DNA of 64,000 nt. Source: Clostridia bacterium. Its GTDB lineage: Bacteria > Bacillota > Clostridia > UBA1381 > UBA9506. The stretch lies in assembly GCA_017416855.1 (NCBI GenBank), contig JAFQAZ010000007.1:1-64000 (forward strand), written 5' to 3'. The number at the start of each line of letters is the position of its first letter. The first letter of the stretch is position 1. The notes below the pieces were generated by a model that made no database searches, was not told the origin of the DNA, and was given only the letters and a program-made list of their open reading frames with translations. The translations under genes and the position numbers were made by a program. Positions 1-64,000 of this stretch are shown piece after piece.

Positions 1-898
1 ATTCCTTTAACTGATTCATAAATGTTTTGGATACAAAATTACTACCTTGATCTGAGTGAAAAAGTAAATGGTCTGTGATTTCTCGAGATGCGTATGCATT
101 CATAAAAGTTTTCCTTGTAAGTTGTGTACTGTTTTTCTTTGATATTTTCCAAGCAACCACTTTGCGAGCATATAAGTCAATAATAACACAGATGTAATAT
201 CTTTGTTGGTTGTAAGTATAATATGTTACATCACTAACCCAAACTTCGTTTGGTCGGGAAACAGTAAACTGTTGTTTTAGAATATTTTCTTTTTGCTTTT
301 TGTTCATTTCATACAGTGCCTTAGAACCACCACGAATACTGAACCAACCATTTTCATGCATAATTCGTGCAATAGTGTTTGGATCAATATGATAGCCCCT
401 ATCATGCATTACTGCTGCAATCTTACCTGGACCATATATTTGATTGCTTTCGTAATAGATTTCTTCTATGACAGGCTTTAGTGTATCTCTTCTCTGTTTT
501 GCTTAAGTGTTGCCATTCTTTCCACGAAGCTTTCGGTTGTAGTATGTGCCTTTTGAAAGGCATAAAGCATCGCAAAGAACGTTGACATTATATCCTTCCA
601 ACAACATAGCCTCAACCGCAGAAAACTTGTTATCTATTGAATCGGTGGCTAAACATGGGGATGTTTGTAAAATCTTAATTATGATTTGACTTCGTTCATA
701 CTTTCGGACAAGGTCGTTATAGTCTTTGAGATTTATGGCATGGTCTTTAACCTTATGGTTGTAATCATATTCTTTAATCCAAGAATAAATTGTAGAACGA
801 GAAATGCCAGTGCGTTTATGAATAGACATGACTTGCTCTCCGGCAAGATAGCACTTAATAACATCATCCTTTTGCTTTTGTGTGTATTTTTGTCGCAT
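1..898 (-). pseudogene. IS3-family transposase, interrupted by an in-frame stop and cut by the window edge
   Basis: Reading leftwards from ATG 898, the first 131 codons encode an IS3 OrfA-like helix-turn-helix (TGISRSTIYSWIKEY near residues 30-45) followed by the start of an OrfB-like region. A TAA at 505-503 stops this frame. The same frame then stays open to base 1 and encodes the integrase core, with VWVSDVTYY (first catalytic Asp) and HSDQGSNF (second Asp). The third catalytic residue, Glu, lies beyond the window. Because both halves share one frame and no A-rich slippery run is seen at the stop, a nonsense mutation in a single-ORF transposase fits better than programmed frameshifting. 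The copy is probably inactive. The terminal inverted repeats were not identified. Confidence 0.8.
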
Positions 899-933
899 AA
901 TACTGAAACCTCCTTAAAGTTAAAATGGTTTCT

Positions 934-962
934 ATTGTATCATAAATTGACAAAATAGGCAA
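934..962 (-). promoter_or_regulatory. Promoter of the IS3-type transposase
   Basis: On the minus strand there is a -35 TTGCCT (962-957) and a -10 TACAAT (939-934) with a 17-base spacer. An AAGGAGG ribosome-binding site follows shortly before the ATG at 898. Confidence 0.55.
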
Positions 963-1030
963 AATTATTGAAGTTTTTGAAGAAGTATGGTATTCTAATT
1001 ATATAATTAATTAGTTTGGGAGTGAGAAAA

Positions 1031-2449
1031 ATGAGTGAAGTTAAACTTAATAGACTGATTGAAACATTTTATTTTAAATTATATAAAAATAATAATCCTA
1101 TTGATGTAATGGAATTTAATATGGCGTTTGCAATGAATGAATATTATAATAGTAAAATGCCAATTGCACGACATGGTATTTCTGATATTTTTATTGAAAA
1201 CAATCACAAACATGAAGTAAGTTATGATTCAGAATTTGTGGCTCGTCTTGCTGAAATAGATAGATATATGGTTACAGACAGAGTTGCTTATTTTAGTATG
1301 ATGCGTTCAGTGATGCCAACATTTTATTTAATTACCAAGGATGATAAAGAAATAAAAGTTGAAAGTTTTGCTTCAATGAGCGAAGATGGACAGTGTAGCA
1401 TTTCTTATGTGTATACAGGATTTGATGAGTTCAATGAAAATTCCCACACAGAGATATTAGAATGGAACAATTTCAAATGTATAAAAATAGATATGAATTT
1501 ACATGATATATTAGATATAAAAGATGATGTGGATGAAAATGTGCGTTTTGTAGGATATGAAATAGAAAAATTATTTAGTACATTCTCGGAAAAAAGTAAA
1601 TTTGGTTTGGCATTTGAAGTACTGATAACTATATTAGCTAAACACTTTGAAAAAGATCCCTCTCAAAAAAACAACATTATCACTTATAATCATATGCAAA
1701 ATGTATATAGATATTATCAGTTTGAAACTATAGAAAGAGACCATACAAGCCTGTTGAATACAATAAGGAAAATAACTCAGCAGTTGCCTTTGGACTATTA
1801 CATAAACGAGTTCATGTGCGATATGGGGAAGAATATAACGCAATATGCAGATATTTCTACATATGGGTATGAAAATATGTTAATTGAAATTAGAAGTGCA
1901 GAGAAAAAACATAAATATGAGTCAATAGAAACTTTTTATTCAATATTTGATTATTTTTTAATGGAGAGAGAAAAACTATTAAATTTCATAGTTAAATATA
2001 AGAATAGAAAATATGATGTTGACTATGATGAAGAAGAACTAATTGAGGATAGTAATTATATATTGAATAAAGTTAATAGTGATTTGATTTATGATTTCTA
2101 TAAAGAAAAGTATTTTACAGCAAAGGCAGTTTACGAATGTTTAAATATAGAGAGATACATAACTGAACTAGAAAAGATTCAACAAAAGATTGAAAATACG
2201 GTGATAAGGAAAGAAAGGTTTAAAAAAGAAAAAGATAGTCAGAAATTAAACATAAGAATGCAACTAGTTTCTGTGCTTTTTTCAATTCCTGTGGTATGTG
2301 ATTTAGTGGAAATTTTTTATGCAGAGGATATGCCAAAATGGATTGTATTTCCCAAAAGTTACGCAAAGATTTTGTGGATTGCTATTACAATCGTTGTTAT
2401 AATGTTTTATTTTGAAGGTGTAAAAAAACAAAGAAAAGATAATAAATAG
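1031..2449 (+). CDS. Unrecognised protein with C-terminal coiled coil and two membrane segments
   Basis: I do not recognise this 472-residue protein. ATG 1031 is chosen over TTG 1016 because GGGAGTGAG lies just upstream of it. The first 380 or so residues are hydrophilic and charged, with many Tyr, Lys and Glu. A heptad-like helix follows (around ITELEKIQQKIEN), then two hydrophobic segments near residues 418-438 and 448-466, and a short Lys-rich tail. A large soluble N-domain, a long helix and two C-terminal membrane helices resemble the CorA plan, but no GMN signature is present, so this is only a topology comparison. Base composition is very AT-rich compared with the chromosome to the right. 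It sits between an IS remnant and a tRNA fragment, so it is probably acquired cargo. Confidence 0.7.
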   Translation: MSEVKLNRLIETFYFKLYKNNNPIDVMEFNMAFAMNEYYNSKMPIARHGISDIFIENNHKHEVSYDSEFVARLAEIDRYMVTDRVAYFSMMRSVMPTFYLITKDDKEIKVESFASMSEDGQCSISYVYTGFDEFNENSHTEILEWNNFKCIKIDMNLHDILDIKDDVDENVRFVGYEIEKLFSTFSEKSKFGLAFEVLITILAKHFEKDPSQKNNIITYNHMQNVYRYYQFETIERDHTSLLNTIRKITQQLPLDYYINEFMCDMGKNITQYADISTYGYENMLIEIRSAEKKHKYESIETFYSIFDYFLMEREKLLNFIVKYKNRKYDVDYDEEELIEDSNYILNKVNSDLIYDFYKEKYFTAKAVYECLNIERYITELEKIQQKIENTVIRKERFKKEKDSQKLNIRMQLVSVLFSIPVVCDLVEIFYAEDMPKWIVFPKSYAKILWIAITIVVIMFYFEGVKKQRKDNK

Positions 2450-2474
2450 TGGCATCTAAACCATTCGGCTCTTC

Positions 2475-2511
2475 CACTAAAAGACCACCCAACAGGGTGG
2501 TTTTTTTAGTG
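2475..2511 (+). terminator. Intrinsic terminator after the orphan membrane protein
   Basis: Perfect stem ACCACCC/GGGTGGT (2484-2490 and 2495-2501) with loop AACA, followed by seven T. Outer bases CACTAAAA and TTTTTAGTG extend the stem imperfectly. Confidence 0.85.
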
Positions 2512-2535
2512 TTTTTTAAGTTAGATTAGCACCGA

Positions 2536-2690
2536 CTACAGTAGGTTAACAGCCGCGGCGCGAGTTGTTAACTGGTTTGAGGGCGACCGCTGCCAGTGGC
2601 AGGGGGAGGGAGCCCGAAAATTGGCCGAAACCCGCAATCGCAGGCAGGGATTTTAGTGCCCTGCCGAGATGCGTTGGTTTCAACTCGTTG
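2536..2690. other. GC-rich non-coding stretch with hairpins, function unknown
   Basis: This stretch is much richer in G and C than its flanks. It holds hairpins CTGCC-agt-GGCAG (2590-2602) and GGCAGGG-N9-CCCTGCC (2643-2665), and inverted GGTTAACA/TGTTAACT motifs between about 2553 and 2583. GGTTAACAGCCGC (from 2553) is the reverse complement of a typical tRNA-Asn anticodon arm. A 60-codon frame crosses it but has no ribosome-binding site or protein-like composition. It could be a structured RNA, a rearranged tRNA locus or an integration scar. Nothing else is seen in the 365-base gap between 2450 and 2814 apart from the terminator, the tRNA remnant and a small hairpin. Confidence 0.4.
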
Positions 2691-2723
2691 TTGTCGTTGG
2701 TTCGAGTCCAACTCGGGGAGCCA
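2691..2723 (+). other. 3' fragment of a tRNA-Asn gene (possible attachment site)
   Basis: These 33 bases fit the end of a tRNA. The T-stem is GTTGG/CCAAC (2696-2700, 2708-2712) with loop TTCGAGT, followed by acceptor strand TCGGGGA, discriminator G (2720) and encoded CCA (2721-2723). An acceptor 5' partner TCCCCGA with G73 is typical of tRNA-Asn. No D-arm, anticodon arm or 5' acceptor strand is found upstream, so the gene is incomplete. Integrating elements often leave such a 3' tRNA duplicate at one end. Confidence 0.6.
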
Positions 2724-2729
2724 CTTATT

Positions 2730-2757
2730 GACTACCCATTTGGATAGTCTTTAAATT
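2730..2757 (+). terminator. Small hairpin after the tRNA fragment
   Basis: GACTA (2730-2734) pairs with TAGTC (2745-2749), with an inner CC/GG and a short T-rich tail. It may be the old terminator of the tRNA gene. It is weak. Confidence 0.35.
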
Positions 2758-2814
2758 TTTACTGCACCTGTATTCTTCTGCTTTTATTTGAAATAATAAA
2801 GCAGAGGTGACGAT

Positions 2815-4107
2815 ATGGAATCAATTTGGAATCAGGATATAAAAAAGTGCATCTTTACACCCTTAGAAGGGGATATAAAAACCGATGTTTTGGTCATTGG
2901 TGGCGGGTTGTGCGGCATTTTGTGTGCCTATATGTTACAAAAGTCCGGCGTAGCGTGTGTCTTAGTCGAGGCAGATAGGCTATGCGCCGGAATAACCAAC
3001 GGCACAACGGCAAAAATCACATGGCAACATGGTCTTGTGTATCATAAAATTATGAAACAATATGGTGTGGAGACAGCACAGCTTTATTATCAAAGCCAAA
3101 AAAATGCTTTTGATGAACTGACAAAAATGGCCTCTTCATCCAATGCTGGCTTAGAATTCTGCCCATCCTTTGTGTACTCTTTGAATGACAGAAAAGCGAT
3201 TGAGCAAGAGGCTTTTGCATTAAACAAAATTGGCTGCTCAGCGGAGTTTTGTGAAAAGACAGAATTGCCATTTCCCATTGCGGGAGCTGTTATGATAGAG
3301 AATCAGGCGCAGTTTCATCCGCTGAAGTTTGCTTATGGAATAGCAAAAGACATAACGATTTACGAAAACACAAAAGTTCTTGAATTAAAAACCAACACAG
3401 CCATCACAAACAAGGGAACGATTTCAGCGAAGACCATTATTGTAGCCACACATTTTCCCTTTATCAACAAACACGGTGGGTATTTTCTGAAGCTGTATCA
3501 GCACAGGTCTTATGTTTTGGCTTTGCAAAACGCACCGCAGATAAAAGGGATGTATGTAGATGAGGCAAAGGACGGCCTTTCTTTCAGAGAATTTCAGGAT
3601 TTGCTGCTGCTTGGTGGCGGTAGCCACCGCACGGGGGCGAAAGGTGGGAACTGGGCGGAGCTTACGGAATTTGCCAAAAGCTATTATCCCGAAGCTCATG
3701 AGGTGGGCAGGTGGGCTACGCAGGATTGTATGACATTGGATTCCATTCCGTATATCGGTCAGTATTCTAAATCGACACCCGGTTTATATGTGGCAACGGG
3801 GTTTAACAAATGGGGTATGACATCCTCTATGGTTGCTGCTATGCTGCTTCGGGATGTGGTCTGTGGACGAAAAAATGAATATGAAGAAGTGTATTCCCCA
3901 TCGAGAACTGTGCTTCATCCGCAGTTGGCGGTGAACATTTTTGAATCGGTAAAAGGCTTGCTGACACCTACGGTGCCGCGGTGTCCTCATCTGGGATGTG
4001 CTTTGAAATACAACAAAGCAGAACATTCGTGGGACTGCCCCTGCCATGGCTCCAGATTTGATAAAAACGGTAAGTTGATTAACAATCCGGCCACAGATGA
4101 TCAATAG
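2815..4107 (+). CDS. FAD-dependent oxidoreductase with C-terminal Rieske [2Fe-2S] domain
   Basis: A 430-residue DAO-type flavoprotein. The N-terminus has the dinucleotide-binding signature VIGGGLCG (residues 27-34) and an acidic residue (E52) closing the beta-alpha-beta fold. The C-terminus carries a Rieske motif with ligands C390, H392, C408 and H411 (CxH...CPCH). The domain order matches the family of glycine-oxidase-like FAD enzymes fused to a Rieske domain, found in many Firmicutes and thought to pass electrons between flavin and cluster. The physiological substrate is unknown. There is no signal peptide, so it is cytoplasmic. AGAGGTGA precedes the ATG. It stands alone, ends at a strong bidirectional terminator and converges on the manganese catalase gene; both have redox roles, but co-regulation is not shown. 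Confidence 0.88.
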   Translation: MESIWNQDIKKCIFTPLEGDIKTDVLVIGGGLCGILCAYMLQKSGVACVLVEADRLCAGITNGTTAKITWQHGLVYHKIMKQYGVETAQLYYQSQKNAFDELTKMASSSNAGLEFCPSFVYSLNDRKAIEQEAFALNKIGCSAEFCEKTELPFPIAGAVMIENQAQFHPLKFAYGIAKDITIYENTKVLELKTNTAITNKGTISAKTIIVATHFPFINKHGGYFLKLYQHRSYVLALQNAPQIKGMYVDEAKDGLSFREFQDLLLLGGGSHRTGAKGGNWAELTEFAKSYYPEAHEVGRWATQDCMTLDSIPYIGQYSKSTPGLYVATGFNKWGMTSSMVAAMLLRDVVCGRKNEYEEVYSPSRTVLHPQLAVNIFESVKGLLTPTVPRCPHLGCALKYNKAEHSWDCPCHGSRFDKNGKLINNPATDDQ

Positions 4108-4132
4108 AGATTCTGTCCGAAAGCTGCTATAG

Positions 4133-4163
4133 CAAAAGACCACCCCAAAAGGGTGGTCTTTTG
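4133..4163. terminator. Bidirectional terminator between the convergent oxidoreductase and catalase genes
   Basis: A 13-base perfect stem, CAAAAGACCACCC/GGGTGGTCTTTTG, with loop CAAAA. T-runs are present in both directions. Confidence 0.9.
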
Positions 4164-4170
4164 AATAGAA

Positions 4171-4842
4171 TCAAGCATTTTTGTTAAAGGAAGGGGCAAT
4201 GGTTTCGTTATTTGCAAACACATTCGGTCCCGGGTCCGACAGAGAAAAATACATTTTTGCGGCTTGAGTAGTGCCGAAATCTCTGTTAGAACCGGTGTTT
4301 TGCACCTTGTTAAAAGCATCGCGGAACATCTGGTTGTGTGCTTCTTCGCGGTTTAAAAGAAAATCAATGGTTTCTTTAACTTTTTTATCGTCTATCTGGC
4401 GATACAAATACTCATAAACGACTTTTGCCCGCTGCTCGGATGCAATGTTGCTCAAAAGGTCGGCGCATAAATCTCCGGTAACAGTTACATAATCTGCAGT
4501 CCATGAATAGCCTGAGGCGTTAATCAGCCCGGGATTCAAGCCCAAAATGACATGAGACTGAATTTCACCGGCCTGTACTTTTGCGGCATCGACATCGTGT
4601 CCGTTGAGCATATTAATGGTTTGCGCAACCATTTCCATGTGTCCCAGCTCTTCTGCGGCAATATCAAGGAATAAATCCTTGATTTCGGGATCTTTAATGC
4701 GAAAGCTCTGTGACATATACTGCATAGCGGCCTTGAGCTCACCGTTGTCACCGCCCAGCTGTTCCTGCAACAGTGCTGCATATTGCGGATTTGGTTTTTC
4801 TACCGATACGGGATGAAAAAGCATTTTTTCATGTTTGAACAT
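4171..4842 (-). CDS. Manganese catalase, CotJC-type
   Basis: A 223-residue ferritin-like protein that would break down hydrogen peroxide at a dimanganese centre. The expected ligands are visible with the family's spacing: E35, E65 and H68 (EELGHMEMV), E136 and H169 (NREEAHNQMF). The 33-residue gap between the last two equals that in the known Lactiplantibacillus enzyme. The length fits the short clostridial form homologous to spore-coat protein CotJC, so it may be a spore component, but CotJA and CotJB are not adjacent. GGAGGTAAACT precedes the ATG. It has its own promoter at 4929-4902 and is transcribed away from the SdpR-type pair. Confidence 0.9.
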   Translation of the reverse strand: MFKHEKMLFHPVSVEKPNPQYAALLQEQLGGDNGELKAAMQYMSQSFRIKDPEIKDLFLDIAAEELGHMEMVAQTINMLNGHDVDAAKVQAGEIQSHVILGLNPGLINASGYSWTADYVTVTGDLCADLLSNIASEQRAKVVYEYLYRQIDDKKVKETIDFLLNREEAHNQMFRDAFNKVQNTGSNRDFGTTQAAKMYFSLSDPGPNVFANNETIAPSFNKNA

Positions 4843-4901
4843 AGTTTACCTCCAATTACAGTTTTCTTTATTATTAACAATATAAGGTAATTTATGCATT
4901 G

Positions 4902-4929
4902 ATTTTATCGTCACAAAAAGAAAAGTCAA
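4902..4929 (-). promoter_or_regulatory. Promoter of the manganese catalase gene
   Basis: Minus-strand TTGACT (4929-4924), 16-base spacer, TAAAAT (4907-4902). It abuts the operator palindrome at 4931-4958, so a repressor bound there could affect both directions. Confidence 0.6.
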
Positions 4930-4930
4930 C

Positions 4931-4958
4931 ATCTATTTAGAATTTTTTCTAAATAGAT
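4931..4958. promoter_or_regulatory. Upstream operator palindrome of the sdpR-like gene
   Basis: ATCTATTTAG and CTAAATAGAT are inverted about an AT-rich centre, 28 bases in all. The half-sites are identical to those of the second palindrome at 4987-5014. It lies between the two divergent -35 elements. Confidence 0.75.
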
Positions 4959-4959
4959 G

Positions 4960-4988
4960 TTGACTTTTTGTCTGCTGTATAGTATAAT
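4960..4988 (+). promoter_or_regulatory. Promoter of the sdpR-sdpI-like operon
   Basis: TTGACT (4960-4965), 17-base spacer, TATAAT (4983-4988). The -10 overlaps the start of the downstream palindrome. Confidence 0.85.
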
Positions 4989-5014
4989 CTATTTAGAAAT
5001 ATTTCTAAATAGAT
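4987..5014. promoter_or_regulatory. Operator palindrome overlapping the -10 and transcription start
   Basis: A perfect 28-base palindrome with arms ATCTATTTAGAAAT and ATTTCTAAATAGAT. Its place over the -10 and start site suggests autorepression by the ArsR-type protein encoded next. Confidence 0.85.
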
Positions 5015-5031
5015 GCAAGGGAGTGATGTGA

Positions 5032-5301
5032 ATGGGTATGAACGAAACCTTAAAAGCCATCTCCGACCCGGTACGACGGGATATCCTTTCCATGCTGAAA
5101 GAAGGCAAAAAGTCTGCAGGAGAAATCGGCGAGCATTTTAATCTGACGGGTGCAACAGTTTCGTATCATCTGGCAAAACTAAAGCAGGCGGACCTGATTG
5201 CGGAAGAAAAACACAAAAATTTTATATACTATGAATTGAATACGTCGGTGTTTGAAGACGTGTTGCGATGGATTTATGGGTTAGGAGGTCGTGAGGAATG
5301 A
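5032..5301 (+). CDS. ArsR-family repressor, SdpR-like
   Basis: An 89-residue winged-helix regulator. ISDPVRRDILSMLKEGKKSAGEIGEHF gives the first helices of the ArsR fold in two parts, and TVSYHLAKLKQADLI is the recognition helix and wing. No metal-binding Cys cluster typical of ArsR or CadC is visible, which fits the SdpR subgroup. GGGAG lies eight bases before the ATG. It overlaps the next gene by four bases, so the two are translationally coupled. Two palindromes sharing half-sites flank its promoter, which strongly suggests autoregulation. Confidence 0.88.
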   Translation: MGMNETLKAISDPVRRDILSMLKEGKKSAGEIGEHFNLTGATVSYHLAKLKQADLIAEEKHKNFIYYELNTSVFEDVLRWIYGLGGREE

Positions 5302-5909
5302 AATTTTTTAAATGGAAAGTTTTTATCATAACAAGTCTTGTTTGCTTATTGCCGATTCTGCTGGGGCTTTCCCTATGGAACCGTTTGCCGGAGGTTTTGG
5401 CCATTCATTTTGATGTTTACGGCACACCGGATAATTTTGCCCCGAAGGGCTTTGTTGTGTTCGGGTTGCCGGTGCTGATGGTGATTCTTCAATGGTTTTG
5501 CTGCTTTATCAATGACCTGAATGCTCACAAGCACGGAGAACGAAAAAAGTTTGAAGCTGTGACCAAATGGATTATTCCCTGTATGACTGTTGTGTTGCAG
5601 GTGGTTACCTTAGGGTATGGTCTTGGCTGGCATGTGGATGTAAGAAAAGTTGCGACTTTGATTGTTGGTGTTGTGTTCCTTGTTATTGGGAATTACCTGC
5701 CCAAGTTTGATTATATTAAACATTATGATGTTAAAGCGGAGAAGGCAAGAAAAATCAACCGGTTTATCGGTTATGAAACCGTTGTGATGGGCATTTTGTT
5801 TTTGGTCAGCATGTTTTTGCCGTCTGTCAGCACAATCGTTTGCCTGGTGCTGCTGATTCCTTATGGAATTATCGGTGCGGTGTACGGCATTGTTATAGGT
5901 AGGAAATAA
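5298..5909 (+). CDS. SdpI/YhfL-family membrane protein
   Basis: A 203-residue protein with about six membrane helices: residues 10-28, 50-68, 88-108, 112-130, 150-170 and 176-198. The N-terminal half has DUF1648 features (LPEVLAIHFDVYGTPDNFAPKG in two parts), and the C-terminal half fits the SdpI family. In Bacillus subtilis SdpI is the immunity protein against the SdpC toxin and helps sequester SdpR at the membrane. No SdpA, SdpB or SdpC gene is nearby, so here it may be an orphan immunity or sensory protein. It overlaps the repressor gene at ATGA. Confidence 0.85.
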   Translation: MKFFKWKVFIITSLVCLLPILLGLSLWNRLPEVLAIHFDVYGTPDNFAPKGFVVFGLPVLMVILQWFCCFINDLNAHKHGERKKFEAVTKWIIPCMTVVLQVVTLGYGLGWHVDVRKVATLIVGVVFLVIGNYLPKFDYIKHYDVKAEKARKINRFIGYETVVMGILFLVSMFLPSVSTIVCLVLLIPYGIIGAVYGIVIGRK

Positions 5910-5942
5910 AACAAAGACCACCCTGTGGGTGGTCTTTGTTTT
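5910..5942 (+). terminator. Terminator of the sdpR-sdpI-like operon
   Basis: A 14-base perfect stem, AACAAAGACCACCC/GGGTGGTCTTTGTT, with loop TGT and trailing T. Confidence 0.9.
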
Positions 5943-6037
5943 ATGCATAAGCAGTCTCGCTTAAGATCCATCTGGCACGCGAAGTAGCAAAAAGAGAGGG
6001 GAGTGTCGATTTTTCTCTATGCCTTCTCAAAACGACA

Positions 6038-6054
6038 CAGGGGCGTTGCCCCTG
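6038..6054. other. Short GC-rich hairpin
   Basis: CAGGGGC and GCCCCTG with loop GTT. Hairpins of this type are common between genes in gut Firmicutes. No T-run follows. The rest of 5943-6085 shows no gene or other signal. Confidence 0.3.
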
Positions 6055-6085
6055 GACCTCAAGTTTGCCGATAGGTATATAAAAA

Positions 6086-6292
6086 TTATTCTGCCATTTT
6101 AGGATTATTTGTTCTTTCTAAAAGATAATCAATTGAGATTTGAAAATAGTCAGCAATTCGGATTAATTCTTTAATTCCTGGCTCGTGCGCACCGGTTTCG
6201 TAACGGCTGATGGTATTTTGTGTTGTATTTAAATCCATAGCCAGCTTTAATTGAGAAATGCCCTTGGCTTTTCTAATTTCTCTTAATCGCAT
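6086..6292 (-). CDS. Small XRE-family DNA-binding regulator
   Basis: A 68-residue protein made almost entirely of a Cro/C1-type helix-turn-helix: MRLREIRKAKGISQLKLA, then TTQNTISRYETGAHEPG and the closing helices. ATG 6292 is chosen over TTG 6310 because AAGGAGTG lies just upstream of it. There is no sensor or oligomerisation domain. It diverges from a small acidic protein gene, and a perfect 27-base palindrome lies between them. The likely role is autoregulation and control of the neighbour. A toxin-antitoxin role is possible but not shown. Confidence 0.85.
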   Translation of the reverse strand: MRLREIRKAKGISQLKLAMDLNTTQNTISRYETGAHEPGIKELIRIADYFQISIDYLLERTNNPKMAE

Positions 6293-6303
6293 AAAATCAC
6301 TCC

Positions 6304-6333
6304 TTGACAAATATTATCCCATAACGGTATAAT
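6304..6333 (+). promoter_or_regulatory. Promoter of the small acidic protein gene
   Basis: TTGACA (6304-6309), 18-base spacer, TATAAT (6328-6333). The operator palindrome starts immediately downstream of the -10. Confidence 0.75.
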
Positions 6334-6360
6334 ATAAATATCCCGAATAGGGATATTTAT
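6334..6360. promoter_or_regulatory. Operator palindrome between the XRE regulator and its divergent neighbour
   Basis: ATAAATATCCC (6334-6344), 5-base spacer GAATA, GGGATATTTAT (6350-6360): an 11-base perfect inverted repeat over the expected transcription start. It is the probable binding site of the XRE protein. Confidence 0.8.
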
Positions 6361-6371
6361 AAAGGAGTGAT

Positions 6372-6611
6372 ATGATGGGCATTAAATTAGAAATCTTTGC
6401 CAGTGCTGTCTGTGAAGCCATTCAACAGGCCATAGAGTACATTTACATTGATACCGATGACATACATTCCGTCGCCCTGGTGGTGCTTGGCGAAATCAAA
6501 AGTATTATTCAGGATGAAACCATTGAAGATGATTTTTATGTGGTGGAAGAAATCGTGAAGGTGTTTGAAAAATATCATATTGATGCGGGGTTCCGCCATG
6601 ATTTTGGATAA
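6372..6611 (+). CDS. Small acidic protein of unknown function
   Basis: A 79-residue protein that I do not recognise. AAAGGAGTGAT precedes two consecutive ATG codons (6372 and 6375), and either could be used. It is acidic and predicted mainly helical, with one hydrophobic patch (HSVALVVLGEI) but no clear membrane segment. It diverges from the XRE regulator across an operator palindrome, which argues that it is a real, regulated gene. It ends before a terminator at 6695 with nothing else in the transcript. Confidence 0.65.
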   Translation: MMGIKLEIFASAVCEAIQQAIEYIYIDTDDIHSVALVVLGEIKSIIQDETIEDDFYVVEEIVKVFEKYHIDAGFRHDFG

Positions 6612-6694
6612 GCTGATATATAAAATGATTGCATTGACATTGTTTTCCCAACGGAGAGAATCTACAATACGGCTTTTGCTGTGCTTATGCTATA

Positions 6695-6720
6695 AAAAGC
6701 CACCCAATGAGGTGGCTTTT
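6695..6720 (+). terminator. Terminator of the small acidic protein gene
   Basis: Stem AAAAGCCACC/GGTGGCTTTT with loop CAATGA. Confidence 0.8.
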
Positions 6721-6752
6721 ATGCTTTATAAATTATGACAACTTTTTTTCTC

Positions 6753-6781
6753 TTTACACCTTCTTTTTTATATGGTATAAT
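6753..6781 (+). promoter_or_regulatory. Promoter of the DUF3048 lipoprotein gene
   Basis: TTTACA (6753-6758), 17-base spacer, TATAAT (6776-6781). Confidence 0.75.
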
Positions 6782-6819
6782 TTTTGTAAGGGAAAACCAA
6801 TGAAAAGGAGTGCATGAGA

Positions 6820-7848
6820 ATGAAAAAAACGATGTTTGTTTGTTTTTTGGTGATGGTTATGGTGCTTTCCGGTTGCGGCGGAGCAGGGAAACAAACCAAC
6901 GGAGAGCCGGAACCTACAGCTACACCAACTCCCACAGCGGACCCCGTTGCGGTGGAGATTGAAAACTTTTTTAATACATATGTGAATACCAAAGAGCGTC
7001 CCATTGGTATTATGGTTGATAACGACAATAAAGATGCACGTCCTCACGCCGGCCTTGAAGATGCCTACCTGATTTATGAGGTTACGGTGGAAGGCGGTGC
7101 CACCCGGTTTCTGGCGTTCTTCCGCGGTGTTGACACAGCCAAAATCGGCCCCGTTCGTTCTTCAAGACATTACTTTTTGGATTATGTAATGGAAAACAAT
7201 GCAATTTACACCCATTATGGCTGGAGCCCCAAGGCCAGCCACGATATTTCTGCTTTTGGCATTAACAACATTAACGGTGTTGTGGGCTCAGATGGCAATA
7301 TGTTCTGGCGCGAACAAAAATATAAAGGCGATTGGCACAGCGCGTATACCAGCATTCAGAAAATTAAGGAAACGGCTGTTGCCAAAGGCTATGCGCAGGA
7401 AACTGACCGGAAAAACGGCATTCAATATGCAGAAGCTTACTTTGATTTGCCTGCTGATAAGGTTGCCAATACCATTGACCTTCGTTATTCTGGCTTCTAC
7501 CAGACAGGATATCGCTATAATGCTGAAAAGAAGCTCTATGAAAAAACCATTCACGGTCAGCCACACGCCCTGCAAAGCGGCGAGACGTTATCGGTTAAGA
7601 ATGTGATTGTGCAGCTGATTCACGATACCTCCTTAGGGGATGGCAGCGACCGTCGTGAGCTCATTACCACCGGTAGTGGCAAGGGATATTATTTCACCAA
7701 CGGTGCTTATGAAGAAATTACCTGGTCAAAATCCTCTCGCAGCGGGGATACGATCTATAAAAAGGCAGACGGCACGCCACTTCTCATCAATCCGGGGAAC
7801 ACAATGGTGAATATCATCAGCCCTACGGCGAATATTGTGATACAGTAA
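6820..7848 (+). CDS. DUF3048 (YerB-like) lipoprotein
   Basis: A 342-residue exported lipoprotein. The signal peptide ends in the lipobox LSGC, with C19 as the lipidated residue, and is followed by a Pro/Thr-rich linker (about residues 30-42) that would hold the domain off the membrane. The body matches the DUF3048 family, with RPIGIMVDNDNKDARPHAGL and the family-typical KIGPVRSSRHYFLDYV. The family is widespread in spore-forming Firmicutes, and its biochemical role is not settled. ATG 6820 is preferred to ATG 6814 because AAGGAG is nine bases from it and only three from 6814. The gene is monocistronic, with its own promoter and terminator. Confidence 0.87.
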   Translation: MKKTMFVCFLVMVMVLSGCGGAGKQTNGEPEPTATPTPTADPVAVEIENFFNTYVNTKERPIGIMVDNDNKDARPHAGLEDAYLIYEVTVEGGATRFLAFFRGVDTAKIGPVRSSRHYFLDYVMENNAIYTHYGWSPKASHDISAFGINNINGVVGSDGNMFWREQKYKGDWHSAYTSIQKIKETAVAKGYAQETDRKNGIQYAEAYFDLPADKVANTIDLRYSGFYQTGYRYNAEKKLYEKTIHGQPHALQSGETLSVKNVIVQLIHDTSLGDGSDRRELITTGSGKGYYFTNGAYEEITWSKSSRSGDTIYKKADGTPLLINPGNTMVNIISPTANIVIQ

Positions 7849-7862
7849 TTGATATAATTTGA

Positions 7863-7902
7863 AAACCTGCAGCAAATGAGATATCTGCTGCAGGTTTTTT
7901 CT
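7863..7902 (+). terminator. Terminator of the DUF3048 gene
   Basis: A 12-base stem, AAACCTGCAGCA/TGCTGCAGGTTT, followed by a T-run. Confidence 0.9.
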
Positions 7903-8001
7903 TTGTTTATTATAGTTTTGAAAGAGGATAAAAACATTCTTCGAAAATTTTATGAAAATAAAGTAATTTTTATTTTTGTTATCAAAAAATGAAATTAAGA
8001 C

Positions 8002-8030
8002 TTGAAAAAAATTCAAAGATGTTATATAAT
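8002..8030 (+). promoter_or_regulatory. Promoter of the TRAP transporter operon
   Basis: TTGAAA (8002-8007), 17-base spacer, TATAAT (8025-8030). Confidence 0.7.
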
Positions 8031-8066
8031 AAAAAATGTATTATTTTATATTATGGAGGAAAAATT

Positions 8067-9026
8067 ATGAAAAGAATTATTTCTATCGTGCTGGCATTGG
8101 TAATGCTCTTGGCACTGACAGCTTGCGGCGGTTCTGCCGGCACAAAAATGACTATGGGTACCGGTGGTACTTCTGGTACATATTATGGTTACGGCGGTGT
8201 TTTAGGCCAGTATATTAAAAACAATGCTGGTATTAATGTAACCGTTGTTTCAACCGATGGTTCTAAAGCAAACATTCAGGGTATTCAGTCTGGTAACTAC
8301 CAGTTAGGTACTGTACAGTCTGACGTTATGTCTTATGCGTGGGAAGGCACACGCTCTTTCGAAAAAGAGGGTAAGGTTGATTCCTTCCGTACTGTTGCCG
8401 GCCTGTATGCCGAATCCGTTCAGCTGGTAACCATGGATGAAAATATTAAGTCTGTTGCTGATTTAAAGGGTAAATCTGTTTCTATCGGTGCTCCCGGTTC
8501 CGGCGTTTATTTTAATGCTATTGACGTTCTGACAGCTGCCGGCTTACAGGAAAGCGATATTAATGCACAGTATCAGTCCTTTGCTGATAGTGCCGATGCT
8601 TTAAAAGACGGTAAAATTGATGCTGCGTTTATCGTAGCCGGAGCTCCTACACCTGCTATCACCGAGCTTTGTACCACCAACAGCGCATATTTAGTTCCCA
8701 TTGACGGCGCTGTGGCAGATGCATTAATGGCTGCCTGCCCGTTCTATACCACTTATAAAATTCCGGCAGGTACCTATGCAGGTCAGACAGAGGATGTTAC
8801 AACTGTGACTGTTAAAGCAACATTAATTGTAAGTGCAGATGCATCTGAAGATGATGTTTACAAACTGACAGCTGCCATTTTTGATAATGCAGAAGCAATT
8901 ACTGCAGAAAATGCAAAAGGTGCAGAGTTGAGCATTGAAAATGCAACCGGTGGTATGACGGTACCGTTCCATGCAGGTGCAGCAAAATATTTTGCAGAAA
9001 AAGGCGTTACTGTTGCCGTTGACTAA
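8067..9026 (+). CDS. TAXI-family TRAP transporter solute-binding lipoprotein
   Basis: A 319-residue extracytoplasmic binding protein. The signal peptide ends at ALTAC, with C20 as the lipidated residue. The mature part starts with the TAXI signature TMGTGGTSGTYYGYGGVLGQ and continues with the family's VVSTDGSKANIQGIQSGNYQ and VADLKGKSVSIGAPGSGVYF. TAXI proteins usually bind dicarboxylates or acidic amino acids such as glutamate, but the ligand cannot be read from sequence. ATG 8067 follows GGAGG at the usual spacing; an upstream in-frame ATG has no such site. The fused permease follows after an internal terminator. Confidence 0.93.
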   Translation: MKRIISIVLALVMLLALTACGGSAGTKMTMGTGGTSGTYYGYGGVLGQYIKNNAGINVTVVSTDGSKANIQGIQSGNYQLGTVQSDVMSYAWEGTRSFEKEGKVDSFRTVAGLYAESVQLVTMDENIKSVADLKGKSVSIGAPGSGVYFNAIDVLTAAGLQESDINAQYQSFADSADALKDGKIDAAFIVAGAPTPAITELCTTNSAYLVPIDGAVADALMAACPFYTTYKIPAGTYAGQTEDVTTVTVKATLIVSADASEDDVYKLTAAIFDNAEAITAENAKGAELSIENATGGMTVPFHAGAAKYFAEKGVTVAVD

Positions 9027-9049
9027 TTTTACCATTCAGTAATGTTTAG

Positions 9050-9086
9050 GGCGGTGTAAAAACAATTTTACACCGCCTTTTGTTTT
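9050..9086 (+). terminator. Internal terminator between TRAP binding protein and permease
   Basis: A 12-base perfect stem, GGCGGTGTAAAA/TTTTACACCGCC, with loop ACAA and trailing TTTTGTTTT. No new promoter is obvious before the permease, so partial read-through is likely. That would give more binding protein than permease. Confidence 0.85.
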
Positions 9087-9109
9087 ATCATTCCGTGGAG
9101 GAGATTTGT

Positions 9110-11053
9110 ATGTTTTTGTTTAAGAAAAAAGCACCGGTCCAGACAGAACCGATGGATCTGGATGCTGTTATGCAAAAGTTTGATAGAGAGTCCAACACCC
9201 GTGTCTGGGAGGGGAAGGCAAAAGTAGCCGTCAATTGTGTATTGGCAGTTTTTTCTCTGTTTTGTATTTATGTAACGCTGTTCGCCAGTTGGCTGGAAGA
9301 ACTTCGTTTAACCACTTTTGTTGCATTTATTGTTTTGCTGGGATATTTGGTTTATCCGGCGAAAAAAGGCAAACAAAAGGTTAATTATATGCCTTGGTAT
9401 GATATTCTGCTGATGATCTGCGGCACAGGTGCCTTTTTATATTACGCGGCTAACGCTATGACAATTATTCAGCAGGGCAGTAACTTTGCCTGGTATCAGA
9501 TTTTAATTGGTATTGTTGGCATTTTGTCTCTGGCAGAGGTGTGCCGTCGAAGCGTGGGGCTGCCTATCATTATTGTAGCCAGCTGTTTTATTGTTTATGC
9601 TTTAATCTGGGGACTTTCCAATCCGACTCTTTGGGGTAAACTGAATTATATTGTACACTACTTGTTCTATGGAAAAGAAGGCGTGCTTTCTACTCCTATT
9701 AATGTGTGCTCAAAGTTTATTGTGGTGTTTATCATCTTTGGTGCCTTTTTGGAAAGAACCGGTATTGCGGATTTCTTTATTAAAATAGCCAATGCCGTTG
9801 TTGGCGGTTTTTCCGGCGGTCCGGCAAAGGTTGCCGTTGTGGCTAGCGCTATGGAGGGTATGGTTTCCGGTTCTTCGGTTGCCAACACAGTTGGTTCCGG
9901 TTCTGTGACAATCCCCCTGATGAAGAAAACCGGTTACAAGCCTGAATTTGCAGCAGCGGCTGAAGCATCGGCATCAACCGGCGGTCAGATTATGCCGCCT
10001 ATTATGGGTGCGGCGGCCTTTTTGATGGCAGATTATGTGGGCGTGCCTTATAGTGATATCGTGGTGCGAGCTATTTTACCTGCGGTTTTATATTTTGCCG
10101 GTATTTTTATTGCAGTTCATTTAGAGGCAAAAAAAGAAGGCCTTCGGGGTTTAACAAGGGAAGAGTTACCGAAACTCCTGCCCCTTTTAAAACAGACCTA
10201 TTTATTGCTTCCGTTAATTATTTTGATTTATCTTGTAGGTACCAGCCAGCGTTCCATACAGTATGCGGCTGCTATCGCTATTGTAGTGGCGATTGTGGTG
10301 AGTTTGTTTAATAAAGAAAACCGCATTACGCCAAAACGTATATGGGAAGCGCTTGCCGCCGGTGGTCAGGGCATGATTACCGTGGCAGCAGCCTGCGGTG
10401 TGGCCGGTATCATTGCCGGGACCATCACTATGACCGGCCTTGCCAACACCATGATTAACGGCATTGTGGCGTTGGCCGGAAGTCAGGTAATTGTGGCTTT
10501 GTTTTTAACTATGCTTTGTTGTATTGTGTTGGGTATGGGTGTGCCCACTACTGCGAACTACTGCATTATGGCGGCTACCTGCGCACCCATTTTAGTGCGT
10601 ATGGGCGTTCCACAGATTGCAGCTCATTTCTTTGTGTTCTATTTCGGTATTGTTGCTGATTTAACACCACCGGTTGCCTTAGCAGCCTATGCCGGTGCGG
10701 CTATTGCGCAGGCGAATCCTATGAAAACGGCTTTTACAGCGACAAAACTTGCCATTGGTGCGTTTATTGTGCCTTATGTGTTTGCGCTCAATCCGGCAAT
10801 GCTGTTTGTGAATACAACAGCTTGGGAGGTTGCGTTAATCTGCGTAACATCTTTGGTTGGTATCTTTGCGGTGTCTGCAGCTTTAGAAGGCTATTTTATG
10901 CACCGTATGAAATTGTTTGAAAGAGTGATCAGTGTCATTGGTGGCTTGCTTTTGATTTATCCCGGTGCTGTTACCGATGCTATTGGTGTTGGCCTTGTAG
11001 CTGTAGTACTGGTGCTGCAGTTTATGACTAAAAAGAAAAATGCATTACAGTAA
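9110..11053 (+). CDS. TRAP transporter fused permease (DctQM type)
   Basis: A 647-residue integral membrane protein. The first 200 or so residues hold four to five membrane segments, equivalent to the small DctQ subunit. The rest is a DctM-type large subunit with the family motif GGQIMPPIMGAAAFLMADY near residue 300 and a second conserved block, GMGVPTTANYCIMAATCAP. Fused permeases of this kind normally partner TAXI binding proteins, and one is encoded just upstream. Uptake is expected to be driven by the sodium or proton gradient. GGAGGAGATTT precedes ATG 9110. The operon ends at the terminator at 11054. Confidence 0.93.
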   Translation: MFLFKKKAPVQTEPMDLDAVMQKFDRESNTRVWEGKAKVAVNCVLAVFSLFCIYVTLFASWLEELRLTTFVAFIVLLGYLVYPAKKGKQKVNYMPWYDILLMICGTGAFLYYAANAMTIIQQGSNFAWYQILIGIVGILSLAEVCRRSVGLPIIIVASCFIVYALIWGLSNPTLWGKLNYIVHYLFYGKEGVLSTPINVCSKFIVVFIIFGAFLERTGIADFFIKIANAVVGGFSGGPAKVAVVASAMEGMVSGSSVANTVGSGSVTIPLMKKTGYKPEFAAAAEASASTGGQIMPPIMGAAAFLMADYVGVPYSDIVVRAILPAVLYFAGIFIAVHLEAKKEGLRGLTREELPKLLPLLKQTYLLLPLIILIYLVGTSQRSIQYAAAIAIVVAIVVSLFNKENRITPKRIWEALAAGGQGMITVAAACGVAGIIAGTITMTGLANTMINGIVALAGSQVIVALFLTMLCCIVLGMGVPTTANYCIMAATCAPILVRMGVPQIAAHFFVFYFGIVADLTPPVALAAYAGAAIAQANPMKTAFTATKLAIGAFIVPYVFALNPAMLFVNTTAWEVALICVTSLVGIFAVSAALEGYFMHRMKLFERVISVIGGLLLIYPGAVTDAIGVGLVAVVLVLQFMTKKKNALQ

Positions 11054-11088
11054 AAAAATAACGGTTGCTTTTGGCAACCGTTATTTTT
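11054..11088. terminator. Bidirectional terminator between the TRAP operon and the creatininase gene
   Basis: A 15-base stem around GGTTGC/GCAACC with A and T tracts on both sides. Confidence 0.9.
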
Positions 11089-11945
11089 TATATAGTATGC
11101 GGTTTCTGTTTTTCCAGCCATTCCTGTTTATAAGCATCAGAAACTGTTTCGTTTTTCAGAAAATGCAGGACTTCGGTGAGCTTTTTCACGGAATAATCCA
11201 CCATAGCTCTTGCAATTCGTTCGTTCATCCCTTCATGCATATCCCCTTCGTAAGAATTGGGGAAGTTGGCCATCCAGGCGAAGGGCGTACCTATACGGTG
11301 AGCAGAAAAATCATCAAAACGGTGAGTGGATTCGCAAGATTCCTGATTCACCTTATCCAGACGGACGGTTTCGGGACGAATGCCATATACCCAACCGGTT
11401 TCAATATAGTCAGCGTGACCGAACCGCTTTTTCTGATCGTTATAGGCCTGCAGAATTTTGCGGTCCTCGGTTGTGAGATAGGAATATCCCTCGTTTAAGA
11501 TTTTTTTCGGGGTGGCAAAATCAGAACCTAAAGAATAGTCGAAAACAGAGTAGGGTGCTTTTTCATATAACACACCGCGGGAAAAATAGGATAGCATGGA
11601 TTGGTTACCGCCATGACCGTTATACAGCAAGATTTTATGGAACCCATTACGGTAAATTTCCTGGCAGGTTTCTTTTAAAATCTGCAAGCGGAGCTCGGGA
11701 CTGAACATAACTGTTCCCTTAAACTCTCCGGCACCGGTTTTTTCGCCAAAATACATGGTGGGGAAAACGCAGGCGGTTTCAAGTTCAGCGGCTCGTTTGG
11801 CAATTTCTGTAATGTGAATTACATCGGTGCCTACCGGCAGATGCTGGCCGTGCTTTTCTAAACAGCCCACCGGCACGATACAGAGGCCTTTTGAATCTTT
11901 TATGGCGTCGTTAAATTCTTCTTCCCGTAAATTTTCCCATAACAT
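11088..11945 (-). CDS. Creatininase-family amidohydrolase
   Basis: A 285-residue metal-dependent amidase of the creatininase fold. VPVGCLEKHGQHLPVGTD (residues 24-41) supplies the expected metal ligands E30, H32 and D41, and YNGHGGNQ around residue 110 is the second conserved block. The family includes creatininase and enzymes acting on formamide or lactam-like groups in cofactor pathways, so the substrate is open. It has no signal peptide. It diverges from an MFS transporter gene with good promoters on both sides and converges on a TRAP operon, so it may act on a compound taken up by one of these carriers. Confidence 0.85.
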   Translation of the reverse strand: MLWENLREEEFNDAIKDSKGLCIVPVGCLEKHGQHLPVGTDVIHITEIAKRAAELETACVFPTMYFGEKTGAGEFKGTVMFSPELRLQILKETCQEIYRNGFHKILLYNGHGGNQSMLSYFSRGVLYEKAPYSVFDYSLGSDFATPKKILNEGYSYLTTEDRKILQAYNDQKKRFGHADYIETGWVYGIRPETVRLDKVNQESCESTHRFDDFSAHRIGTPFAWMANFPNSYEGDMHEGMNERIARAMVDYSVKKLTEVLHFLKNETVSDAYKQEWLEKQKPHTI

Positions 11946-11975
11946 AGCGGTTACCTCGTTTCCTTTGATATTTTT

Positions 11976-12004
11976 ATTATATCAGCTTTTATGTTGACAG
12001 TCAA
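11976..12004 (-). promoter_or_regulatory. Promoter of the creatininase gene
   Basis: Minus-strand TTGACT (12004-11999), 17-base spacer, TATAAT (11981-11976). Confidence 0.8.
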
Positions 12005-12069
12005 TTTTGAAAAACAAAAAAATTGATGTGAAATCTAAAAAATTGAAAGAAATTTAAATGTCCATTTTA

Positions 12070-12098
12070 TTGAATTATGATGCATAATGTGCTATACT
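12070..12098 (+). promoter_or_regulatory. Promoter of the MFS transporter gene
   Basis: TTGAAT (12070-12075), 17-base spacer, TATACT (12093-12098). The spacer contains the inverted motif TTATG-atg-CATAA, a possible operator. Confidence 0.65.
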
Positions 12099-12133
12099 AT
12101 ATTATGTAAATCTAAAATAGGAGATGTTTCATT

Positions 12134-13420
12134 TTGGAAAATCAGGGTAGAAAAAAAGGTTTTGATTACAAATGGGTCATTGTGGCACTGTCCTTTTTAA
12201 TGGTGCTCACATGTCTGGGCTTTTGTAGTTCACCAAAGAGCTTATTCATCGGTCCGGTGACAAAGGCATTGGGTATTCAGCGCAGTGCATTTTCATTAAA
12301 TGATAGCTGTCGCTTTGTTACCACGGCGATTATCAATTTGTTTTTTGGTGCTTTAATTAACAAATTTGGTCCTAAAAAGCTGATTGGAGCGGGTTTTCTT
12401 TGTTTAATTGCTTCCAGCTTAATCTATTCCTTTGCCACGAATGTATTTGTTTTTTACATAGGCGGTTGTCTGTTAGGTCTTGGTCTTTCCTGGACCACTA
12501 CAACAATGGTTGGTTGTATTATCAACCAATGGTGTAAAGAAAACAAGGGTACTATTATGGGCTTGGTTTTGGCGGCTAATGGTATTGGTGGTGCCATTGC
12601 TATTCAGATTGTGTCTCCCATCATTGAGCAGGGAGTCTATGGTTACCGTGCGGCATACCGCGTGATTGCTTTGATTTTATTAGCGGTTGCTGTTTTGATT
12701 ATGATTTTCTTTAAAGATCGTCCTAAAAATGCGGAAGAGGGCGAAATTGTTGTTTCTAAAAAGAAAGCAAGAGGACAAAGCTGGCCCGGTATTGAGTATA
12801 GTGAAGCCGTTAAAACTCCGTACTTCTATGCGGCAATTGTCTGCATCTTTTTAACAGGTCTTGTGTTACAGGGTATTAACGGTGTAGCAGCGGCTCATAT
12901 GAAGGATGTTGGTTTAGACCCCACTTATGTGGCATCGGTTCTGAGCGTTCATTCTCTGGCTCTTGCAGGATTTAAGTTCTTAACCGGCTTTATTTACGAC
13001 CGCTGCGGTTTAAGAACAACCATTACCATTTGTTCTGTTATGGCCGTGGTTGTAATGATTGCTCTGGCTATGATAACCAACACAGCTTTCGGTATGGTAT
13101 TGGCGATGGTATATGGTATTTTCTCTTCTTTGGCATTACCTCTTGAAACCATTGTTTTACCTCTATACGCCAGTGACTTATTTGGCGAAAAATCCTTTAA
13201 TAAAATTTTAGGCTTATTCGTATCCTTTAATACAGCAGGCTATGCTTTGGGCGCACCGTTGATTAATGCATGCTACGATTTGTTTAACAGTTACACTGTA
13301 GGCTTTTACGCTTGCTCAGTTGTGATGGTGATTAATATCGTGGCTCTGCAACTCGTTATCTCTGCCGCTCACCGCAAGCGGAAAGAAGTTTTAAATGCTC
13401 AGGAAACAGTATCCTGCTAA
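12134..13420 (+). CDS. MFS transporter, oxalate/formate-antiporter-like
   Basis: A 428-residue carrier with twelve predicted membrane segments and a charged central loop near residues 195-215 (KDRPKNAEEGEIVVSKKKAR). The loop NKFGPKKL between helices 2 and 3 is the usual MFS motif A position. The overall pattern resembles the OFA and monocarboxylate groups, so an organic anion is a reasonable guess. Translation appears to start at TTG 12134, nine bases after AGGAGA; no ATG fits better. It is monocistronic and divergent from the creatininase-family gene. Confidence 0.83.
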   Translation: MENQGRKKGFDYKWVIVALSFLMVLTCLGFCSSPKSLFIGPVTKALGIQRSAFSLNDSCRFVTTAIINLFFGALINKFGPKKLIGAGFLCLIASSLIYSFATNVFVFYIGGCLLGLGLSWTTTTMVGCIINQWCKENKGTIMGLVLAANGIGGAIAIQIVSPIIEQGVYGYRAAYRVIALILLAVAVLIMIFFKDRPKNAEEGEIVVSKKKARGQSWPGIEYSEAVKTPYFYAAIVCIFLTGLVLQGINGVAAAHMKDVGLDPTYVASVLSVHSLALAGFKFLTGFIYDRCGLRTTITICSVMAVVVMIALAMITNTAFGMVLAMVYGIFSSLALPLETIVLPLYASDLFGEKSFNKILGLFVSFNTAGYALGAPLINACYDLFNSYTVGFYACSVVMVINIVALQLVISAAHRKRKEVLNAQETVSC

Positions 13421-13423
13421 GAT

Positions 13424-13470
13424 AACAAAAGGAGATGTAAAAATTTTTTTACATCTCCTTTTGTTTTTTC
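13424..13470 (+). terminator. Terminator of the MFS gene
   Basis: A 17-base stem, AACAAAAGGAGATGTAA/TTACATCTCCTTTTGTT, followed by T-rich sequence. Confidence 0.9.
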
Positions 13471-13473
13471 CAC

Positions 13474-13502
13474 TTGCTATTTTATATAAATGGTGCTACA
13501 AT
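13474..13502 (+). promoter_or_regulatory. Promoter of the MATE-deacetylase gene pair
   Basis: TTGCTA (13474-13479), 17-base spacer, TACAAT (13497-13502). Confidence 0.65.
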
Positions 13503-13558
13503 GAGTTTGCAAAGATAATCTGAAGATAATGCGGTCAACATATGGGAGAAAAAGTTTT

Positions 13559-14926
13559 ATGGGAATTAAAAGAAATAGTGTGGATATGTTATCAGGCTCT
13601 ATTTTTAAAGGCTTGTTTGTTATGGTTATACCCATTATGATTATGAATGTTACCCAGAATATGTTTAATCTGATTGATATGACGATTCTGGGGAATTTTG
13701 CAAGTGATTCGGCGGTGGGTGCTGTGGGCACCTGCGGAACGCTGATTAGTGTTTGTACCAGCTTGCTGATTGGCATTTCTACCGGTGCCAACGTTGTCGT
13801 TGCAAAGTGCATTGGCAGCGGCGATGAAGAAAAAACGGAGAGAGCTATCGGCACGGCAGTTTTGTTTTCTGTTGTTGGCGGCCTGATCCTTCTTGCTTTA
13901 GGCGTCAGTTGTGCAGAAATATTTTTAGGTTGGATCAATTGTCCTGATGAACTGATGGGGCAGGCAAGCTTATATTTCAGACTGTATTTTATTGGCGCTC
14001 CTATGCTATTGCTATATAATTTCTGCGCATCAATCCTGCGTGCCGGTGGCGATACCAAACGCCCTATGTATTTTTTAATGATTGGTAGCAGCATAAAGGT
14101 TGTCTTGAGCTATATTTGTCTTGCAAAGTTTCATATGACAGTGGAAGGCGTTGGCATTGCCACCATTGTTTGTAATACCGTGATCGGCGGCCTGGCTTTT
14201 ATTACCTTGCTCAGAAACGATGATAAGACAAAATTCACCTTTAAAAAAATGAGATTCTATGGTTCTGAATTGAAAGAAATCCTGTTTATCGGCGTTCCGA
14301 CAGGTTTGCAGACGGCTCTTTATTCAGTGGCCAATTCTGTTATTGTGGCAACGGTGAACAGCTTTGGACCGGATGCTACCACAGGCATTTCCATAGCCAA
14401 TCAGTTTGATGGCATTCTGTATCAGATTTGCCATGCCACATGCCTGGCAACCATGCCTTATGTGGCACAGAACATTGGTGCAGGGAATTTGAGCAGAACG
14501 AAAAAAGCCATTATTAACAGTGTGCTTATCACAGTTATGTTTGGTGCATTTTTTGGTCTGCTTTCGGCCGCCTTCAGCAGACAGCTTTCCTCGCTGATGA
14601 CCAGCACTCCCGCCGTTATCGAGTATTCCCGTCAAAAGATGATTATTATTTCCAGCACCTATTTCATCTGCGGTATTAATGAGGTGTTGGGCGGCACCTT
14701 AAGAGGTATGGGCAAACCCATTATTCCTACCATGGCAACCCTGTTCTTTATGTGCCTTTTGCGGTTTGTGTGGGTATATCTGATCTTCCCCTTGTGCCCC
14801 ACTATGACCTTCTTGTACCTTGTCTGGCCCATTGGATGGATTTTGTGCATTATCACAGAGCTGATTGCATATTTTATTGCAATGTCAAAATTACAAAAGA
14901 AACAAGCAGTGGTTTTAGGATGCTGA
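13559..14926 (+). CDS. MATE-family efflux transporter
   Basis: A 455-residue polytopic protein with two similar six-helix halves typical of MATE carriers. The N-terminus MLSGSIFKGLFVMVIPIMIM and the block AVGAVGTCGTLISVCTSLL match the family. It would exchange drugs or metabolites for sodium or protons, and the substrate is unknown. ATG 13559 is chosen because GGGAGA lies ten bases upstream. The polysaccharide deacetylase gene starts 37 bases after its stop and is probably co-transcribed. Confidence 0.9.
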   Translation: MGIKRNSVDMLSGSIFKGLFVMVIPIMIMNVTQNMFNLIDMTILGNFASDSAVGAVGTCGTLISVCTSLLIGISTGANVVVAKCIGSGDEEKTERAIGTAVLFSVVGGLILLALGVSCAEIFLGWINCPDELMGQASLYFRLYFIGAPMLLLYNFCASILRAGGDTKRPMYFLMIGSSIKVVLSYICLAKFHMTVEGVGIATIVCNTVIGGLAFITLLRNDDKTKFTFKKMRFYGSELKEILFIGVPTGLQTALYSVANSVIVATVNSFGPDATTGISIANQFDGILYQICHATCLATMPYVAQNIGAGNLSRTKKAIINSVLITVMFGAFFGLLSAAFSRQLSSLMTSTPAVIEYSRQKMIIISSTYFICGINEVLGGTLRGMGKPIIPTMATLFFMCLLRFVWVYLIFPLCPTMTFLYLVWPIGWILCIITELIAYFIAMSKLQKKQAVVLGC

Positions 14927-14963
14927 GTGTTATGATGGCATATCATTATGGAGGCAGATTGTT

Positions 14964-16292
14964 ATGACGGATGTTATTTTATCCTTTGATACAGAGGATT
15001 TTACTTCTAACGAAGCAGCAGATGCTATTTATCGTGAGGCGGAAATTTTGCGTGAAGAAGGCGTGAAGGGTTGCTTTTGTGTGGTTGGCTTGCTGGCTAA
15101 GCAACTGGAAAACTGGGGCAGAACTGATGTTTTAGAGGCGCTGAAACATCATGAAATTGCTTCTCATAGTTATGGGCACACACTACATCCGACCATTAAC
15201 GAATATACAGATATTGAGGATTTTGAGACGGCGAAAGCCGAAGTGCTCCGTCAGGAAACGGAAGCTGTTCAAATGATTCGTCATGCCACCGGCGTAGAAA
15301 AGATGTATGCTGCCTGTCCGCCGGGAAATCAAAAATCCTATGTGGCAATGTATGCCTATGCAGATATGGGTTTTCCTGTTTATGCGGATACATATTGTGA
15401 CACAGTAGATGGTCAAGGGGTTTATTATTGCAATATTTTCAATGTTTCGTATACCTATGGTATGGAACGGACATTTTTAACCTGTGGTGAAGCGGAAATC
15501 CGCGAGCTTTTAGATGAACTTTCTAAGCATAACCGAGTGATTCTGTATACCCATCCCAACATTTGTATGTTTGAAGAATTCTGGGATGCAAAGAATTATT
15601 GTAAACAGAATCTGCACGAATTCGGCCAGTGGGAAAGTTGCACGCCCAGACCGAAAGAGGTAACGGACAAGTTTTATGAAAACTTAAGAACGGTGGTTCG
15701 TCTGTTGAAGGAAGATAAACGGTTCCGCATTACCAATTATTCGGAATTGGCAGGAGAACTGGCACGGGAGCCGGAACGCGTGGTAACACAGTCGGATATT
15801 CCCGGACTGTATGAAGCCATCAGCGAAAACTTTTACCCTGTAACAAAGCCCTGTTCTTTATCCATTTCTGACATGTTTTTAGCCTGTCGGGATTTGCTGA
15901 TGGGGAAAACGGAACATGTTTGCGGCAAGGTATACGGCTTTTTAGATACGCCTTATGCCATAACAGAAGCGGTGACTCTTTCGGCAGATGATATTAAGAA
16001 ATCTGCAAAAAATATTGATGTAAGTGGCTTTTTACCCACAGAAATTAAGGTGGGTGAGACAGTTATCGGTCCGGCGGATTGGCTTTTTGGTGCTATGGCT
16101 GTGCTTTGCGGTGAAGAAACTGTAACCTTACAGCCGGGTGAGCAACTGCCATCTCTGGATGCTCTGCCCATGACAAGGGATTGTAGCTTTAAAGGCCAGT
16201 GGATGCAAAGTGACGAGTTTGAAGATCAGTATTTGTCGCACCGATTGCGTTTGCAAGCGTGGACAATGCGGTTTTTGAAGAAACCAAACTAA
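14964..16292 (+). CDS. Polysaccharide deacetylase-family protein with extra C-terminal domain
   Basis: A 442-residue protein. Residues 1-250 form a NodB-type deacetylase fold: LSFDTEDF gives the metal or catalytic Asp, and IASHSYGH gives the two His ligands, H68 and H72. The last 190 residues contain two hydrophobic helical stretches (SISDMFLACRDLLMG and GPADWLFGAMAVLCG) separated by a loop. They vaguely recall cell-wall-binding repeats, but I cannot assign the domain. No signal peptide is visible, which is unusual for an enzyme acting on wall or chitin-like polymers, so the substrate may be a small cytoplasmic molecule. GGAGGC precedes the ATG. Confidence 0.82.
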   Translation: MTDVILSFDTEDFTSNEAADAIYREAEILREEGVKGCFCVVGLLAKQLENWGRTDVLEALKHHEIASHSYGHTLHPTINEYTDIEDFETAKAEVLRQETEAVQMIRHATGVEKMYAACPPGNQKSYVAMYAYADMGFPVYADTYCDTVDGQGVYYCNIFNVSYTYGMERTFLTCGEAEIRELLDELSKHNRVILYTHPNICMFEEFWDAKNYCKQNLHEFGQWESCTPRPKEVTDKFYENLRTVVRLLKEDKRFRITNYSELAGELAREPERVVTQSDIPGLYEAISENFYPVTKPCSLSISDMFLACRDLLMGKTEHVCGKVYGFLDTPYAITEAVTLSADDIKKSAKNIDVSGFLPTEIKVGETVIGPADWLFGAMAVLCGEETVTLQPGEQLPSLDALPMTRDCSFKGQWMQSDEFEDQYLSHRLRLQAWTMRFLKKPN

Positions 16293-16330
16293 CAATAAAG
16301 GGGTTGCATTTGCAACCCCTTTATTGTTAG
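16289..16330. terminator. Bidirectional terminator between convergent genes
   Basis: A 20-base perfect stem from CTAACAATAAAGGGG to its complement. It overlaps the stop codons of both flanking genes. Confidence 0.92.
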
Positions 16331-17688
16331 TTTCTCAAACTATGTATCGGTGCCGGTATTCTACCGCCACGGGCAACAAAATCATCGCTTTTAAAGCCAT
16401 TCACCGGCATTACGGGTCCTGAACCCAATAAACCGCCAAATTCCACAACATCGCCCACTTTTTTACCGGGAGCAGGGATTAAACGAACGGCGGTGGTTTT
16501 GTTATTAATCATACCAATAGCGGCCTCATCGGCAATGATGGCTGAAATGGTTTGTGCGCTGGTGTCACCGGGGACGCAAATCATATCAAGACCCACAGAA
16601 CAAACGCAGGTCATAGCCTCTAATTTATCCAAAGAAAGAGCACCGGTCTGTGCTGCAGCAATCATACCGGCATCCTCGCTGACGGGAATGAAAGCACCGG
16701 AAAGACCGCCCACATAAGAGCTTGCCATAACACCGCCCTTTTTAACGGCATCGTTTAGGAGGGCCAAAGCTGCTGTGGTGCCGTGAGTACCGCAGCGTTC
16801 CAGACCCATTTCTTCTAAAATGTATGCCACGCTGTCACCAACGGCAGGGGTGGGCGCTAAGGATAAATCCACAATGCCGAAGGGAACATTCAAACGGCGG
16901 GAGGCTTCCTGCGCTACCAGCTGTCCCATACGGGTGATTTTAAAGGCGGTTTTCTTTACAGTATCGGCAACAACACCGAAATCAGCACCTTTAACCTGCT
17001 CTAAGGCGCATTTTACAACACCAGGGCCGGATACACCTACATTAATAACGGTATCAGGTTCACCAACACCACAAAAAGCACCGGCCATAAAGGGGTTATC
17101 CTCTACAGCGTTACAAAATACCACCAGCTTGGCACAGCCAAAACCGTCTTTATCCTTGGTTTTTTCAGCGGTTTCTTTAATGATGCGACCCATTAAAGCG
17201 ACTGCGTCCATATTAATGCCAGCACGGGTAGAACCTACATTCACGCTGGAGCAAACACGCTCTGTAACAGCAAGAGCCTCTGGAATGGAAGCGATAAGCG
17301 TTGCATCCCCTGTGGTCATACCCTTATGGACTAAAGCAGAGTAGCCACCAATAAAGTTGACGCCGGTGGTTGTGGCCGCTTTGTCTAATGCTTTGGCAAG
17401 CAGAACAAAATCATCCGGGTTGGAGGAGCCGCCAAGCACCAGGGAAGCCGGTGTTACGGAAATACGTTTGTTGATAATGGGAATACCCAGCTCAGTCTCC
17501 AGTTCTTCAGCAGTTTTTACTAAGTTTTCTGCCCGTTTTGTAATGGTGTCGTACACCTTTTGGCTGACTGCCTTTCCATCAGAGCCGGCGCAGGACATTA
17601 AGGAGATGCCCATGGTAACCGTGCGGATGTCTAAATGCTCCTCGGCAATCATTTTTATAGTTTCCATTATTTCAAGTGAATTTAACAT
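16327..17688 (-). CDS. UPF0210 (PFL) family protein
   Basis: A 453-residue soluble protein of the conserved UPF0210 family. It is rich in Gly and Ala with typical blocks such as [20 protein letters not shown] at the start, [15 protein letters not shown], and [18 protein letters not shown]. The family has a glycyl-radical-like or pyruvate-formate-lyase-like fold in some annotations, but its reaction is unknown. It is almost always paired with an ACT protein of the UPF0237 family, and that gene lies 35 bases upstream here, in the same direction. The pair is likely one transcript. Confidence 0.92.
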
Positions 17689-17723
17689 TCTAAAGTCATC
17701 CTTTCCTTTTGATTCAATGCAGG

Positions 17724-17993
17724 TTAAATTCTGTGCATAGAATTAAAAATATCCTCGTGCTGGATGCGGATAGAAAGGCCTAACTTATCACCCAATGCGC
17801 CTAAAGTATCAGAAATTTCTTTGAAATTTTTTGAACATTTTTCGGTGTTTACCAGCATGATCATGGTAAACATATCCTGCATAATGGTTTGTGAAATATC
17901 CAAAATGTTAATGCTATTTTCAGCCAGAATCCGGCTCACTTCGTAAATGATGCCGATTTTGTCCTGACCGATAACGGTAATGACTGCACGCAT
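17724..17993 (-). CDS. ACT-domain protein, UPF0237 family
   Basis: An 89-residue protein consisting of one ACT domain ([20 protein letters not shown] start, with a beta-alpha-beta-beta-alpha-beta pattern). ACT domains bind amino acids and switch partner enzymes. The short UPF0237 form is conserved beside UPF0210 proteins and may be their regulatory subunit. GGAGGGATTT lies before the ATG. The gene is the first of the two-gene unit. Confidence 0.92.
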
Positions 17994-18094
17994 GCAAATC
18001 CCTCCAAAATTAATATAAGTTTATTGTACAACAAAACGGCTGAAAAGTCCAGTATTAAAACAGTTTTTTTACGGGCAATGGTTGTGAGGACGGC

Positions 18095-18123
18095 TTGACA
18101 ATAACTGTAAACCGCTATATAAT
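18095..18123 (+). promoter_or_regulatory. Consensus promoter directly upstream of the phosphopantetheinyl transferase gene
   Basis: TTGACA (18095-18100), 17-base spacer, TATAAT (18118-18123). The expected transcription start falls at or next to the ATG at 18130, so the message may be leaderless. Confidence 0.85.
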
Positions 18124-18129
18124 AAACAT

Positions 18130-18666
18130 ATGATTATATATTATTATCGAAAGTCAAAATTGCACAGCACCGAACATACTGACAGGCTGATAGAACGCAG
18201 TCTTTCTGCTTATGGTGTCAAAGAGCCTGTTTGCGTATTGCGAACAAAGAAGGGTAAGCCCTATGTTTCGGCAGAAGGGCTTTTTGTTGGTGTCAGCCAC
18301 ACGGCTACTTTGGTTTTGGTGGCGGTGGCTCCCCATGATTTTGGAATGGATGTTGAGCGGCGGGACAGGCGGCTTCAGCATTTAGGTAAACTTATGGAAA
18401 CTTGCTGTACGCCGGAGGAAAAAGAACAGCTTCTGCAAATGAATATTGCAGAAAGAACAGAAGGCTTTCTGACGCTGTGGACGAGGAAAGAGGCTCTTTT
18501 AAAACAGCGCGGTGCCGGTCTTTGCGACCTGAAATGGGCACAGACCAATGAGGCGGAGGGACATTTTCACACCTTTTACCGTGGCAGTTATATCATTACG
18601 GTTTATGCTGAAGACAAGGTGCAGGAGATAAAAGAGAAAAATATGGATGGGGTTTGTTTTGAGTAA
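18130..18666 (+). CDS. 4'-phosphopantetheinyl transferase, Sfp type (small)
   Basis: A 178-residue enzyme that would move phosphopantetheine from CoA to the Ser of a carrier protein. FGMDVERRDRR places the magnesium ligands at D74 and E76, and FLTLWTRKEALLKQRGAG (about residues 115-132) is the second family motif. It is shorter than Sfp (about 224 residues). No ribosome-binding site is visible before the ATG, and the promoter sits only seven bases away. No carrier-protein or synthase gene is close, so it may serve general acyl carrier proteins or a distant cluster. The HprK gene starts 21 bases after the stop. Confidence 0.85.
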   Translation: MIIYYYRKSKLHSTEHTDRLIERSLSAYGVKEPVCVLRTKKGKPYVSAEGLFVGVSHTATLVLVAVAPHDFGMDVERRDRRLQHLGKLMETCCTPEEKEQLLQMNIAERTEGFLTLWTRKEALLKQRGAGLCDLKWAQTNEAEGHFHTFYRGSYIITVYAEDKVQEIKEKNMDGVCFE

Positions 18667-18687
18667 CCTCAGAAAAGGAGCGGTTTT

Positions 18688-19611
18688 ATGAATATTTTTG
18701 TGAAACTGGGCACACTGATAGAAGAACAGGGCTTAGAGCTGATTTATGGTGCGGAGAACTATGCAGATATTCCCATTACCATTGCGGAAATTAACCGTCC
18801 CAGCTTGCAGCTTGCAGGTTTTTTTGATTATTTTGACCCGAAACGTATTCAGATTATGGGTAAGGTTGAATATACTTATTTAGAGAAGCTTTCAGCCGAG
18901 GAACGGAAAATGCGCATCGCCGGTCTTTTGGAAAAGAAAATTCCGGCCTTGGTGGTGACCAGTGAACTGGACATTTTTCCGGAACTTTTAGAATGTGCTG
19001 AAACATATGATGTAACCATTTTAAGAACAAAAGAAGGCACATCCCGTTTTATGAGTGATATTATTCTTTCTCTATCCGTGTGGCTCGCCCCAATGACCAC
19101 TATGCACGGCGTGCTGGTTGAAGTGTTTGGTGAAGGTATTCTGCTCATTGGCGAAAGTGGCGTTGGTAAAAGCGAAACGGCCATTGAGCTTGTGAAGCGT
19201 GGTCACCGTCTGGTGGCTGACGATGCGGTAGAAATTAAGAAGGTTTCCCGCAAAACCTTGGTGGGCAGCTCGCCGGCCATTATCCGTCACTTCATTGAAC
19301 TTCGTGGTATCGGCGTCATTGATGTAAAGCAGATTTTTGGTATTGGTGCTGTTAAAGATACGGAGAATATCAACTTGGTTATCAATCTGGAAAACTGGCA
19401 GGCCGGCAAGCATTATGACCGGTTGGGACTGGATACCTATACAACGGATATTATGGGCATTGAAATTCCGGCGCTGACTATCCCCGTAAAGCCCGGGCGT
19501 AACCTTGCCATTATCATTGAGGTTGCCGCCATGAATCACAGACAGCGGAAAATGGGCTATAACGCCGCAGAGGAACTCAACAGGAGGCTAATGGAACAAA
19601 TTGAAGAGTAA
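18688..19611 (+). CDS. hprK: HPr kinase/phosphorylase
   Basis: A 307-residue bifunctional enzyme that phosphorylates and dephosphorylates Ser46 of HPr, linking glycolytic state to catabolite repression. The P-loop GESGVGKSETAIELV lies near residue 154, followed by GHRLVADDAVEI, and HFIELRGIGVIDV is the HprK signature region. Length and domain order are normal, with an N-terminal MurF-like domain and a C-terminal kinase domain. AAAAGGAG precedes the ATG. It overlaps the PHP gene by eleven bases, and the order hprK-PHP-murB is typical of Clostridia. Confidence 0.96.
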   Translation: MNIFVKLGTLIEEQGLELIYGAENYADIPITIAEINRPSLQLAGFFDYFDPKRIQIMGKVEYTYLEKLSAEERKMRIAGLLEKKIPALVVTSELDIFPELLECAETYDVTILRTKEGTSRFMSDIILSLSVWLAPMTTMHGVLVEVFGEGILLIGESGVGKSETAIELVKRGHRLVADDAVEIKKVSRKTLVGSSPAIIRHFIELRGIGVIDVKQIFGIGAVKDTENINLVINLENWQAGKHYDRLGLDTYTTDIMGIEIPALTIPVKPGRNLAIIIEVAAMNHRQRKMGYNAAEELNRRLMEQIEE

Positions 19612-20353
19612 GATTACAACAGAGGTACATACCCATACCATCGCCAGCTCTCATGCATACAGCACCGTTCACGAAATGATAACGGAATGTGCCAGAAAAG
19701 GCATTGAACTTCTGGCGATTACCGACCATGGCCCTGCTTTAAACAATGACGGTGCCCATTATTGGCATTTTTATAATTTAAAATCTATTCCTCGCAAGGT
19801 TAACGGTGTTTATGTGATCCGTGGGGCAGAAGTGAATCTTTTAGACTTTAATGCAAAAGTAGATTTAGAAGACGCTATTCTGCGGAAGCTGGATTGGGTT
19901 ATTGCCAGCGTGCATAATCCCTGCCTTGATGCTGGCACGGTGGAAGACCATACGAATATGTATATCAAAGCTCTGGAGAACCCCTTGATTGATGCTTTGG
20001 GACATAGCGGTACACCTGATTTTTCGTATGATATTGATGCTGTTTTAGAAACGGCTAAGCGATTAGATAAAGTGATTGAACTGAACAATCATAGCTACAG
20101 CACAAGGCCTAAGAGTGCTGAAAACTGCAAAAAAATTGCCCGTCGCTGTGCAGAATTGGGTGTTTGGGTGTCTATCTCCACCGATTCTCACAGTATGTAT
20201 GAATTAGGCGATACGGAACGGGTTTGGGAGATGGCGATGGAGGCAGGCATTAAAGAGGAACAAATTGTGAATTTAACAGCGGAACGCTTTTTGGCTTACC
20301 TTTGCAGGCGCAAAGGCTTTGACAGAGCGATATTTGAAAATACCGGTTTTTAA
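19601..20353 (+). CDS. PHP-domain phosphoesterase, YcdX-like
   Basis: A 250-residue PHP metallophosphoesterase. TEVHTHTIASSHAYS gives the first His pair, AITDHGPALN the next metal ligands, and SVHNP and STDSHS later ones. Related YcdX proteins carry a trinuclear zinc site and act as phosphatases. The start is TTG 19601; the frame is closed upstream by TAA at 19589, so no earlier start exists, and AGGAGG sits 13 bases before it. Coding overlaps the end of hprK, which suggests translational coupling. Confidence 0.9.
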   Translation: MKSKITTEVHTHTIASSHAYSTVHEMITECARKGIELLAITDHGPALNNDGAHYWHFYNLKSIPRKVNGVYVIRGAEVNLLDFNAKVDLEDAILRKLDWVIASVHNPCLDAGTVEDHTNMYIKALENPLIDALGHSGTPDFSYDIDAVLETAKRLDKVIELNNHSYSTRPKSAENCKKIARRCAELGVWVSISTDSHSMYELGDTERVWEMAMEAGIKEEQIVNLTAERFLAYLCRRKGFDRAIFENTGF

Positions 20354-20372
20354 ACCGCAAGGAGGCAACGAA

Positions 20373-21269
20373 TTGCTTTCAGTATTAAAAGAAAGAAAAG
20401 ATATTAATATAACAGAAAATGCCGTGATGGCACCCTACACAACCTTTCAGATTGGCGGGCCGGCTGATGTTTTGATTGAGCCGGCAACCAAAGAAGCCTT
20501 TATAGAGGCTTATAAAATACTGAAGGAATCAGGTGTGCTTGTTACGGTTATTGGCGCCGGCTCGAACCTTCTGATTTCTGATAAAGGCATCCGCGGCGCG
20601 GTGATCCGTTTGACAAAGCCTTTCTCTAAGGTAGAACAGGATGGCAATGTGTTGACGGCGGAAGCTGGTGTGTCGTTAGCGAAGCTTGCGGCAAAAGCTC
20701 TTTCATCAGGACTTTCCGGTCTGGAGTTTGCCAGTGGTATTCCCGGCTCTTTAGGCGGTGCGGTGTTTATGAATGCCGGTGCTTATGGGGGCGAAATGAA
20801 GGATGTTGTAGTGGAAACGGAATACCTGGCAGCGGATGGGAGTGTGAAAACCGTTTGCGGCGAGGCACATCAGTTTGATTACCGCAAAAGCATCTTTTCC
20901 CTGGAGGGAGGCATTGTGTTAGCATCAAAATTGCAGCTCACCTCCGGCAACCCTGAAACCATCCGGGCAACGATGCAGGAACTGAATGGTCGCCGCAGAG
21001 ATAAGCAGCCACTGAATTACCCAAGCGCAGGCAGTTTCTTTAAACGACCTGTGGGTCACTTTGCCGGCAAATTGGTGGAGGATGCCGGTTTAAAGGGCAC
21101 GACCTTTGGCGGTGCTCAGATTTCTGAAAAACACGCTGGTTTTGTCATTAACCTCGGTGGTGCTACAGCAGAGGATGTTTGCAAGTTGATGGATTATGTG
21201 AAAACAAAAGTGTTTGAACAGTTTGGTGTAACACTTGAGCCGGAAGTGCGGATGTTGGGCGAGTTTTAA
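20373..21269 (+). CDS. murB: UDP-N-acetylenolpyruvoylglucosamine reductase
   Basis: A 298-residue FAD enzyme that reduces UDP-GlcNAc-enolpyruvate to UDP-MurNAc in peptidoglycan synthesis. TTFQIGGPADVLIEP and VIGAGSNLLISDKGIRG form the flavin-binding part. SAGSFFKRP contains the catalytic Ser, and PEVRMLGEF at the C-terminus carries the conserved Glu. It lacks the extra domain of type I enzymes, as expected for the type II MurB of Firmicutes. The start is TTG 20373, after AAGGAGGCAACGAA. In many Clostridia rapZ, yvcK and whiA follow; here a terminator and a carbohydrate locus follow instead. Confidence 0.96.
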   Translation: MLSVLKERKDINITENAVMAPYTTFQIGGPADVLIEPATKEAFIEAYKILKESGVLVTVIGAGSNLLISDKGIRGAVIRLTKPFSKVEQDGNVLTAEAGVSLAKLAAKALSSGLSGLEFASGIPGSLGGAVFMNAGAYGGEMKDVVVETEYLAADGSVKTVCGEAHQFDYRKSIFSLEGGIVLASKLQLTSGNPETIRATMQELNGRRRDKQPLNYPSAGSFFKRPVGHFAGKLVEDAGLKGTTFGGAQISEKHAGFVINLGGATAEDVCKLMDYVKTKVFEQFGVTLEPEVRMLGEF

Positions 21270-21300
21270 TCAAACCGTAGTAAAAAATATGCAGATATAT

Positions 21301-21338
21301 AAAAGAACAGTGTAAAAAAGGCTTTACACTGTTCTTTT
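21301..21338 (+). terminator. Terminator after murB
   Basis: A 16-base stem, AAAAGAACAGTGTAAA/TTTACACTGTTCTTTT, with loop AAAGGC. Confidence 0.92.
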
Positions 21339-21534
21339 CTTGTATAATTCACTTTTTATTATCTCTCTTAATCAGGGAACCGACAATAAATCGCTTTTTT
21401 TGTAGCAATCGCTTTTATATTTTTAACGGAAGAGTGGGATGGTGGTATAAACAAAAATAAAGAATAACGAATTCTATGCTAGCGATGTTAAATATGACCG
21501 CAATTTTTGTAATACTTTACCGCAAGTTTTGATA
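21339..21534. other. Intergenic stretch with no gene seen
   Basis: Part of the 328-base gap between murB and the carbohydrate locus. It is AT-rich, with no plausible coding frame, RNA motif or clear repeat seen. The promoter at 21535 follows. Confidence 0.5.
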
Positions 21535-21563
21535 TTGTGCTTTTTTCTGCGCCTTGCTATAAT
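21535..21563 (+). promoter_or_regulatory. Promoter of the carbohydrate locus
   Basis: TTGTGC (21535-21540), 17-base spacer, TATAAT (21558-21563). AAGAGGTG follows before ATG 21598. Confidence 0.65.
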
Positions 21564-21597
21564 GTGATTATATTAAAGGCGTTAAGAGGTGTTTTAT

Positions 21598-22326
21598 ATG
21601 GAAAAATTTATTGAAAAACTCGTAAAAAAACAAAAGGATAATTATGGTCAGCCCGGTGTGACGGTTGCATTTTTAGGCGATAGTGTAACCCAGGGCTGTT
21701 TTGAAATTAGTCAAAATAAAGCAGGTGGCTTTGAACCGGTTTTTGATAAAAAAAGTGCTTATCATACTTACTTTGCAGAGATTTTTTCTGTTTTATGCCC
21801 CAATGTGCCGGTAAATATCATTAATGCAGGGATCAGCGGCAGTAATGCGCCCCATGGTCTTGAACGTCTGGAACGGGATGTATTACCGTATCATCCCGAT
21901 CTTGCAGTTGTGTGTTTTGGTCTTAATGATTCAAGATGCGGTGCAACGGGTATTAAGCAGTATACAGATTCATTAGCAGAGATTTTTGACCGCTTACAAG
22001 ACATTGGCAGTGAGATTATTTTTATGACACCCAATATGATGTGCACCGATGTCAGTGGCTGTTTGAAAGATGAATTATTAACAAAAACAGCTGCAGAAAC
22101 AGCAAAAATTCAGAATGCAGGTATGCTTGATAATTATCTTGAGGCAGCAAAAGCATTGTGCCGGGAAAAGAACATTACGGTGTGCGATTGCTATGCAAAG
22201 TGGAAACGACTGGAAACACTTGGATTTGATGTGACAGAGCTGTTATCCAATAAAATTAATCATCCCACAAGGGAGATGAATTGGCTGTTTGCTTATTCTC
22301 TTGCAGAAACTATTTTAGGACTTTAG
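21598..22326 (+). CDS. SGNH/GDSL-family hydrolase
   Basis: A 242-residue esterase-like protein. TVAFLGDSVTQGCFE holds the block I nucleophile Ser, INAGISGSNAPHG the block II Gly, and VCFGLNDSRCG the block III Asn. A C-terminal block V equivalent may be NKINHPTREMN with the catalytic His. It has no signal peptide, so it is cytoplasmic. In carbohydrate loci such proteins often remove acetyl or other acyl groups from sugars. The GH78-like gene follows after 26 bases. ATG 21598 is chosen over GTG 21589 because AAGAGGTG precedes it. Confidence 0.85.
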   Translation: MEKFIEKLVKKQKDNYGQPGVTVAFLGDSVTQGCFEISQNKAGGFEPVFDKKSAYHTYFAEIFSVLCPNVPVNIINAGISGSNAPHGLERLERDVLPYHPDLAVVCFGLNDSRCGATGIKQYTDSLAEIFDRLQDIGSEIIFMTPNMMCTDVSGCLKDELLTKTAAETAKIQNAGMLDNYLEAAKALCREKNITVCDCYAKWKRLETLGFDVTELLSNKINHPTREMNWLFAYSLAETILGL

Positions 22327-22352
22327 AACATACACAAAGGGGCTGGAAGATT

Positions 22353-24524
22353 ATGTTTGAAAATGCTAAATGGATCAGAGCCGGAGCGTGTGATGCGCCC
22401 TTAATCAGAAAAGAGTTTTATGTAGAGAATGTTGCCGGAGCGGAACTATATATATGCGGTTTGGGCTATTTTGAAGTGTATATGAATGGACAAAAAGTAT
22501 CCTGCGATGTGCTTTCTCCAGTCAGAAGTGAATATGAAAAGCGACAATGGGAGGAAGAATATGATTTTGGCAACAGAACCTACTATGTAAAATATGACGT
22601 TGAAGCCTATTTGCAGTCCGGCAAAAATGTTATGGTTGTTATGCTGGGAAATGGATGGTATAACCAGATTGACAATTTGCGCGCCGGCAAAACCAACTAT
22701 GACCTGCCCAAGCTTTGCTTTACGCTCACAGTAGGGGATGTAACTCTTTTTAGTGACGGAACAGAAAAATGGAGCCCGAGCCATATTGTTTATAATAATA
22801 TCTTTTTTGGCGAAAAACAGGATTTGCGGCTTTTGAACAAAGCATGTATGCTGACTGGGTATGATGATGCGAATTGGCAGAGAGTTGCTTTGGTTCCCGA
22901 AATCAAGATAAACCTTGTTGAACAGAAATGTCCGCCGGACAGGGTGATAAGAAGAATTCAGCCTGTGCTTTTATGCGAAGATTCCGGCAGAAAGCTTTAT
23001 GATGCAGGGGAAAATATTACCGGATGGGCGAAAATACGGGTTTGTGGCGATGACGGAGAAACTGTTCTTGTGCGGTATACAGAGGAAATAGACGAAAATC
23101 TGCAACCCATTTTTTCTACTGCCGGTTGGGCATGGTTTAAAGATGGGCAATGGGAGGGGCAAATTCAGGAAAATGAATATATTTGTTCCGGTGAAGAACA
23201 GATTTGCCATCCTCATTTTACCTATCACGGCTTCCGCTATTTTGAAGTGTTTGGTAAAGGAGCGGCAGAGTGTGTGGAGGTTGTCCATACAGATGTTGAT
23301 GTGGTGGCAGAGTTTACTTGTGATAACGAGAACATTAACTGGCTGTTTGAGGCTTATAAAAGAACTCAGCTTGGCAATATGATTCAGGGGGTTCCTATGG
23401 ACTGCCCAACCCGCGAGAGAGTGGGCTACACTGGGGACGGGCACGTTGCCAGTGACGCAGCTATGCTCATTTTAGACAGTGAAGCATTTTACCGTAAATG
23501 GATATATGATATTTTAGATGCTCAGGACAAAAAAACAGGTCATGCCCATAATTCCGCACCGGCTTATGGTTTTGTATCCGGCGGTGCGGCAAGTTATGCC
23601 GGAGCCATTGTTTTGGTGCCCTATTATTTTTATCAGCACTTTGTTGATAAAGAAATTTTAAAAGAGGCTTATCCGTATATGCTTACGTTTGCGGAATATC
23701 TAAAGTCACGGACGGAAAATAGCATTCTGGTCAGCAAAGGTGAACGAGGCGGCTTTTTAGGGGATTGGGCTTCTCCTGAGGATATGCGGATTCCACCATC
23801 CTATGTGAATACTTATTATTTTGCTAAGTGCTTGATTTATATGAAGGAAATTGCCGGTATCATAGGTTGCGAGTTTACATATGATGTGTTACTTGAAGAA
23901 TTAAAGCAGGGCATAGTTAATCATTATTATGATGAAGAAAGTAATTGTTTTTGCGGTGGCGTGCAGGGGGCTGATGTGTTTGCCATAGATCTGGGTATTG
24001 GCAACGAGGCCATGATGGAAAAACTAGCTAAGTACTATGATGACGCAGAGTGCTTTGACACAGGCATTTTTGCTACTTACCTTTTAATTAAACTTTTGTT
24101 TGAAAAAGGGTATGCCAATACGGCTGTTAAGTTGTTATCTTCTGAAAAGAAAGATACTTTCGGTTATATGCGATGCCACGGAGCCACAACCCTTTGGGAA
24201 CGTTGGCGTGGCGACGATTACAGCTTGGACTGGAATTCCCACAACCATCCTATGTTGGGTGGGTGCACAAATCAATTGTTTTACCAGCTGTTAGGTTTTC
24301 AGGTTACAGAAAAAGAACTTGTCATTGAACCAAAGATTGGAGACGGTCTTCACTATGTCAGCGGCAGCATAAAATGTAAACGCGGTCAGTTTTCTGCACT
24401 TTATAAACGAGAAAATGATACGATGCGGTGCATATTAGATGTTCGCACAGATGAAAAGGTTATTTTCAAATTTAAAAACCATTCTTATGAATTAAAAAAT
24501 GGTAAAAATGAGTTTGTGTTATAA
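22353..24524 (+). CDS. Alpha-L-rhamnosidase-like glycoside hydrolase (GH78 type)
   Basis: A 723-residue enzyme. The N-terminal 300 residues form beta-sandwich domains (VAGAELYICGLGYFEVYMNG in the first), and the middle is an (alpha/alpha)6 barrel with the GH78-type motif DCPTRERVGYTGD at residues 350-362. TTLWERW lies further on, and a C-terminal beta-domain follows. GH78 enzymes release terminal L-rhamnose by inversion. There is no signal peptide, so it should work on imported rhamnosides. The upstream SGNH and downstream fucosidase genes suggest a shared deoxysugar-containing substrate. AAAGGGGCTGGAAG precedes ATG 22353. Confidence 0.87.
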   Translation: MFENAKWIRAGACDAPLIRKEFYVENVAGAELYICGLGYFEVYMNGQKVSCDVLSPVRSEYEKRQWEEEYDFGNRTYYVKYDVEAYLQSGKNVMVVMLGNGWYNQIDNLRAGKTNYDLPKLCFTLTVGDVTLFSDGTEKWSPSHIVYNNIFFGEKQDLRLLNKACMLTGYDDANWQRVALVPEIKINLVEQKCPPDRVIRRIQPVLLCEDSGRKLYDAGENITGWAKIRVCGDDGETVLVRYTEEIDENLQPIFSTAGWAWFKDGQWEGQIQENEYICSGEEQICHPHFTYHGFRYFEVFGKGAAECVEVVHTDVDVVAEFTCDNENINWLFEAYKRTQLGNMIQGVPMDCPTRERVGYTGDGHVASDAAMLILDSEAFYRKWIYDILDAQDKKTGHAHNSAPAYGFVSGGAASYAGAIVLVPYYFYQHFVDKEILKEAYPYMLTFAEYLKSRTENSILVSKGERGGFLGDWASPEDMRIPPSYVNTYYFAKCLIYMKEIAGIIGCEFTYDVLLEELKQGIVNHYYDEESNCFCGGVQGADVFAIDLGIGNEAMMEKLAKYYDDAECFDTGIFATYLLIKLLFEKGYANTAVKLLSSEKKDTFGYMRCHGATTLWERWRGDDYSLDWNSHNHPMLGGCTNQLFYQLLGFQVTEKELVIEPKIGDGLHYVSGSIKCKRGQFSALYKRENDTMRCILDVRTDEKVIFKFKNHSYELKNGKNEFVL

Positions 24525-24616
24525 ATAAAACTTTCAAAGGGAGAAATATATTGAATAGTGGCTCCTGAGTTTATTGCGTATTAAAAAAATAATATATAAT
24601 TTTTGAGGTGTTAGAT

Positions 24617-25237
24617 ATGAAGGGCTTTACATATGAAAATGAGAATAGAAATGAGGAACTTGAAACGTATGAATGGGATAATACATGGATTGACCATGCT
24701 GATGACACCAAAACAAAACGAGTCTTATACATAGGGGATTCTATTTCATGTGCGACAAGAACTTTGGCAACAGCTCAATGTGACGAAAAAATATTATTTG
24801 ACGGTTTTGGCACATCAAAGGGGCTAGACAATCCGTTTTTTAAAGAATGTATAAAAATTTTTGGAAAACAACAAGGTCAAAGAGAGGTTATACTTTTTAA
24901 TAACGGACTTCATGGCTGGCATCTTGATGACGAAACAGAGTATGGGTACCATTATGAAGAAATGATAAAATTTCTTTTGGAAGAGTTTAAGAACACGCCG
25001 CTCTTTGTTGTTCTAACAACGCATATTGCAGACAGCGAAAGAGAAAAGCGTGTACTAGTAAGAAATAAAGTGGCCCAAAAAATAGCTGAAAAATATAATT
25101 TGCCTGTGATTGATTTATATGAAGTTTCTTCTCAAAAGGAAGGCTTGTTGTCACAAGACGGGGTTCATCTTACAACAGAAGGATATGAATTATTGGCTGA
25201 GAAAATTGTATCTGAAATAAAAACATATTTAATGTAA
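24617..25237 (+). CDS. SGNH-family hydrolase
   Basis: A 206-residue protein with RVLYIGDSISCATRTL (block I Ser), ILFNNGLHGWHLDDETEYG (a block III-like Asn-Gly-His stretch), and LLSQDGVHLTTEGYELLAE near the C-terminus, which gives the block V Asp-x-x-His catalytic pair. It has no signal peptide. It is probably a carbohydrate or small-molecule esterase. GAGGTG precedes ATG 24617. From here on the DNA is visibly more AT-rich than upstream, which may mark a separate acquisition. The fucosidase gene follows after 35 bases. Confidence 0.85.
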   Translation: MKGFTYENENRNEELETYEWDNTWIDHADDTKTKRVLYIGDSISCATRTLATAQCDEKILFDGFGTSKGLDNPFFKECIKIFGKQQGQREVILFNNGLHGWHLDDETEYGYHYEEMIKFLLEEFKNTPLFVVLTTHIADSEREKRVLVRNKVAQKIAEKYNLPVIDLYEVSSQKEGLLSQDGVHLTTEGYELLAEKIVSEIKTYLM

Positions 25238-25272
25238 CAATAAAGGGTATAAAGTGAAAGGTGAATATACAT

Positions 25273-26595
25273 ATGTCAAGTTATAAGGTTAAAAAAACAG
25301 ATGGCAATATGGAGTGGTTTATCCATGATAGATTCGGCATGTTTATACATTTTGGTCTTTACTCTATGCCCTCAAGACATGAATGGGTCAAAACTGTTGA
25401 AAAAATCAGCGAAGAGCATTACGATAAATATTTTAAATATTTTAATCCGGATAAATTTGATGCAAAAGAGTGGGCAAGAAAAGCGAAAGATGCGGGGATG
25501 AAATATGCGGTGATGACTGCTAAGCATCATGAGGGATTTTGTCTGTTTGACTCAAAATATACAGACTATAAATCCACAAAGACTCCGGCTAAAAAGGATT
25601 TTATAAAGGAGTTTGTTGATGCCTTCAGAGAGGCAGGCTTAAAAGTAGGCATCTATTATTCTTTAATTGACTGGCATCACCCTGATTTTCAAATTGATAT
25701 TTTTCATCCGAGAAGAGCGGAGGAAAATGCACAGGAATTAAATAAAACTCGTGATATGGTAAAATACAGAGAGTATATGTTTAATCAGGTAAGAGAACTG
25801 CTTACAAACTACGGGAAGATTGATATTCTCTGGTTTGATTTTACATATCCGGATATGGACTCTATAAGAAATGAGTACAATCAGTTTGCCATTCGCGATT
25901 ATAAAGAATGGATGCCATGGACAAACAAAGAAAGCTGGGACAGCGAGAATCTGATCAAAATGATACGCAGTATTAATCCTGAAATCATAATAAATGACAG
26001 AACAGGAATACTGCAGGATATAAAAACACCGGAGCAAACGACAACCTCAGATTGGCCTAAATATCCCGGAAGTGATGAATATATGGCATGGGAAGCGTGC
26101 CATACCTTTTCCGGTTCGTGGGGGTATTATCGTGACGAAATGAGTTGGAAAACGCCGGAAATGCTTATCAGAATACTTGTGAGAAGTGTGTCGGGCGGTG
26201 GCAATCTTATTATGAATGTAGGACCTACTTCCCGCGGTAATTTTGATAAAAGAGCAGATAAAGCATTGGAAGTATTTAAAGATTGGATGAATTTTAATAG
26301 TCGTTCTATCTATGGTTGCACTAAGGCTGAGCCTGAATTCAAGGCTCCGCAAGGAACCGTGCTTACCCAGTCTGATGATGGGAAAAGACTTTATATACAT
26401 CTTCTTGAATATCCTTATTCAGAAATGAATATGACGGGTATGAAAGGTAAAATTGACTATGCACAACTGCTTCATGATGGTTCTGAAATAAGATTTCGTG
26501 AAGAAAAAGATGGATCGGTTAGTTTTATCATTCCCGGAATCAAGCCGGATGTTACTCTTCCGGTGCTTGAGTTGTTTTTAAGGGAGGAGGTATAA
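25273..26595 (+). CDS. Alpha-L-fucosidase, GH29
   Basis: A 440-residue retaining glycosidase that removes alpha-linked L-fucose. MEWFIHDRFGMFIHFGLYS is the typical N-terminal part. KYAVMTAKHHEGFCLFDSKY is a strong GH29 signature, and ILWFDFTYPD contains the expected nucleophile Asp (D189). VSGGGNLIMNVGPTSRG near residue 310 is also characteristic. A short C-terminal beta-domain follows. It lacks a signal peptide. AAAGGTGA precedes ATG 25273. Only two bases separate it from the next gene, so the two are almost certainly one message. Confidence 0.93.
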   Translation: MSSYKVKKTDGNMEWFIHDRFGMFIHFGLYSMPSRHEWVKTVEKISEEHYDKYFKYFNPDKFDAKEWARKAKDAGMKYAVMTAKHHEGFCLFDSKYTDYKSTKTPAKKDFIKEFVDAFREAGLKVGIYYSLIDWHHPDFQIDIFHPRRAEENAQELNKTRDMVKYREYMFNQVRELLTNYGKIDILWFDFTYPDMDSIRNEYNQFAIRDYKEWMPWTNKESWDSENLIKMIRSINPEIIINDRTGILQDIKTPEQTTTSDWPKYPGSDEYMAWEACHTFSGSWGYYRDEMSWKTPEMLIRILVRSVSGGGNLIMNVGPTSRGNFDKRADKALEVFKDWMNFNSRSIYGCTKAEPEFKAPQGTVLTQSDDGKRLYIHLLEYPYSEMNMTGMKGKIDYAQLLHDGSEIRFREEKDGSVSFIIPGIKPDVTLPVLELFLREEV

Positions 26596-26597
26596 GC

Positions 26598-29129
26598 ATG
26601 TATAAGTTGCCTGATGAATATACCGGTGTTTTAATAGCAGATTTTAATTGTACTGAAAAATATGATGAAAGTGTATTTTTCGGAACAGAGGGGGTTCATA
26701 TAGAAGACAGTTCTCTTGGAAAATATCTTGAAACCTCAAACAAGCCCCTTGCGAGATTTGGTTATAGGTTTCCTCTAAAAAATATCAATAAACCCCACAT
26801 GCTGATTGTATCTTATCCTGATGACAAAAGACGTCATATGATGATAAACGATTGTTTTTCCTATGATTTATCAACAGGTGTTTTTACTGACGGAGAATAT
26901 GAAGTTACTAATACAATAAAAGAAATCCATCATATATTTTGGCCGAGAACAACAGATATGACCATAACATTTACTGCGTGGGGAAAGAATGAACCTGCTG
27001 CAGCTTTTGGGTTTTCGATTTATGAACTTGATGAACTCAAGAGTCATGCTGTTGAAAAACCGGATCATATCAATACCAGAAAATTTGGTGTGCAATATGA
27101 AGACCCCTGTGGGGCCGTAAGCGACCTCGGTGCACAGACGTTTGATGAATGGGGTGACAAATTCATAGAATATGCAAAACATACTGGGCAAAATGTTATT
27201 ATTCAGCCAATAAACTGGTACAGCGGCCCAATGTTTGATTCCAAAACTCAACCGGCGGCACTTTGGTATTGGCTTACACTTCCAAATCGCCGGCAGTATA
27301 CAATTACATCTTCAAAACCCGATGACTGGGTTAGTCCGTTTCTTGATAAATGTGAAACAGCGGGTATTGATTTTATTGGCGGCATGACGCTTTTAAGACT
27401 TGGGAATCTTCTTAAAAATATGAATGTTGACCTTGATACTATTATTGACGGGAAAGATACATATAATAATATGCGATTTGATAACAAGGTTCAGACTTCT
27501 ACAAATGACTGGACACCTATATTCAATGCATTAAATCTGGAAAAAATGATTCAAGAAGGTAAGAAAGTCAGAAGCGATGAAAACTTTGAATATGTTTACG
27601 GAGAAAAAACTGATGATTTTGGTGCTGCACCGATGTTTAATCCGCTCCATCCGGAAGTTCAGAGACAACTCATAGAATACTTTGAAGAAATATCTGAAAA
27701 ATATGGAAGCAAAAAGGCATTTAAAGGGGTTTCAATAAACATCTGGCATGCAACTTTGGTTTGGTACAGTTCTTTGTCAGTGGGTTATGACGATTATACA
27801 ATTAATTTGTTTGCAAAAGAAACAGGCATAAAAATTCCGTGTGAAGAAAAAGATCCCGAAAGATTCCGTAAACGCTATGAATATCTGACACGCAGAAACA
27901 GAGAACTATGGATATCTTGGAGATGCCAGAAAATTCGTGAATTTATATTAAAACTTCGTGATGCGTTAAGAAAGTGTAATCCTACACTAAAACTTTACCT
28001 ATGTGCGTGGAATGAGCCTGTACGACTTCAAATGTTTGGGGTTTTTACGGAATCCTCACAATATCCTGCGTTTATAAGTGAAAATGACTTTTTGAAAGAA
28101 GGCGGAATTGATTTATCGCTTTTTGCCGAAGATGAGGGAATTTGTCTGTCCATAGAACAAAATCAGCACAGGGACAGAGGCTGGACAACGGAGGGTTCTG
28201 AACTTCCGGAGGAGCAAAAGCATTTCTTCCATGACCTTTCCTACATGGATGATTCATGGACTAAAGTTTTAAAGACAACGAAAAGTAATGGTGCCTTTGT
28301 TATGGATAGCTGGGAGGAAGGCTGGGGAAGACATATATTTTCACCATTTAATGAAAGCAATCCGGATATCAATGAGGCACTCAAAAAATTTAACTTTGAG
28401 AACGTAACGTTCCATGGAGAAACTTTAAAACTTGAGGAAGATGGTTTTTGGTTTGATTCACAAAGACAAATAACCTCGTGCTTCCCTACGGGCAGAAACT
28501 TTTTAGAGCCATTCGCTCATGCAATTGCGGAATTTGACCCTCTCTATTTATTACGAGGCGGTTTGTACTTAGATAAATCCCATGCGAGTCAGATGAGGGA
28601 ATATACCTCTGTGTTTACAAAACTACCTGCGGTAAAATTTAACTTGGTAAATGGAAACAATGACCCCGTGGTGATAAGAGAACTTAATATAAACGGTCAA
28701 TTTTATTTTTATGGGGTTAACCGTGAGCCATATACAGTAACAGTTAGAGTTAAGCTTGAAAATGCTGCAGCAGTAAATAATTTAAGAACATCTGAAAGTG
28801 CAATTGCGGATAATGGTGTTTTAGAAGTAAAGCTCTTACCTTTTTCTATCGAAGCCTTTACATTAGAGGGAAATAATAAAGTAACAGAATATTTGGCGGA
28901 TATTCCTCAAACCGAAACAGAAGCAATTACAAAGCTTTATAAAAAGCAGTTAGAGCTATTTGATTGGCTTGAAAAAAGCGAATATAATATTGCAGGTGCA
29001 GATATGATAAGAAATCAGCTTGAACTTGCTTACGAAAGGAAAAAGATTTCTAAGGTAAGGCATATTTTAAAAAGCTATGTATGTTCAAAAACTCGTGAAT
29101 TATTTAACTTTAAAAAGGCAGGTATGTAA
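26598..29129 (+). CDS. Large unassigned protein, probable TIM-barrel glycoside hydrolase
   Basis: An 843-residue protein that I cannot place in a named family. Residues 1-160 look like a beta-sandwich. Residues 170-620 contain Trp- and acid-rich blocks expected of a TIM-barrel glycosidase: NVIIQPINWYSGPMF, DKCETAGIDFIGGMTL, FKGVSINIWHATLVWYSS, NRELWISWRCQKIREF, LYLCAWNEP and NGAFVMDSWEEGWG. The last two contain Glu residues that could act as acid and nucleophile. A C-terminal beta-domain follows, then a helical tail with charged repeats (about residues 770-843). There is no signal peptide. Tight linkage to the GH29 gene suggests it cleaves the same glycan, but this is inference. Confidence 0.7.
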   Translation: MYKLPDEYTGVLIADFNCTEKYDESVFFGTEGVHIEDSSLGKYLETSNKPLARFGYRFPLKNINKPHMLIVSYPDDKRRHMMINDCFSYDLSTGVFTDGEYEVTNTIKEIHHIFWPRTTDMTITFTAWGKNEPAAAFGFSIYELDELKSHAVEKPDHINTRKFGVQYEDPCGAVSDLGAQTFDEWGDKFIEYAKHTGQNVIIQPINWYSGPMFDSKTQPAALWYWLTLPNRRQYTITSSKPDDWVSPFLDKCETAGIDFIGGMTLLRLGNLLKNMNVDLDTIIDGKDTYNNMRFDNKVQTSTNDWTPIFNALNLEKMIQEGKKVRSDENFEYVYGEKTDDFGAAPMFNPLHPEVQRQLIEYFEEISEKYGSKKAFKGVSINIWHATLVWYSSLSVGYDDYTINLFAKETGIKIPCEEKDPERFRKRYEYLTRRNRELWISWRCQKIREFILKLRDALRKCNPTLKLYLCAWNEPVRLQMFGVFTESSQYPAFISENDFLKEGGIDLSLFAEDEGICLSIEQNQHRDRGWTTEGSELPEEQKHFFHDLSYMDDSWTKVLKTTKSNGAFVMDSWEEGWGRHIFSPFNESNPDINEALKKFNFENVTFHGETLKLEEDGFWFDSQRQITSCFPTGRNFLEPFAHAIAEFDPLYLLRGGLYLDKSHASQMREYTSVFTKLPAVKFNLVNGNNDPVVIRELNINGQFYFYGVNREPYTVTVRVKLENAAAVNNLRTSESAIADNGVLEVKLLPFSIEAFTLEGNNKVTEYLADIPQTETEAITKLYKKQLELFDWLEKSEYNIAGADMIRNQLELAYERKKISKVRHILKSYVCSKTRELFNFKKAGM

Positions 29130-29189
29130 AAATTGCATTGATTTATTTTGTGAAATATATCAATAAAAGCATATATAAGGAGGAACAAA

Positions 29190-29762
29190 ATGAAAAAAAT
29201 AAAAGACAAGAAAATTTTAGTAGGTGCAGACTTTGCAGGCTATCCTTTAAAGGAAGCTGTTTGTGAACATCTGCGCAAAAAGGGATGGGACATTACAGAT
29301 ATGGGTGTAAAAGCCGATTCTGACCCCAATGATACCGACCTTATGTTTCATAGAGTTGGCCTTAGGGTGGGCGCTATGATTTCCGAAGGTGAATTTGAAA
29401 GAGCGCTTCTTTTCTGCGGTACAGGTATGGGTATTCATATTGCAGCCAGCAAGTGCCCCCATGTTCATGCAGGTGTGGTTGAAAGTGTTCCTGCAGCACT
29501 CCGCGCAATTACCGGTAATGGGGTGAATGTCCTAGCAATGGGTGCATTTTATGTTGCACCGGCAATGGGGTGCGATATTGCGGATGCATATTTGAACGCA
29601 GAGTTAGGAACCGGCTATGAGTGGTGGCATAATTTTTATGAATTTCATAAGCTTTCGATTGATGAGTTAGAGGCTTTTGATTATGAAGAATATAAGAAGA
29701 ATGGATTTAAAGTTAACAAATTAGGAGATTATCCGTTAAAATTGGAAACAAAGCCGGAATAA
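29190..29762 (+). CDS. RpiB/LacAB-family sugar-phosphate isomerase
   Basis: A 190-residue isomerase. KILVGADFAGYPLKEAVCEHL matches the RpiB start (usually GSDHAG; here GADFAG, so the His that helps ring opening is replaced by Phe). LLFCGTGMGIHIAASKCP retains the catalytic Cys (C76) and the phosphate-binding GTGMG. A C-terminal extension of about 40 residues (GYEWWHNFYEFHKLSIDEL) goes beyond the usual 150-residue RpiB, as in some tetrose-phosphate isomerases. The likely reaction is aldose-ketose interconversion of a sugar phosphate downstream of the glycosidases. AAGGAGG precedes the ATG. Confidence 0.83.
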   Translation: MKKIKDKKILVGADFAGYPLKEAVCEHLRKKGWDITDMGVKADSDPNDTDLMFHRVGLRVGAMISEGEFERALLFCGTGMGIHIAASKCPHVHAGVVESVPAALRAITGNGVNVLAMGAFYVAPAMGCDIADAYLNAELGTGYEWWHNFYEFHKLSIDELEAFDYEEYKKNGFKVNKLGDYPLKLETKPE

Positions 29763-29828
29763 GAAAAATATCGGGTGACGACTTGTATTACAAATAATTT
29801 TAAAAAACTATATAAAAAGGAGGCTATT

Positions 29829-30566
29829 ATGAAATTTATAAGTAACATTTGTTATGGCAAAGCTAAACATTCTGAGCAGTATCTTGATATCTATTTGCCC
29901 GACAAAGATAGTTTTAAGGTTTTTGTGTATATGCACGGAGGTGGATTAGAAGCCGGCGATAAATGTAGTGCGAAAGTAGTCGGCGAATATCTATCAGAGC
30001 AGGGTGTAGCGTTTGTATCAATAAATTACAGACTGTATCCGCAGGCTATGTATCCGCAGTTTATTTGCAATGCGGCAGAGGCGGTTAGATGGGTATATGA
30101 TCATATTGGTGAATACGGAATTTGCGAAGGAATTTATATCGGGGGGAGTAGTGCAGGAGGCTATCTTTCCATGATGCTTTGTTTTGATGATAAATATTTA
30201 TCTCCATATAACTTACCTGCCGATATAATAAAAGGGTATGTTCATGATGCAGGTCAACCGACAACACATTATAATGTGTTAAGAGAAAGAGGAATTGATT
30301 CCAGAAGAGTAATAATTGACGAGGCGGCACCGATATATCATATCGGTAAAGCTGATAAATATCCGCCCATGATGTTTATTGTTTCTGATAACGATATGAA
30401 AAATCGATATGAACAAACACAATTGATCATTTCTACATTAAAACATTTCGAATATGATGAAAGTAAAATATATTATCGTCTGATGCATGGTACACATTGT
30501 CATTATTCGGCAACAGAAGAGTTCGGTAGAATGATATGTGAATTTATAAAAGAAACCGAAAAGTAA
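29829..30566 (+). CDS. Alpha/beta-hydrolase, carbohydrate-esterase-like
   Basis: A 245-residue enzyme of the hormone-sensitive-lipase/BD-FAE type. YMHGGGLEAGD provides the oxyanion hole, GGSSAGG the nucleophile elbow with S108, and the C-terminal MHGTHCHY the His. Asp is probably in IVSDND. It has no signal peptide. It likely removes acyl groups from sugars within this locus. AAGGAGGCTATT precedes ATG 29829, while an in-frame start further upstream has no such site. Confidence 0.86.
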   Translation: MKFISNICYGKAKHSEQYLDIYLPDKDSFKVFVYMHGGGLEAGDKCSAKVVGEYLSEQGVAFVSINYRLYPQAMYPQFICNAAEAVRWVYDHIGEYGICEGIYIGGSSAGGYLSMMLCFDDKYLSPYNLPADIIKGYVHDAGQPTTHYNVLRERGIDSRRVIIDEAAPIYHIGKADKYPPMMFIVSDNDMKNRYEQTQLIISTLKHFEYDESKIYYRLMHGTHCHYSATEEFGRMICEFIKETEK

Positions 30567-30608
30567 ATTTTTGTTTCTAATTTGACACGAGCTTGTCACT
30601 AAAAAGGT

Positions 30609-30650
30609 TTTGCATCTAAACCGTGTGTCCCTTATATAAAAGATGTCGAA
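30609..30650 (+). promoter_or_regulatory. Recurrent promoter element, copy 1
   Basis: TTGCAT (30609-30614), conserved 17-base spacer CTAAACCGTGTGTCCCT, TATATA (30632-30637), then a shared downstream GTCGAAT (from 30644). Related copies occur at 33479, 33584 and 34230. It drives the hydrolase gene at 30677, which has GAGGAG before its ATG. Confidence 0.7.
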
Positions 30651-30676
30651 TGATTTTAAGCGAGGAGCAATATACG

Positions 30677-31396
30677 ATGGAAAGAATTATTAATTGTGAG
30701 AATTTAAGAAGCTTTACATATGTAAATGACAGTATTTGCAAAAAACCTGTTAAAGGTATTGTTATTTCGTTTTTTGGCTTGGGTGGAATGACGATGCATG
30801 ACAACGATTTTGCAGAAGGAGAGTTTTATGCAGAAAAAGGAATTTTATATGTAGTGCCATATAATAATCCTTGGGCTTGGATGAATAATCAGGCAGTACA
30901 ATATACCGATGAAATTATCGATGTATTGATTGAAAAATATGGCTTGAATGAAGATATTCCAATCGTATCGACAGGTGGAAGTATGGGTGGTCAGTCTGCT
31001 CTTGTTTATACTGCAAAAGCGAAACGCACACCTGTAGCTTGTGTAGCAAACTGTCCTGTGTGTGATGTTGTGTATCACTTTACTGAAAGAAAAGACTTAC
31101 CAAGAACATTATACAGCTCGTTGTTTAATGAAGCAGGAACTCTTGAAGAGGCACTTAAAAGCATATCGCCGTTGCATCTTATTGAAAAAATGCCAAAAGT
31201 GAAATATCATATTTTCCATTGTAATGAAGATCAGGCTGTCAATATTGATGCTCACTCAAAAAAATTAATTTCAGAATTTGAAAAAAGACAGTATGATTTT
31301 ACTTTTGATATTGTTGAGGGAAGAGGTCATTGTGATTTGACCTTGGAGATGCAAAGGAAATTTGCAGAGAAAGTCATCAAAGCGATTGAAGGATAA
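30677..31396 (+). CDS. Alpha/beta-hydrolase, prolyl-oligopeptidase-like
   Basis: A 239-residue serine hydrolase. STGGSMGGQSALVY is the nucleophile elbow with S102, YHIFHCNEDQAVNIDAHS holds the Asp region, and VEGRGHCDLT the His. ISFFGLGGMTMHD may form the oxyanion hole. There is no signal peptide. The substrate is unknown; placement beside two other hydrolases and glycosidases suggests a sugar ester or small peptide conjugate. The gene has its own promoter element, so it may be a separate unit from the locus upstream. Confidence 0.83.
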   Translation: MERIINCENLRSFTYVNDSICKKPVKGIVISFFGLGGMTMHDNDFAEGEFYAEKGILYVVPYNNPWAWMNNQAVQYTDEIIDVLIEKYGLNEDIPIVSTGGSMGGQSALVYTAKAKRTPVACVANCPVCDVVYHFTERKDLPRTLYSSLFNEAGTLEEALKSISPLHLIEKMPKVKYHIFHCNEDQAVNIDAHSKKLISEFEKRQYDFTFDIVEGRGHCDLTLEMQRKFAEKVIKAIEG

Positions 31397-31474
31397 TAAT
31401 AACTTTGTTCCTCCTCGTTTGATGCAAGCAATAGAGAAAAATATGTCAAAATTCAGAGATGATGAGGTGTGGAT

Positions 31475-32485
31475 GTGAAATATAGCGAAAAAGAAGATGT
31501 AACGAAGGCCTATAAAGAAGAGTATGTGAAAGGGTTAGAGTACATAATAGGAAATTTACAAAAAAGCGCTGAAACCGTCAGAGGAAAGTATGCTGAAAAT
31601 ATTTTTTCGGAACAGGAAAAATATCGTGATGATTTTAAGAGAATGTTAGGGTGGCCATTGGTGAATCATTGTGTCGATGACCTTCCTGGTGTTGAAATGC
31701 AGTTGCTGGCGGAAGAAGAAGGCTACGAAATTTATCGTATGCAGTTTGAATTTCTTGAGGGTTTAAAAATGACAGGGCTGTTTTTTAAGCAAATGGGTGA
31801 AGAGCAAAAACCTCTGGTGCTTGCGTTGCATGGAGGACGAGGCACACCGGAAGTAATTTCGGGTGTATACGGAAAGACTTCGAATTATAATGATATGCTT
31901 CAAAGAGTGAGAAAAAATGATGTGCATGTTTTTGCGCCGCAGCTTTTGCTGTGGAGTGAAGTATATAATGTGGAATATGACAGAAAAGATATTGATGCCA
32001 GACTTAAACGGGTTGGCAGTTCAATAACTGCGATTGAGGTATTTGGTCTTACAAGGATTTTAGATTATTTTGAGCAACAAAAATATGTTTCTTCCTTTGG
32101 TATGGTTGGTCTTTCATACGGCGGATTTTATACTCTTTATACGGCTGCTATTGATACTCGCATCAAATCCGCATTATCCTGTTCATTCTTTAACAAAAGA
32201 GATGTTGTTGCCTGGCCGGACTGGACTTGGTTTCAATCTGCAGAAAAATTTGATGATGCTGAAATTGCGTGCTTGATTTATCCGAGAAAACTGTGTATCG
32301 AAATGGGCGACAAGGATGAGCTTTTTGATTATCAGTATAGTGTAGAATCTTTTGAGAAACTGAAAACAATGTGCGAAAAAGTCGGAACCGAATGGGTAGA
32401 CTTTACAGTATTTGACGGAACACATGAATTTTGCTGGGATGATGAACCGATACAAAAACTTGTAAATGATATTAAAACCAAATAA
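31475..32485 (+). CDS. Alpha/beta-hydrolase, acetyl-xylan-esterase-like
   Basis: A 336-residue protein with a helical N-terminal domain of about 100 residues and a hydrolase domain. VLALHGGRGTPE is the oxyanion region and VGLSYGGFYTLY the elbow with S214. IEMGDKDELFDY carries a candidate Asp, and VFDGTHEFCWDDE carries a candidate His. This layout recalls the acetyl-esterase or dienelactone-hydrolase-like family used on acetylated sugars. The start is GTG; both 31469 and 31475 are possible, and 31475 is preferred for its spacing to GAGGTG. Confidence 0.8.
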   Translation: MKYSEKEDVTKAYKEEYVKGLEYIIGNLQKSAETVRGKYAENIFSEQEKYRDDFKRMLGWPLVNHCVDDLPGVEMQLLAEEEGYEIYRMQFEFLEGLKMTGLFFKQMGEEQKPLVLALHGGRGTPEVISGVYGKTSNYNDMLQRVRKNDVHVFAPQLLLWSEVYNVEYDRKDIDARLKRVGSSITAIEVFGLTRILDYFEQQKYVSSFGMVGLSYGGFYTLYTAAIDTRIKSALSCSFFNKRDVVAWPDWTWFQSAEKFDDAEIACLIYPRKLCIEMGDKDELFDYQYSVESFEKLKTMCEKVGTEWVDFTVFDGTHEFCWDDEPIQKLVNDIKTK

Positions 32486-32540
32486 TCATCGAAAGCTACG
32501 GAGCAAAGCAAAATAGTGTGAGACACAGAAAGGTATTAAC

Positions 32541-33416
32541 ATGAACGCATACATATTAATTATCATGGCAGATCTTCTCCTTGCAGCCAATTTTGTTTTT
32601 CAAAAAAGGTATCAGAAACTGTTTGGAACATCATTAAAGGCTGGCTTAGTGTATAATGCCCTGATGGGAGTTTTCTCTGCAGTTATGTTTCTTTGTATCA
32701 ATCGTTTTGAAATTCGGATAACAGGATTTTCTTTTTTAATGGCAGTCATCTTTGCAACAGTAGTTATGCTTTATATCTTTGTTGGATTCAAGCTCATGGA
32801 AAAAGGGAGTATGTCGATTTATACTTTGTTCCTCATGGCAGGTGGAATGACAGTTCCATATGTTTGGGGGGTGTTATTTCTTGATGAAAAGTTAACGCTC
32901 ATTCGTACTATTGGTCTTCTTGCAATTATTGCAGCCATTGGTATTTCCAATTCCGGAGCAAAAAAAACCGACAAAAAACAGATTATTATGTGCGTAGCTG
33001 TGTTTTTGCTCAATGGTGTAGCGAGTGTAACATCAAAGATGCATCAAATCAATCCAGTCAGCCAAGTCGTGACATCACCGGATTTTGCATTTCTGGTTAT
33101 GGTAGTAAAAGCGGTTATGTGTTCTATTATACTTTTCATAAACAGAAAACAGTTTGCCGGTGATGACCGGAAGATATCGCAAGTTAAGACAATATTGCCT
33201 ATAGTTTTACTTGCGGCAATGACGGACGGTCTTTCTTATATGCTGCAATTGATTGGAGCAACTCAATTGCCGGCAACCGTCTTATATCCTATGGTCACAG
33301 GTGGCTCGGTCATTCTTACCTCCCTTGCCGGGGTGATTGTATTCAAGGAAAAACTTTCGGCAAGACAGTGGATTGGAGTTGCAATTTGTTTTATGGGAAC
33401 ACTGTTTTTCCTGTAA
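32541..33416 (+). CDS. EamA/DMT-superfamily permease
   Basis: A 291-residue membrane protein with ten predicted helices in two EamA repeats of five. The second repeat ends with LPATVLYPMVTGGSVILTSLAGVIVFKEKLSARQW split over helices 8 and 9, a classic DMT pattern. Members export or exchange metabolites, nucleotide sugars or amino acids. It is the only membrane transporter in the carbohydrate locus, and DMT proteins are not usual oligosaccharide importers. AGAAAGG precedes the ATG, and a terminator follows. Confidence 0.87.
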   Translation: MNAYILIIMADLLLAANFVFQKRYQKLFGTSLKAGLVYNALMGVFSAVMFLCINRFEIRITGFSFLMAVIFATVVMLYIFVGFKLMEKGSMSIYTLFLMAGGMTVPYVWGVLFLDEKLTLIRTIGLLAIIAAIGISNSGAKKTDKKQIIMCVAVFLLNGVASVTSKMHQINPVSQVVTSPDFAFLVMVVKAVMCSIILFINRKQFAGDDRKISQVKTILPIVLLAAMTDGLSYMLQLIGATQLPATVLYPMVTGGSVILTSLAGVIVFKEKLSARQWIGVAICFMGTLFFL

Positions 33417-33439
33417 AAGATGATAAAACGCATATTTCA

Positions 33440-33463
33440 AAAACCTTCCTTTTGGAAGGTTTT
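33440..33463 (+). terminator. Terminator of the carbohydrate locus
   Basis: Stem AAAACCTTCC/GGAAGGTTTT with loop TTTT. Confidence 0.85.
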
Positions 33464-33478
33464 ATTTATTGAAAACAG

Positions 33479-33525
33479 TGGCACCTAAACCTTATATCCC
33501 TTAGACAAAGAGGGTCGAATAATGT
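33479..33525 (+). promoter_or_regulatory. Recurrent promoter element, degenerate copy 2
   Basis: TGGCAC (33479-33484), spacer CTAAACCTTATATCCCT, weak -10 TAGACA (33502-33507), then GGTCGAATAATG. It matches copy 1 through the spacer and downstream part, but the -10 is poor. Confidence 0.55.
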
Positions 33526-33573
33526 GAAAATGCAGAAAAATAATTTACATAACTATATGGAAGGAAGTTTATT

Positions 33574-33633
33574 ATGAAATTATTTGCATTTAAGCTTTAT
33601 ATCCTTTATAATAAGAATGACATATGTTGTTGA
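33574..33633 (+). CDS. Possible 19-residue mini-ORF, perhaps a truncated gene start
   Basis: ATG 33574 has a good GGAAGG nine bases upstream and reads MKLFAFKLYILYNKNDICC before TGA. The promoter element at 33584-33612 lies inside it. It may be the surviving start of a gene lost between two copies of the element, a leader peptide, or chance. Confidence 0.2.
   Translation: MKLFAFKLYILYNKNDICC
33584..33612 (+). promoter_or_regulatory. Recurrent promoter element, copy 3
   Basis: TTGCAT (33584-33589), 17-base spacer TTAAGCTTTATATCCTT, TATAAT (33607-33612). It lies just upstream of AAAGGAG and ATG 33648. Confidence 0.7.
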
Positions 33634-33647
33634 AAGGAGAATAAAGA

Positions 33648-34187
33648 ATGAAAAAGAGGCTTTTAACATTTGCCACTATTATTGTTTTCATTTTAGCGAT
33701 ATGTGCATTTAATTATAAATGGATTTGTTATCGTTTTTATCCTTTTGATAGAATTACAGGAGAATATGAGATTTCTGTAAATGGCAAAGAAATCGATGCT
33801 GTTGATGAGTATTATGAGTATGAAATCGGAGAGAGAATCAGACTTGAAAATAATACTGAAAATTTTAAAATTAAAGGCGGTGCATATGGTAATTATACCA
33901 TTGGCTTTGTGTTGAAGGATGATACACTGTATCAGTTGACTCGCGATGAAAAATTTATAGGATATGGAGATGTTGATTTATCAATAGACTATTTTAATAC
34001 AAATTGGTGGCATATTTCATCTCTTGATATGGAATTTGACATCGTTGAAGAAAACGGTGAATGGTATGTTTGTTGTGATGTTCAGTTAAAAGAGCCAACG
34101 GAAGACTTTAAGATAATTACTTCAAATACATCGAGAAAAATTAAACTGGACGAAATAAAAAAATCGGTATTAAGTATTGGGCCATAA
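33648..34187 (+). CDS. Small membrane-anchored or secreted protein of unknown function
   Basis: A 179-residue protein not recognised. The N-terminus MKKRLLTFATIIVFILAICAF is a signal anchor or signal peptide without a lipobox Cys. The remaining 155 residues are acidic, aromatic-rich and probably beta-strand, with repeated Tyr, Glu and Asp (AVDEYYEYEIGERIRLE). It is likely outside the membrane. AAAGGAG precedes the ATG. It has its own promoter element and no operon partner. Its composition is AT-rich, as in the preceding locus, which fits a horizontally acquired single gene. Confidence 0.65.
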   Translation: MKKRLLTFATIIVFILAICAFNYKWICYRFYPFDRITGEYEISVNGKEIDAVDEYYEYEIGERIRLENNTENFKIKGGAYGNYTIGFVLKDDTLYQLTRDEKFIGYGDVDLSIDYFNTNWWHISSLDMEFDIVEENGEWYVCCDVQLKEPTEDFKIITSNTSRKIKLDEIKKSVLSIGP

Positions 34188-34229
34188 ATTTTTATCACCA
34201 ATTAAACACAAACCGCTATTTAAAAAGAT

Positions 34230-34258
34230 ATGCATCTAAATCTTATGATCCTTATAAA
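34230..34258 (+). promoter_or_regulatory. Recurrent promoter element, copy 4
   Basis: ATGCAT (34230-34235), 17-base spacer CTAAATCTTATGATCCT, TATAAA (34253-34258). It precedes the MutS-like gene. Confidence 0.65.
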
Positions 34259-34286
34259 CAATAAAGTACATTGAGAAGGTGAAACA

Positions 34287-36023
34287 ATGGAAATGAAAAG
34301 CAAATACAGCATTTTATATCCGGATATTGAGGGCGTGACATATAAACAGCTTTCAGAAACGACCTGCCATGATCTGGCTCTTGATGTGTTGTGTAAAAAT
34401 CTGACGGATGACGCCAAGGAATATAAACTGATTATGGAAACTATTTCCCATATGACGGAGAATCCTCAAGTGGCTGAATATCGGCAGAAGATTTTTTGTG
34501 ATATTCTGCGGTTGCCGGATGTGAGAAAGCGAATGGTGGAGCTTTTTGATAAGTTTGAATTTATCCGCTCTTACGGTGTGCATCATTTGAACATTGATGA
34601 AAAAAAAGGTCTTTGGCATCTGTTGCGCCGGATGGATGAATTAAATGATTATATCAGTTGTGTTGAGGCTATGCAGGAATGTTTGACAGAAAATGCTGTG
34701 GAATCGGAGGGACTCAAAGGATTTGCAAAATACATTAATGAGTTATATCATGCTGCCAATTTTGGTGAGATGAAGGCAGATATTGCGGCTTTAAAAGTCC
34801 ATTCTTCCGAGGTTAAGAGTGTGACGGTAGGCATTAACGTCAATGAGCGGTTTGAAGCAACGGGACTGGGCCTCATTTCCATTAACAACAAGCAATTTAA
34901 AAAATCCGGCATTGTCAAAAGCTTTGCTGATGCCATCAGTGCAAAAGGAAAAATTCAAGAGGGAACAGACTGGAACGGCAATATGCATTTTCAGCCGGTG
35001 GAATCCATCCCGGAGGGTGAGGACGCAGTATCGGAGTTCTTCACCAGAAAAGCAAAATTGAATCTGGTGCATCTGGCAGGTTTTGGCGGTGCCAGCGTAT
35101 CCCAGGAAACCATGGCAAGTATTGCCAAAGGGGACAGTATGGCCAATTTGACCTTTTATCTTTCGGAAGTTGCCAATAAAATGCTTGATACCTTGCTTAA
35201 AAAGCTTCGGGATACCCTCAGCAAATATGCCAATGTTGCGGTTATGAATATTTCTCAGGTGATTCCCGAGTTTATGTATTATATACGGTTTGCCGAGTTT
35301 ATTGAAAAACAGATGGCGCAGGGGCATACCTTCTGCGAAGCAAAGGTTTTAACCGGTGGCGGGGGACAGATGGAAGCCAAGGGCTTTTATAACCTGAAAC
35401 TTGCAGTTTCCGGTCTAAAGCAGGAAGATATTGTGACCAATGATTTGGCTTTTGATAAGGACCATACCGTATACATTTTAACCGGTGCAAACCGTGGCGG
35501 AAAAACCACCATTACCCAGGCAGTGGGGATTATGTACGTCCTTGCTCAAGGCGGTATTTTTGTTCCGGCGTCCTCCTTTGCCTATCAGCCTGTTGACTGT
35601 GTGTATACGCATTTTCCGGCTGATGAAGACAAGACATTGGATTTGGGCAGACTGGGTGAGGAATGCATACGCTTTAAGGAAAACTATACAGCCTGCACGA
35701 AGGATAGCCTGTATCTTTTAAATGAATCCTTTTCTACAACGTCCTTTGAGGAAGGCTATTATATAGCAAAGGATGCGGTGAAAGCTCTTCTTAAAAAGTC
35801 GGTCAGAACCATCTATAATACTCATATGCACAAGCTGGGGGAGGATATTGACGAGCTGAATCTGGAAAATCCCAATGCCCAAGCATCTTCCATTGTTGTG
35901 CAGAGCGAGGAGGGAAAACGCTCCTTTAAGCTAGAGGTGGCACCGCCCAAGGGGCTTTCCTATGCAAGAGATATTGCTGAAAAATATGGCGTTACCTACG
36001 AAATGCTTACGGATGGAATGTAG
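34287..36023 (+). CDS. MutS-like ATPase (domain III/V only)
   Basis: A 578-residue protein of the MutS superfamily. The Walker A motif GANRGGKTTITQAVG lies around residue 395, followed by a Walker B-like stretch (DSLYLLNESFSTTSFEEG, with NE in place of the usual DE) and THMHKLGEDID. The first 390 residues are helical, like the MutS lever and clamp, but the mismatch-recognition domain with the Phe-x-Glu motif is absent. It is therefore not a housekeeping MutS. Similar short proteins occur widely in Firmicutes and their role is unclear. GAGAAGGTG precedes the ATG. It converges on feoB. Confidence 0.85.
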   Translation: MEMKSKYSILYPDIEGVTYKQLSETTCHDLALDVLCKNLTDDAKEYKLIMETISHMTENPQVAEYRQKIFCDILRLPDVRKRMVELFDKFEFIRSYGVHHLNIDEKKGLWHLLRRMDELNDYISCVEAMQECLTENAVESEGLKGFAKYINELYHAANFGEMKADIAALKVHSSEVKSVTVGINVNERFEATGLGLISINNKQFKKSGIVKSFADAISAKGKIQEGTDWNGNMHFQPVESIPEGEDAVSEFFTRKAKLNLVHLAGFGGASVSQETMASIAKGDSMANLTFYLSEVANKMLDTLLKKLRDTLSKYANVAVMNISQVIPEFMYYIRFAEFIEKQMAQGHTFCEAKVLTGGGGQMEAKGFYNLKLAVSGLKQEDIVTNDLAFDKDHTVYILTGANRGGKTTITQAVGIMYVLAQGGIFVPASSFAYQPVDCVYTHFPADEDKTLDLGRLGEECIRFKENYTACTKDSLYLLNESFSTTSFEEGYYIAKDAVKALLKKSVRTIYNTHMHKLGEDIDELNLENPNAQASSIVVQSEEGKRSFKLEVAPPKGLSYARDIAEKYGVTYEMLTDGM

Positions 36024-36040
36024 ACGCTGTTAAACTATGT

Positions 36041-36110
36041 TAAAAAAACAAACGGCCTCTCTCCCAGCTGGTATATGAAACAGCAACACTGAAACCGAAG
36101 GGAAAGAGGC
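36041..36110 (-). terminator. Probable terminator of feoB
   Basis: On the minus strand GCCTCTTTCCC pairs with GGGAGAGAGGC across a 34-base loop, followed by GTTTGTTTTTTT. The long loop lowers confidence. Confidence 0.45.
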
Positions 36111-36115
36111 AGAGA

Positions 36116-38230
36116 TTATACAAGGCCAAAGAATCGGGCGGTGGATGCAAGCAAAAAGCAAAGGAGCATACCGCAGATGGTTGGCAATAAGAAACCGAGT
36201 AGCGTCCATTTGATGCTGCCGGTTTCTTTTTTTATGGAAAGGAGGGTGGTGGAGCAAGGAAAGTGGAGCAGAGAAAAGAGCATTGTACAAGTTGCGGTGA
36301 GCCAGGTCCAGCCGTTATCTACCAGCAGGGTTTTGAGGGTGGAGAGATTTTCAAATTCGGTTAAAGTACTACCGGAAAGATAAGCCATTATGGCAATGGG
36401 CATCACAATTTCATTGGCGGGAAAGCCTAGGATAAAAGCCATTAAAATCACACCGTCTAAGCCAAAGAGTCGGGCAAAAGGGTCTAAAAAACCGGCAGTA
36501 TGGGCAAGAAGAGTGTTGCCCCCGACTGTTACGTTTGCCATTATGTAAATAATCAGACCGGCCGGTGCCGCTACGCTGACGGCGCGACCTAATACGAACA
36601 AGGTACGGTCAAAGATGGAGCGAACAATGACTTTTCCCACCTGAGGGGGACGGTATGGTGGCAATTCCAGGGTAAAGGAAGAGGGCACTCCTTTTAAAAG
36701 GGTAACGGACAATAGCTTCGAGATTCCAATAGTCAGCAGAATGCCCAGCAGAATGACACCTGTCAGCATCGCAGCAGAGAGAAATGAAGAGATTATGCCG
36801 GCATTTCCTACGATGAAAAACATCGTAATAATAGAAATGATGGTGGGGAACCGTCCGTTACAGGGTACAAAGTTGTTGGTAATGATGGCCAGAAGACGCT
36901 CCCGGGGAGAGTCAATAATCCGGCAACCGGTGACTCCCACGGCGTTGCAACCGAAGCCCATACACATAGTTAGTGCCTGCTTGCCGCAGGCGTGGCATTT
37001 TTTGAAGCAATGGTCTAAATTAAAGGCCACACGGGGGAGATATCCCAAGTCCTCCAGTAAGGTAAACAAGGGAAAGAAAATGGCCATGGGCGGGAGCATA
37101 ACAGACACAACCCAGGCTACCACCCGATAGATACCAAGCACCAAAGCATTATGTAGCCACAAAGGCGTGCCAATGGCGAGCAAAGCAGAAGAAAGAGGTT
37201 TTTCCAAGCCAAACAGCCAGTCAGACAGCAAGGCTGAAGGATAATTGGCACCGCTGACGGTGAGCCATAAAATGAAAAGCAGCAACAAAATCATGGTGGG
37301 AATGCCAAAGGCTTTTCCAGTGAGCAACCGGTCCCAGCGGAGTTGCTTTTGCATATAGGCTTTGTTTTCATAGCGGACAGCTTGGTGGCAGATTTCTTCT
37401 GCTGCTTTGAACAAATGGGCCACAATGTCATCCCGGAGGGATTGCGCATTGGGGAAAGTTTGTTCAAGCCGGCTATAGCAGCTTGCTAAAACAGAGGCAA
37501 TGGGTTCCTGTTGCTTTAAATCAAACCCCAGATACTGCTCCATAGACCGAAGAAGGGAGTCGTCGTTTTGGAGCAACATCAAAGCCGTCCATCGGGGATT
37601 GATTTTTGAAGTGGCAGATTCAATGAGAGGGATTATTTCTGTAAGGGCAGTTTCAACGACAGGGTGATAGGTTACTGTTTTTGGAGCGCACTGGTCTTTT
37701 CGGTGAGTCAGTTCATATACGGTTTTACAAATTGTCTCTAAGCCGTCGTTTTTTTTGGCGCAGGTGGCCACAACGGGAACGCCTAATGCTTCAGACAGAG
37801 CATTACAATCAACAAAAATGTGTTTGCGGGCAGCCTCATCCATCAGGTTTACACAGACAACGGCTTTATCTGTCACCTCCAGAATCTGCAGAACAAGATT
37901 TAAATTACGGACAAGGCAGGTGGCATCGCAAACAATTATGGTGGCATCGGCTTCGCCAAAACAGATAAAATCCCGGGCGATTTCTTCTTCGGCTGAGTGG
38001 GCGACCAGGGAATACGAACCGGGGATATCCACCAGATTGTATATCTGGTTCTTAAATGTATACCACCCCCGGGCATTGCCTACTGTTTTGCCCGGCCAGT
38101 TGCCCGTGTGCTGATGCATACCGGTAAGAGCGTTGAATACAGTGCTCTTACCCACATTGGGATTTCCGGCCAAAGCAATAACAACTGGCTTTTCATTTTG
38201 AGCGCACTGTGATGATTTAGTGGTGTTCAA
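36116..38230 (-). CDS. feoB: Ferrous iron transporter FeoB
   Basis: A 704-residue membrane GTPase importing Fe(II). The N-terminal G-domain has G1 GNPNVGKST (residues 22-30), G3 VDIPGSYSL and G4 NLMD. Two Gate domains follow, with about eight membrane helices, LPRVAFNLDHCFKKCHACGKQ and GFGCNAVGV being typical of the Gly-Cys-Asn pore region. FeoB normally has conserved Cys in the gate helices, and these are present. It starts 12 bases after feoA on the same strand. Its gene ends opposite the MutS-like gene. Confidence 0.96.
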   Translation of the reverse strand: MNTTKSSQCAQNEKPVVIALAGNPNVGKSTVFNALTGMHQHTGNWPGKTVGNARGWYTFKNQIYNLVDIPGSYSLVAHSAEEEIARDFICFGEADATIIVCDATCLVRNLNLVLQILEVTDKAVVCVNLMDEAARKHIFVDCNALSEALGVPVVATCAKKNDGLETICKTVYELTHRKDQCAPKTVTYHPVVETALTEIIPLIESATSKINPRWTALMLLQNDDSLLRSMEQYLGFDLKQQEPIASVLASCYSRLEQTFPNAQSLRDDIVAHLFKAAEEICHQAVRYENKAYMQKQLRWDRLLTGKAFGIPTMILLLLFILWLTVSGANYPSALLSDWLFGLEKPLSSALLAIGTPLWLHNALVLGIYRVVAWVVSVMLPPMAIFFPLFTLLEDLGYLPRVAFNLDHCFKKCHACGKQALTMCMGFGCNAVGVTGCRIIDSPRERLLAIITNNFVPCNGRFPTIISIITMFFIVGNAGIISSFLSAAMLTGVILLGILLTIGISKLLSVTLLKGVPSSFTLELPPYRPPQVGKVIVRSIFDRTLFVLGRAVSVAAPAGLIIYIMANVTVGGNTLLAHTAGFLDPFARLFGLDGVILMAFILGFPANEIVMPIAIMAYLSGSTLTEFENLSTLKTLLVDNGWTWLTATCTMLFSLLHFPCSTTLLSIKKETGSIKWTLLGFLLPTICGMLLCFLLASTARFFGLV

Positions 38231-38242
38231 CGGAATCCCTCC

Positions 38243-38470
38243 TTATAGAATTTCAACAGTTTGGGCATCTTCTGTGCGAAGGGCAATCACAGTATGACGA
38301 ATCATATAAGCACGTGGGTCACCAGCAGGGCTTTGATAGAGGCAGGTAACTCTGGCGTTCTGGGTTAAGCCCATATCTAACAGGCGACGGTGCATTGTGC
38401 CGGCGGTGTGAAGCTTTTTTACATAAGCACTGTGCCCTACGGGAATATTGCATAAAGAACGAAATTGCAT
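38243..38470 (-). CDS. feoA: FeoA-family protein
   Basis: A 75-residue SH3-like FeoA protein (MQFRSLCNIPVGHSAYVKKL start, LLDMGLTQNARVTCL core). It is thought to bind FeoB and tune its activity. ATG 38470 is chosen because AAAGG lies upstream and the start aligns with other FeoA proteins. A longer frame reaching 38623 would have to run through the terminator hairpin at 38546-38588 and is rejected. It forms a two-gene unit with feoB. Confidence 0.92.
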   Translation of the reverse strand: MQFRSLCNIPVGHSAYVKKLHTAGTMHRRLLDMGLTQNARVTCLYQSPAGDPRAYMIRHTVIALRTEDAQTVEIL

Positions 38471-38545
38471 AGAAATGACCTTTCTGTCTGCTGCTATGAC
38501 AGACGTGTATTCAGTTTTATTATATGAAAAAGCAAATATTATGTG

Positions 38546-38588
38546 AAAGAGGCTGTCGCAAAATCGTTCATTTTGCGACAGCCTCTTT
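38546..38588. terminator. Strong hairpin between the small acidic protein gene and feoAB
   Basis: A 19-base perfect stem, AAAGAGGCTGTCGCAAAAT with its complement, and a five-base loop. It closely resembles the hairpin at 48608-48653. The U-tract is short. Confidence 0.75.
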
Positions 38589-38594
38589 AAAATC

Positions 38595-38843
38595 TTATTG
38601 TAAATTTTCTTCCTCGTGGTCAATACAATCCGGTGGTTGATAATCGTAAATGCTCATATAAGATTCCATTTCCTCCTCATTTTGCGGAGGAGTGGGAATC
38701 AGTCCGGTGCATTCTGTGTAAGAGGATGCATTGACAAGCTCTGAAAATTCATCGTCTTCCATATGGTCCGGGTAAGGAACATCTTTTTCCGGCGGTGTTG
38801 TTTTAGGCACTTCGAATTTCTTTTTTTTCTTTTCATCAGGCAT
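38595..38843 (-). CDS. Small acidic hydrophilic protein of unknown function
   Basis: An 82-residue protein I do not recognise. It has a Lys-rich start (MPDEKKKKKFEVPKTTPPE) and then an acidic, Pro- and Tyr-rich body with DHMEDDEFSELVNASSYTEC and CTGLIPTPPQNEEEMESY. There is no membrane segment and it is probably largely disordered. AAGGAGATGAT precedes the ATG, so translation is likely. It lies between the zinc transporter genes and the feoAB terminator, with 50 bases separating it from znuB. Confidence 0.65.
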   Translation of the reverse strand: MPDEKKKKKFEVPKTTPPEKDVPYPDHMEDDEFSELVNASSYTECTGLIPTPPQNEEEMESYMSIYDYQPPDCIDHEEENLQ

Positions 38844-38893
38844 GGTATCATCTCCTTTTCCTTAGCATTGCCGGAAAAAGGGAGAGTATACCA

Positions 38894-39715
38894 TTATTTT
38901 TTTTGTACACCTAATTTGGCGACGGTGCTGAACAGGATAAAGACAAACAAGCTGACAATTACCACGCTGGCACCGGTGGGAACGGCACAGTAAAAGGACA
39001 TTACCATTCCAATGAAAAAGCACAGCATACTGGTGATGGCGGCACAAAGTACCACGGCTTTGAAGCTTTTAAACAGGCGCATAGCGGTCAGAGCTGGAAA
39101 GATGATTAAGCTGGACATTAAGAGTGAGCCCATCATCCGCATCCCCACCACCACGGTGATGGCGGTGAGCAATGCAATCAGCATATTATACAAACGAACA
39201 TTCAGACCGGTGGCTCGGGCAAAGTTTTCGTCAAAAGTAACAGCAAAAATGTTGTGATATAACAGAATGAAGAGAATAAGAACAGCAAGAGATAATGCGA
39301 TGCTTAAAATCACATCTCCCCGGCTCATCGCCAGAATGCTTCCGAACATATAGTTATGCACATCGGCATTCATCCCGCCGGCAAGAGAAGTCACAATAAC
39401 ACCCAATGCCAGAGCGCTGCTGGAAACAATGGCAATGGCGGCATCCCCTTTGATTTTACTGTTTTCAGAAAGACGGAGTAAAAAGAAGGCAGCCAGCACC
39501 ACAACGGGTACAGAAACGGCTAAAGGGGCCAGATTCATTGCCATAGCAAAGGATAGGGCACCAAAGCCAACATGGGATAAACCATCACCAATCATGGAGT
39601 AGCGCTTTAATACCAGGCAAACGCCCAACAATGCGGCGCATAGCGCAACCAACAGACCAACAGCCAGAGCGCGGGCCATAAAGGTGTAGGAAAAAATGCT
39701 GAACAAATCAATCAT
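38894..39715 (-). CDS. Zinc/manganese-type ABC transporter permease
   Basis: A 273-residue membrane protein of the ABC-3 family (ZnuB/TroC type) with about eight helices. SMIGDGLSHVGFGALSFAMAMN is the family's cytoplasmic coupling region, and GMRMMGSLLMSSLIIFPALTA is another conserved block. It forms the channel for Zn(II) or Mn(II). ATG 39715 is preceded by AGGAGGTG nine bases away, and the gene overlaps the ATPase gene by eight bases. Confidence 0.92.
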   Translation of the reverse strand: MIDLFSIFSYTFMARALAVGLLVALCAALLGVCLVLKRYSMIGDGLSHVGFGALSFAMAMNLAPLAVSVPVVVLAAFFLLRLSENSKIKGDAAIAIVSSSALALGVIVTSLAGGMNADVHNYMFGSILAMSRGDVILSIALSLAVLILFILLYHNIFAVTFDENFARATGLNVRLYNMLIALLTAITVVVGMRMMGSLLMSSLIIFPALTAMRLFKSFKAVVLCAAITSMLCFFIGMVMSFYCAVPTGASVVIVSLFVFILFSTVAKLGVQKK

Positions 39716-40418
39716 TATGGTGCGCACCTCCTGACAGGCGAGCAAAGGCCTCGGTTTTCATATATTCGTCAGTAGGGCCAAAAAACTGCACATGGGTGGC
39801 CATATGCAGAATTTTGGTGCCGTATGCCACAGCGTTTTTCATATCATGAGAAACCATAATCACGGTGACTCCCCGTTTTTGGTTTAAATCTTTAATAATC
39901 TGATACAGTTCTGCCGTTGCGGTCGGATCTAAGCCGGCGGCAGGCTCATCTAAAAGAAGCAATTTTTCCGTGGCGCACAAAGCACGGGCCAACAGCACGC
40001 GCTGTTGCTGCCCACCGGAAAGTTCTCTGTAAGACCGGTTTTTTACATGCTCCATATTCAGCAGCAAAAGCATTTCATTGGCACGGTTCGCATCCTCCTT
40101 GCTGTAAAACGGATGCCAGCCGCGGCGGCTGTTACAGCCGGATAAAACCACTTCCCATACAGAGGCGGGAAAATCTCTTTGCACCACCGTTTGTTGAGGC
40201 AGATAACCAATTTCGTTCTGGGATAAGCCGGAAAAAACCACGCGGCCGTGGCTGGGGGGCAAAAGGCCTAAAATGCCCTTCATCAGGGTACTTTTGCCGG
40301 AGCCGTTTTCTCCTACAACGCAGAGATAATCTCCTTCTTCAACTGAAAAGTCTACATGGCAGACAGCGTTGATGCTGTCATAATGCATGCATAAATCTTC
40401 GCAGGAAAGTAAACGCAT
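39708..40418 (-). CDS. Zinc/manganese-type ABC transporter ATP-binding protein
   Basis: A 236-residue ABC ATPase with Walker A GENGSGKSTLMKG, Q-loop LPQQTVV, signature LSGGQQQRVLLARAL, Walker B KLLLLDEPAAGLD and an H-loop in MVSHDM. It belongs to the ZnuC group by context. It starts two bases after the binding-protein stop and overlaps the permease start, so the three genes are one operon. Confidence 0.94.
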   Translation of the reverse strand: MRLLSCEDLCMHYDSINAVCHVDFSVEEGDYLCVVGENGSGKSTLMKGILGLLPPSHGRVVFSGLSQNEIGYLPQQTVVQRDFPASVWEVVLSGCNSRRGWHPFYSKEDANRANEMLLLLNMEHVKNRSYRELSGGQQQRVLLARALCATEKLLLLDEPAAGLDPTATAELYQIIKDLNQKRGVTVIMVSHDMKNAVAYGTKILHMATHVQFFGPTDEYMKTEAFARLSGGAHHND

Positions 40419-40420
40419 AA

Positions 40421-41341
40421 TCAGTTCAATCCTTCTTTTAAGTTTTCCAGATTTTTCTTCATTAATGAAAGATAGGTGGCTCCCTGCGCCAGTTCTTCTT
40501 TGGAAATGTTATGACAGGAATGGAGGAGCAATGCCTTTGCGCCTGTTTCCTCACAAATGAGACGGGCGGTTTTGGGGTCAGAAAGCTCTTCATAATACAC
40601 CACCGGGATATTTTCGTTTTTCACGGTATCAATAATACGGGTTAAGTCGGCCGCAGAGGGTTCTGATTCCGAAGAACAGGAATCAAAAGCGGCATCATAG
40701 GAAAGGCCGTATGCCTCTGTAAAATATAAAAACGCAAACCGACCGCCGAAAATCAGTTTGTTCCGTTTTGCATTCTGAACAACCTGAGACACTTGTCCGT
40801 GCAGGTCTTTCAGTTCTGCCCGAAAGGCTTCGCCATTGGCTTTGTATTCATCGCTATGCTCCGGATCAATTTCGCAGAGCTTGTTTTCCAATGATTCTGC
40901 CATTGCGACAGCGTAGAGCGGGTTGGTAAAAATGTGCGGATCGACATTGTGCTGGTGCTCAACATCATCGTGGTTATGCCCCTGATGCAAATCAATACCG
41001 TAGGATATATTCAGTATGGCAGGGTTACCTTCTAAGGATTTTAAAACCGAAGGAACCCAGGCTTCCATCGTTTCACCGGTGTAAATAAACAAATCGGCCT
41101 CGTTGATGGTCATCATATCCGCCGGAGAAGGCTCATAGGAATGACTTTCTGATCCGGGTGGTAGTAGCAAGGTTACCTGAGCATTATCCCCGGCGATTGT
41201 TCTGGCAAAGTCATACTGTGGAAACAGGGTGGTTACAATGTTCAGTTTTTTTTCTCCGCTTTGTTCTGTGGGTGCAATGGCACAGCCTGTAAGCAGAACA
41301 AGGCACAACAAACAAACTATAATGCGTTTCAATTGTATCAC
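40421..41341 (-). CDS. Zinc/manganese-type ABC transporter binding lipoprotein
   Basis: A 306-residue cluster A-I metal-binding protein. The lipobox LLTGC places the lipidated Cys at residue 20. FPQYDFARTIAG and LLPPGSESHSYEPSPADM supply the first metal His, and HNVDPHIFTNP gives a second. A short His-rich loop, HQGHNHDDVEHQH, near residues 118-130, is typical of zinc-specific members. It therefore more likely binds Zn(II) than Mn(II). Ten bases separate it from the sensor kinase gene upstream. Confidence 0.92.
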   Translation of the reverse strand: MIQLKRIIVCLLCLVLLTGCAIAPTEQSGEKKLNIVTTLFPQYDFARTIAGDNAQVTLLLPPGSESHSYEPSPADMMTINEADLFIYTGETMEAWVPSVLKSLEGNPAILNISYGIDLHQGHNHDDVEHQHNVDPHIFTNPLYAVAMAESLENKLCEIDPEHSDEYKANGEAFRAELKDLHGQVSQVVQNAKRNKLIFGGRFAFLYFTEAYGLSYDAAFDSCSSESEPSAADLTRIIDTVKNENIPVVYYEELSDPKTARLICEETGAKALLLHSCHNISKEELAQGATYLSLMKKNLENLKEGLN

Positions 41342-41351
41342 TCCCTGTGGA

Positions 41352-42800
41352 TTACTGTGAAATTAAGGGGTTCTTTTCGCTGCTTTCTTTAGAAGCCGGC
41401 GGAAGAGTAAAGCTGAACCGTGTGAATTCTCCCGGTTGGCTTTCAGCCCAGACGTTTTCGCCATGAGCCATCATAATGCTCTTGACAATAAACAGTCCCA
41501 GGCCGGCACCGTTTTTATCTAAACTGCGGGATTTATCGGTTTTATAAAAACGGTCGAAGATATGCTTTAAATCCTGTTCTTCAATGCCAATGCCTGAGTT
41601 CTGGATGGAAACGAACACCTTGTTTTTATCAGAGAGTCCGGTGCGGATGTCAATAAAACCGCCTTCGTCTGTGAATTTAATAGCATTATCCATTAAGTTC
41701 GTAATGACTCTCTGAATGGCATCACGATCAGCAAAAACCCGTAGATTATCTGTCTGGAAGCCAATGGATAAGTGAATATCTTTTTCCATAATCCGTTTTT
41801 CCAGCTTAATAACAGAAAGGCGAATGGTTTCATTTATATCAAATTCTTTGTTTTCAAACTTGAAACTCCCCTGTTCCAGCTTGGTCAGATCCAACAAATC
41901 TGTCACCAAACGGGATAGACGCTTGGTTTCATCTAAAACAATAGAAAGGTACTGCTTTTCTTTTTCCGGAGGAATGGTTCCATCCAAAATACCCTCCACA
42001 AAGCCGGTAATGGTTGTCATCGGTGTTCTTAAATCGTGAGAAATGTTTGCCACAAAGCTGCTTCTCATATTTTCAAGCTGTTGAATGGAGTCGGCCATTT
42101 TATTGAAGGCATCTCCCAATTCGCCGATTTCGTTTTGTTCGGCAATGGTTACTCTCTGTTCCCAATGCCCCTGGGCAATAGCTTTGGCGGCGTTGTTTAA
42201 TACCTTGAGAGGTCGGGTGATGCGCAGGGACAAGGTGTACATAACTACAAGAGCAACAGCCAGCACCAATGAGGCAGAGAAAAAGAAAATTTGTATGATG
42301 CCGTAACGGACCTGATTGATTTCCGGCACAGGTACGCTGACAAAAACAGCACCGAGGATTGCGTTTTCGTACCGGATGGGTAACCCTATGGTCAGGGTGG
42401 TTGTATTGAATAAACCACCAAAAGTATCGGTAAACCGAACCGACTGGCCGTTAATGACATTTTCGTAATATTCCTTGCGGATGTTGGCGGCTTCGTAGCC
42501 GGAGGTGGTAACAATCACCTTGCCGTGACTGTCTAACACAACAATAAAGCTTTCGGAAGAAACGCTCAGCGCATCTACATTCATCTGGTAATTGTCTTTA
42601 GGATAGCTGACGTTGTGTCTTGCCAGCTTGACCGTAAAATCAGATAAGCTTTCCGCCACCTCTGTCAGACTGTCTTCCTTGCTTTGCAGTAGGTAATTGC
42701 CCAGCATACTGTACATTAATGTGCCCATAACAAGAAAGCTGAACAGCACTACGAAAACAGTATAAAAGAAAGTCTGAGAAAAAATACTTTTTTTAAACAA
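41352..42800 (-). CDS. Two-component sensor histidine kinase
   Basis: A 482-residue membrane kinase. A first membrane helix (residues 9-33) and a second (about 170-195) bracket an extracytoplasmic sensor domain of about 135 residues. HAMP follows (RITRPLKVLNNAAKAIAQGHWEQRV in two parts), then the HisKA site FVANISHDLRTPMTT with the phospho-accepting His, and an HATPase domain with N-box NLMDNAIKFTDEGG and G-box NGAGLGLFIVKS. The gene sits ten bases after the response regulator and ten before the zinc-binding protein. A role in sensing zinc or envelope stress is possible. Confidence 0.95.
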   Translation of the reverse strand: MFKKSIFSQTFFYTVFVVLFSFLVMGTLMYSMLGNYLLQSKEDSLTEVAESLSDFTVKLARHNVSYPKDNYQMNVDALSVSSESFIVVLDSHGKVIVTTSGYEAANIRKEYYENVINGQSVRFTDTFGGLFNTTTLTIGLPIRYENAILGAVFVSVPVPEINQVRYGIIQIFFFSASLVLAVALVVMYTLSLRITRPLKVLNNAAKAIAQGHWEQRVTIAEQNEIGELGDAFNKMADSIQQLENMRSSFVANISHDLRTPMTTITGFVEGILDGTIPPEKEKQYLSIVLDETKRLSRLVTDLLDLTKLEQGSFKFENKEFDINETIRLSVIKLEKRIMEKDIHLSIGFQTDNLRVFADRDAIQRVITNLMDNAIKFTDEGGFIDIRTGLSDKNKVFVSIQNSGIGIEEQDLKHIFDRFYKTDKSRSLDKNGAGLGLFIVKSIMMAHGENVWAESQPGEFTRFSFTLPPASKESSEKNPLISQ

Positions 42801-42810
42801 GGTACATCCC

Positions 42811-43503
42811 TTACTTTACTTCGAATTTATAGCCTACACCCCAAACAGTTTTAAGTTGCCAGTTCTGACCTTCACCAGCCAGTTCCAGTTTTTCACGAAG
42901 ACGCTTAACGTGCACATCCACAGTTCTGGAATCGCCGAAGTAGTCAAAGTCCCAAACGGTTTCCAACAACTGCTCACGGGTGAACACCTTGTTGGGGTTG
43001 GTGGCCAAAAAGTATAACAGTTCTAATTCTTTGGGTGGAATATCAATCTGATTGCCGTTAATTTTCAACTCGTAATTGGAAAGGTTAATGACCAGATTAG
43101 GATAAACAATTTCTTTTTCTGCATCATCCTTCGGGTCATAGCGGCGCAACACGGCTTTGATGCGGGCAACCAGCTCTTTGTTCTCAAACGGCTTGACCAT
43201 ATAATCATCGGCACCCAGTTCAAGGCCGAGAACCTTATCGAAGGTCTCACCTTTGGCTGTGAGCATAATGATGGGGATATTGCTGATGCGGCGGATTTCA
43301 CGGCAAACCTGAAACCCGTCCATTTTCGGCAGCATAATATCCAGTAAAACCACGGAAGGGGTGCTTTCTTTAAACAGGGTAATAGCGGCCTGACCATCGT
43401 GAGCCAGGGTTACTGAGAAGCCTTCTTTTTCTAAGTACAGACGAATCAGTTCACAAATGTTTCTGTCGTCATCCACAACTAAAATTCGTTGATTGTTCAT
43501 CAT
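42811..43503 (-). CDS. OmpR/PhoB-family response regulator
   Basis: A 230-residue regulator. The receiver domain starts QRILVVDDDRNICEL; the phosphorylated Asp is in VVLLDIMLPKMDG and the conserved Lys in DDYMVKPFENKELV. The C-terminal winged helix has VFTREQLLETVWDFDYFGDS and RTVDVHVKRLREKLE. ATG 43503 follows AGGAGG after five bases. It is the partner of the adjacent kinase. Confidence 0.95.
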   Translation of the reverse strand: MMNNQRILVVDDDRNICELIRLYLEKEGFSVTLAHDGQAAITLFKESTPSVVLLDIMLPKMDGFQVCREIRRISNIPIIMLTAKGETFDKVLGLELGADDYMVKPFENKELVARIKAVLRRYDPKDDAEKEIVYPNLVINLSNYELKINGNQIDIPPKELELLYFLATNPNKVFTREQLLETVWDFDYFGDSRTVDVHVKRLREKLELAGEGQNWQLKTVWGVGYKFEVK

Positions 43504-43520
43504 GTTAACCTCCTGTTGTG

Positions 43521-44393
43521 TTATTTTGCCTGCCAACGGCCGGATGAACCGCATGGAAGCACCAAACCACTCTTTGATACAGGCAGACCCAGTTCGTCAG
43601 CACTGGCAGTACCGCCTTTTTTGCCGGCAAGGGTCAGATATAAAAGGTTGGACAGCACGGAGGGAGCCAACCCAGTGGTATACGAATTGATTAAGAAGAA
43701 AAGTGGCTTATCGGAGAGGAGCTGTGCACATTTTTCAACCAGACCGAACAGTTCTTTTTCAAGCTTAAAGACTTCGCCGCCCGGACCACGGCCGTAAGAC
43801 GGCGGATCCATAATGATGCCTTCGTAAAAATTACCACGGCGGATTTCCCGTTCCACAAATTTAATGGCATCATCGGCAATGAAACGTACAGGGCGGTCTG
43901 CCATGCCCGAAAGAGCCAGGTTTTCTTTAGCCCAGCCCACAACACCTTTGGAAGAGTCCACGTGAACAACCTGAGCACCGGCTCTGGCGGCAGCTAAGGT
44001 AGCACCGCCGGTGTAAGCAAACAGGTTAAGCACACGAATGGGACGGTTTTCCTTTTGAATTAAATTATGCATCCATTCCCAGTTGGCAGCCTGTTCAGGG
44101 AATAGCCCCATATGCTTAAAGCCTGTGGGCTTAATATGAAAGGTCAGGTCAAGAGGCTCAAAACGAAGAGGCCAGCGTTCGGGCAGGTCTCTGCGAAAGT
44201 CCCAGCTACCACCGCCGGAACGGCTACGGTGATAAACACCGTCTGCGGTGTTCCAAAGCTTGGGAAAAGAACGTTTTTCCCAGATAACCTGCGGGTCGGG
44301 ACGAACCATGCGAATACCGTTCCAGTCCTCCAGTTTGTCGCCGCCTGCCAGGTCCAATATGGTATATTCTTTCCAGGAATTGCAAATCCACAT
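43521..44393 (-). CDS. Class I SAM-dependent RNA methyltransferase, RlmI/RlmK-like
   Basis: A 290-residue methyltransferase. VLNLFAYTGGATLAAARAGA is the SAM-binding motif I, VVHVDSSKGVVGWAKENL motif II, and IIMDPPSYGRGPGGE the catalytic DPPS/Y motif found in rRNA or base methyltransferases. The N-terminal PUA domain of full-length RlmI is absent. ATG 44393 is chosen; upstream codons lack a ribosome-binding site. It is the first gene after a strong promoter and lies 17 bases before the response regulator, so it appears to head the zinc/TCS operon. Confidence 0.87.
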   Translation of the reverse strand: MWICNSWKEYTILDLAGGDKLEDWNGIRMVRPDPQVIWEKRSFPKLWNTADGVYHRSRSGGGSWDFRRDLPERWPLRFEPLDLTFHIKPTGFKHMGLFPEQAANWEWMHNLIQKENRPIRVLNLFAYTGGATLAAARAGAQVVHVDSSKGVVGWAKENLALSGMADRPVRFIADDAIKFVEREIRRGNFYEGIIMDPPSYGRGPGGEVFKLEKELFGLVEKCAQLLSDKPLFFLINSYTTGLAPSVLSNLLYLTLAGKKGGTASADELGLPVSKSGLVLPCGSSGRWQAK

Positions 44394-44439
44394 ACTCAAA
44401 TCAAAGCCTTTCTTACTCTTTACAATTATACATACTATA

Positions 44440-44468
44440 ATTGTATCATTTTTACATATTTTAGTCAA
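44440..44468 (-). promoter_or_regulatory. Promoter of the methyltransferase-TCS-zinc transporter operon
   Basis: Minus-strand TTGACT (44468-44463), 17-base spacer, TACAAT (44445-44440). Confidence 0.8.
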
Positions 44469-44475
44469 TTAAAAA

Positions 44476-44505
44476 GTCATATTGGTCATTTATTTTTCAT
44501 AAATT
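44476..44505 (+). promoter_or_regulatory. Sigma-E-like sporulation promoter upstream of yabP
   Basis: GTCATATT (44476-44483), 14-base spacer, CATAAATT (44498-44505). This matches the Bacillus sigma-E consensus (GTCATATT...CATACANT) closely. In B. subtilis yabP is under sigma-E control. Confidence 0.7.
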
Positions 44506-44539
44506 CTTAATAAATGTTCAATGGAAAGGGGCTGTTTGT

Positions 44540-44815
44540 ATGGAGGAAAAAAAGAGCCTTCATAATCTTGTGCTGGAGAATAAAAGCAAACTGCATATCA
44601 CACAGGTGACGGATGTAGATACCTTTGATGAAGGAAAAATCGTATTATACACCGAAGACGATACGATGATTGTGGAAGGATATGATTTACATATAGAAAA
44701 GCTGGATGTGGCAGGGGGAGACCTTGTGGTAGGCGGTGAAGTCGTCAGCATTGTATACACCGGCCGGGGAGGATACAAAAAAGGGAAGGGATTCTTTAAA
44801 AGAATGCTGAAATAA
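44540..44815 (+). CDS. yabP: Sporulation protein YabP
   Basis: A 91-residue protein of the YabP family, needed for proper spore formation and expressed in the mother cell in Bacillus. HNLVLENKSKLHITQVTDVD at the start and the Gly-rich VAGGDLVVGGEVVSIVYTG match the family. AAAGGGG precedes the ATG. yabQ follows after 22 bases, and a sigma-E-like promoter lies upstream. Its presence supports an endospore-forming organism. Confidence 0.93.
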   Translation: MEEKKSLHNLVLENKSKLHITQVTDVDTFDEGKIVLYTEDDTMIVEGYDLHIEKLDVAGGDLVVGGEVVSIVYTGRGGYKKGKGFFKRMLK

Positions 44816-44837
44816 GTGTAACCGGGAAGGGGTTGCT

Positions 44838-45326
44838 ATGGAGGTTTCGATTTCAAAAGAAGCGTTTGTCTTTTTGTGCTCCAGCTTAACAGGAGGACTC
44901 ATTGTTTTTGTTTACGATTTGTTTCAGGTGATTCGCCGGATGTCAACAGGCGATTTTTTTATGACGCATATTGAGGATGGGCTGTTTTGGATTATCACCT
45001 TTTGTATTGTGTTTTTTTCTGTGCTGTATATTAACAATGGAATCCTCAGAATGTATGAGCTGTTGGGCGCAGTTTTAGGCGGCGTTTTGTATAAAATGAC
45101 ACTTTCAGGGGTGATTACAGTCATTTTGCAACGGTTTTTGACATTTTTTTCAAAAATTTTTCAACTTTTTTTGAAAATTCTCTTGACACCGATTCGGTTT
45201 GTGTATAATATAATATATGGATGTCTTTACTTATTGTTTAAGCCCTTAACACTATGGCTTCAGAAGGGGTACAGGCGTTTTTTGGAAAGTGTGAAACGAA
45301 CCCGTCGGTTTGTGAAGAAAAAATAG
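44838..45326 (+). CDS. yabQ: Spore cortex biosynthesis protein YabQ
   Basis: A 162-residue membrane protein with three to four hydrophobic segments: residues 10-30, 45-65, 75-95 and 100-120. A basic C-terminal tail follows (LQKGYRRFLESVKRTRRFVKKK). FVYDLFQVIRRMSTGDFFMTH fits the YabQ family, which in B. subtilis is a mother-cell membrane protein essential for cortex formation. It is co-transcribed with yabP and followed by a DivIC-like gene. Confidence 0.92.
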   Translation: MEVSISKEAFVFLCSSLTGGLIVFVYDLFQVIRRMSTGDFFMTHIEDGLFWIITFCIVFFSVLYINNGILRMYELLGAVLGGVLYKMTLSGVITVILQRFLTFFSKIFQLFLKILLTPIRFVYNIIYGCLYLLFKPLTLWLQKGYRRFLESVKRTRRFVKKK

Positions 45327-45336
45327 AGGTTTGCCG

Positions 45337-45633
45337 ATGCAGAAGAAAAGAAAAAAAGTTAATATTGCTGTATTGCTCAAACGCTGCGTGTTGTGTGGAC
45401 TGGTGCTTTATCTGTTTGGTCTGTTTATTGCACAGCAGTTTGATTTTTCGCGCCTTGCCAAAGAAGAACAGGCGCTGGAAGCACAGATTGCTGAAGAACA
45501 GCGGGTGCAGGAAGAACTTTTAAAGGAAAAAGAAGCAGCAGGCACGCCGGAATATGTTGAACGTGTTGCCCGCGAGAAGCTGGGTTATATGAAACCGGAC
45601 GAAAAAGTGTTTATTGACGCTAAAAAACAATAA
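45337..45633 (+). CDS. DivIC/FtsB-family septum protein
   Basis: A 98-residue bitopic protein. A Lys/Arg-rich start (QKKRKKVNIAVLLKR) precedes one membrane helix (about residues 18-38), then a coiled coil (LAKEEQALEAQIAEEQRVQEE and on) and the family end motif YVERVAREKLGYMKPDEKVF. It would join DivIB and FtsL in the divisome. AGAGGT precedes ATG 45337. The order yabP-yabQ-divIC-yabR is conserved in Bacillus and Clostridium. Confidence 0.92.
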   Translation: MQKKRKKVNIAVLLKRCVLCGLVLYLFGLFIAQQFDFSRLAKEEQALEAQIAEEQRVQEELLKEKEAAGTPEYVERVAREKLGYMKPDEKVFIDAKKQ

Positions 45634-45732
45634 AATCAATTATAAAGGCCGGTCTTATTGGCCCATGGGTGAGACCGTGCATTAAAATATTTTAATTTTA
45701 CTTATTATATGGGCAGAAAGGCATTGGACATT

Positions 45733-46182
45733 ATGGGTTTAGAACCGGGACAGATTGTAACAGGAAAAGTTACGGGGATTTCGCCCTTTGGCGCATTTGT
45801 TGCATTAGGGGACGGAAAGACCGGCTTGGTGCATATTTCAGAGGTTGCACTTGCATACGTTAAAAACATCAATGATTTTTTAAAGGAAAATGACGAGGTT
45901 AAGGTTAAGGTTATTTCCATTGATAAAGGTGGAAAAATCAGCTTATCCATTAAACAGGCGTTATTGGAAGAACGGAAAAATAATCCGGCTCCTGCACCGG
46001 CTCGTGTGCCGAAGACAGAACGCGTGGATTGGTCTAAAAAAAGTGAACCTCAGCCCACAAGCTTTGAAGAAATGATGAATAAGTTCAAGCAGGCTAGTGA
46101 CGAGAAAATGCAGGATTTAAAAAGAGGAATGGAATCGAAACGCGGTTCAGGCGGTTATCGTCGTTCCGGCAGCTCGTTTTAA
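45733..46182 (+). CDS. S1 RNA-binding domain protein, YabR-like
   Basis: A 149-residue protein. Residues 1-75 are an S1 domain (GQIVTGKVTGISPFGAFVAL, KTGLVHISEVA and DEVKVKVISIDKGGKISLSI). A Pro/Ala-rich linker and a charged, Arg/Gly/Ser-rich tail follow. Similar proteins (YabR, general stress protein 13) associate with ribosomes or RNA. Start ATG 45733 aligns with the family; the upstream ATG 45709 has no ribosome-binding site. A small hairpin (CGGTCT/AGACCG) lies in the gap before it. Confidence 0.88.
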   Translation: MGLEPGQIVTGKVTGISPFGAFVALGDGKTGLVHISEVALAYVKNINDFLKENDEVKVKVISIDKGGKISLSIKQALLEERKNNPAPAPARVPKTERVDWSKKSEPQPTSFEEMMNKFKQASDEKMQDLKRGMESKRGSGGYRRSGSSF

Positions 46183-46197
46183 TTAAAAGAGTAACAG

Positions 46198-46236
46198 ACC
46201 ACAGCAAAGAGACTTCTTTTTGTTGTGGTTTTTTTG
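46198..46236 (+). terminator. Terminator after the yabPQ-divIC-yabR cluster
   Basis: Stem ACCACAGCAAA with TTTGTTGTGGT, followed by a run of T. Confidence 0.85.
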
Positions 46237-46300
46237 TTTACTTTTTTTCGGTTATATAATCTCCTTGCAAAGCATATATTGTTGAGAAGGAGGGGATTTA

Positions 46301-47539
46301 ATGCATGAATTTATCACCTTTTATCAGGGCAAATGGTGGCACTTTTTTATGAAACCCTTTTATGGACTATGTGTCCGGAAAAAAGAGGGAAGTCGCTTTT
46401 CAAATTTTGAAGTGCTATTAGGGGAGGCTTGCGAAGATTTTTATGCCATATCTGCCGGCAATGGAATCCATCTTGTTTGTCAGAACAAGGCGGGGCATAT
46501 TGTATATCTGTTTATGGAACAAGATGTGTGGCGAAAAACGGTTTTGCTGGAAAGCAAAGAGGCTAAAGCTTATCCCAAGCATTTTCGCTTGATTTCTGTT
46601 GGTGGTTTTATCAATTTATTTTATACCATACTGCATAAGGATAAGTATTTACTGATTCATCAGATTATTACGGCAGAAGACAGGCCACCGACGGTGGTGG
46701 ATGCGGTGCAGCCATCTGCAACACCTTTTTGGGTGCAGATGTGCAACGGAACGGATATAACGGTTCTGTATGAAAACGCTAAAGGGGTATCCGGCAGCAG
46801 GATATACCGTTGGTCGCGGAAAGCCTTCAGCCGGTTTATGCCCATACATCCGGCAGCAAAGTGCATAGTGAAAAGCTTTTGGCCTGAAGCAGATGGCCGG
46901 ATGCATTATGCGGCCTTTCAGCAGGTGGAGGGATTTTATAATCTGGTGTATTTCAGGCAGGAACAGGATGGTTCATATACAGAGCCTGTCACGGTATATC
47001 TTGACTGTCCTGCAGAAGTTCTGCCGGTTTTCAGCCGATTGGAGAATACACAATACTTAGTCTGGCAGGAACAGGGAGGTATTTTCTCGGTCCGTTGGCA
47101 GGCAGAAGAGGAGCGATGGTCAAAGCCGGTTCGTTATATGATTCCGGCAGGAATGGAGACGGTTCTTTATCATATCAGCAATGGAAATGACGTACGTTAT
47201 GGGTATGGATATGGAACAGGGCAGGAAATCGTGATATACGGTGCAGAAGGATTGGCAGAACCTAAGCAGGAGCCTGCAGATTCTCAATGGAAGCCCGTGG
47301 GCTATGAAGTAGAGGCGTTTGCAGAGAGTATGGGTGCCGGAATAGGAGCTCCCGTTGCTTCACAGGCACCGATTCTGGAGCAGATGAAAGAAGAACTGGT
47401 TCGCATAAAAGAGCAGATCTTCCGCTTACGGATAGAAAACAAAGAATTAACAGAACGTCTGGAGGCTGTGGAAGAAAAGATGAGGGTTCCATTGGCTGAT
47501 GAAACTGTTATTGATGAAATTTTGCTTTTAGATGAATAA
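46301..47539 (+). CDS. Unrecognised protein, probable beta-propeller-like body with C-terminal coiled coil
   Basis: A 412-residue protein with no family I recognise. GGAGGGGA precedes the ATG. Residues 1-320 show recurring beta-strand stretches with aromatic and Gly residues spaced about 45-50 residues apart, such as GNGIHLVCQNKAGHIVYLFM, GFINLFYTILHKDKYLLIHQ, GFYNLVYFRQEQDGSYTEP and TQYLVWQEQGGIFSVRWQAE. This is what a propeller or repeat protein would give. Residues 355-400 form a coiled coil (LEQMKEELVRIKEQIFRLRI and onward). There is no signal peptide. It is monocistronic, directly after the sporulation/division cluster, so a cell-structure role is conceivable but unproven. Confidence 0.7.
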   Translation: MHEFITFYQGKWWHFFMKPFYGLCVRKKEGSRFSNFEVLLGEACEDFYAISAGNGIHLVCQNKAGHIVYLFMEQDVWRKTVLLESKEAKAYPKHFRLISVGGFINLFYTILHKDKYLLIHQIITAEDRPPTVVDAVQPSATPFWVQMCNGTDITVLYENAKGVSGSRIYRWSRKAFSRFMPIHPAAKCIVKSFWPEADGRMHYAAFQQVEGFYNLVYFRQEQDGSYTEPVTVYLDCPAEVLPVFSRLENTQYLVWQEQGGIFSVRWQAEEERWSKPVRYMIPAGMETVLYHISNGNDVRYGYGYGTGQEIVIYGAEGLAEPKQEPADSQWKPVGYEVEAFAESMGAGIGAPVASQAPILEQMKEELVRIKEQIFRLRIENKELTERLEAVEEKMRVPLADETVIDEILLLDE

Positions 47540-47552
47540 ACAACATACATAG

Positions 47553-47586
47553 AAAAGGAGTTTTCCGTTCGGGAAAACTCCTTTTT
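47553..47586 (+). terminator. Terminator after the coiled-coil protein gene
   Basis: A 14-base stem, AAAAGGAGTTTTCC/GGAAAACTCCTTTT. Confidence 0.9.
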
Positions 47587-47614
47587 AACAATTTATGAAT
47601 ATAGGAAAAAACTA

Positions 47615-47643
47615 TTGACAAAGTTCTTTGAATAAGATAAAAT
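47615..47643 (+). promoter_or_regulatory. Promoter of the degV-like gene
   Basis: TTGACA (47615-47620), 17-base spacer, TAAAAT (47638-47643). Confidence 0.75.
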
Positions 47644-47707
47644 AGTTTTAAATACTACATGGAGAATGCGTGGAGTATTGAAAAAGGACAGGAGGAAGAA
47701 CAAAACA

Positions 47708-48580
47708 ATGAGTTATGTGATTATCACAGATTCTTGCGCGAATCTGACGGATGAAATGATTGAAAAAAATAATATTGGTGTTATTCCGTTATCTTTCCAC
47801 GTTAATGGTGAAGAATATAAAAGCTATGAACAGGGCAAAAAAAGTGATTTGAAAAAGTTTTATGATATGATGCGGGAAAAAGAAATCATTACCACCAGCC
47901 TGGTTAGTCCTGATCAGTTTACACAGTTTTTTAAAACATATCTGGAAGCAGGTCAGGATATTCTTTACATTGGTTTTTCTTCGGCTTTGAGTGGCACTTA
48001 TCAGTCATCTGTCATTGCAGCAGAGGATTTAAGAGAAGCCTATCCTGACAGAAAAATTATGACGGTGGATTCTCTTTGTGCCAGCGTTGGCCAGGGTCTT
48101 TTGGTTTATTATGCCAGCTTGATGAAAGCAGAAGGTAAAAGCATTGAAGAAGTAAAAGAGTGGGCAGAAGACAATCGCTTGCGCTCCTGCCATTGGTTTA
48201 CCTGCGATGATTTGTTCTTCTTAAAACGCGGTGGCCGAATTTCAGCCAGCGCAGCGGTGTTAGGCTCCTTATTGCAAGTAAAACCCGTTATGCATGTAAC
48301 CGATGAAGGCAAGCTGGCTGTGTTCAGCAAAGCAAGAGGACGTAAGCAGGCAATGCAAAGCCTGGTTAAGCATATGGAAGAAACCGTTGAAAATCCGGAA
48401 GAACAAGTTATTATAATCACTCATGGTGATTGTGAGGATGAAGCGCTGGCAATCAAAAAAATGGTTGAAGAAAAATTTACTGTTAAAGAAGTGATTGTCA
48501 CTTATCTTGATCCGGTTATTGGCGCCCATGCAGGCCCCGGTACTTTGGCACTGTTCTATATGGGAAGCAATAGAGAATAA
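47708..48580 (+). CDS. DegV-family fatty-acid-binding protein
   Basis: A 290-residue protein with the DegV start YVIITDSCANLTDEMIEKNN and the family blocks KEIITTSLVSPDQF, YIGFSSALSGTYQSS and GPGTLALFY. DegV proteins (FakB type) bind a fatty acid and present it to the FakA kinase. No fakA lies nearby. GGAGGAAG precedes ATG 47708. The gene is monocistronic, with a promoter and a long terminator. Confidence 0.93.
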   Translation: MSYVIITDSCANLTDEMIEKNNIGVIPLSFHVNGEEYKSYEQGKKSDLKKFYDMMREKEIITTSLVSPDQFTQFFKTYLEAGQDILYIGFSSALSGTYQSSVIAAEDLREAYPDRKIMTVDSLCASVGQGLLVYYASLMKAEGKSIEEVKEWAEDNRLRSCHWFTCDDLFFLKRGGRISASAAVLGSLLQVKPVMHVTDEGKLAVFSKARGRKQAMQSLVKHMEETVENPEEQVIIITHGDCEDEALAIKKMVEEKFTVKEVIVTYLDPVIGAHAGPGTLALFYMGSNRE

Positions 48581-48607
48581 AAGGGAATGTAAAAATTGCC
48601 CGGAACG

Positions 48608-48653
48608 AAAAGAGGCTGCAGCAAAATCATTTCATTTTGCTGCAGCCTCTTTT
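48608..48653 (+). terminator. Terminator after degV
   Basis: A 20-base perfect stem, AAAAGAGGCTGCAGCAAAAT with its complement, and a six-base loop. It is nearly the same sequence as the hairpin at 38546-38588. Confidence 0.92.
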
Positions 48654-48714
48654 GTCTACTTGGTGGGGGTCAGTCCAGTTCTATGTCCTTTCAACCATCC
48701 CCTTGCCTTATGTC

Positions 48715-49296
48715 TTATAATTTTTTTCTTAAATCTTCCAAAGCGCGCTTTCTGTGGCTGATGGCATTTTTTTCATCGGCGGTTAATAAGCCGAAGCTTT
48801 TGTTAAAATCTAACGAATAGAAAACAGGGTCATAGCCAAAGCCACCGTCACCTTCCGGAGCAAAGAGAATTCGGCCTTCGCAACTGCCTTCGCCGTAAAT
48901 TTCCTCACCGTTTTCTGAAATGAAGCATACTGCACTCTTGAATCGTGCAGTGCGTTCTTCCTCAGGAATGTCTTTCATTACTTGTAAAAGTTTTTGAGTG
49001 TTTTCGCTGTCGGTGGGGTGGTCGCCGGCAAAGCGTGCGGAATAAATACCGGGGGCACCGTCTAAGGCATCCACACACAAGCCGGAATCGTCGGCTAACA
49101 CAGCACAATGCGCCAGTTCATATAAGGCGTGAGCTTTAATGGCGGCATTTTCTCTAAAGGTGCTGCCGTTTTCCTCAGGGTCGCTGATAAAGCCGGCTTC
49201 TTTGGCGCCAAGAACTTCGTAATCCGTTAGAATCGCTTTGATTTCCCTTAATTTGCCGGCGTTGCCCGTGGCTACAATCAAACGCTTAGTGGACAT
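48715..49296 (-). CDS. rdgB: XTP/dITP pyrophosphatase, RdgB/HAM1 family
   Basis: A 193-residue enzyme that hydrolyses non-canonical purine nucleotides such as XTP and dITP. The start is LIVATGNAGKLREIKAIL. Downstream come VLADDSGLCVDALDGAPGIY, SARFAG, GEGGFGYDP-like GDGGFGYDPVFY, and the final SHRKRAL. ATG 49296 is preceded by AAGGTGG and overlaps the stop of the upstream gene by eleven bases; a longer frame to 49374 has no such site. It is likely translated with the DUF4380-like gene. Confidence 0.94.
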   Translation of the reverse strand: MSTKRLIVATGNAGKLREIKAILTDYEVLGAKEAGFISDPEENGSTFRENAAIKAHALYELAHCAVLADDSGLCVDALDGAPGIYSARFAGDHPTDSENTQKLLQVMKDIPEEERTARFKSAVCFISENGEEIYGEGSCEGRILFAPEGDGGFGYDPVFYSLDFNKSFGLLTADEKNAISHRKRALEDLRKKL

Positions 49297-50209
49297 ATTT
49301 TTCAACCACCTTGTCAATGGCTTCTTCTGTGAGTTGTTCCGGTATTTCCTCTTTGTATAACGACCAACGCTCAACGTGCTGGGCAGTTTCTTCAGGCGCT
49401 AAGGTCTGGAGTTTACCTAAAGATTCCATTTCTAAGAACAAACGGTTGGTATAGGTTTCAAAATTCATACCGCCATCGGGGTAGTTGGCGCCTTCAACGA
49501 AGTCAAACTGTTTTACGAATACATCGCCGTGGTTAAAGTACAGGCTATATCCGTCTTCGCAACTGAGACCTAATTTAAACTTAGCCTGCACATCGGCATC
49601 CTGTTGCAGATAAATATAACGGTCACCCCAGATCACACGAGGGTCTGTCATCTTGGCATAAGGCCACATCGCCAACCAGCGGTTGGGGAGCAGGCCTGTG
49701 TTTTTGGTAGGCTGGGGAATGATTTCCACGCCGCCGGCTGCCAGAACAGTAATAGACCAGGGAGCCAGCGTGATATCCCATGCGCCCTTGTTGGTGATGC
49801 GGTGGGTTACAGAAACAGAGGGACCGTTATCTTCCATAGCAATTTCCATCTGATGCTGATGCAGGTTCCACTTCTGTTCCGGCGGTGTAACAATAACACC
49901 GTTATCGGTTAAAACGTAGCTGACGGGCTCGTTATCGGGGTAATAACTTTTGGGGTTACCCTCGGGGCTTGCCCATAAACGATGACCACCATAGGTGTAC
50001 CAGATGTCGCCGTATTTTTCCTGAACTTGATCATTTGCATTTTTGAAATTTCGTTCCGGATCTGTGAACATGACATTTTCACCGTCAATAAAGGAAAAAT
50101 GGATGATACGGGGACCAAAATCCAGAGTAACCACCAAACGGATTGTTCCATTGGTAAGTTCTAAGCATTTGCCGAAACCTTCATATTCAATTTCTCTTTT
50201 TGTAATCAT
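49286..50209 (-). CDS. DUF4380-like, aldose-epimerase-fold protein
   Basis: A 307-residue protein with a galactose-mutarotase-like beta-sandwich pattern: LTNGTIRLVVTLDFGPRIIH, then VMFTDPERNF, YGGHRLWASPEGNP and NKGAWDITLAPWSITVLAAG. These fit the DUF4380 family, which is related to sugar-binding epimerase folds but without assigned activity. The residues corresponding to the mutarotase His and Glu pair were not confidently seen. GGAGCAACAGT precedes the ATG. It overlaps rdgB and diverges from an esterase gene. Confidence 0.78.
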   Translation of the reverse strand: MITKREIEYEGFGKCLELTNGTIRLVVTLDFGPRIIHFSFIDGENVMFTDPERNFKNANDQVQEKYGDIWYTYGGHRLWASPEGNPKSYYPDNEPVSYVLTDNGVIVTPPEQKWNLHQHQMEIAMEDNGPSVSVTHRITNKGAWDITLAPWSITVLAAGGVEIIPQPTKNTGLLPNRWLAMWPYAKMTDPRVIWGDRYIYLQQDADVQAKFKLGLSCEDGYSLYFNHGDVFVKQFDFVEGANYPDGGMNFETYTNRLFLEMESLGKLQTLAPEETAQHVERWSLYKEEIPEQLTEEAIDKVVEKYVH

Positions 50210-50297
50210 ACTGTTGCTCCTTTTTTAGTCTTTTTTTCATTGTATCACAAAACTTGGAAAAATCCTATAGCAAATTTAAATTATTTTGGAAAAAGAA

Positions 50298-50326
50298 TTG
50301 TTATTTTAGGTAAACTGTGATACAAT
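50298..50326 (+). promoter_or_regulatory. Promoter of the esterase-M20 peptidase operon
   Basis: TTGTTA (50298-50303), 17-base spacer ending TGTGA, TACAAT (50321-50326). Confidence 0.65.
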
Positions 50327-50357
50327 GACTAGGAATAATTTGCCGGAAGGTGATTGT

Positions 50358-51143
50358 ATGTTAGCTGGTGTTTATCCTTTGTGGGATTTTGAATGTGAAC
50401 CGGAAAATCCAATGATTTCTTATTATAAACCGGAAGAAAAAATTTCGGATTGGTCTGTGGTTATTTTCCCTGGCGGTGGGTATAGTCATCGTGCCGAGCA
50501 CGAGGGCAAAGGTTATGCTGAATTTTTAAATGCCAACGGTATTGCGGCTTTTGTGGTGGATTATCGGGTGAGTCCCAACCGCTTTCCGGCTGAGCTTTCC
50601 GATGCAAGGCGGGGCATACGCTTTGTGCGTAACCGTGCTGAGGAATTTGGCATTCGCAAAGATAAAATTGCGGTGATGGGCTCTTCGGCCGGTGGCCATC
50701 TGGCGGCTTTGGTTTCAAACTATAAAGAAGAGCTCCCCGGAGAACCTTTTGATATCATAGACGAGGAAGATTATTTACCCAATGCCCAGATTTTGTGTTA
50801 TCCCGTTATTCGGGTGACACCAGATTTTGGTCATACAGGCTCCGGCAAAAATTTGCTGGGAGAAGATTATGAAAAACTGGCAGAACAGTTTAATCTGGAT
50901 GGCATGGTAACGGAACATACACCACCGGCGTTTATCTGGCACACCTTTAACGACGGCGGGGTGTCGGTTTTAAACAGCCTTTCTTATACAGAGGCTCTGT
51001 ATCGCCATAAAGTGCCGACAGAACTTCACGTGTTCCCGGAAGGACCCCATGGTTTGGGACTTGCCAATGCAGAGCCCCGCATCAATCCCCATGTTGCACA
51101 GTGGAGCGAACTGCTGATTCAATGGATGAAGCAATTATCATAA
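50358..51143 (+). CDS. Alpha/beta-hydrolase, carbohydrate-esterase-like
   Basis: A 261-residue enzyme. VIFPGGGYSHRAEHEGKGYA gives the oxyanion GGG, VMGSSAGGHLAAL the elbow with S110, and VFPEGPHGLGLA the His; the Asp is likely in WHTFNDGGV. It resembles acetyl-esterases that act on acylated sugars and is related to the enzyme at 29829. ATG 50358 is preceded by GGAAGGTGA, while an upstream in-frame start lies inside the promoter. The M20 gene follows after 13 bases. Confidence 0.87.
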   Translation: MLAGVYPLWDFECEPENPMISYYKPEEKISDWSVVIFPGGGYSHRAEHEGKGYAEFLNANGIAAFVVDYRVSPNRFPAELSDARRGIRFVRNRAEEFGIRKDKIAVMGSSAGGHLAALVSNYKEELPGEPFDIIDEEDYLPNAQILCYPVIRVTPDFGHTGSGKNLLGEDYEKLAEQFNLDGMVTEHTPPAFIWHTFNDGGVSVLNSLSYTEALYRHKVPTELHVFPEGPHGLGLANAEPRINPHVAQWSELLIQWMKQLS

Positions 51144-51156
51144 AGGAGAAGATAGT

Positions 51157-52296
51157 ATGGAATTATCAAAAGACATATTGCAGTATTTAGAGGATTCGAT
51201 TGAAGAAACGCACACTCTTTTAGAGACAATCTGTCGTATTCCGGCGCCCTCCCATCACGAGGAGAAACGTGCAGAATTCTGTAAAAAGTGGCTGGAAGAG
51301 CAGGGTGCAGAGGGCGTTTATATTGACTCGGCTTTAAATGTGATTTATCCTGTGAACTGTGAAAACAGAGATGATATTGTGGTATTTATGGCTCACACTG
51401 ATGTGGTGTTCCCTGATACAGAGCCGTTGCCCTTTGCGAAAGATGATGAATATTTTTATTCTCCCGGTGTGGGAGATGACACCGTTTGCCTGACAATGAT
51501 GCTGATGGTGATTAAATACATCATCAAAAACGGCATTAAACCCAATCGCGGTATTTTGTTTGTGGCGAATGCCTGCGAGGAGGGGTTAGGCAATTTAAAA
51601 GGAATCCGTCAGATTATGCAGGATTTTACCGGCAGAATCAAAGAAGTTTACACCTTTGACGGTGGCTATAAGCATATTGTGGATGTTTGCGTGGGCTCTC
51701 ATCGTTATCAGGTGAAGGTCACAACCGAAGGCGGTCATTCTTATAATGCTTTCGGCAATAAAAACGCGATTCATTATCTTTCTCAGCTGGTTTGCGGTTT
51801 ATATAATCAGAAACTGCCCGATACACCGAACAACAAAACCACTTTCAATGTAGGCGGCATCTCCGGTGGTACTTCTGTCAACACCATTGCTCAGGAAGCA
51901 ACGATGCTGTATGAATACCGTTCTGATCTGGCGGCAAACTTAGAGTTTATGAAGGCTTCTTTTGAAAAAGAAGTAGAAAAAATCCGCGCTATGGGTGTGG
52001 AGGTAACCGTTGAGGTTCTGGGTATTCGTCCCTGCTCCGGTGAAGTGGACTGGGAGGTACACGAAAAAATGGCACAAAAGGCCATAGCTATTCAACAGAA
52101 GCACTCAGGCTATGAATGTTCACGGGAGTCCGGTTCAACAGATGCTAATATGCCTATGTCCTTAGGTGTGCCTTCAATTTGTGTCGGCACATATGAAGGC
52201 AGCGGCGCTCACACGAGAGGAGAAAAGGTGTTGATTAAGAGTATTCCGGTTGGACTGAAAATTACAGCAGAATTGATTCTTGACTATTTTAATTAA
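51157..52296 (+). CDS. M20-family metallopeptidase
   Basis: A 379-residue hydrolase with zinc ligands in FMAHTDVVFPD (H80, with D82 next to it), SPGVGDDTVC (D107 or D108) and ACEEGLGN (E141 and E142). A dimerisation domain lies near residues 180-290. The final ligand may be the His of YEGSGAHTRGE. M20 enzymes cleave dipeptides or acyl groups from amino acids. AAAGGAGAAG precedes the ATG. Cotranscribed with the esterase, it could process an acylated or peptidylated substrate. Confidence 0.9.
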   Translation: MELSKDILQYLEDSIEETHTLLETICRIPAPSHHEEKRAEFCKKWLEEQGAEGVYIDSALNVIYPVNCENRDDIVVFMAHTDVVFPDTEPLPFAKDDEYFYSPGVGDDTVCLTMMLMVIKYIIKNGIKPNRGILFVANACEEGLGNLKGIRQIMQDFTGRIKEVYTFDGGYKHIVDVCVGSHRYQVKVTTEGGHSYNAFGNKNAIHYLSQLVCGLYNQKLPDTPNNKTTFNVGGISGGTSVNTIAQEATMLYEYRSDLAANLEFMKASFEKEVEKIRAMGVEVTVEVLGIRPCSGEVDWEVHEKMAQKAIAIQQKHSGYECSRESGSTDANMPMSLGVPSICVGTYEGSGAHTRGEKVLIKSIPVGLKITAELILDYFN

Positions 52297-52303
52297 ACGT
52301 AAA

Positions 52304-52347
52304 ACATAAATGGAGGGTTGCATAAGCAACCCTCCATTTATGTTTGC
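52304..52347. terminator. Bidirectional terminator between M20 peptidase and AraC regulator
   Basis: A 20-base perfect stem, AAACATAAATGGAGGGTTGC with its complement, loop ATAA. It overlaps the stop of the AraC gene. Confidence 0.92.
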
Positions 52348-53111
52348 TTGCTGTATTCACCGGGAGAGAGTCCGTATTTTTTCTTGAACATCCTTGAAAA
52401 GGTATACACATCGGTGTAGCCAATCCGTGATGCAATTTCTTTTTGGGGATATTGTTTCTTTTGTAAAAGTTCAGTAGCTTTTTTGAGCCGGTAAGAGATT
52501 AAGTATTCCTGAGGCGATATGCCGGTTTTTTGTTTGAATACTTTGAAAAATTGATTTCTGCTTATGCCTAAGGTTGCGGCAATTTCTTCTATTTTGATTT
52601 GCTCTGCGTAGCTTGACTCAATATAGTGACAGGCGCGGGTGACATAATCTTCTTCAAAAATGGTTGTGTTGCTCTGGTGTGTGGCCAGCTCGGTGAAAAA
52701 ATCGTATAAGGTGGCGCACATAACCCATTCGGGGGTTAAAGAATTTCTGCAGTCATACATTTTGTTGAATAAAGGTGTTGCCCAAAACGCAGAAAAAACC
52801 TTTTGAGAAAGGAGCTTTGCAAAGGGTTCGGCACAATCGAAGCTCACCCAGATGTAAGTGAGAGGTTGCTTCTCGTCAGAAATATAACTGGTAAAATCAC
52901 CCTTATGTGAAACGAAAATATCCCCTTTTTTAATCTGATATTCTTCATTGTTGAGCAAATACTTTCCGCTTCCTTTGGTTACATAATGCAAAACGTGTCT
53001 CTGGATATAGTGACGTGGAAAAACATCGCCGCTCTGGCATTGGTTCATGCCACAAACGGCAGGAGAAACCTCGTTCTTGCTGTTTCCGTTCAGAAAAAAA
53101 TGTTTAATCAT
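52338..53111 (-). CDS. AraC-family transcriptional regulator
   Basis: A 257-residue regulator. The N-terminal part is a cupin-like ligand domain (VFPRHYIQRHVLHYVTKGSG and YQIKKGDIFVSHKGD). The C-terminal 100 residues hold two helix-turn-helix units, IEEIAATLGISRNQFFKVFKQ and EIASRIGYTDVYTFSRMFKK, followed by YGLSPGEY. ATG 53111 is the best start, though its AAGGA is weakly spaced. It diverges from the ceramidase-like gene and is probably its regulator, responding to a sugar or acyl-sugar. The palindrome at 53175 lies between them. Confidence 0.9.
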   Translation of the reverse strand: MIKHFFLNGNSKNEVSPAVCGMNQCQSGDVFPRHYIQRHVLHYVTKGSGKYLLNNEEYQIKKGDIFVSHKGDFTSYISDEKQPLTYIWVSFDCAEPFAKLLSQKVFSAFWATPLFNKMYDCRNSLTPEWVMCATLYDFFTELATHQSNTTIFEEDYVTRACHYIESSYAEQIKIEEIAATLGISRNQFFKVFKQKTGISPQEYLISYRLKKATELLQKKQYPQKEIASRIGYTDVYTFSRMFKKKYGLSPGEYSKQT

Positions 53112-53174
53112 AGTTGCAAAAAATCCTTTTTTGAAAAATATGATGATTACATTATAACAAAAACAGGATACATT

Positions 53175-53194
53175 TTGCAATTTAAATTGCAAAT
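53175..53194. promoter_or_regulatory. Palindrome between AraC regulator and ceramidase-like gene
   Basis: TTTGCAATTT and AAATTGCAAA: a perfect 20-base palindrome. It overlaps a minus-strand TTGCAA that could serve as -35 for the AraC gene, whose -10 would be TATAAT at 53156-53151. It is a candidate control site for both directions. Confidence 0.6.
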
Positions 53195-53236
53195 TTTTTA
53201 TGTTACACTGAGAAAAAACGAGAAAGGATGTTTTTT

Positions 53237-54568
53237 ATGTTAGTTGGTTTTTCACAGGTTCGTTTTGACGATGCTTTCGATTACCGCATGGGCGGTACGT
53301 TTGTCAATTATATGCGTTCAGAAACAGAATTCCATACTCCGTTATTCTGCTCTGCCTGGGCAGTCAAGGCAGGGGACAACAGCTTTGTCTGGGTTTCCTG
53401 CGATGTGGCAAGATTTATGGAATGTGATGCTGATTATGTGCGTGAAAAGGTGGAAAAGGAAATCGGCATTCCAAAAGCAAGGGTTCTGGTTTCTGCAACT
53501 CATAACCATACAGGCCCCACAGCACGCCCCAGTATTTCGCCGTATTTCCCCACGGGCGATTTGTCTTACTTTGAAAAACTGGGTGACAAAGCGGCAGAAG
53601 CTTGCGTGCTTGCCTGGAACAATCTGACGGAAGCCACCATGTCTTATGCAAGATGCGATGAGGACAAATGTGTGCACAATCGCCGGTATTTAATGGATAC
53701 CGGTGAAAGTATGATGGAGCCCGGTGGCCCTGAATATCCCGGCAGACTGATGAAGGAAGGTCCGGAAGATACCGAGTTGCAGGCTGTTTGGTTTATGAAG
53801 GAAGGGAACCCAGTTGGGATTATTGTGAATTATTCCTCCCATCCTTCAGAATTATATGCCATGAAATATACCTCCGGCGACTATCCCGGTGTTATGCGCC
53901 GTGTGCTGCAAAATAACTATGGCGCCGACGTGCCCATCGTATTCCTGCAGGGGTGCTGCGGCAACCTGACACCTCGTGACCATGAGCACGATGCCACCTG
54001 GGGTCACGGTATTGACGGTGCAGAGCGGGTGGGTACCATTATTGCTGCCGACGTTATGCGAATGATTGCTCTGACCCGCGAGACCAGGGATATAACAGAT
54101 ATTCGCGTAAAAACAACAACCACCCGTCTGAATTTAAGAGAAGTCTCAGAAGAAGATTTAAAGAGAAGCGATGAAGTGTTTGAACTGCTGGAAACTGACC
54201 GTCCGGCTTTTGATGCTCTGGATGTAGCCGACAAGGGCTATGCCAATAAGGTTCGGAATTTGCTGAAAAAGTGGGAAGTGGCGCCCTATGAGGATGTGCC
54301 CATTGGTGCTGTCAAACTGGGCGACGTCATCTTTTTAACCCATCCGGCTGAACTGTTCTGCGAATATCAGCTGGACCTTAAAAAACAGTTGGGCGAAAAA
54401 ACCATCTGCGTAGAGCTGACCAATGGCGGCATTTGCTATGTAGCCACCAAGCAGGGCTATGTGCTGAAGGGCTATGAAATGAAGCAAGGTTTTTATGATT
54501 ATCACGCAGGGCAGAAGATAGAAGACTCTCTGATTGAACTGTCTAAAGAAATGGGTCATAAATTCTGA
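53237..54568 (+). CDS. Neutral/alkaline ceramidase-family hydrolase, first copy
   Basis: A 443-residue protein of the neutral-ceramidase N-terminal domain family. SATHNHTGP places zinc-ligand His at residues 89-91, VNYSSHPSEL gives another His (about residue 195), and FLQGCCGNLTP (about 225) corresponds to the family block that carries the catalytic Ser in true ceramidases, here with Cys-Cys-Gly. It lacks the C-terminal immunoglobulin-like domain and any signal peptide, so an external lipid substrate is unlikely. An N-acyl sugar is possible. AAAGG precedes ATG 53237. It is controlled by its own promoter and terminator. Confidence 0.82.
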   Translation: MLVGFSQVRFDDAFDYRMGGTFVNYMRSETEFHTPLFCSAWAVKAGDNSFVWVSCDVARFMECDADYVREKVEKEIGIPKARVLVSATHNHTGPTARPSISPYFPTGDLSYFEKLGDKAAEACVLAWNNLTEATMSYARCDEDKCVHNRRYLMDTGESMMEPGGPEYPGRLMKEGPEDTELQAVWFMKEGNPVGIIVNYSSHPSELYAMKYTSGDYPGVMRRVLQNNYGADVPIVFLQGCCGNLTPRDHEHDATWGHGIDGAERVGTIIAADVMRMIALTRETRDITDIRVKTTTTRLNLREVSEEDLKRSDEVFELLETDRPAFDALDVADKGYANKVRNLLKKWEVAPYEDVPIGAVKLGDVIFLTHPAELFCEYQLDLKKQLGEKTICVELTNGGICYVATKQGYVLKGYEMKQGFYDYHAGQKIEDSLIELSKEMGHKF

Positions 54569-54600
54569 GGAACTACAGAACGAAAAAATAGTGTTAATGA

Positions 54601-54632
54601 AGAAAAATCTCACCTTTTGGTGAGATTTTTCT
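54601..54632 (+). terminator. Terminator after the first ceramidase-like gene
   Basis: A 14-base stem, AGAAAAATCTCACC/GGTGAGATTTTTCT. Confidence 0.9.
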
Positions 54633-54680
54633 TGTTTTATTTGTGAGCAGAATAAAAAATAAATAAAAACAAGAAATCTA

Positions 54681-54709
54681 TTGAAATTCATTTTGTTTGA
54701 TGTTATAAT
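54681..54709 (+). promoter_or_regulatory. Promoter of the ceramidase-nagA-nagB-like operon
   Basis: TTGAAA (54681-54686), 17-base spacer, TATAAT (54704-54709). Confidence 0.75.
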
Positions 54710-54758
54710 ATAAATTAAGAATATTATGGAATTTTTTATATAAAGGAGCATATGAACT

Positions 54759-56108
54759 ATGAATAATTTACAAGCTGGTTTCGGTCGTGTAAATATTACT
54801 CCTATGATGGGTATTGAAATTGCCGGATATTATAAGGTTAGAAGAGCCGAAGCTGTTTTGGATGATCTGGAATTAAATGCGTTGGCACTTGCCAGTGGTG
54901 ATACCAAAGTGGTTATGATGACCATTGACCACTGCGGCGTGAAAAAAGTGATTATGGATAAAATCCGTGCCCGTGTGGCAGAAGCAGTCAAGCTTCCTGT
55001 TGAGGCTATTACCATTTCTGCAACTCACACCCACACCGGCCCTTGCATGAGACCGGAAAGCACAGACCCCTTAGAGCTTGAATACATAGAATTTGTCACC
55101 AAGCGTGCTATGGATGTGGCTCAGTTTGCGCTGGCTGACTTAAAACCTGCCGTGATGGGCTGGGGTATCGGTCAGGCACCCCGTGTTGCTTTTGTTCGCC
55201 GCTTCCGTATGAAGGATGGCAGCGTACAGACAAACCCCGGTGTAAACAACCCCAACATTTTAGCACCGATTGGCGATGTGGATGAAAGAGTTAACGTTGT
55301 TCGCTTTAACCGTGAAGGCGCAGAGGATATCGTAATGGTGAACTTTGGTAACCATCCTGATGTTGTGGGCGGTAACAAAATTTCAGGTGACTGGCCCAAC
55401 TTCCTGCGCAAAACAGTTGAAAAAGTTATTGACAACACAAAATGTATCTTCTTTAACGGTGCACAGGGCGATGTTAACCACGTTAACGTATTCCCCAGAG
55501 GCGGCGAAATGAATGATATGTTCAACGATTTTGACGATGTTGCCCGCGGTTATGCTCATGCCCGCCACATTGGCCATGTTGTAGCTGGCGGTGTGCTGCA
55601 GGTTTATGACAAGGTTCAATATGTGGATGTTGATTCCATTAAATTTACAGAAAAAGTCGTTAAGATTCCTTCTAACCGTGCTACGGCTGAAGAATTACCG
55701 GAGGCGCATCGTATTAATGACCTCCATCTGGCAGGCAAAGACAGCGAGTTGCCTTATCAGGGTATGATGCTTACGACCATGGTGGCAAAGGCTGCTCGTA
55801 TGGTTGCATTGGAAAATGGTCCTGATTTCTTTGAACTGTATCTGTCAGGTATTACCATTGGTCCTTTAGGCTTTGTGGGCATCCCCGGTGAACCCTTTAC
55901 CGGTGTAGGCAGAGGCATTAAAGAAACTGAAGGCTTTGATATGATTATGCCTGTTTGCTTAACCAATGGTTCTGAAGGTTATTACCCCATGCAGGAAGCC
56001 TATGACGAAGGCGGTTATGAAGCCGGCAGCTCCCGCTTTAAAGCCGGTGTGGCTGAACTTTTAATTGAAGGCGGTCAGGCTATGCTGAAGGAACTGGGAG
56101 GCAGATAA
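54759..56108 (+). CDS. Neutral/alkaline ceramidase-family hydrolase, second copy
   Basis: A 449-residue paralogue of the preceding enzyme. FGRVNITPMMGIEIAGYY is the typical start, SATHTHTGP carries the His ligands at residues 90-92, VNFGNHPDVVGG carries a further His, and FFNGAQGDVNHVN occupies the catalytic-Ser region, where no Ser is evident. The C-terminal PVCLTNGSEGYYPMQEAYDEGGYE is also family-like. There is no signal peptide. AAAGGAGC precedes the ATG. Only one base separates its stop from the NagA-like gene, so it should act in the same pathway. An amide-bond hydrolase working on an N-acyl amino sugar would fit. Confidence 0.83.
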   Translation: MNNLQAGFGRVNITPMMGIEIAGYYKVRRAEAVLDDLELNALALASGDTKVVMMTIDHCGVKKVIMDKIRARVAEAVKLPVEAITISATHTHTGPCMRPESTDPLELEYIEFVTKRAMDVAQFALADLKPAVMGWGIGQAPRVAFVRRFRMKDGSVQTNPGVNNPNILAPIGDVDERVNVVRFNREGAEDIVMVNFGNHPDVVGGNKISGDWPNFLRKTVEKVIDNTKCIFFNGAQGDVNHVNVFPRGGEMNDMFNDFDDVARGYAHARHIGHVVAGGVLQVYDKVQYVDVDSIKFTEKVVKIPSNRATAEELPEAHRINDLHLAGKDSELPYQGMMLTTMVAKAARMVALENGPDFFELYLSGITIGPLGFVGIPGEPFTGVGRGIKETEGFDMIMPVCLTNGSEGYYPMQEAYDEGGYEAGSSRFKAGVAELLIEGGQAMLKELGGR

Positions 56109-56109
56109 G

Positions 56110-57252
56110 ATGACAGCTATTATTAATGCCGTTTTAGTTATGAAGGATCATTACATCCCTGATGCAGTGCTCCTGATGGAAGACGGAAAAATTGTTGACT
56201 TTGGTCCGGCAAAAAAACTGCCTGTTCCCGCCGGTTGCGAAGTGATTGATGCAGAAGGCCTCTATGTTGGCCCCGGCTTAATTGATATCCACACTCATGC
56301 TGATGGGGATACTTATTTTCACGAAGACCCCATTAAATGCTCCGAAACTGTGCTGAAGCACGGTGTAACCTCTGTTTTGCCGGCGCTGTTTTACAGCATG
56401 AACAAAGAGGAGCATTTAGAGGCAATTAAAAAGTATAAGGATGCCATTGCAGCAGGAAAATGCAAGAACATTTTCGGTGTATATATGGAAGGTCCTTACT
56501 TAAACCCTGATTTTGGCTGTGACAAGGAAAAGAACGTCTGGAAGGATGCCATCGTTGAAAAGGATTATGCTGAAATCGTTGAGGCGGCCAAAGGCTTTGC
56601 CAAGGTTTGGTGTGTAGCACCGGAACGGGAAGGGATTTTAGATTTTGTTAAGTATGTCAAAAAAGAAATTCCCGAAATCGTGTTCTCTGTAGCTCATTCC
56701 GAAGCTACACCGGAACAGATTGAAGCTTTAATGCCCTATGGTTTAAAATTAGGCACTCACCACACCAATGCGACAGGTACCTTGGAGAATTACCCCGAAG
56801 TCCGTGGCGTTTGCGTGGATGAAACGGTTAACTACAATAACGATATTTATGCAGAAATCATCTGTGATTCCAAAGGTGTTCATGTACATCCTTATATGAT
56901 TCGTCTGATCAAAAAAATCAAAGGTCAGGATAAGATCATTCTGATTGCTGACTCTTTTGTGGCAGACGGTCCGCCGATTCCGGGTCTTGAAGATGCGTTT
57001 GACATCAACTTTGACTGGGGCGGCGACATTGCAGGCTCTAAACTCACATTGGATATTGCCTGCCATAATATGATGATTCATACAGGCGGCTCTGTCTGTG
57101 ATGTGTTCCGCTATGCATCTACCAATCCGGCTAAGATGCTCTCCCTTACCGATAGAGGCGATATTGCAAAGGGAAAACGTGCTGATTTAGTATTTGTCGA
57201 CCACCAGTTTGACGTAAAACGCGTCATTTTGGGTGGCGAGCAGATAAATTAA
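56110..57252 (+). CDS. Amidohydrolase, N-acetylglucosamine-6-phosphate deacetylase-like
   Basis: A 380-residue metal-dependent deacetylase of the NagA family. GPGLIDIHTHADGD gives H61 and H63. VYMEGPYLNPDFG supplies the metal ligand E127, VAHSEAT gives H196, THHTNATG gives H217/H218, and LIADSFVADG gives the catalytic D281. The canonical NagA substrate-binding blocks are only partly kept, so the substrate may be a related N-acyl amino sugar phosphate. It follows the ceramidase-like gene by one base and precedes the NagB-like gene by 34. Confidence 0.87.
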   Translation: MTAIINAVLVMKDHYIPDAVLLMEDGKIVDFGPAKKLPVPAGCEVIDAEGLYVGPGLIDIHTHADGDTYFHEDPIKCSETVLKHGVTSVLPALFYSMNKEEHLEAIKKYKDAIAAGKCKNIFGVYMEGPYLNPDFGCDKEKNVWKDAIVEKDYAEIVEAAKGFAKVWCVAPEREGILDFVKYVKKEIPEIVFSVAHSEATPEQIEALMPYGLKLGTHHTNATGTLENYPEVRGVCVDETVNYNNDIYAEIICDSKGVHVHPYMIRLIKKIKGQDKIILIADSFVADGPPIPGLEDAFDINFDWGGDIAGSKLTLDIACHNMMIHTGGSVCDVFRYASTNPAKMLSLTDRGDIAKGKRADLVFVDHQFDVKRVILGGEQIN

Positions 57253-57286
57253 AAAATAATAAAAAAAGATAAAAGGAGAAAAAACA

Positions 57287-58261
57287 ATGAGCAATTTTAT
57301 TACCGATCCGGCAACAAAATTTGATTTCCAGCCTCATGAATTTGTTCCTTTCAAGGACAAGAAGGTTTGCGAATATGTTCGCAGTCTCAGCGGTAAGGAT
57401 CTGGAAAAGAGAGAACCCTGGTGGCATCCCGAATTTAACGTAAAAGTTATGATGAACCCTCATCCTGTTCTCATCGCAACTCTGTTTGAACGTTTAAGAG
57501 CTGCTTCTGAAGCAGGCAAGAGCTTCACCATGATTCTGGGCAACCCCGAACCCGATACGTACATTCCTCTGGCACAGCTCATCAACTACTTTGGCATCGA
57601 CTGCTCCAAGGTTCACCTGGTTGCAGAAGATGAATGGGCTGATGAAGCAGGCAACATCGCTCCTATTACATATGAAGCAGGTTTTGCTCATTCTATGATC
57701 AAATACCTCTATATGCAGATTGATGAAAAGCTCCGTATGCCTATGGAAAACGTTCATTTCCCCACTAATGCAAACATTAAGGATTATTCCAAGATTATTG
57801 ATGATATTACAGAAGGCACCGGTGCTGACATTGCTTCTACCTCTCCGGGTTGGGCAGGTCATATGGCATTTGTTGATCCTATTCCTGAATTCATCGGCAG
57901 CGGCGATGTTGAAGAATGGCTCAACCAGCCTGCACAGATCGTTAAACTGCATCCCATGACCATAATGCAGAACTCCTTAAATGGTACCTTCGGTCAGTCC
58001 GGCGATATCGCTAACGTTCCGCCTTGCGCTGCAACTATCGGTCCTTTAGATGTAATGCGTGCAAAGGAAAGAATTGAAGTTCATGCACTGGCAACCTGCG
58101 GTACATTCTCATCCTGGCAGAGAATGACCAGCCGTCTGTGTACACACGGCCCCATTACACCGTACCTCCCCAGTTCTATGCTGCAGACCAAGAAAACTCA
58201 GGTTTACATCAGTGAAGAACTGGCTGCTCCCTTCGAATGCTGGGAAAAAGTTGGTTATTAA
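57287..58261 (+). CDS. NagB-like sugar-phosphate isomerase-fold protein with altered active site
   Basis: A 324-residue protein of the glucosamine-6-phosphate deaminase fold. It has an N-terminal extension of about 50 residues beyond NagB. The usual GGxTP phosphate loop reads ILGNPEPDTY (residues 83-92). DEW (115-117) occupies the position of the catalytic Asp in DEYVG. GWAGHMAFVDP (188-198) replaces GxxDGHIAFNEP: the His stays (H192), the following Asp is lost (A190), and Glu is changed to Asp (D197). AAAAGGAG precedes the ATG. It may catalyse isomerisation, aldol-type or other chemistry on an amino sugar, or it may be regulatory. Confidence 0.75.
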   Translation: MSNFITDPATKFDFQPHEFVPFKDKKVCEYVRSLSGKDLEKREPWWHPEFNVKVMMNPHPVLIATLFERLRAASEAGKSFTMILGNPEPDTYIPLAQLINYFGIDCSKVHLVAEDEWADEAGNIAPITYEAGFAHSMIKYLYMQIDEKLRMPMENVHFPTNANIKDYSKIIDDITEGTGADIASTSPGWAGHMAFVDPIPEFIGSGDVEEWLNQPAQIVKLHPMTIMQNSLNGTFGQSGDIANVPPCAATIGPLDVMRAKERIEVHALATCGTFSSWQRMTSRLCTHGPITPYLPSSMLQTKKTQVYISEELAAPFECWEKVGY

Positions 58262-58282
58262 TCCAACGCAAAGCAACAAATT

Positions 58283-58311
58283 AAGGATGTGCCCAAAAGG
58301 CACATCCTTTT
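58283..58311 (+). terminator. Terminator of the ceramidase-nagA-nagB-like operon
   Basis: Stem AAGGATGTGCC/GGCACATCCTT followed by T. Confidence 0.88.
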
Positions 58312-58345
58312 TTACGCTATAAAATAAAAGAATATTCGCTTTTTA

Positions 58346-58374
58346 TTTACAAATAACTATTTTTGTGATACAAT
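58346..58374 (+). promoter_or_regulatory. Promoter of the sodium symporter gene
   Basis: TTTACA (58346-58351), 17-base spacer ending TGTGA, TACAAT (58369-58374). Confidence 0.7.
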
Positions 58375-58412
58375 ACATTCTGTTGCTTTTTTATGATAAG
58401 GAGAATGGAATT

Positions 58413-59780
58413 ATGGAAAGAGAAAAACTAAAAAGTCGTTTGGGTTTTATTTTAATCAGTGCCGGTTGTGCCATTGGCATCGGCAATGTGTGGAAGTTTC
58501 CGTATATGGTGGGTCAGTATGGCGGCGGTATTTTTGTTTTGATTTATTTGCTGTTTTTGCTGATTTTAGGTGTGCCTGCCCTTTCTGTTGAATTCACCCT
58601 GGGCAGGGCGGCTAAAAAAAGTCCGGCAAAGCTTTATCAGGCATTGGAAAAGCCGGGGCAGAAGTGGCACATCCATGGGTATGCTGCTATGGCGGCCAAT
58701 TATCTTTTGATGATGTTTTATACGGTGGTATCCGGTTGGATGATTCAGTATTTCATTATGACGGTGGGTGGCCAATTTGAAGGCCTTTCCTCAGCGGAGG
58801 TGGGTGCTGCTTTTGATCAGGTTTGTGCAAACCCTGTCACGATGCTGCTGTATATGGGCATTGCCATTGTGATTGGTTTTCTGGTATGTGGCTTAGGTGT
58901 GCAGAACGGCTTGGAAAAAGTTTCAAAGGTTATGATGTCTGCTCTTTTAATTATCATGGTGGTTTTGGCGGCCAACAGCGCCTTTTTACCCGGTGGCAAA
59001 GAGGGCTTGATTTTCTATCTGAAGCCGGATATTGGCAATTTGCTGGAGCACGGTATTATTGATGTGGTGCTGGCAGCAATGAATCAGGCATTCTTTACCT
59101 TGAGCATCGGTATTGGCTCAATGGCAATTTTCGGTAGCTATATTGGTCGTGAACGTTCTTTGCTGGGCGAATCAGTAAATGTATCACTATTAGATACCTT
59201 TGTGGCGCTTATGTCCGGTGTAATCATTTTCCCGGCTTGTTCAGCCTTTGGGGTGGATGCCGGCAGCGGCCCGAAGCTGTTATTTGTTACATTACCTAAC
59301 ATCTTTAACAATATGCCCTTTGGCAGAGTTTGGGGTTCTTTGTTCTTTGCGTTTATGACCTTTGCGGCTATGTCTACTGTGTTTGCGGTGTTTGAGAATA
59401 TTATTTCCTGTACTATGGATGTATTTAAAATCAGCCGAACTAAAGCCTGCATTATCAACTGTATTTTGTTGCTGGTGCTCTCAGCTCCCTGTGCCTTGGG
59501 ATTCAATCTGCTTTCCGGTATACAGCCGTTGGGCGATGGAACCAACATTATGGATTTGGAAGACTTTTTAGTATCCAATATTATGCTTCCTTTGGGTGCT
59601 TTGGTGTTCATTATGTTCTGCGTTACGAAAAAGGGTTTCGGATGGCAGCGTTTTGTAGAAGAAGCCAACCAGGGAAAGGGGCTTAAAATTGTTAAATGGA
59701 TGAGATGGCATTACACATTTATGTTGCCTACAATCATCATTATTGTGTTTGTTATGGGATTAATAAACTTTTTTAAATAA
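58413..59780 (+). CDS. Sodium:neurotransmitter symporter (NSS) family transporter
   Basis: A 455-residue carrier with about eleven to twelve helices of the LeuT fold. SRLGFILISAGCAIGIGNVWKFPY is the family start, with the helix-1 unwound region GCAIGIGN where sodium and substrate bind. A second block, YGGGIFVLIYLLFLLILGVP, follows, and SIGIGSMAIFGSYI is helix 6. Bacterial members usually take up amino acids such as Trp, Tyr or Leu with sodium. AAGGAGAATGG precedes ATG 58413. It is monocistronic. Confidence 0.94.
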   Translation: MEREKLKSRLGFILISAGCAIGIGNVWKFPYMVGQYGGGIFVLIYLLFLLILGVPALSVEFTLGRAAKKSPAKLYQALEKPGQKWHIHGYAAMAANYLLMMFYTVVSGWMIQYFIMTVGGQFEGLSSAEVGAAFDQVCANPVTMLLYMGIAIVIGFLVCGLGVQNGLEKVSKVMMSALLIIMVVLAANSAFLPGGKEGLIFYLKPDIGNLLEHGIIDVVLAAMNQAFFTLSIGIGSMAIFGSYIGRERSLLGESVNVSLLDTFVALMSGVIIFPACSAFGVDAGSGPKLLFVTLPNIFNNMPFGRVWGSLFFAFMTFAAMSTVFAVFENIISCTMDVFKISRTKACIINCILLLVLSAPCALGFNLLSGIQPLGDGTNIMDLEDFLVSNIMLPLGALVFIMFCVTKKGFGWQRFVEEANQGKGLKIVKWMRWHYTFMLPTIIIIVFVMGLINFFK

Positions 59781-59828
59781 TTCACAAAATATTTTTGCTT
59801 AACGCAAAATTTTTGGTGATAAAGAAAG

Positions 59829-59857
59829 TTGCTATTTGCCTTTTCTTGTGATACAAT
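59829..59857 (+). promoter_or_regulatory. Promoter of the CPA2 antiporter gene
   Basis: TTGCTA (59829-59834), 17-base spacer ending TTGTGA, TACAAT (59852-59857). Confidence 0.65.
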
Positions 59858-59869
59858 AAATAAGGTTTT

Positions 59870-59902
59870 TGCTTGTATTGTGTCAAAAACACAATACAAG
59901 CA
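59870..59902. promoter_or_regulatory. Perfect inverted repeat in the leader of the antiporter gene
   Basis: TGCTTGTATTGTGT (59870-59883), loop CAAAA, ACACAATACAAGCA (59889-59902). It begins about six bases after the expected transcription start and has no T-run, so it is not an ordinary terminator. It could be an operator or an RNA hairpin controlling the message. Confidence 0.65.
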
Positions 59903-59939
59903 TATAATTTTGTGAGTTAATATTTTTGGGGGATAGAGT

Positions 59940-61244
59940 ATGAGTACATTATTATCTGTTTCAATTGCATTATTAGGTGGTCTTTTAATGACCCGTTTAT
60001 TTAAGCCGTTAAAGCTGCCATCGGTTACGGCTTATCTCATTGCCGGTGTGCTGATTGGCCCTTACTGCCTGGGTCAGTTAGGCATCCATGGCCTTGGTTT
60101 TGACAGTATGGAATCGGTACATGCTTTAAAGTTGATTTCTGATGTAGCACTTGGTTTCATTGCTTTTTCCATCGGCAACGAATTCCGTTTGGAGGATTTA
60201 AAGAAAATTGGCAAGCAGGCCTTTGTCATTGGGATTTTTCAGGCAATTGTAGCCACTGTTTTTGTGGATATTGCTTTATTCGCGATTCATAGAATTATGC
60301 CGGATAAATTAAGCCTGCCTCAGGTGCTCACGTTGGGTGCTATCGCAACAGCTACCGCACCGGCAGCTACCTTAATGGTTGTTCGTCAATATAAGGCAAA
60401 AGGACCTCTGACAGACTTGTTACTCCCCATCGTCGCTTTAGATGATGCAGTTGGCCTGATTGTGTTTGCGGTGTCTTTCGGTATTGCAAAAACCATTGGC
60501 GCATCTGCAGCTATTGACGTGGTTTCCATTATTGTAAATCCTTTAGTCGAAATCGTGGCATCCCTTGCATTGGGTGCTTTAATGGGCTTTGTTTTAACAC
60601 AGCTGGAAAAACTGTTTAACTCCAATACAAACCGCCTGAATATGTCCATAGCTTTTGTGTTTATGACAGTGGCGCTTTCTATGTTGAAGTTTGAAGTTGG
60701 GTCTGTACATATTGGCTTTTCTTCTTTACTGGTATGTATGATGCTGGGTACAATTTTCTGCAATGCCTGCCCCTTATCTCACGATGTAATGGAGAAAACC
60801 GACAAATGGACATCACCCTTATTTGCTTTGTTCTTTGTGATCAGCGGGGCAGAATTAGAGCTGAAGGTGTTTGGCGATTGGGCCATTGTTGTTATTGGTA
60901 TTGTGTATATCATCTTCCGTTCTCTGGGCAAGTATTTTGGTTCATACGCCAGTGCCAAGATGACAAAATGCACACCGTCTATCTGTAAGTATTTAGGCAT
61001 TACCTTATTGCCTCAGGCCGGTGTTGCACTTGGTATGTGTGCACTTGCAGCGGCAGAATTGCCCGGACAGGGTGAGCTGATTCGTAACATTACGCTGTTT
61101 GCCGTTTTGATTTATGAATTGTTCGGTCCTGTGCTGACAAGACAAGCTCTTACATTGGCCGGCGACATTCAGCCCATGCCGGAACATGTGAAAATGCGTC
61201 GGCATCATAAGCTGAAGCAGGCAAAGGAAACATCAGAAGAATAA
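59940..61244 (+). CDS. Cation:proton antiporter, CPA2 family
   Basis: A 434-residue membrane protein with twelve to thirteen helices. Its signatures are LKLPSVTAYLIAGVLIGPYC, GFIAFSIGNEF, LGAIATATAPAATLMVV (helix-breaking region) and LPIVALDDAVGLIVFAVSFG, which carries the Asp-Asp pair used in cation and proton exchange. There is no C-terminal TrkA-N or regulatory domain. It likely exchanges sodium or potassium for protons in pH and ion homeostasis. GGGGGATAGAG precedes the ATG. The leader carries a perfect hairpin. Confidence 0.93.
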   Translation: MSTLLSVSIALLGGLLMTRLFKPLKLPSVTAYLIAGVLIGPYCLGQLGIHGLGFDSMESVHALKLISDVALGFIAFSIGNEFRLEDLKKIGKQAFVIGIFQAIVATVFVDIALFAIHRIMPDKLSLPQVLTLGAIATATAPAATLMVVRQYKAKGPLTDLLLPIVALDDAVGLIVFAVSFGIAKTIGASAAIDVVSIIVNPLVEIVASLALGALMGFVLTQLEKLFNSNTNRLNMSIAFVFMTVALSMLKFEVGSVHIGFSSLLVCMMLGTIFCNACPLSHDVMEKTDKWTSPLFALFFVISGAELELKVFGDWAIVVIGIVYIIFRSLGKYFGSYASAKMTKCTPSICKYLGITLLPQAGVALGMCALAAAELPGQGELIRNITLFAVLIYELFGPVLTRQALTLAGDIQPMPEHVKMRRHHKLKQAKETSEE

Positions 61245-61493
61245 TATCAAGGGATGTTAAAAAACTCTGGAACGTAAGAAAAAGAGAACACAAACATCTG
61301 CAAAGGCTATTGCAAATATGTTATATTAAGGTGGAAAAATCGAAGGAAACTCGATTTTTCATAAAATCTGAACTTTTCTTGCTATCAACAAGCTTCGCCT
61401 CTCATCGTACCATTGTACGATTTCGGCTAGCCCAAAACTAAAGTTTTGGCTCAGTTTGTTAATTCCAAAGCTTTTTTCCTATCCCTTACAACA
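61245..61493. other. Intergenic stretch with several hairpins, no gene
   Basis: It contains GAAAAATCGA/TCGATTTTTC (61334-61360), ATCGTAC/GTACGAT (61404-61421) and AGCCCAAAACT/AGTTTTGGCT (61429-61451). No coding frame, known riboswitch core or clear promoter was recognised. It may be a small mobile repeat or a structured leader of the CLC gene. Confidence 0.4.
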
Positions 61494-61495
61494 AA

Positions 61496-61537
61496 GGCTG
61501 TTTAAAAGTGAATTTGCTTTTTAAACAGCCTCTTTTT
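61496..61537 (+). terminator. Terminator directly upstream of the CLC gene
   Basis: GGCTGTTTAAAAG pairs with CTTTTTAAACAGCC (one-base bulge), then TCTTTTT. The T-run ends one base before the GGGGGC ribosome-binding site of the CLC gene, so any transcript from upstream must pass through it. Confidence 0.8.
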
Positions 61538-61547
61538 GGGGGCAAAA

Positions 61548-62795
61548 ATGATTACATATATTAAAAATAATTGTAAAATTCCGGCGAATTATGTCAAAAC
61601 ATTGTTCAAGTGGTTGATTCTTGCCGGCCTTGTGGGAGCACTGGGCGGTTTTGTGGGCAGCGCTTTTCACATCAGCGTGGACTGGGTAACTGAGCTGCGG
61701 ATAGAGTTCGGCTGGATTCTCTATTTGCTGCCTTTGGGCGGCCTGGTCATCACGGCCTTTTACCGTATATTCCGTTCAAAAGGACACATTGATACCAACC
61801 GTGTGCTGGAAGCTGTTCGTAGCGATGAGAAAGTACCTCTTGTTATGGTGCCTCTTATTTTTGTGAGCACGGTCATCACCCATTTGCTGGGTGGCTCAGC
61901 CGGTCGCGAAGGAGCGGCTTTGCAGTTGGGTGGCAGTGTTGGCTACAATGTGGGTAAAGTGTTTAAATTAAAGGAAAATGACCGACACATCATCGTGATG
62001 GCGGGGATGAGTAGTGTGTTTGCGGCCTTGTTCGGCACACCCATGACGGCGGCGGTGTTTGCTTTAGAGGTGGTCAATGTGGGCGTGTTACACTATGCCG
62101 GGTTGCTTCCGTGTGTGATTGCTTCTGTCACAGCGTTTTTAATCTCCGGATGGCTGGGGATTCCGCCGGTGCGGTTCAATGTGGCGGTGCAAGCTGTTAC
62201 GGCTCTCGGCCTTGCTCAGGTTGCGGTGCTGGCTGTTCTGTGCGCTGTAGTGAGTATCTTGTTCTGTACAGCTATTAAAAAGTGCGAGCACTATGGCGAC
62301 AAACTGATTACGAATCAGTATGTCCGGGCGCTGGTTGGCAGTATTTTGATTATTTTACTGGCATTGGTTTTACGAAGCCGTGATTATAACGGTGCCGGTA
62401 TGGATATTATTGCTCGCGCGCTGGGCGGAGAAGCAAAGCCTGAGGCCTTTCTTTTGAAAATTATTTTTACCGCCATTACCATAACGGCAGGGTTTAAAGG
62501 CGGAGAAATTGTGCCGGCATTTTTTGTTGGTTCCACCTTTGGTTGTGTGGTTGGCTCGTTGCTTGGTTTAGATGCAGGATTTGCAGCGGCTATCGGCTTT
62601 GTGGCGTTGTTTTGCGGTGCTGTGAACTGCCCTTTGGCATCTCTTTTGCTGTCTGTAGAGGTTTTTGGGGCCGAGGGCATTCTGTTCTTTGCTATCACCT
62701 GCGGTATCAGCTATATGATGTCCGGTCACTTCGGGCTATATAAAAGTCAGAAATTCATGTATTCGAAGCTGGATGATTCACCGGTAGAAAATTAA
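61548..62795 (+). CDS. CLC-family anion channel or antiporter, fluoride-subgroup-like
   Basis: A 415-residue CLC protein with about ten to twelve helices. THLLGGSAGREGAALQLGG contains the gating Glu (GREG), and GFKGGEIVPAFFVG is the third CLC signature. The GGSAGREG form in place of GxSxGREGP, and GGEIVP in place of GxFxP, resembles the bacterial fluoride/proton antiporter subgroup as I remember it; chloride exchange remains possible. Length is short, as in that subgroup, and no C-terminal CBS pair is present. GGGGGC lies before ATG 61548. A terminator hairpin abuts the ribosome-binding site. Confidence 0.88.
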   Translation: MITYIKNNCKIPANYVKTLFKWLILAGLVGALGGFVGSAFHISVDWVTELRIEFGWILYLLPLGGLVITAFYRIFRSKGHIDTNRVLEAVRSDEKVPLVMVPLIFVSTVITHLLGGSAGREGAALQLGGSVGYNVGKVFKLKENDRHIIVMAGMSSVFAALFGTPMTAAVFALEVVNVGVLHYAGLLPCVIASVTAFLISGWLGIPPVRFNVAVQAVTALGLAQVAVLAVLCAVVSILFCTAIKKCEHYGDKLITNQYVRALVGSILIILLALVLRSRDYNGAGMDIIARALGGEAKPEAFLLKIIFTAITITAGFKGGEIVPAFFVGSTFGCVVGSLLGLDAGFAAAIGFVALFCGAVNCPLASLLLSVEVFGAEGILFFAITCGISYMMSGHFGLYKSQKFMYSKLDDSPVEN

Positions 62796-62837
62796 AAAAG
62801 CGGTAAGGTTTACCTTTGTAAAACCTTACCGCTTTTT
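62795..62837. terminator. Bidirectional terminator between the CLC and MATE genes
   Basis: AAAAAGCGGTAAGGTTTAC pairs with GTAAAACCTTACCGCTTTTT, with one unpaired base and loop CTTT. Confidence 0.9.
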
Positions 62838-62848
62838 AATTTAATATC

Positions 62849-64000
62849 TTACCAATATCTGTATTTCTTTCGTTTGACAATAAGAAAAATAAAGGTGACA
62901 ATCACAGCCAGACACTCGGCTACAACTGTCGAGAACCAAATGCCGTCCAGTTCCCATATCAGCGGCATGATCATCACAGCGGCTGTCTGAAACAGAAGGG
63001 TTCGGAGAAAGGATATAAGCGCTGAAATCGGTCCATCGTTCAGTGCTGTGAAGAAAGCGGAACCAAAGATGGCAATGCCGGCAAAGAAAAAGGAAAATGC
63101 GTGAATCACAAATGCGTGAACGGTCATATTGAAAAGGCCTTCGTCGTAACCCACAAAAATATCCGATAAGGGTATAGCCAGCACTTCGGAAATGACAAAC
63201 ATTGCCACAGCGGACAGAAGAACAATAACAGAGCTTTTTTTCAGCAAGCTCTTGAGTTCGTTTTCGTTCCCGGCACCGTAATGGTAGCTGATAACGGGGG
63301 CAACACCGGTTGCATAACCAATGAAAATGGAGAGAAAAATAAAGTTTACATACATAATGGTACCATAAGCCGCAATGCCGTCTTCACCGGCGAACTTCAT
63401 CAGTTGGGCATTATAGAGCATACAGACTAAGGACATAGAAATGTTGCTCATCAGCTCAGAAGAACCGTTGGTGCAGATTCTCAGCATCGATTTGCCGTCC
63501 CAACCGGTTTTGCAGAGCCGTAAACGACTTGTGTTTTTGCTGGCAAAATAAATGAACGGAATAATACCGCCCACAACCTGCCCCAAAGCAGTAGCCAATG
63601 CCGCGCCTACAAGCCCCCAGTTAAATACAACGATAAAGAGAGCGTCTCCAATCATATTGAGCACGCCGGCAATCACGGTAACATAAAGCCCCATTTTCGG
63701 TTTTTCTGCCGTGACTAAAAGGCTGGAAAATGCAAACTGCAGCATTAAAAAGGGGAGAGCAATCAGAATAATTCTGCCATAGAGTACACATTGCTCCAGT
63801 AACTCACCCTCGGCACCTAAAAAAGCAGTAATGGGGCGGATGAACAGAATGCTGAGAATGGCAATGATGACGCCACTTAAGAAGGTGGCATACACCAGCA
63901 GAGAAAAAATCCGCTGCGCTTTTTCATCTTTGCCTTCTCCCATGGTTTTGGCAACCAAGGCGCTGCCACCAGTGCCAAACATAAACCCAAGAGCGCCTAC
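62849..64000 (-). CDS. MATE-family efflux transporter, N-terminus beyond the window
   Basis: The frame is open through base 64000, so the start lies to the right. At least 383 residues are seen. VGALGFMFGTGGSALVAKTMGEGKDEKAQ is the family block near helices 1-3 (given in two parts: VGALGFMFGTG and GSALVAKTMGEG), and further on come PFIYFASKNTSRLRL and YHYGAGNENELKSLLKKSS. About ten membrane helices are visible. It would be a sodium- or proton-driven multidrug or metabolite exporter. It is a different type from the MATE gene at 13559 by sequence. Confidence 0.9.
   Translation of the reverse strand, partial: VGALGFMFGTGGSALVAKTMGEGKDEKAQRIFSLLVYATFLSGVIIAILSILFIRPITAFLGAEGELLEQCVLYGRIILIALPFLMLQFAFSSLLVTAEKPKMGLYVTVIAGVLNMIGDALFIVVFNWGLVGAALATALGQVVGGIIPFIYFASKNTSRLRLCKTGWDGKSMLRICTNGSSELMSNISMSLVCMLYNAQLMKFAGEDGIAAYGTIMYVNFIFLSIFIGYATGVAPVISYHYGAGNENELKSLLKKSSVIVLLSAVAMFVISEVLAIPLSDIFVGYDEGLFNMTVHAFVIHAFSFFFAGIAIFGSAFFTALNDGPISALISFLRTLLFQTAAVMIMPLIWELDGIWFSTVVAECLAVIVTFIFLIVKRKKYRYW

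What the first reader, a model, noticed from the sequence alone, without database searches (positions are those of the whole stretch)
53237..58261. Possible uncharacterised N-acyl amino-sugar pathway: two ceramidase-family enzymes with NagA- and NagB-like partners
Ceramidase-family proteins normally cleave sphingolipid amides outside the cell. Here two copies without signal peptides or C-terminal domains are placed with an amidohydrolase of the NagA type (one-base gap) and a NagB-like isomerase, under a divergent AraC regulator. The catalytic Ser region is changed in both copies. A cytoplasmic pathway that strips an acyl or amide group from a modified amino sugar and then deacetylates and converts its phosphate would explain the grouping.
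Basis: inference. Interest (0 to 1): 0.7.

Follow-up and report, generated by a model that had tools for sequence, protein, structure and literature searches.

The report
Ceramidase-fold, NagA-like, NagB-like amino-sugar operon
In an uncultured gut Clostridia bacterium, a ceramidase-like enzyme is encoded in one operon with two relatives of N-acetylglucosamine-degrading enzymes, and its deaminase-like member has lost the usual phosphate-binding residues, which points to an undescribed route for breaking down N-acylated amino sugars that are not yet phosphorylated.

Summary
The genes are real. Their ceramidase fold is confirmed for cerB: the predicted structure matches neutral ceramidase at Z 39, and the zinc ligands and catalytic residues are kept. 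The linkage is not chance. All five distant NagB-like loci in a 398-genome phylum sample have a ceramidase-like gene within about 3 kb, and in the own genome 8 of 12 ceramidase-like loci lie within 5 kb of a NagA/NagB gene (about 0.9 expected). The NagB-like subfamily has lost NagB's phosphate-binding residues but keeps D72 and H143. Relatives pair it with N-deacylases of other folds (PIG-L, M20). Several operons add an FGGY kinase, SIS and TPI-like isomerases, YjbQ and FSA-type aldolase. Best reading: cytoplasmic N-deacylation and deamination of a non-phosphorylated amino sugar, with the ketose phosphorylated afterwards. The sugar is unknown and nothing has been assayed. The changed Ser is a structural residue and is changed family-wide.

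The parts
52338..53192 (-). AraC-family regulator, divergent from cerA (likely start at the ATG at 53111)
   Evidence: Pfam HTH_18 8.5e-23, AraC_binding 2.7e-19; start judged from sequence
53237..54568 (+). cerA: single-domain ceramidase-fold protein, separate transcription unit, lineage-restricted. The ORF opens at 53228; the ATG at 53237 has the better ribosome-binding site
   Evidence: Ceramidase_alk 1.8e-5; zinc and catalytic columns kept; close copies only in G000 and G014
54600..54633 (+). terminator-like hairpin after cerA
   Evidence: 15 pairs plus T-rich tail; consensus match only
54681..54709 (+). promoter-like site before cerB (TTGAAA-17-TATAAT, extended -10)
   Evidence: 11 of 12 matches; consensus match only
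54759..56108 (+). cerB: ceramidase-fold zinc amidase, first gene of the cerB-nagA-nagB operon
   Evidence: AF2 model pLDDT 94.3; neutral ceramidase Z 39, 390 residues aligned; profile 4.2e-29 to human neutral ceramidase
56110..57252 (+). NagA-like amidohydrolase (predicted N-deacylase)
   Evidence: TIGR00221 1.7e-54 but under cut-off; metal and catalytic residues E127, H196, H217, D281 invariant
57287..58261 (+). NagB-like deaminase/isomerase without NagB's phosphate site
   Evidence: NagB profile 1.3e-16; NagB fold, Foldseek 9.1e-15; residue changes
58283..58309 (+). terminator-like hairpin after nagB-like
   Evidence: 12 pairs (listed on the - strand) followed by TTTTTT on the + strand; consensus match only

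Best explanation
cerB-nagA-nagB is a cytoplasmic catabolic operon for an N-acylated amino sugar that is deacylated and deaminated before it is phosphorylated. cerB, a zinc amidase of the neutral-ceramidase fold, and the NagA-like amidohydrolase remove N-acyl groups; they either act on different acyl groups of one substrate or one after the other. The NagB-like protein then opens the ring of the free 2-amino sugar and deaminates and isomerises it to a ketose plus ammonia, using the D72 and H143 equivalents but no phosphate site. The ketose is phosphorylated afterwards by an FGGY kinase, and the phosphate is handled by the dedicated SIS isomerase, FSA-type aldolase and TPI-like isomerase. In many relatives these genes share the operon; in this genome a TPI-SIS-YjbQ-FGGY cluster lies elsewhere, at G000:C2:86.8-90.7 kb. 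A 6-deoxy amino sugar (fucosamine or quinovosamine type), which cannot be 6-phosphorylated, would explain the lost phosphate site, but the sugar is not determined. Shown by computation: folds, kept and lost residues, linkage. Inferred: order of steps, reactions, substrate.
For: 1. Linkage. All five distant NagB-like loci in the phylum sample (36-42% identity) carry a ceramidase-like gene within about 3 kb. Of 34 full-flank loci at 60% identity or more, 31 have a NagA-like and 19 a cerB-like gene. In the own genome 8 of 12 ceramidase-like loci lie within 5 kb of a NagA/NagB gene, with 0.07 expected per locus and a tail of 2.5e-7. 2. NagB-like residues: G43-T44 deleted, R172 to L in 19 of 20, K208 to Q in 20 of 20, D72 and H143 invariant. 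3. Relatives pair the NagB-like protein with PIG-L or M20 proteins instead of, or as well as, NagA. 4. cerB keeps zinc ligands H90, H199, E378, Y408 and catalytic H92, R147, Y420. 5. Whole-pathway operons in L120, L131, L157, L159, L166 and L178 with FGGY, TPI, SIS, YjbQ and (in all but L157 and L159) FSA. 6. TPI-like and NagB-like co-occur across the family: 8 of 8 TPI genomes, Fisher 3.6e-4. 7. A known route deacetylates and deaminates GlcNAc1A before phosphorylation (PMC12017989).
Against: The NagA-like protein keeps the equivalents of R227 and H251 (recalled as the E. coli NagA phosphate contacts), so its substrate could still carry an anionic group. D141, part of NagB's ring-opening site, is lost and E148 is Asp in the window protein, so activity could differ or be gone. 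nagA and nagB have different synonymous divergence, so they are not always inherited together, and cerB is missing from many nagA-nagB pairs. In this genome the FGGY/TPI/SIS cluster is unlinked and sits next to a fucose-isomerase-like gene, so it may serve another sugar. Loci are related MAG contigs, so counts overstate independence. The phylum samples were drawn separately.
Confidence: 0.45

Rival explanations
1. Phosphorylated variant of the Nag pathway: the substrate is a 6-phosphate (or otherwise anionic) N-acyl amino sugar and the NagB-like enzyme binds the anion by other residues. cerB removes an unusual acyl group before NagA.
For: NagA-like keeps R232 and H258, aligned with the recalled phosphate contacts. 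Ceramidase-like genes also sit with canonical, phosphate-type NagA and NagB in L094, L101 and L232. An Arg (R279) lies next to the lost Lys.
Against: The phosphate loop is deleted, R172 is Leu and K208 is Gln across the NagB-like subfamily. No sugar kinase acting on an amino sugar and no PTS gene was seen in the conserved neighbourhood; the kinase there is FGGY.
Confidence: 0.2
2. cerB is an amide hydrolase for another bond of an amino-sugar conjugate (for example a muramyl-peptide, uronamide or lactam), upstream of ordinary NagA/NagB-type salvage.
For: Linkage to several different NagA/NagB types. Large paralogue expansion, 12 ceramidase-like loci in one 2.4 Mb genome. SIS and AAC(3)-like neighbours in some distant loci.
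Against: No peptidoglycan-recycling genes were recognised as recurring in the neighbourhoods. Nothing here identifies the bond.
Confidence: 0.2
3. The grouping is a loose island of sugar-catabolism genes: cerB and nagA-nagB serve different substrates and are co-located because both respond to plant or microbial glycans.
For: nagA-nagB pairs without cerB are common. Many ceramidase-like paralogues sit with GFO/IDH, aldolase or PfkB genes instead.
Against: One-base gap and own promoter-like site for cerB-nagA-nagB. Five of five distant loci keep the linkage. The within-genome enrichment holds across paralogues.
Confidence: 0.15

Closest known systems
Neutral/alkaline non-lysosomal ceramidase (Pfam PF04734; P. 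aeruginosa 2zws, human ASAH2 4wgk)
   Same: Fold (Z 39), zinc ligands, catalytic His, Arg and two Tyr
   Different: No C-terminal domain, no signal peptide, Ser354 position Asn/Thr, linked to amino-sugar genes rather than sphingolipid genes
Glucosamine-6-phosphate deaminase NagB
   Same: Fold; D72 and H143 kept
   Different: Phosphate loop, R172 and K208 lost; D141 lost; no Pfam PF01182 match
[quoted passage not shown]
   Same: Amidohydrolase with the same metal and catalytic residues; TIGR00221 1.7e-54
   Different: Under the NagA equivalog cut-off; the GxH motif near residue 134 is changed in most members; no nearby kinase making a 6-phosphate substrate
GlcNAc1A (oxidised chitin) pathway OngB-OngC-KdgK (PMC12017989)
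   Same: Deacetylation and deamination before phosphorylation
   Different: Different deacetylase (subtype V amidohydrolase, Cys metal ligand). Substrate is an aldonic acid, phosphorylated by KdgK at the end; here the kinase is FGGY and the deaminase NagB-like

Membership tests
Neutral ceramidase (PF04734) | Ceramidase catalytic-domain fold | tested here: met
   cerB model Z 39.0 to 2zws, 390 aligned, 18% identity; profile 4.2e-29 to 4wgk; cerA judged by sequence only
Neutral ceramidase (PF04734) | Zinc ligands and catalytic His196, Arg257, Tyr579, Tyr591 | tested here: met
   Columns invariant in 24 of 24 except one zinc His lost in two 500-aa paralogues
Neutral ceramidase (PF04734) | Ser354 of the GDVSPN motif | tested here: not met
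   Asn in cerB, Thr in cerA, Asn/Gly/Cys in the other members of the alignment
Neutral ceramidase (PF04734) | Pfam gathering score | tested here: not met
   24.0 and 20.8 bits against 32.1; two paralogues in the same genome exceed it
Neutral ceramidase (PF04734) | Secretion signal and C-terminal Ig-like domain | tested here: not met
   446 and 449 aa, no hydrophobic N-terminus
Neutral ceramidase (PF04734) | Ceramide hydrolysis | not testable with these tools
   No assay
NagB glucosamine-6-phosphate deaminase | NagB fold and catalytic D72 and H143 | tested here: met
   Foldseek 9.1e-15; invariant columns
NagB glucosamine-6-phosphate deaminase | Substrate phosphate site (G43-T44 loop, R172, K208) | tested here: not met
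   Deleted; Leu in 19 of 20; Gln in 20 of 20 (E. coli sequence and residue roles from memory)
NagB glucosamine-6-phosphate deaminase | D141 of the ring-opening triad | tested here: not met
   A/T/P/C/M
NagA GlcNAc-6-P deacetylase | Metal-binding and catalytic residues | tested here: met
   E127, H196, H217, D281 invariant
NagA GlcNAc-6-P deacetylase | NCBIfam equivalog cut-off (TIGR00221) | tested here: not met
   185.3 bits against 225.65
NagA GlcNAc-6-P deacetylase | Phosphate contacts R227 and H251 | tested here: inconclusive
   R232 (nearly invariant) and H258 (invariant) align, but the loop differs and the roles are from memory
OngB-type GlcNAc1A deacetylase | Cys metal ligand (subtype V) | tested here: not met
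   NagA-type E127 instead (PMC12017989)

The most novel reading that the evidence does not exclude
The NagB-like subfamily is the first NagB-superfamily enzyme acting on free, non-phosphorylated amino sugars. With ceramidase-fold deacylases and a dedicated FGGY kinase, SIS isomerase, FSA-type aldolase and TPI-like set, it forms an undescribed pathway for 6-deoxy or otherwise unusual N-acyl amino sugars of microbial glycans in the herbivore hindgut.
Probability: 0.25. Interest if true: 0.75.

Novelty: new variant of a known kind. Interest (0 to 1): 0.5.

Why it matters
Single-domain ceramidase-like proteins are annotated as ceramidases by homology. Here they sit in amino-sugar operons, so that annotation is probably misleading. 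The lost phosphate site in a NagB relative gives a sharp, cheap test of whether amino sugars can be deaminated before phosphorylation. If true, it would open a route for N-acyl amino sugars, including 6-deoxy ones, whose breakdown I found no described pathway for in the papers searched.

Tried and rejected
A DNA search of E. coli genomes found no match. Paper searches for ceramidase-like genes with NagA/NagB, PULs or amino-sugar pathways, and for N-acetylfucosamine or quinovosamine catabolism, gave nothing relevant.

Rejected: ceramide or sphingolipid degradation (no such neighbours recognised; no exported form or Ig-like domain). Inactive pseudo-ceramidase (all catalytic residues kept). Chance neighbours. 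cerA as a core member. The SNF transporter as part of the operon (terminator-like hairpin and separate promoter-like site between).

The first ORF picking called antisense ORFs over nagA in some loci and was redone with homology weighting. The NagB model is weaker (pLDDT 84, with 190-194 and 271-274 under 50), so pocket geometry was not interpreted.

Full report
What is there. The window holds a divergent AraC gene, cerA (53237-54568; the ORF opens at 53228), cerB (54759-56108), a NagA-like amidohydrolase (56110-57252) and a NagB-like protein (57287-58261), then a sodium:neurotransmitter-type transporter. Between cerA and cerB lie a strong terminator-like hairpin and an 11/12 promoter-like site. 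After nagB-like comes another hairpin, and a promoter-like site precedes the transporter. The likely operon is therefore cerB-nagA-nagB. cerA and the AraC gene form a separate pair, and cerA has a close copy in only one other genome of the family (98% in G014; the next best is 27-28%).

Ceramidase-like proteins. By Pfam both copies fall under the curated cut-off. A 24-member family profile matches human and Pseudomonas neutral ceramidase at 4.2e-29 and 3.5e-27. The cerB model (pLDDT 94.3) matches only ceramidases strongly: Foldseek 2.6e-27, VIA Z 39, 390 residues. The zinc ligands (human H194, H303, E540, Y579; ligand roles from memory, mapped by the alignment) correspond to H90, H199, E378, Y408. 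The catalytic residues named in a review (H196, R257, Y579, Y591; PMC6952831) correspond to H92, R147, Y408, Y420. All are invariant except one zinc His in two 500-aa paralogues. The GDVSPN serine is Asn or Thr here and Asn, Gly or Cys in the other members. The same review says Ser354 stabilises Arg257, so the change alters the pocket base, not the nucleophile. These are most likely active zinc amidases with a different, non-lipid substrate (inference).

NagA-like protein. It keeps the metal and catalytic residues and the equivalents of R227 and H251 but falls under the NagA equivalog cut-off.

NagB-like protein. No Pfam match, but the profile matches NagB at 1.3e-16 and the model has the NagB fold. 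Aligned to E. coli NagB, across 20 members down to 26% identity, the phosphate loop loses two residues, R172 becomes Leu (Ile once), K208 becomes Gln, and D141 is lost, while D72 and H143 are invariant (E. coli sequence and residue roles from memory). This argues for a substrate without the 6-phosphate.

Neighbourhoods. Ninety-three to 100% identical NagB-like genes sit next to a nagA-like gene in family members, with or without cerB. Among 80 named loci, mostly ruminant hindgut Clostridia and Oscillospiraceae MAGs, 31 of 34 with full flanks at 60% identity or more have NagA-like and 19 of 34 cerB-like genes; TPI-like 16, YjbQ 15, SIS 13, FGGY 11, FSA 9. Families were identified. Near-complete operons include L120 (nagA nagB FGGY TPI SIS YjbQ FSA), L166, L178, L131, and L157/L159 with cerB. 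Distant NagB-like loci (36-42%, families f13, f43, f122) all have a ceramidase-like gene within about 3 kb, together with ABC sugar transporters, GFO/IDH, DegT or PIG-L genes. Other relatives use an M20 protein (L047, L048). Ceramidase-like genes also sit with canonical NagB and NagA (L094, L101, L232). In the own genome 8 of 12 ceramidase-like loci lie within 5 kb of a NagA/NagB gene, tail 2.5e-7.

Model. N-deacylation (cerB, NagA-like), deaminating isomerisation of the free amino sugar (NagB-like), then ketose phosphorylation (FGGY) and cleavage (SIS, FSA, TPI-like). Linkage, folds and residues are computed; reactions and substrate are inferred. The closest precedent in logic is the GlcNAc1A pathway, which deacetylates and deaminates before phosphorylation (PMC12017989) but uses other enzyme families.

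Limits. MAG contigs, related loci and mechanical ORF calls inflate counts. The kinase/isomerase cluster is unlinked in this genome, at G000:C2 beside a fucose-isomerase-like gene. nagA and nagB differ in synonymous divergence, so they have partly separate histories. No activity is known.

Noticed in passing
L059:9780-11478 (G000:C25) and L049:14088-15807 (G010): A second NagB-like subfamily (about 28-30% identical to the window protein, also without the phosphate loop) sits beside a PIG-L deacetylase gene in both loci read; NagB-like genes of this identity range occur in most of the 20 genomes of the family.
   Followed up: partly
G000 (L055-L058, L091-L097): At least 12 ceramidase-like loci in one 2.4 Mb genome, several beside GFO/IDH, aldolase, PfkB or GH88 genes.
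   Followed up: partly
L109:248-4331 (G010:C22): Three ceramidase-like genes in tandem.
   Followed up: no
L057:3534-5609: NagA-like amidohydrolase fused to a ROK domain in one 691-aa protein.
   Followed up: no
L096:9027-10529 and L097:9491-11005: 500-aa ceramidase-like paralogues in which a zinc His is Pro; possibly a non-zinc or inactive branch. Similar 500-aa pairs lie beside the FGGY cluster in L204 and L205.
   Followed up: no
L203:7488-12706 (G000:C2): Operon TPI-like, SIS, YjbQ, FGGY kinase and a 449-aa fucose-isomerase-like protein: a possible undescribed sugar pathway of its own.
   Followed up: partly
window:57287-58261 against L042, L043, L044, L046: nagB-like protein is 93-99% identical between species while its nagA partner is 59-90%, with different synonymous divergence: strong constraint and partly separate histories.
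   Followed up: partly
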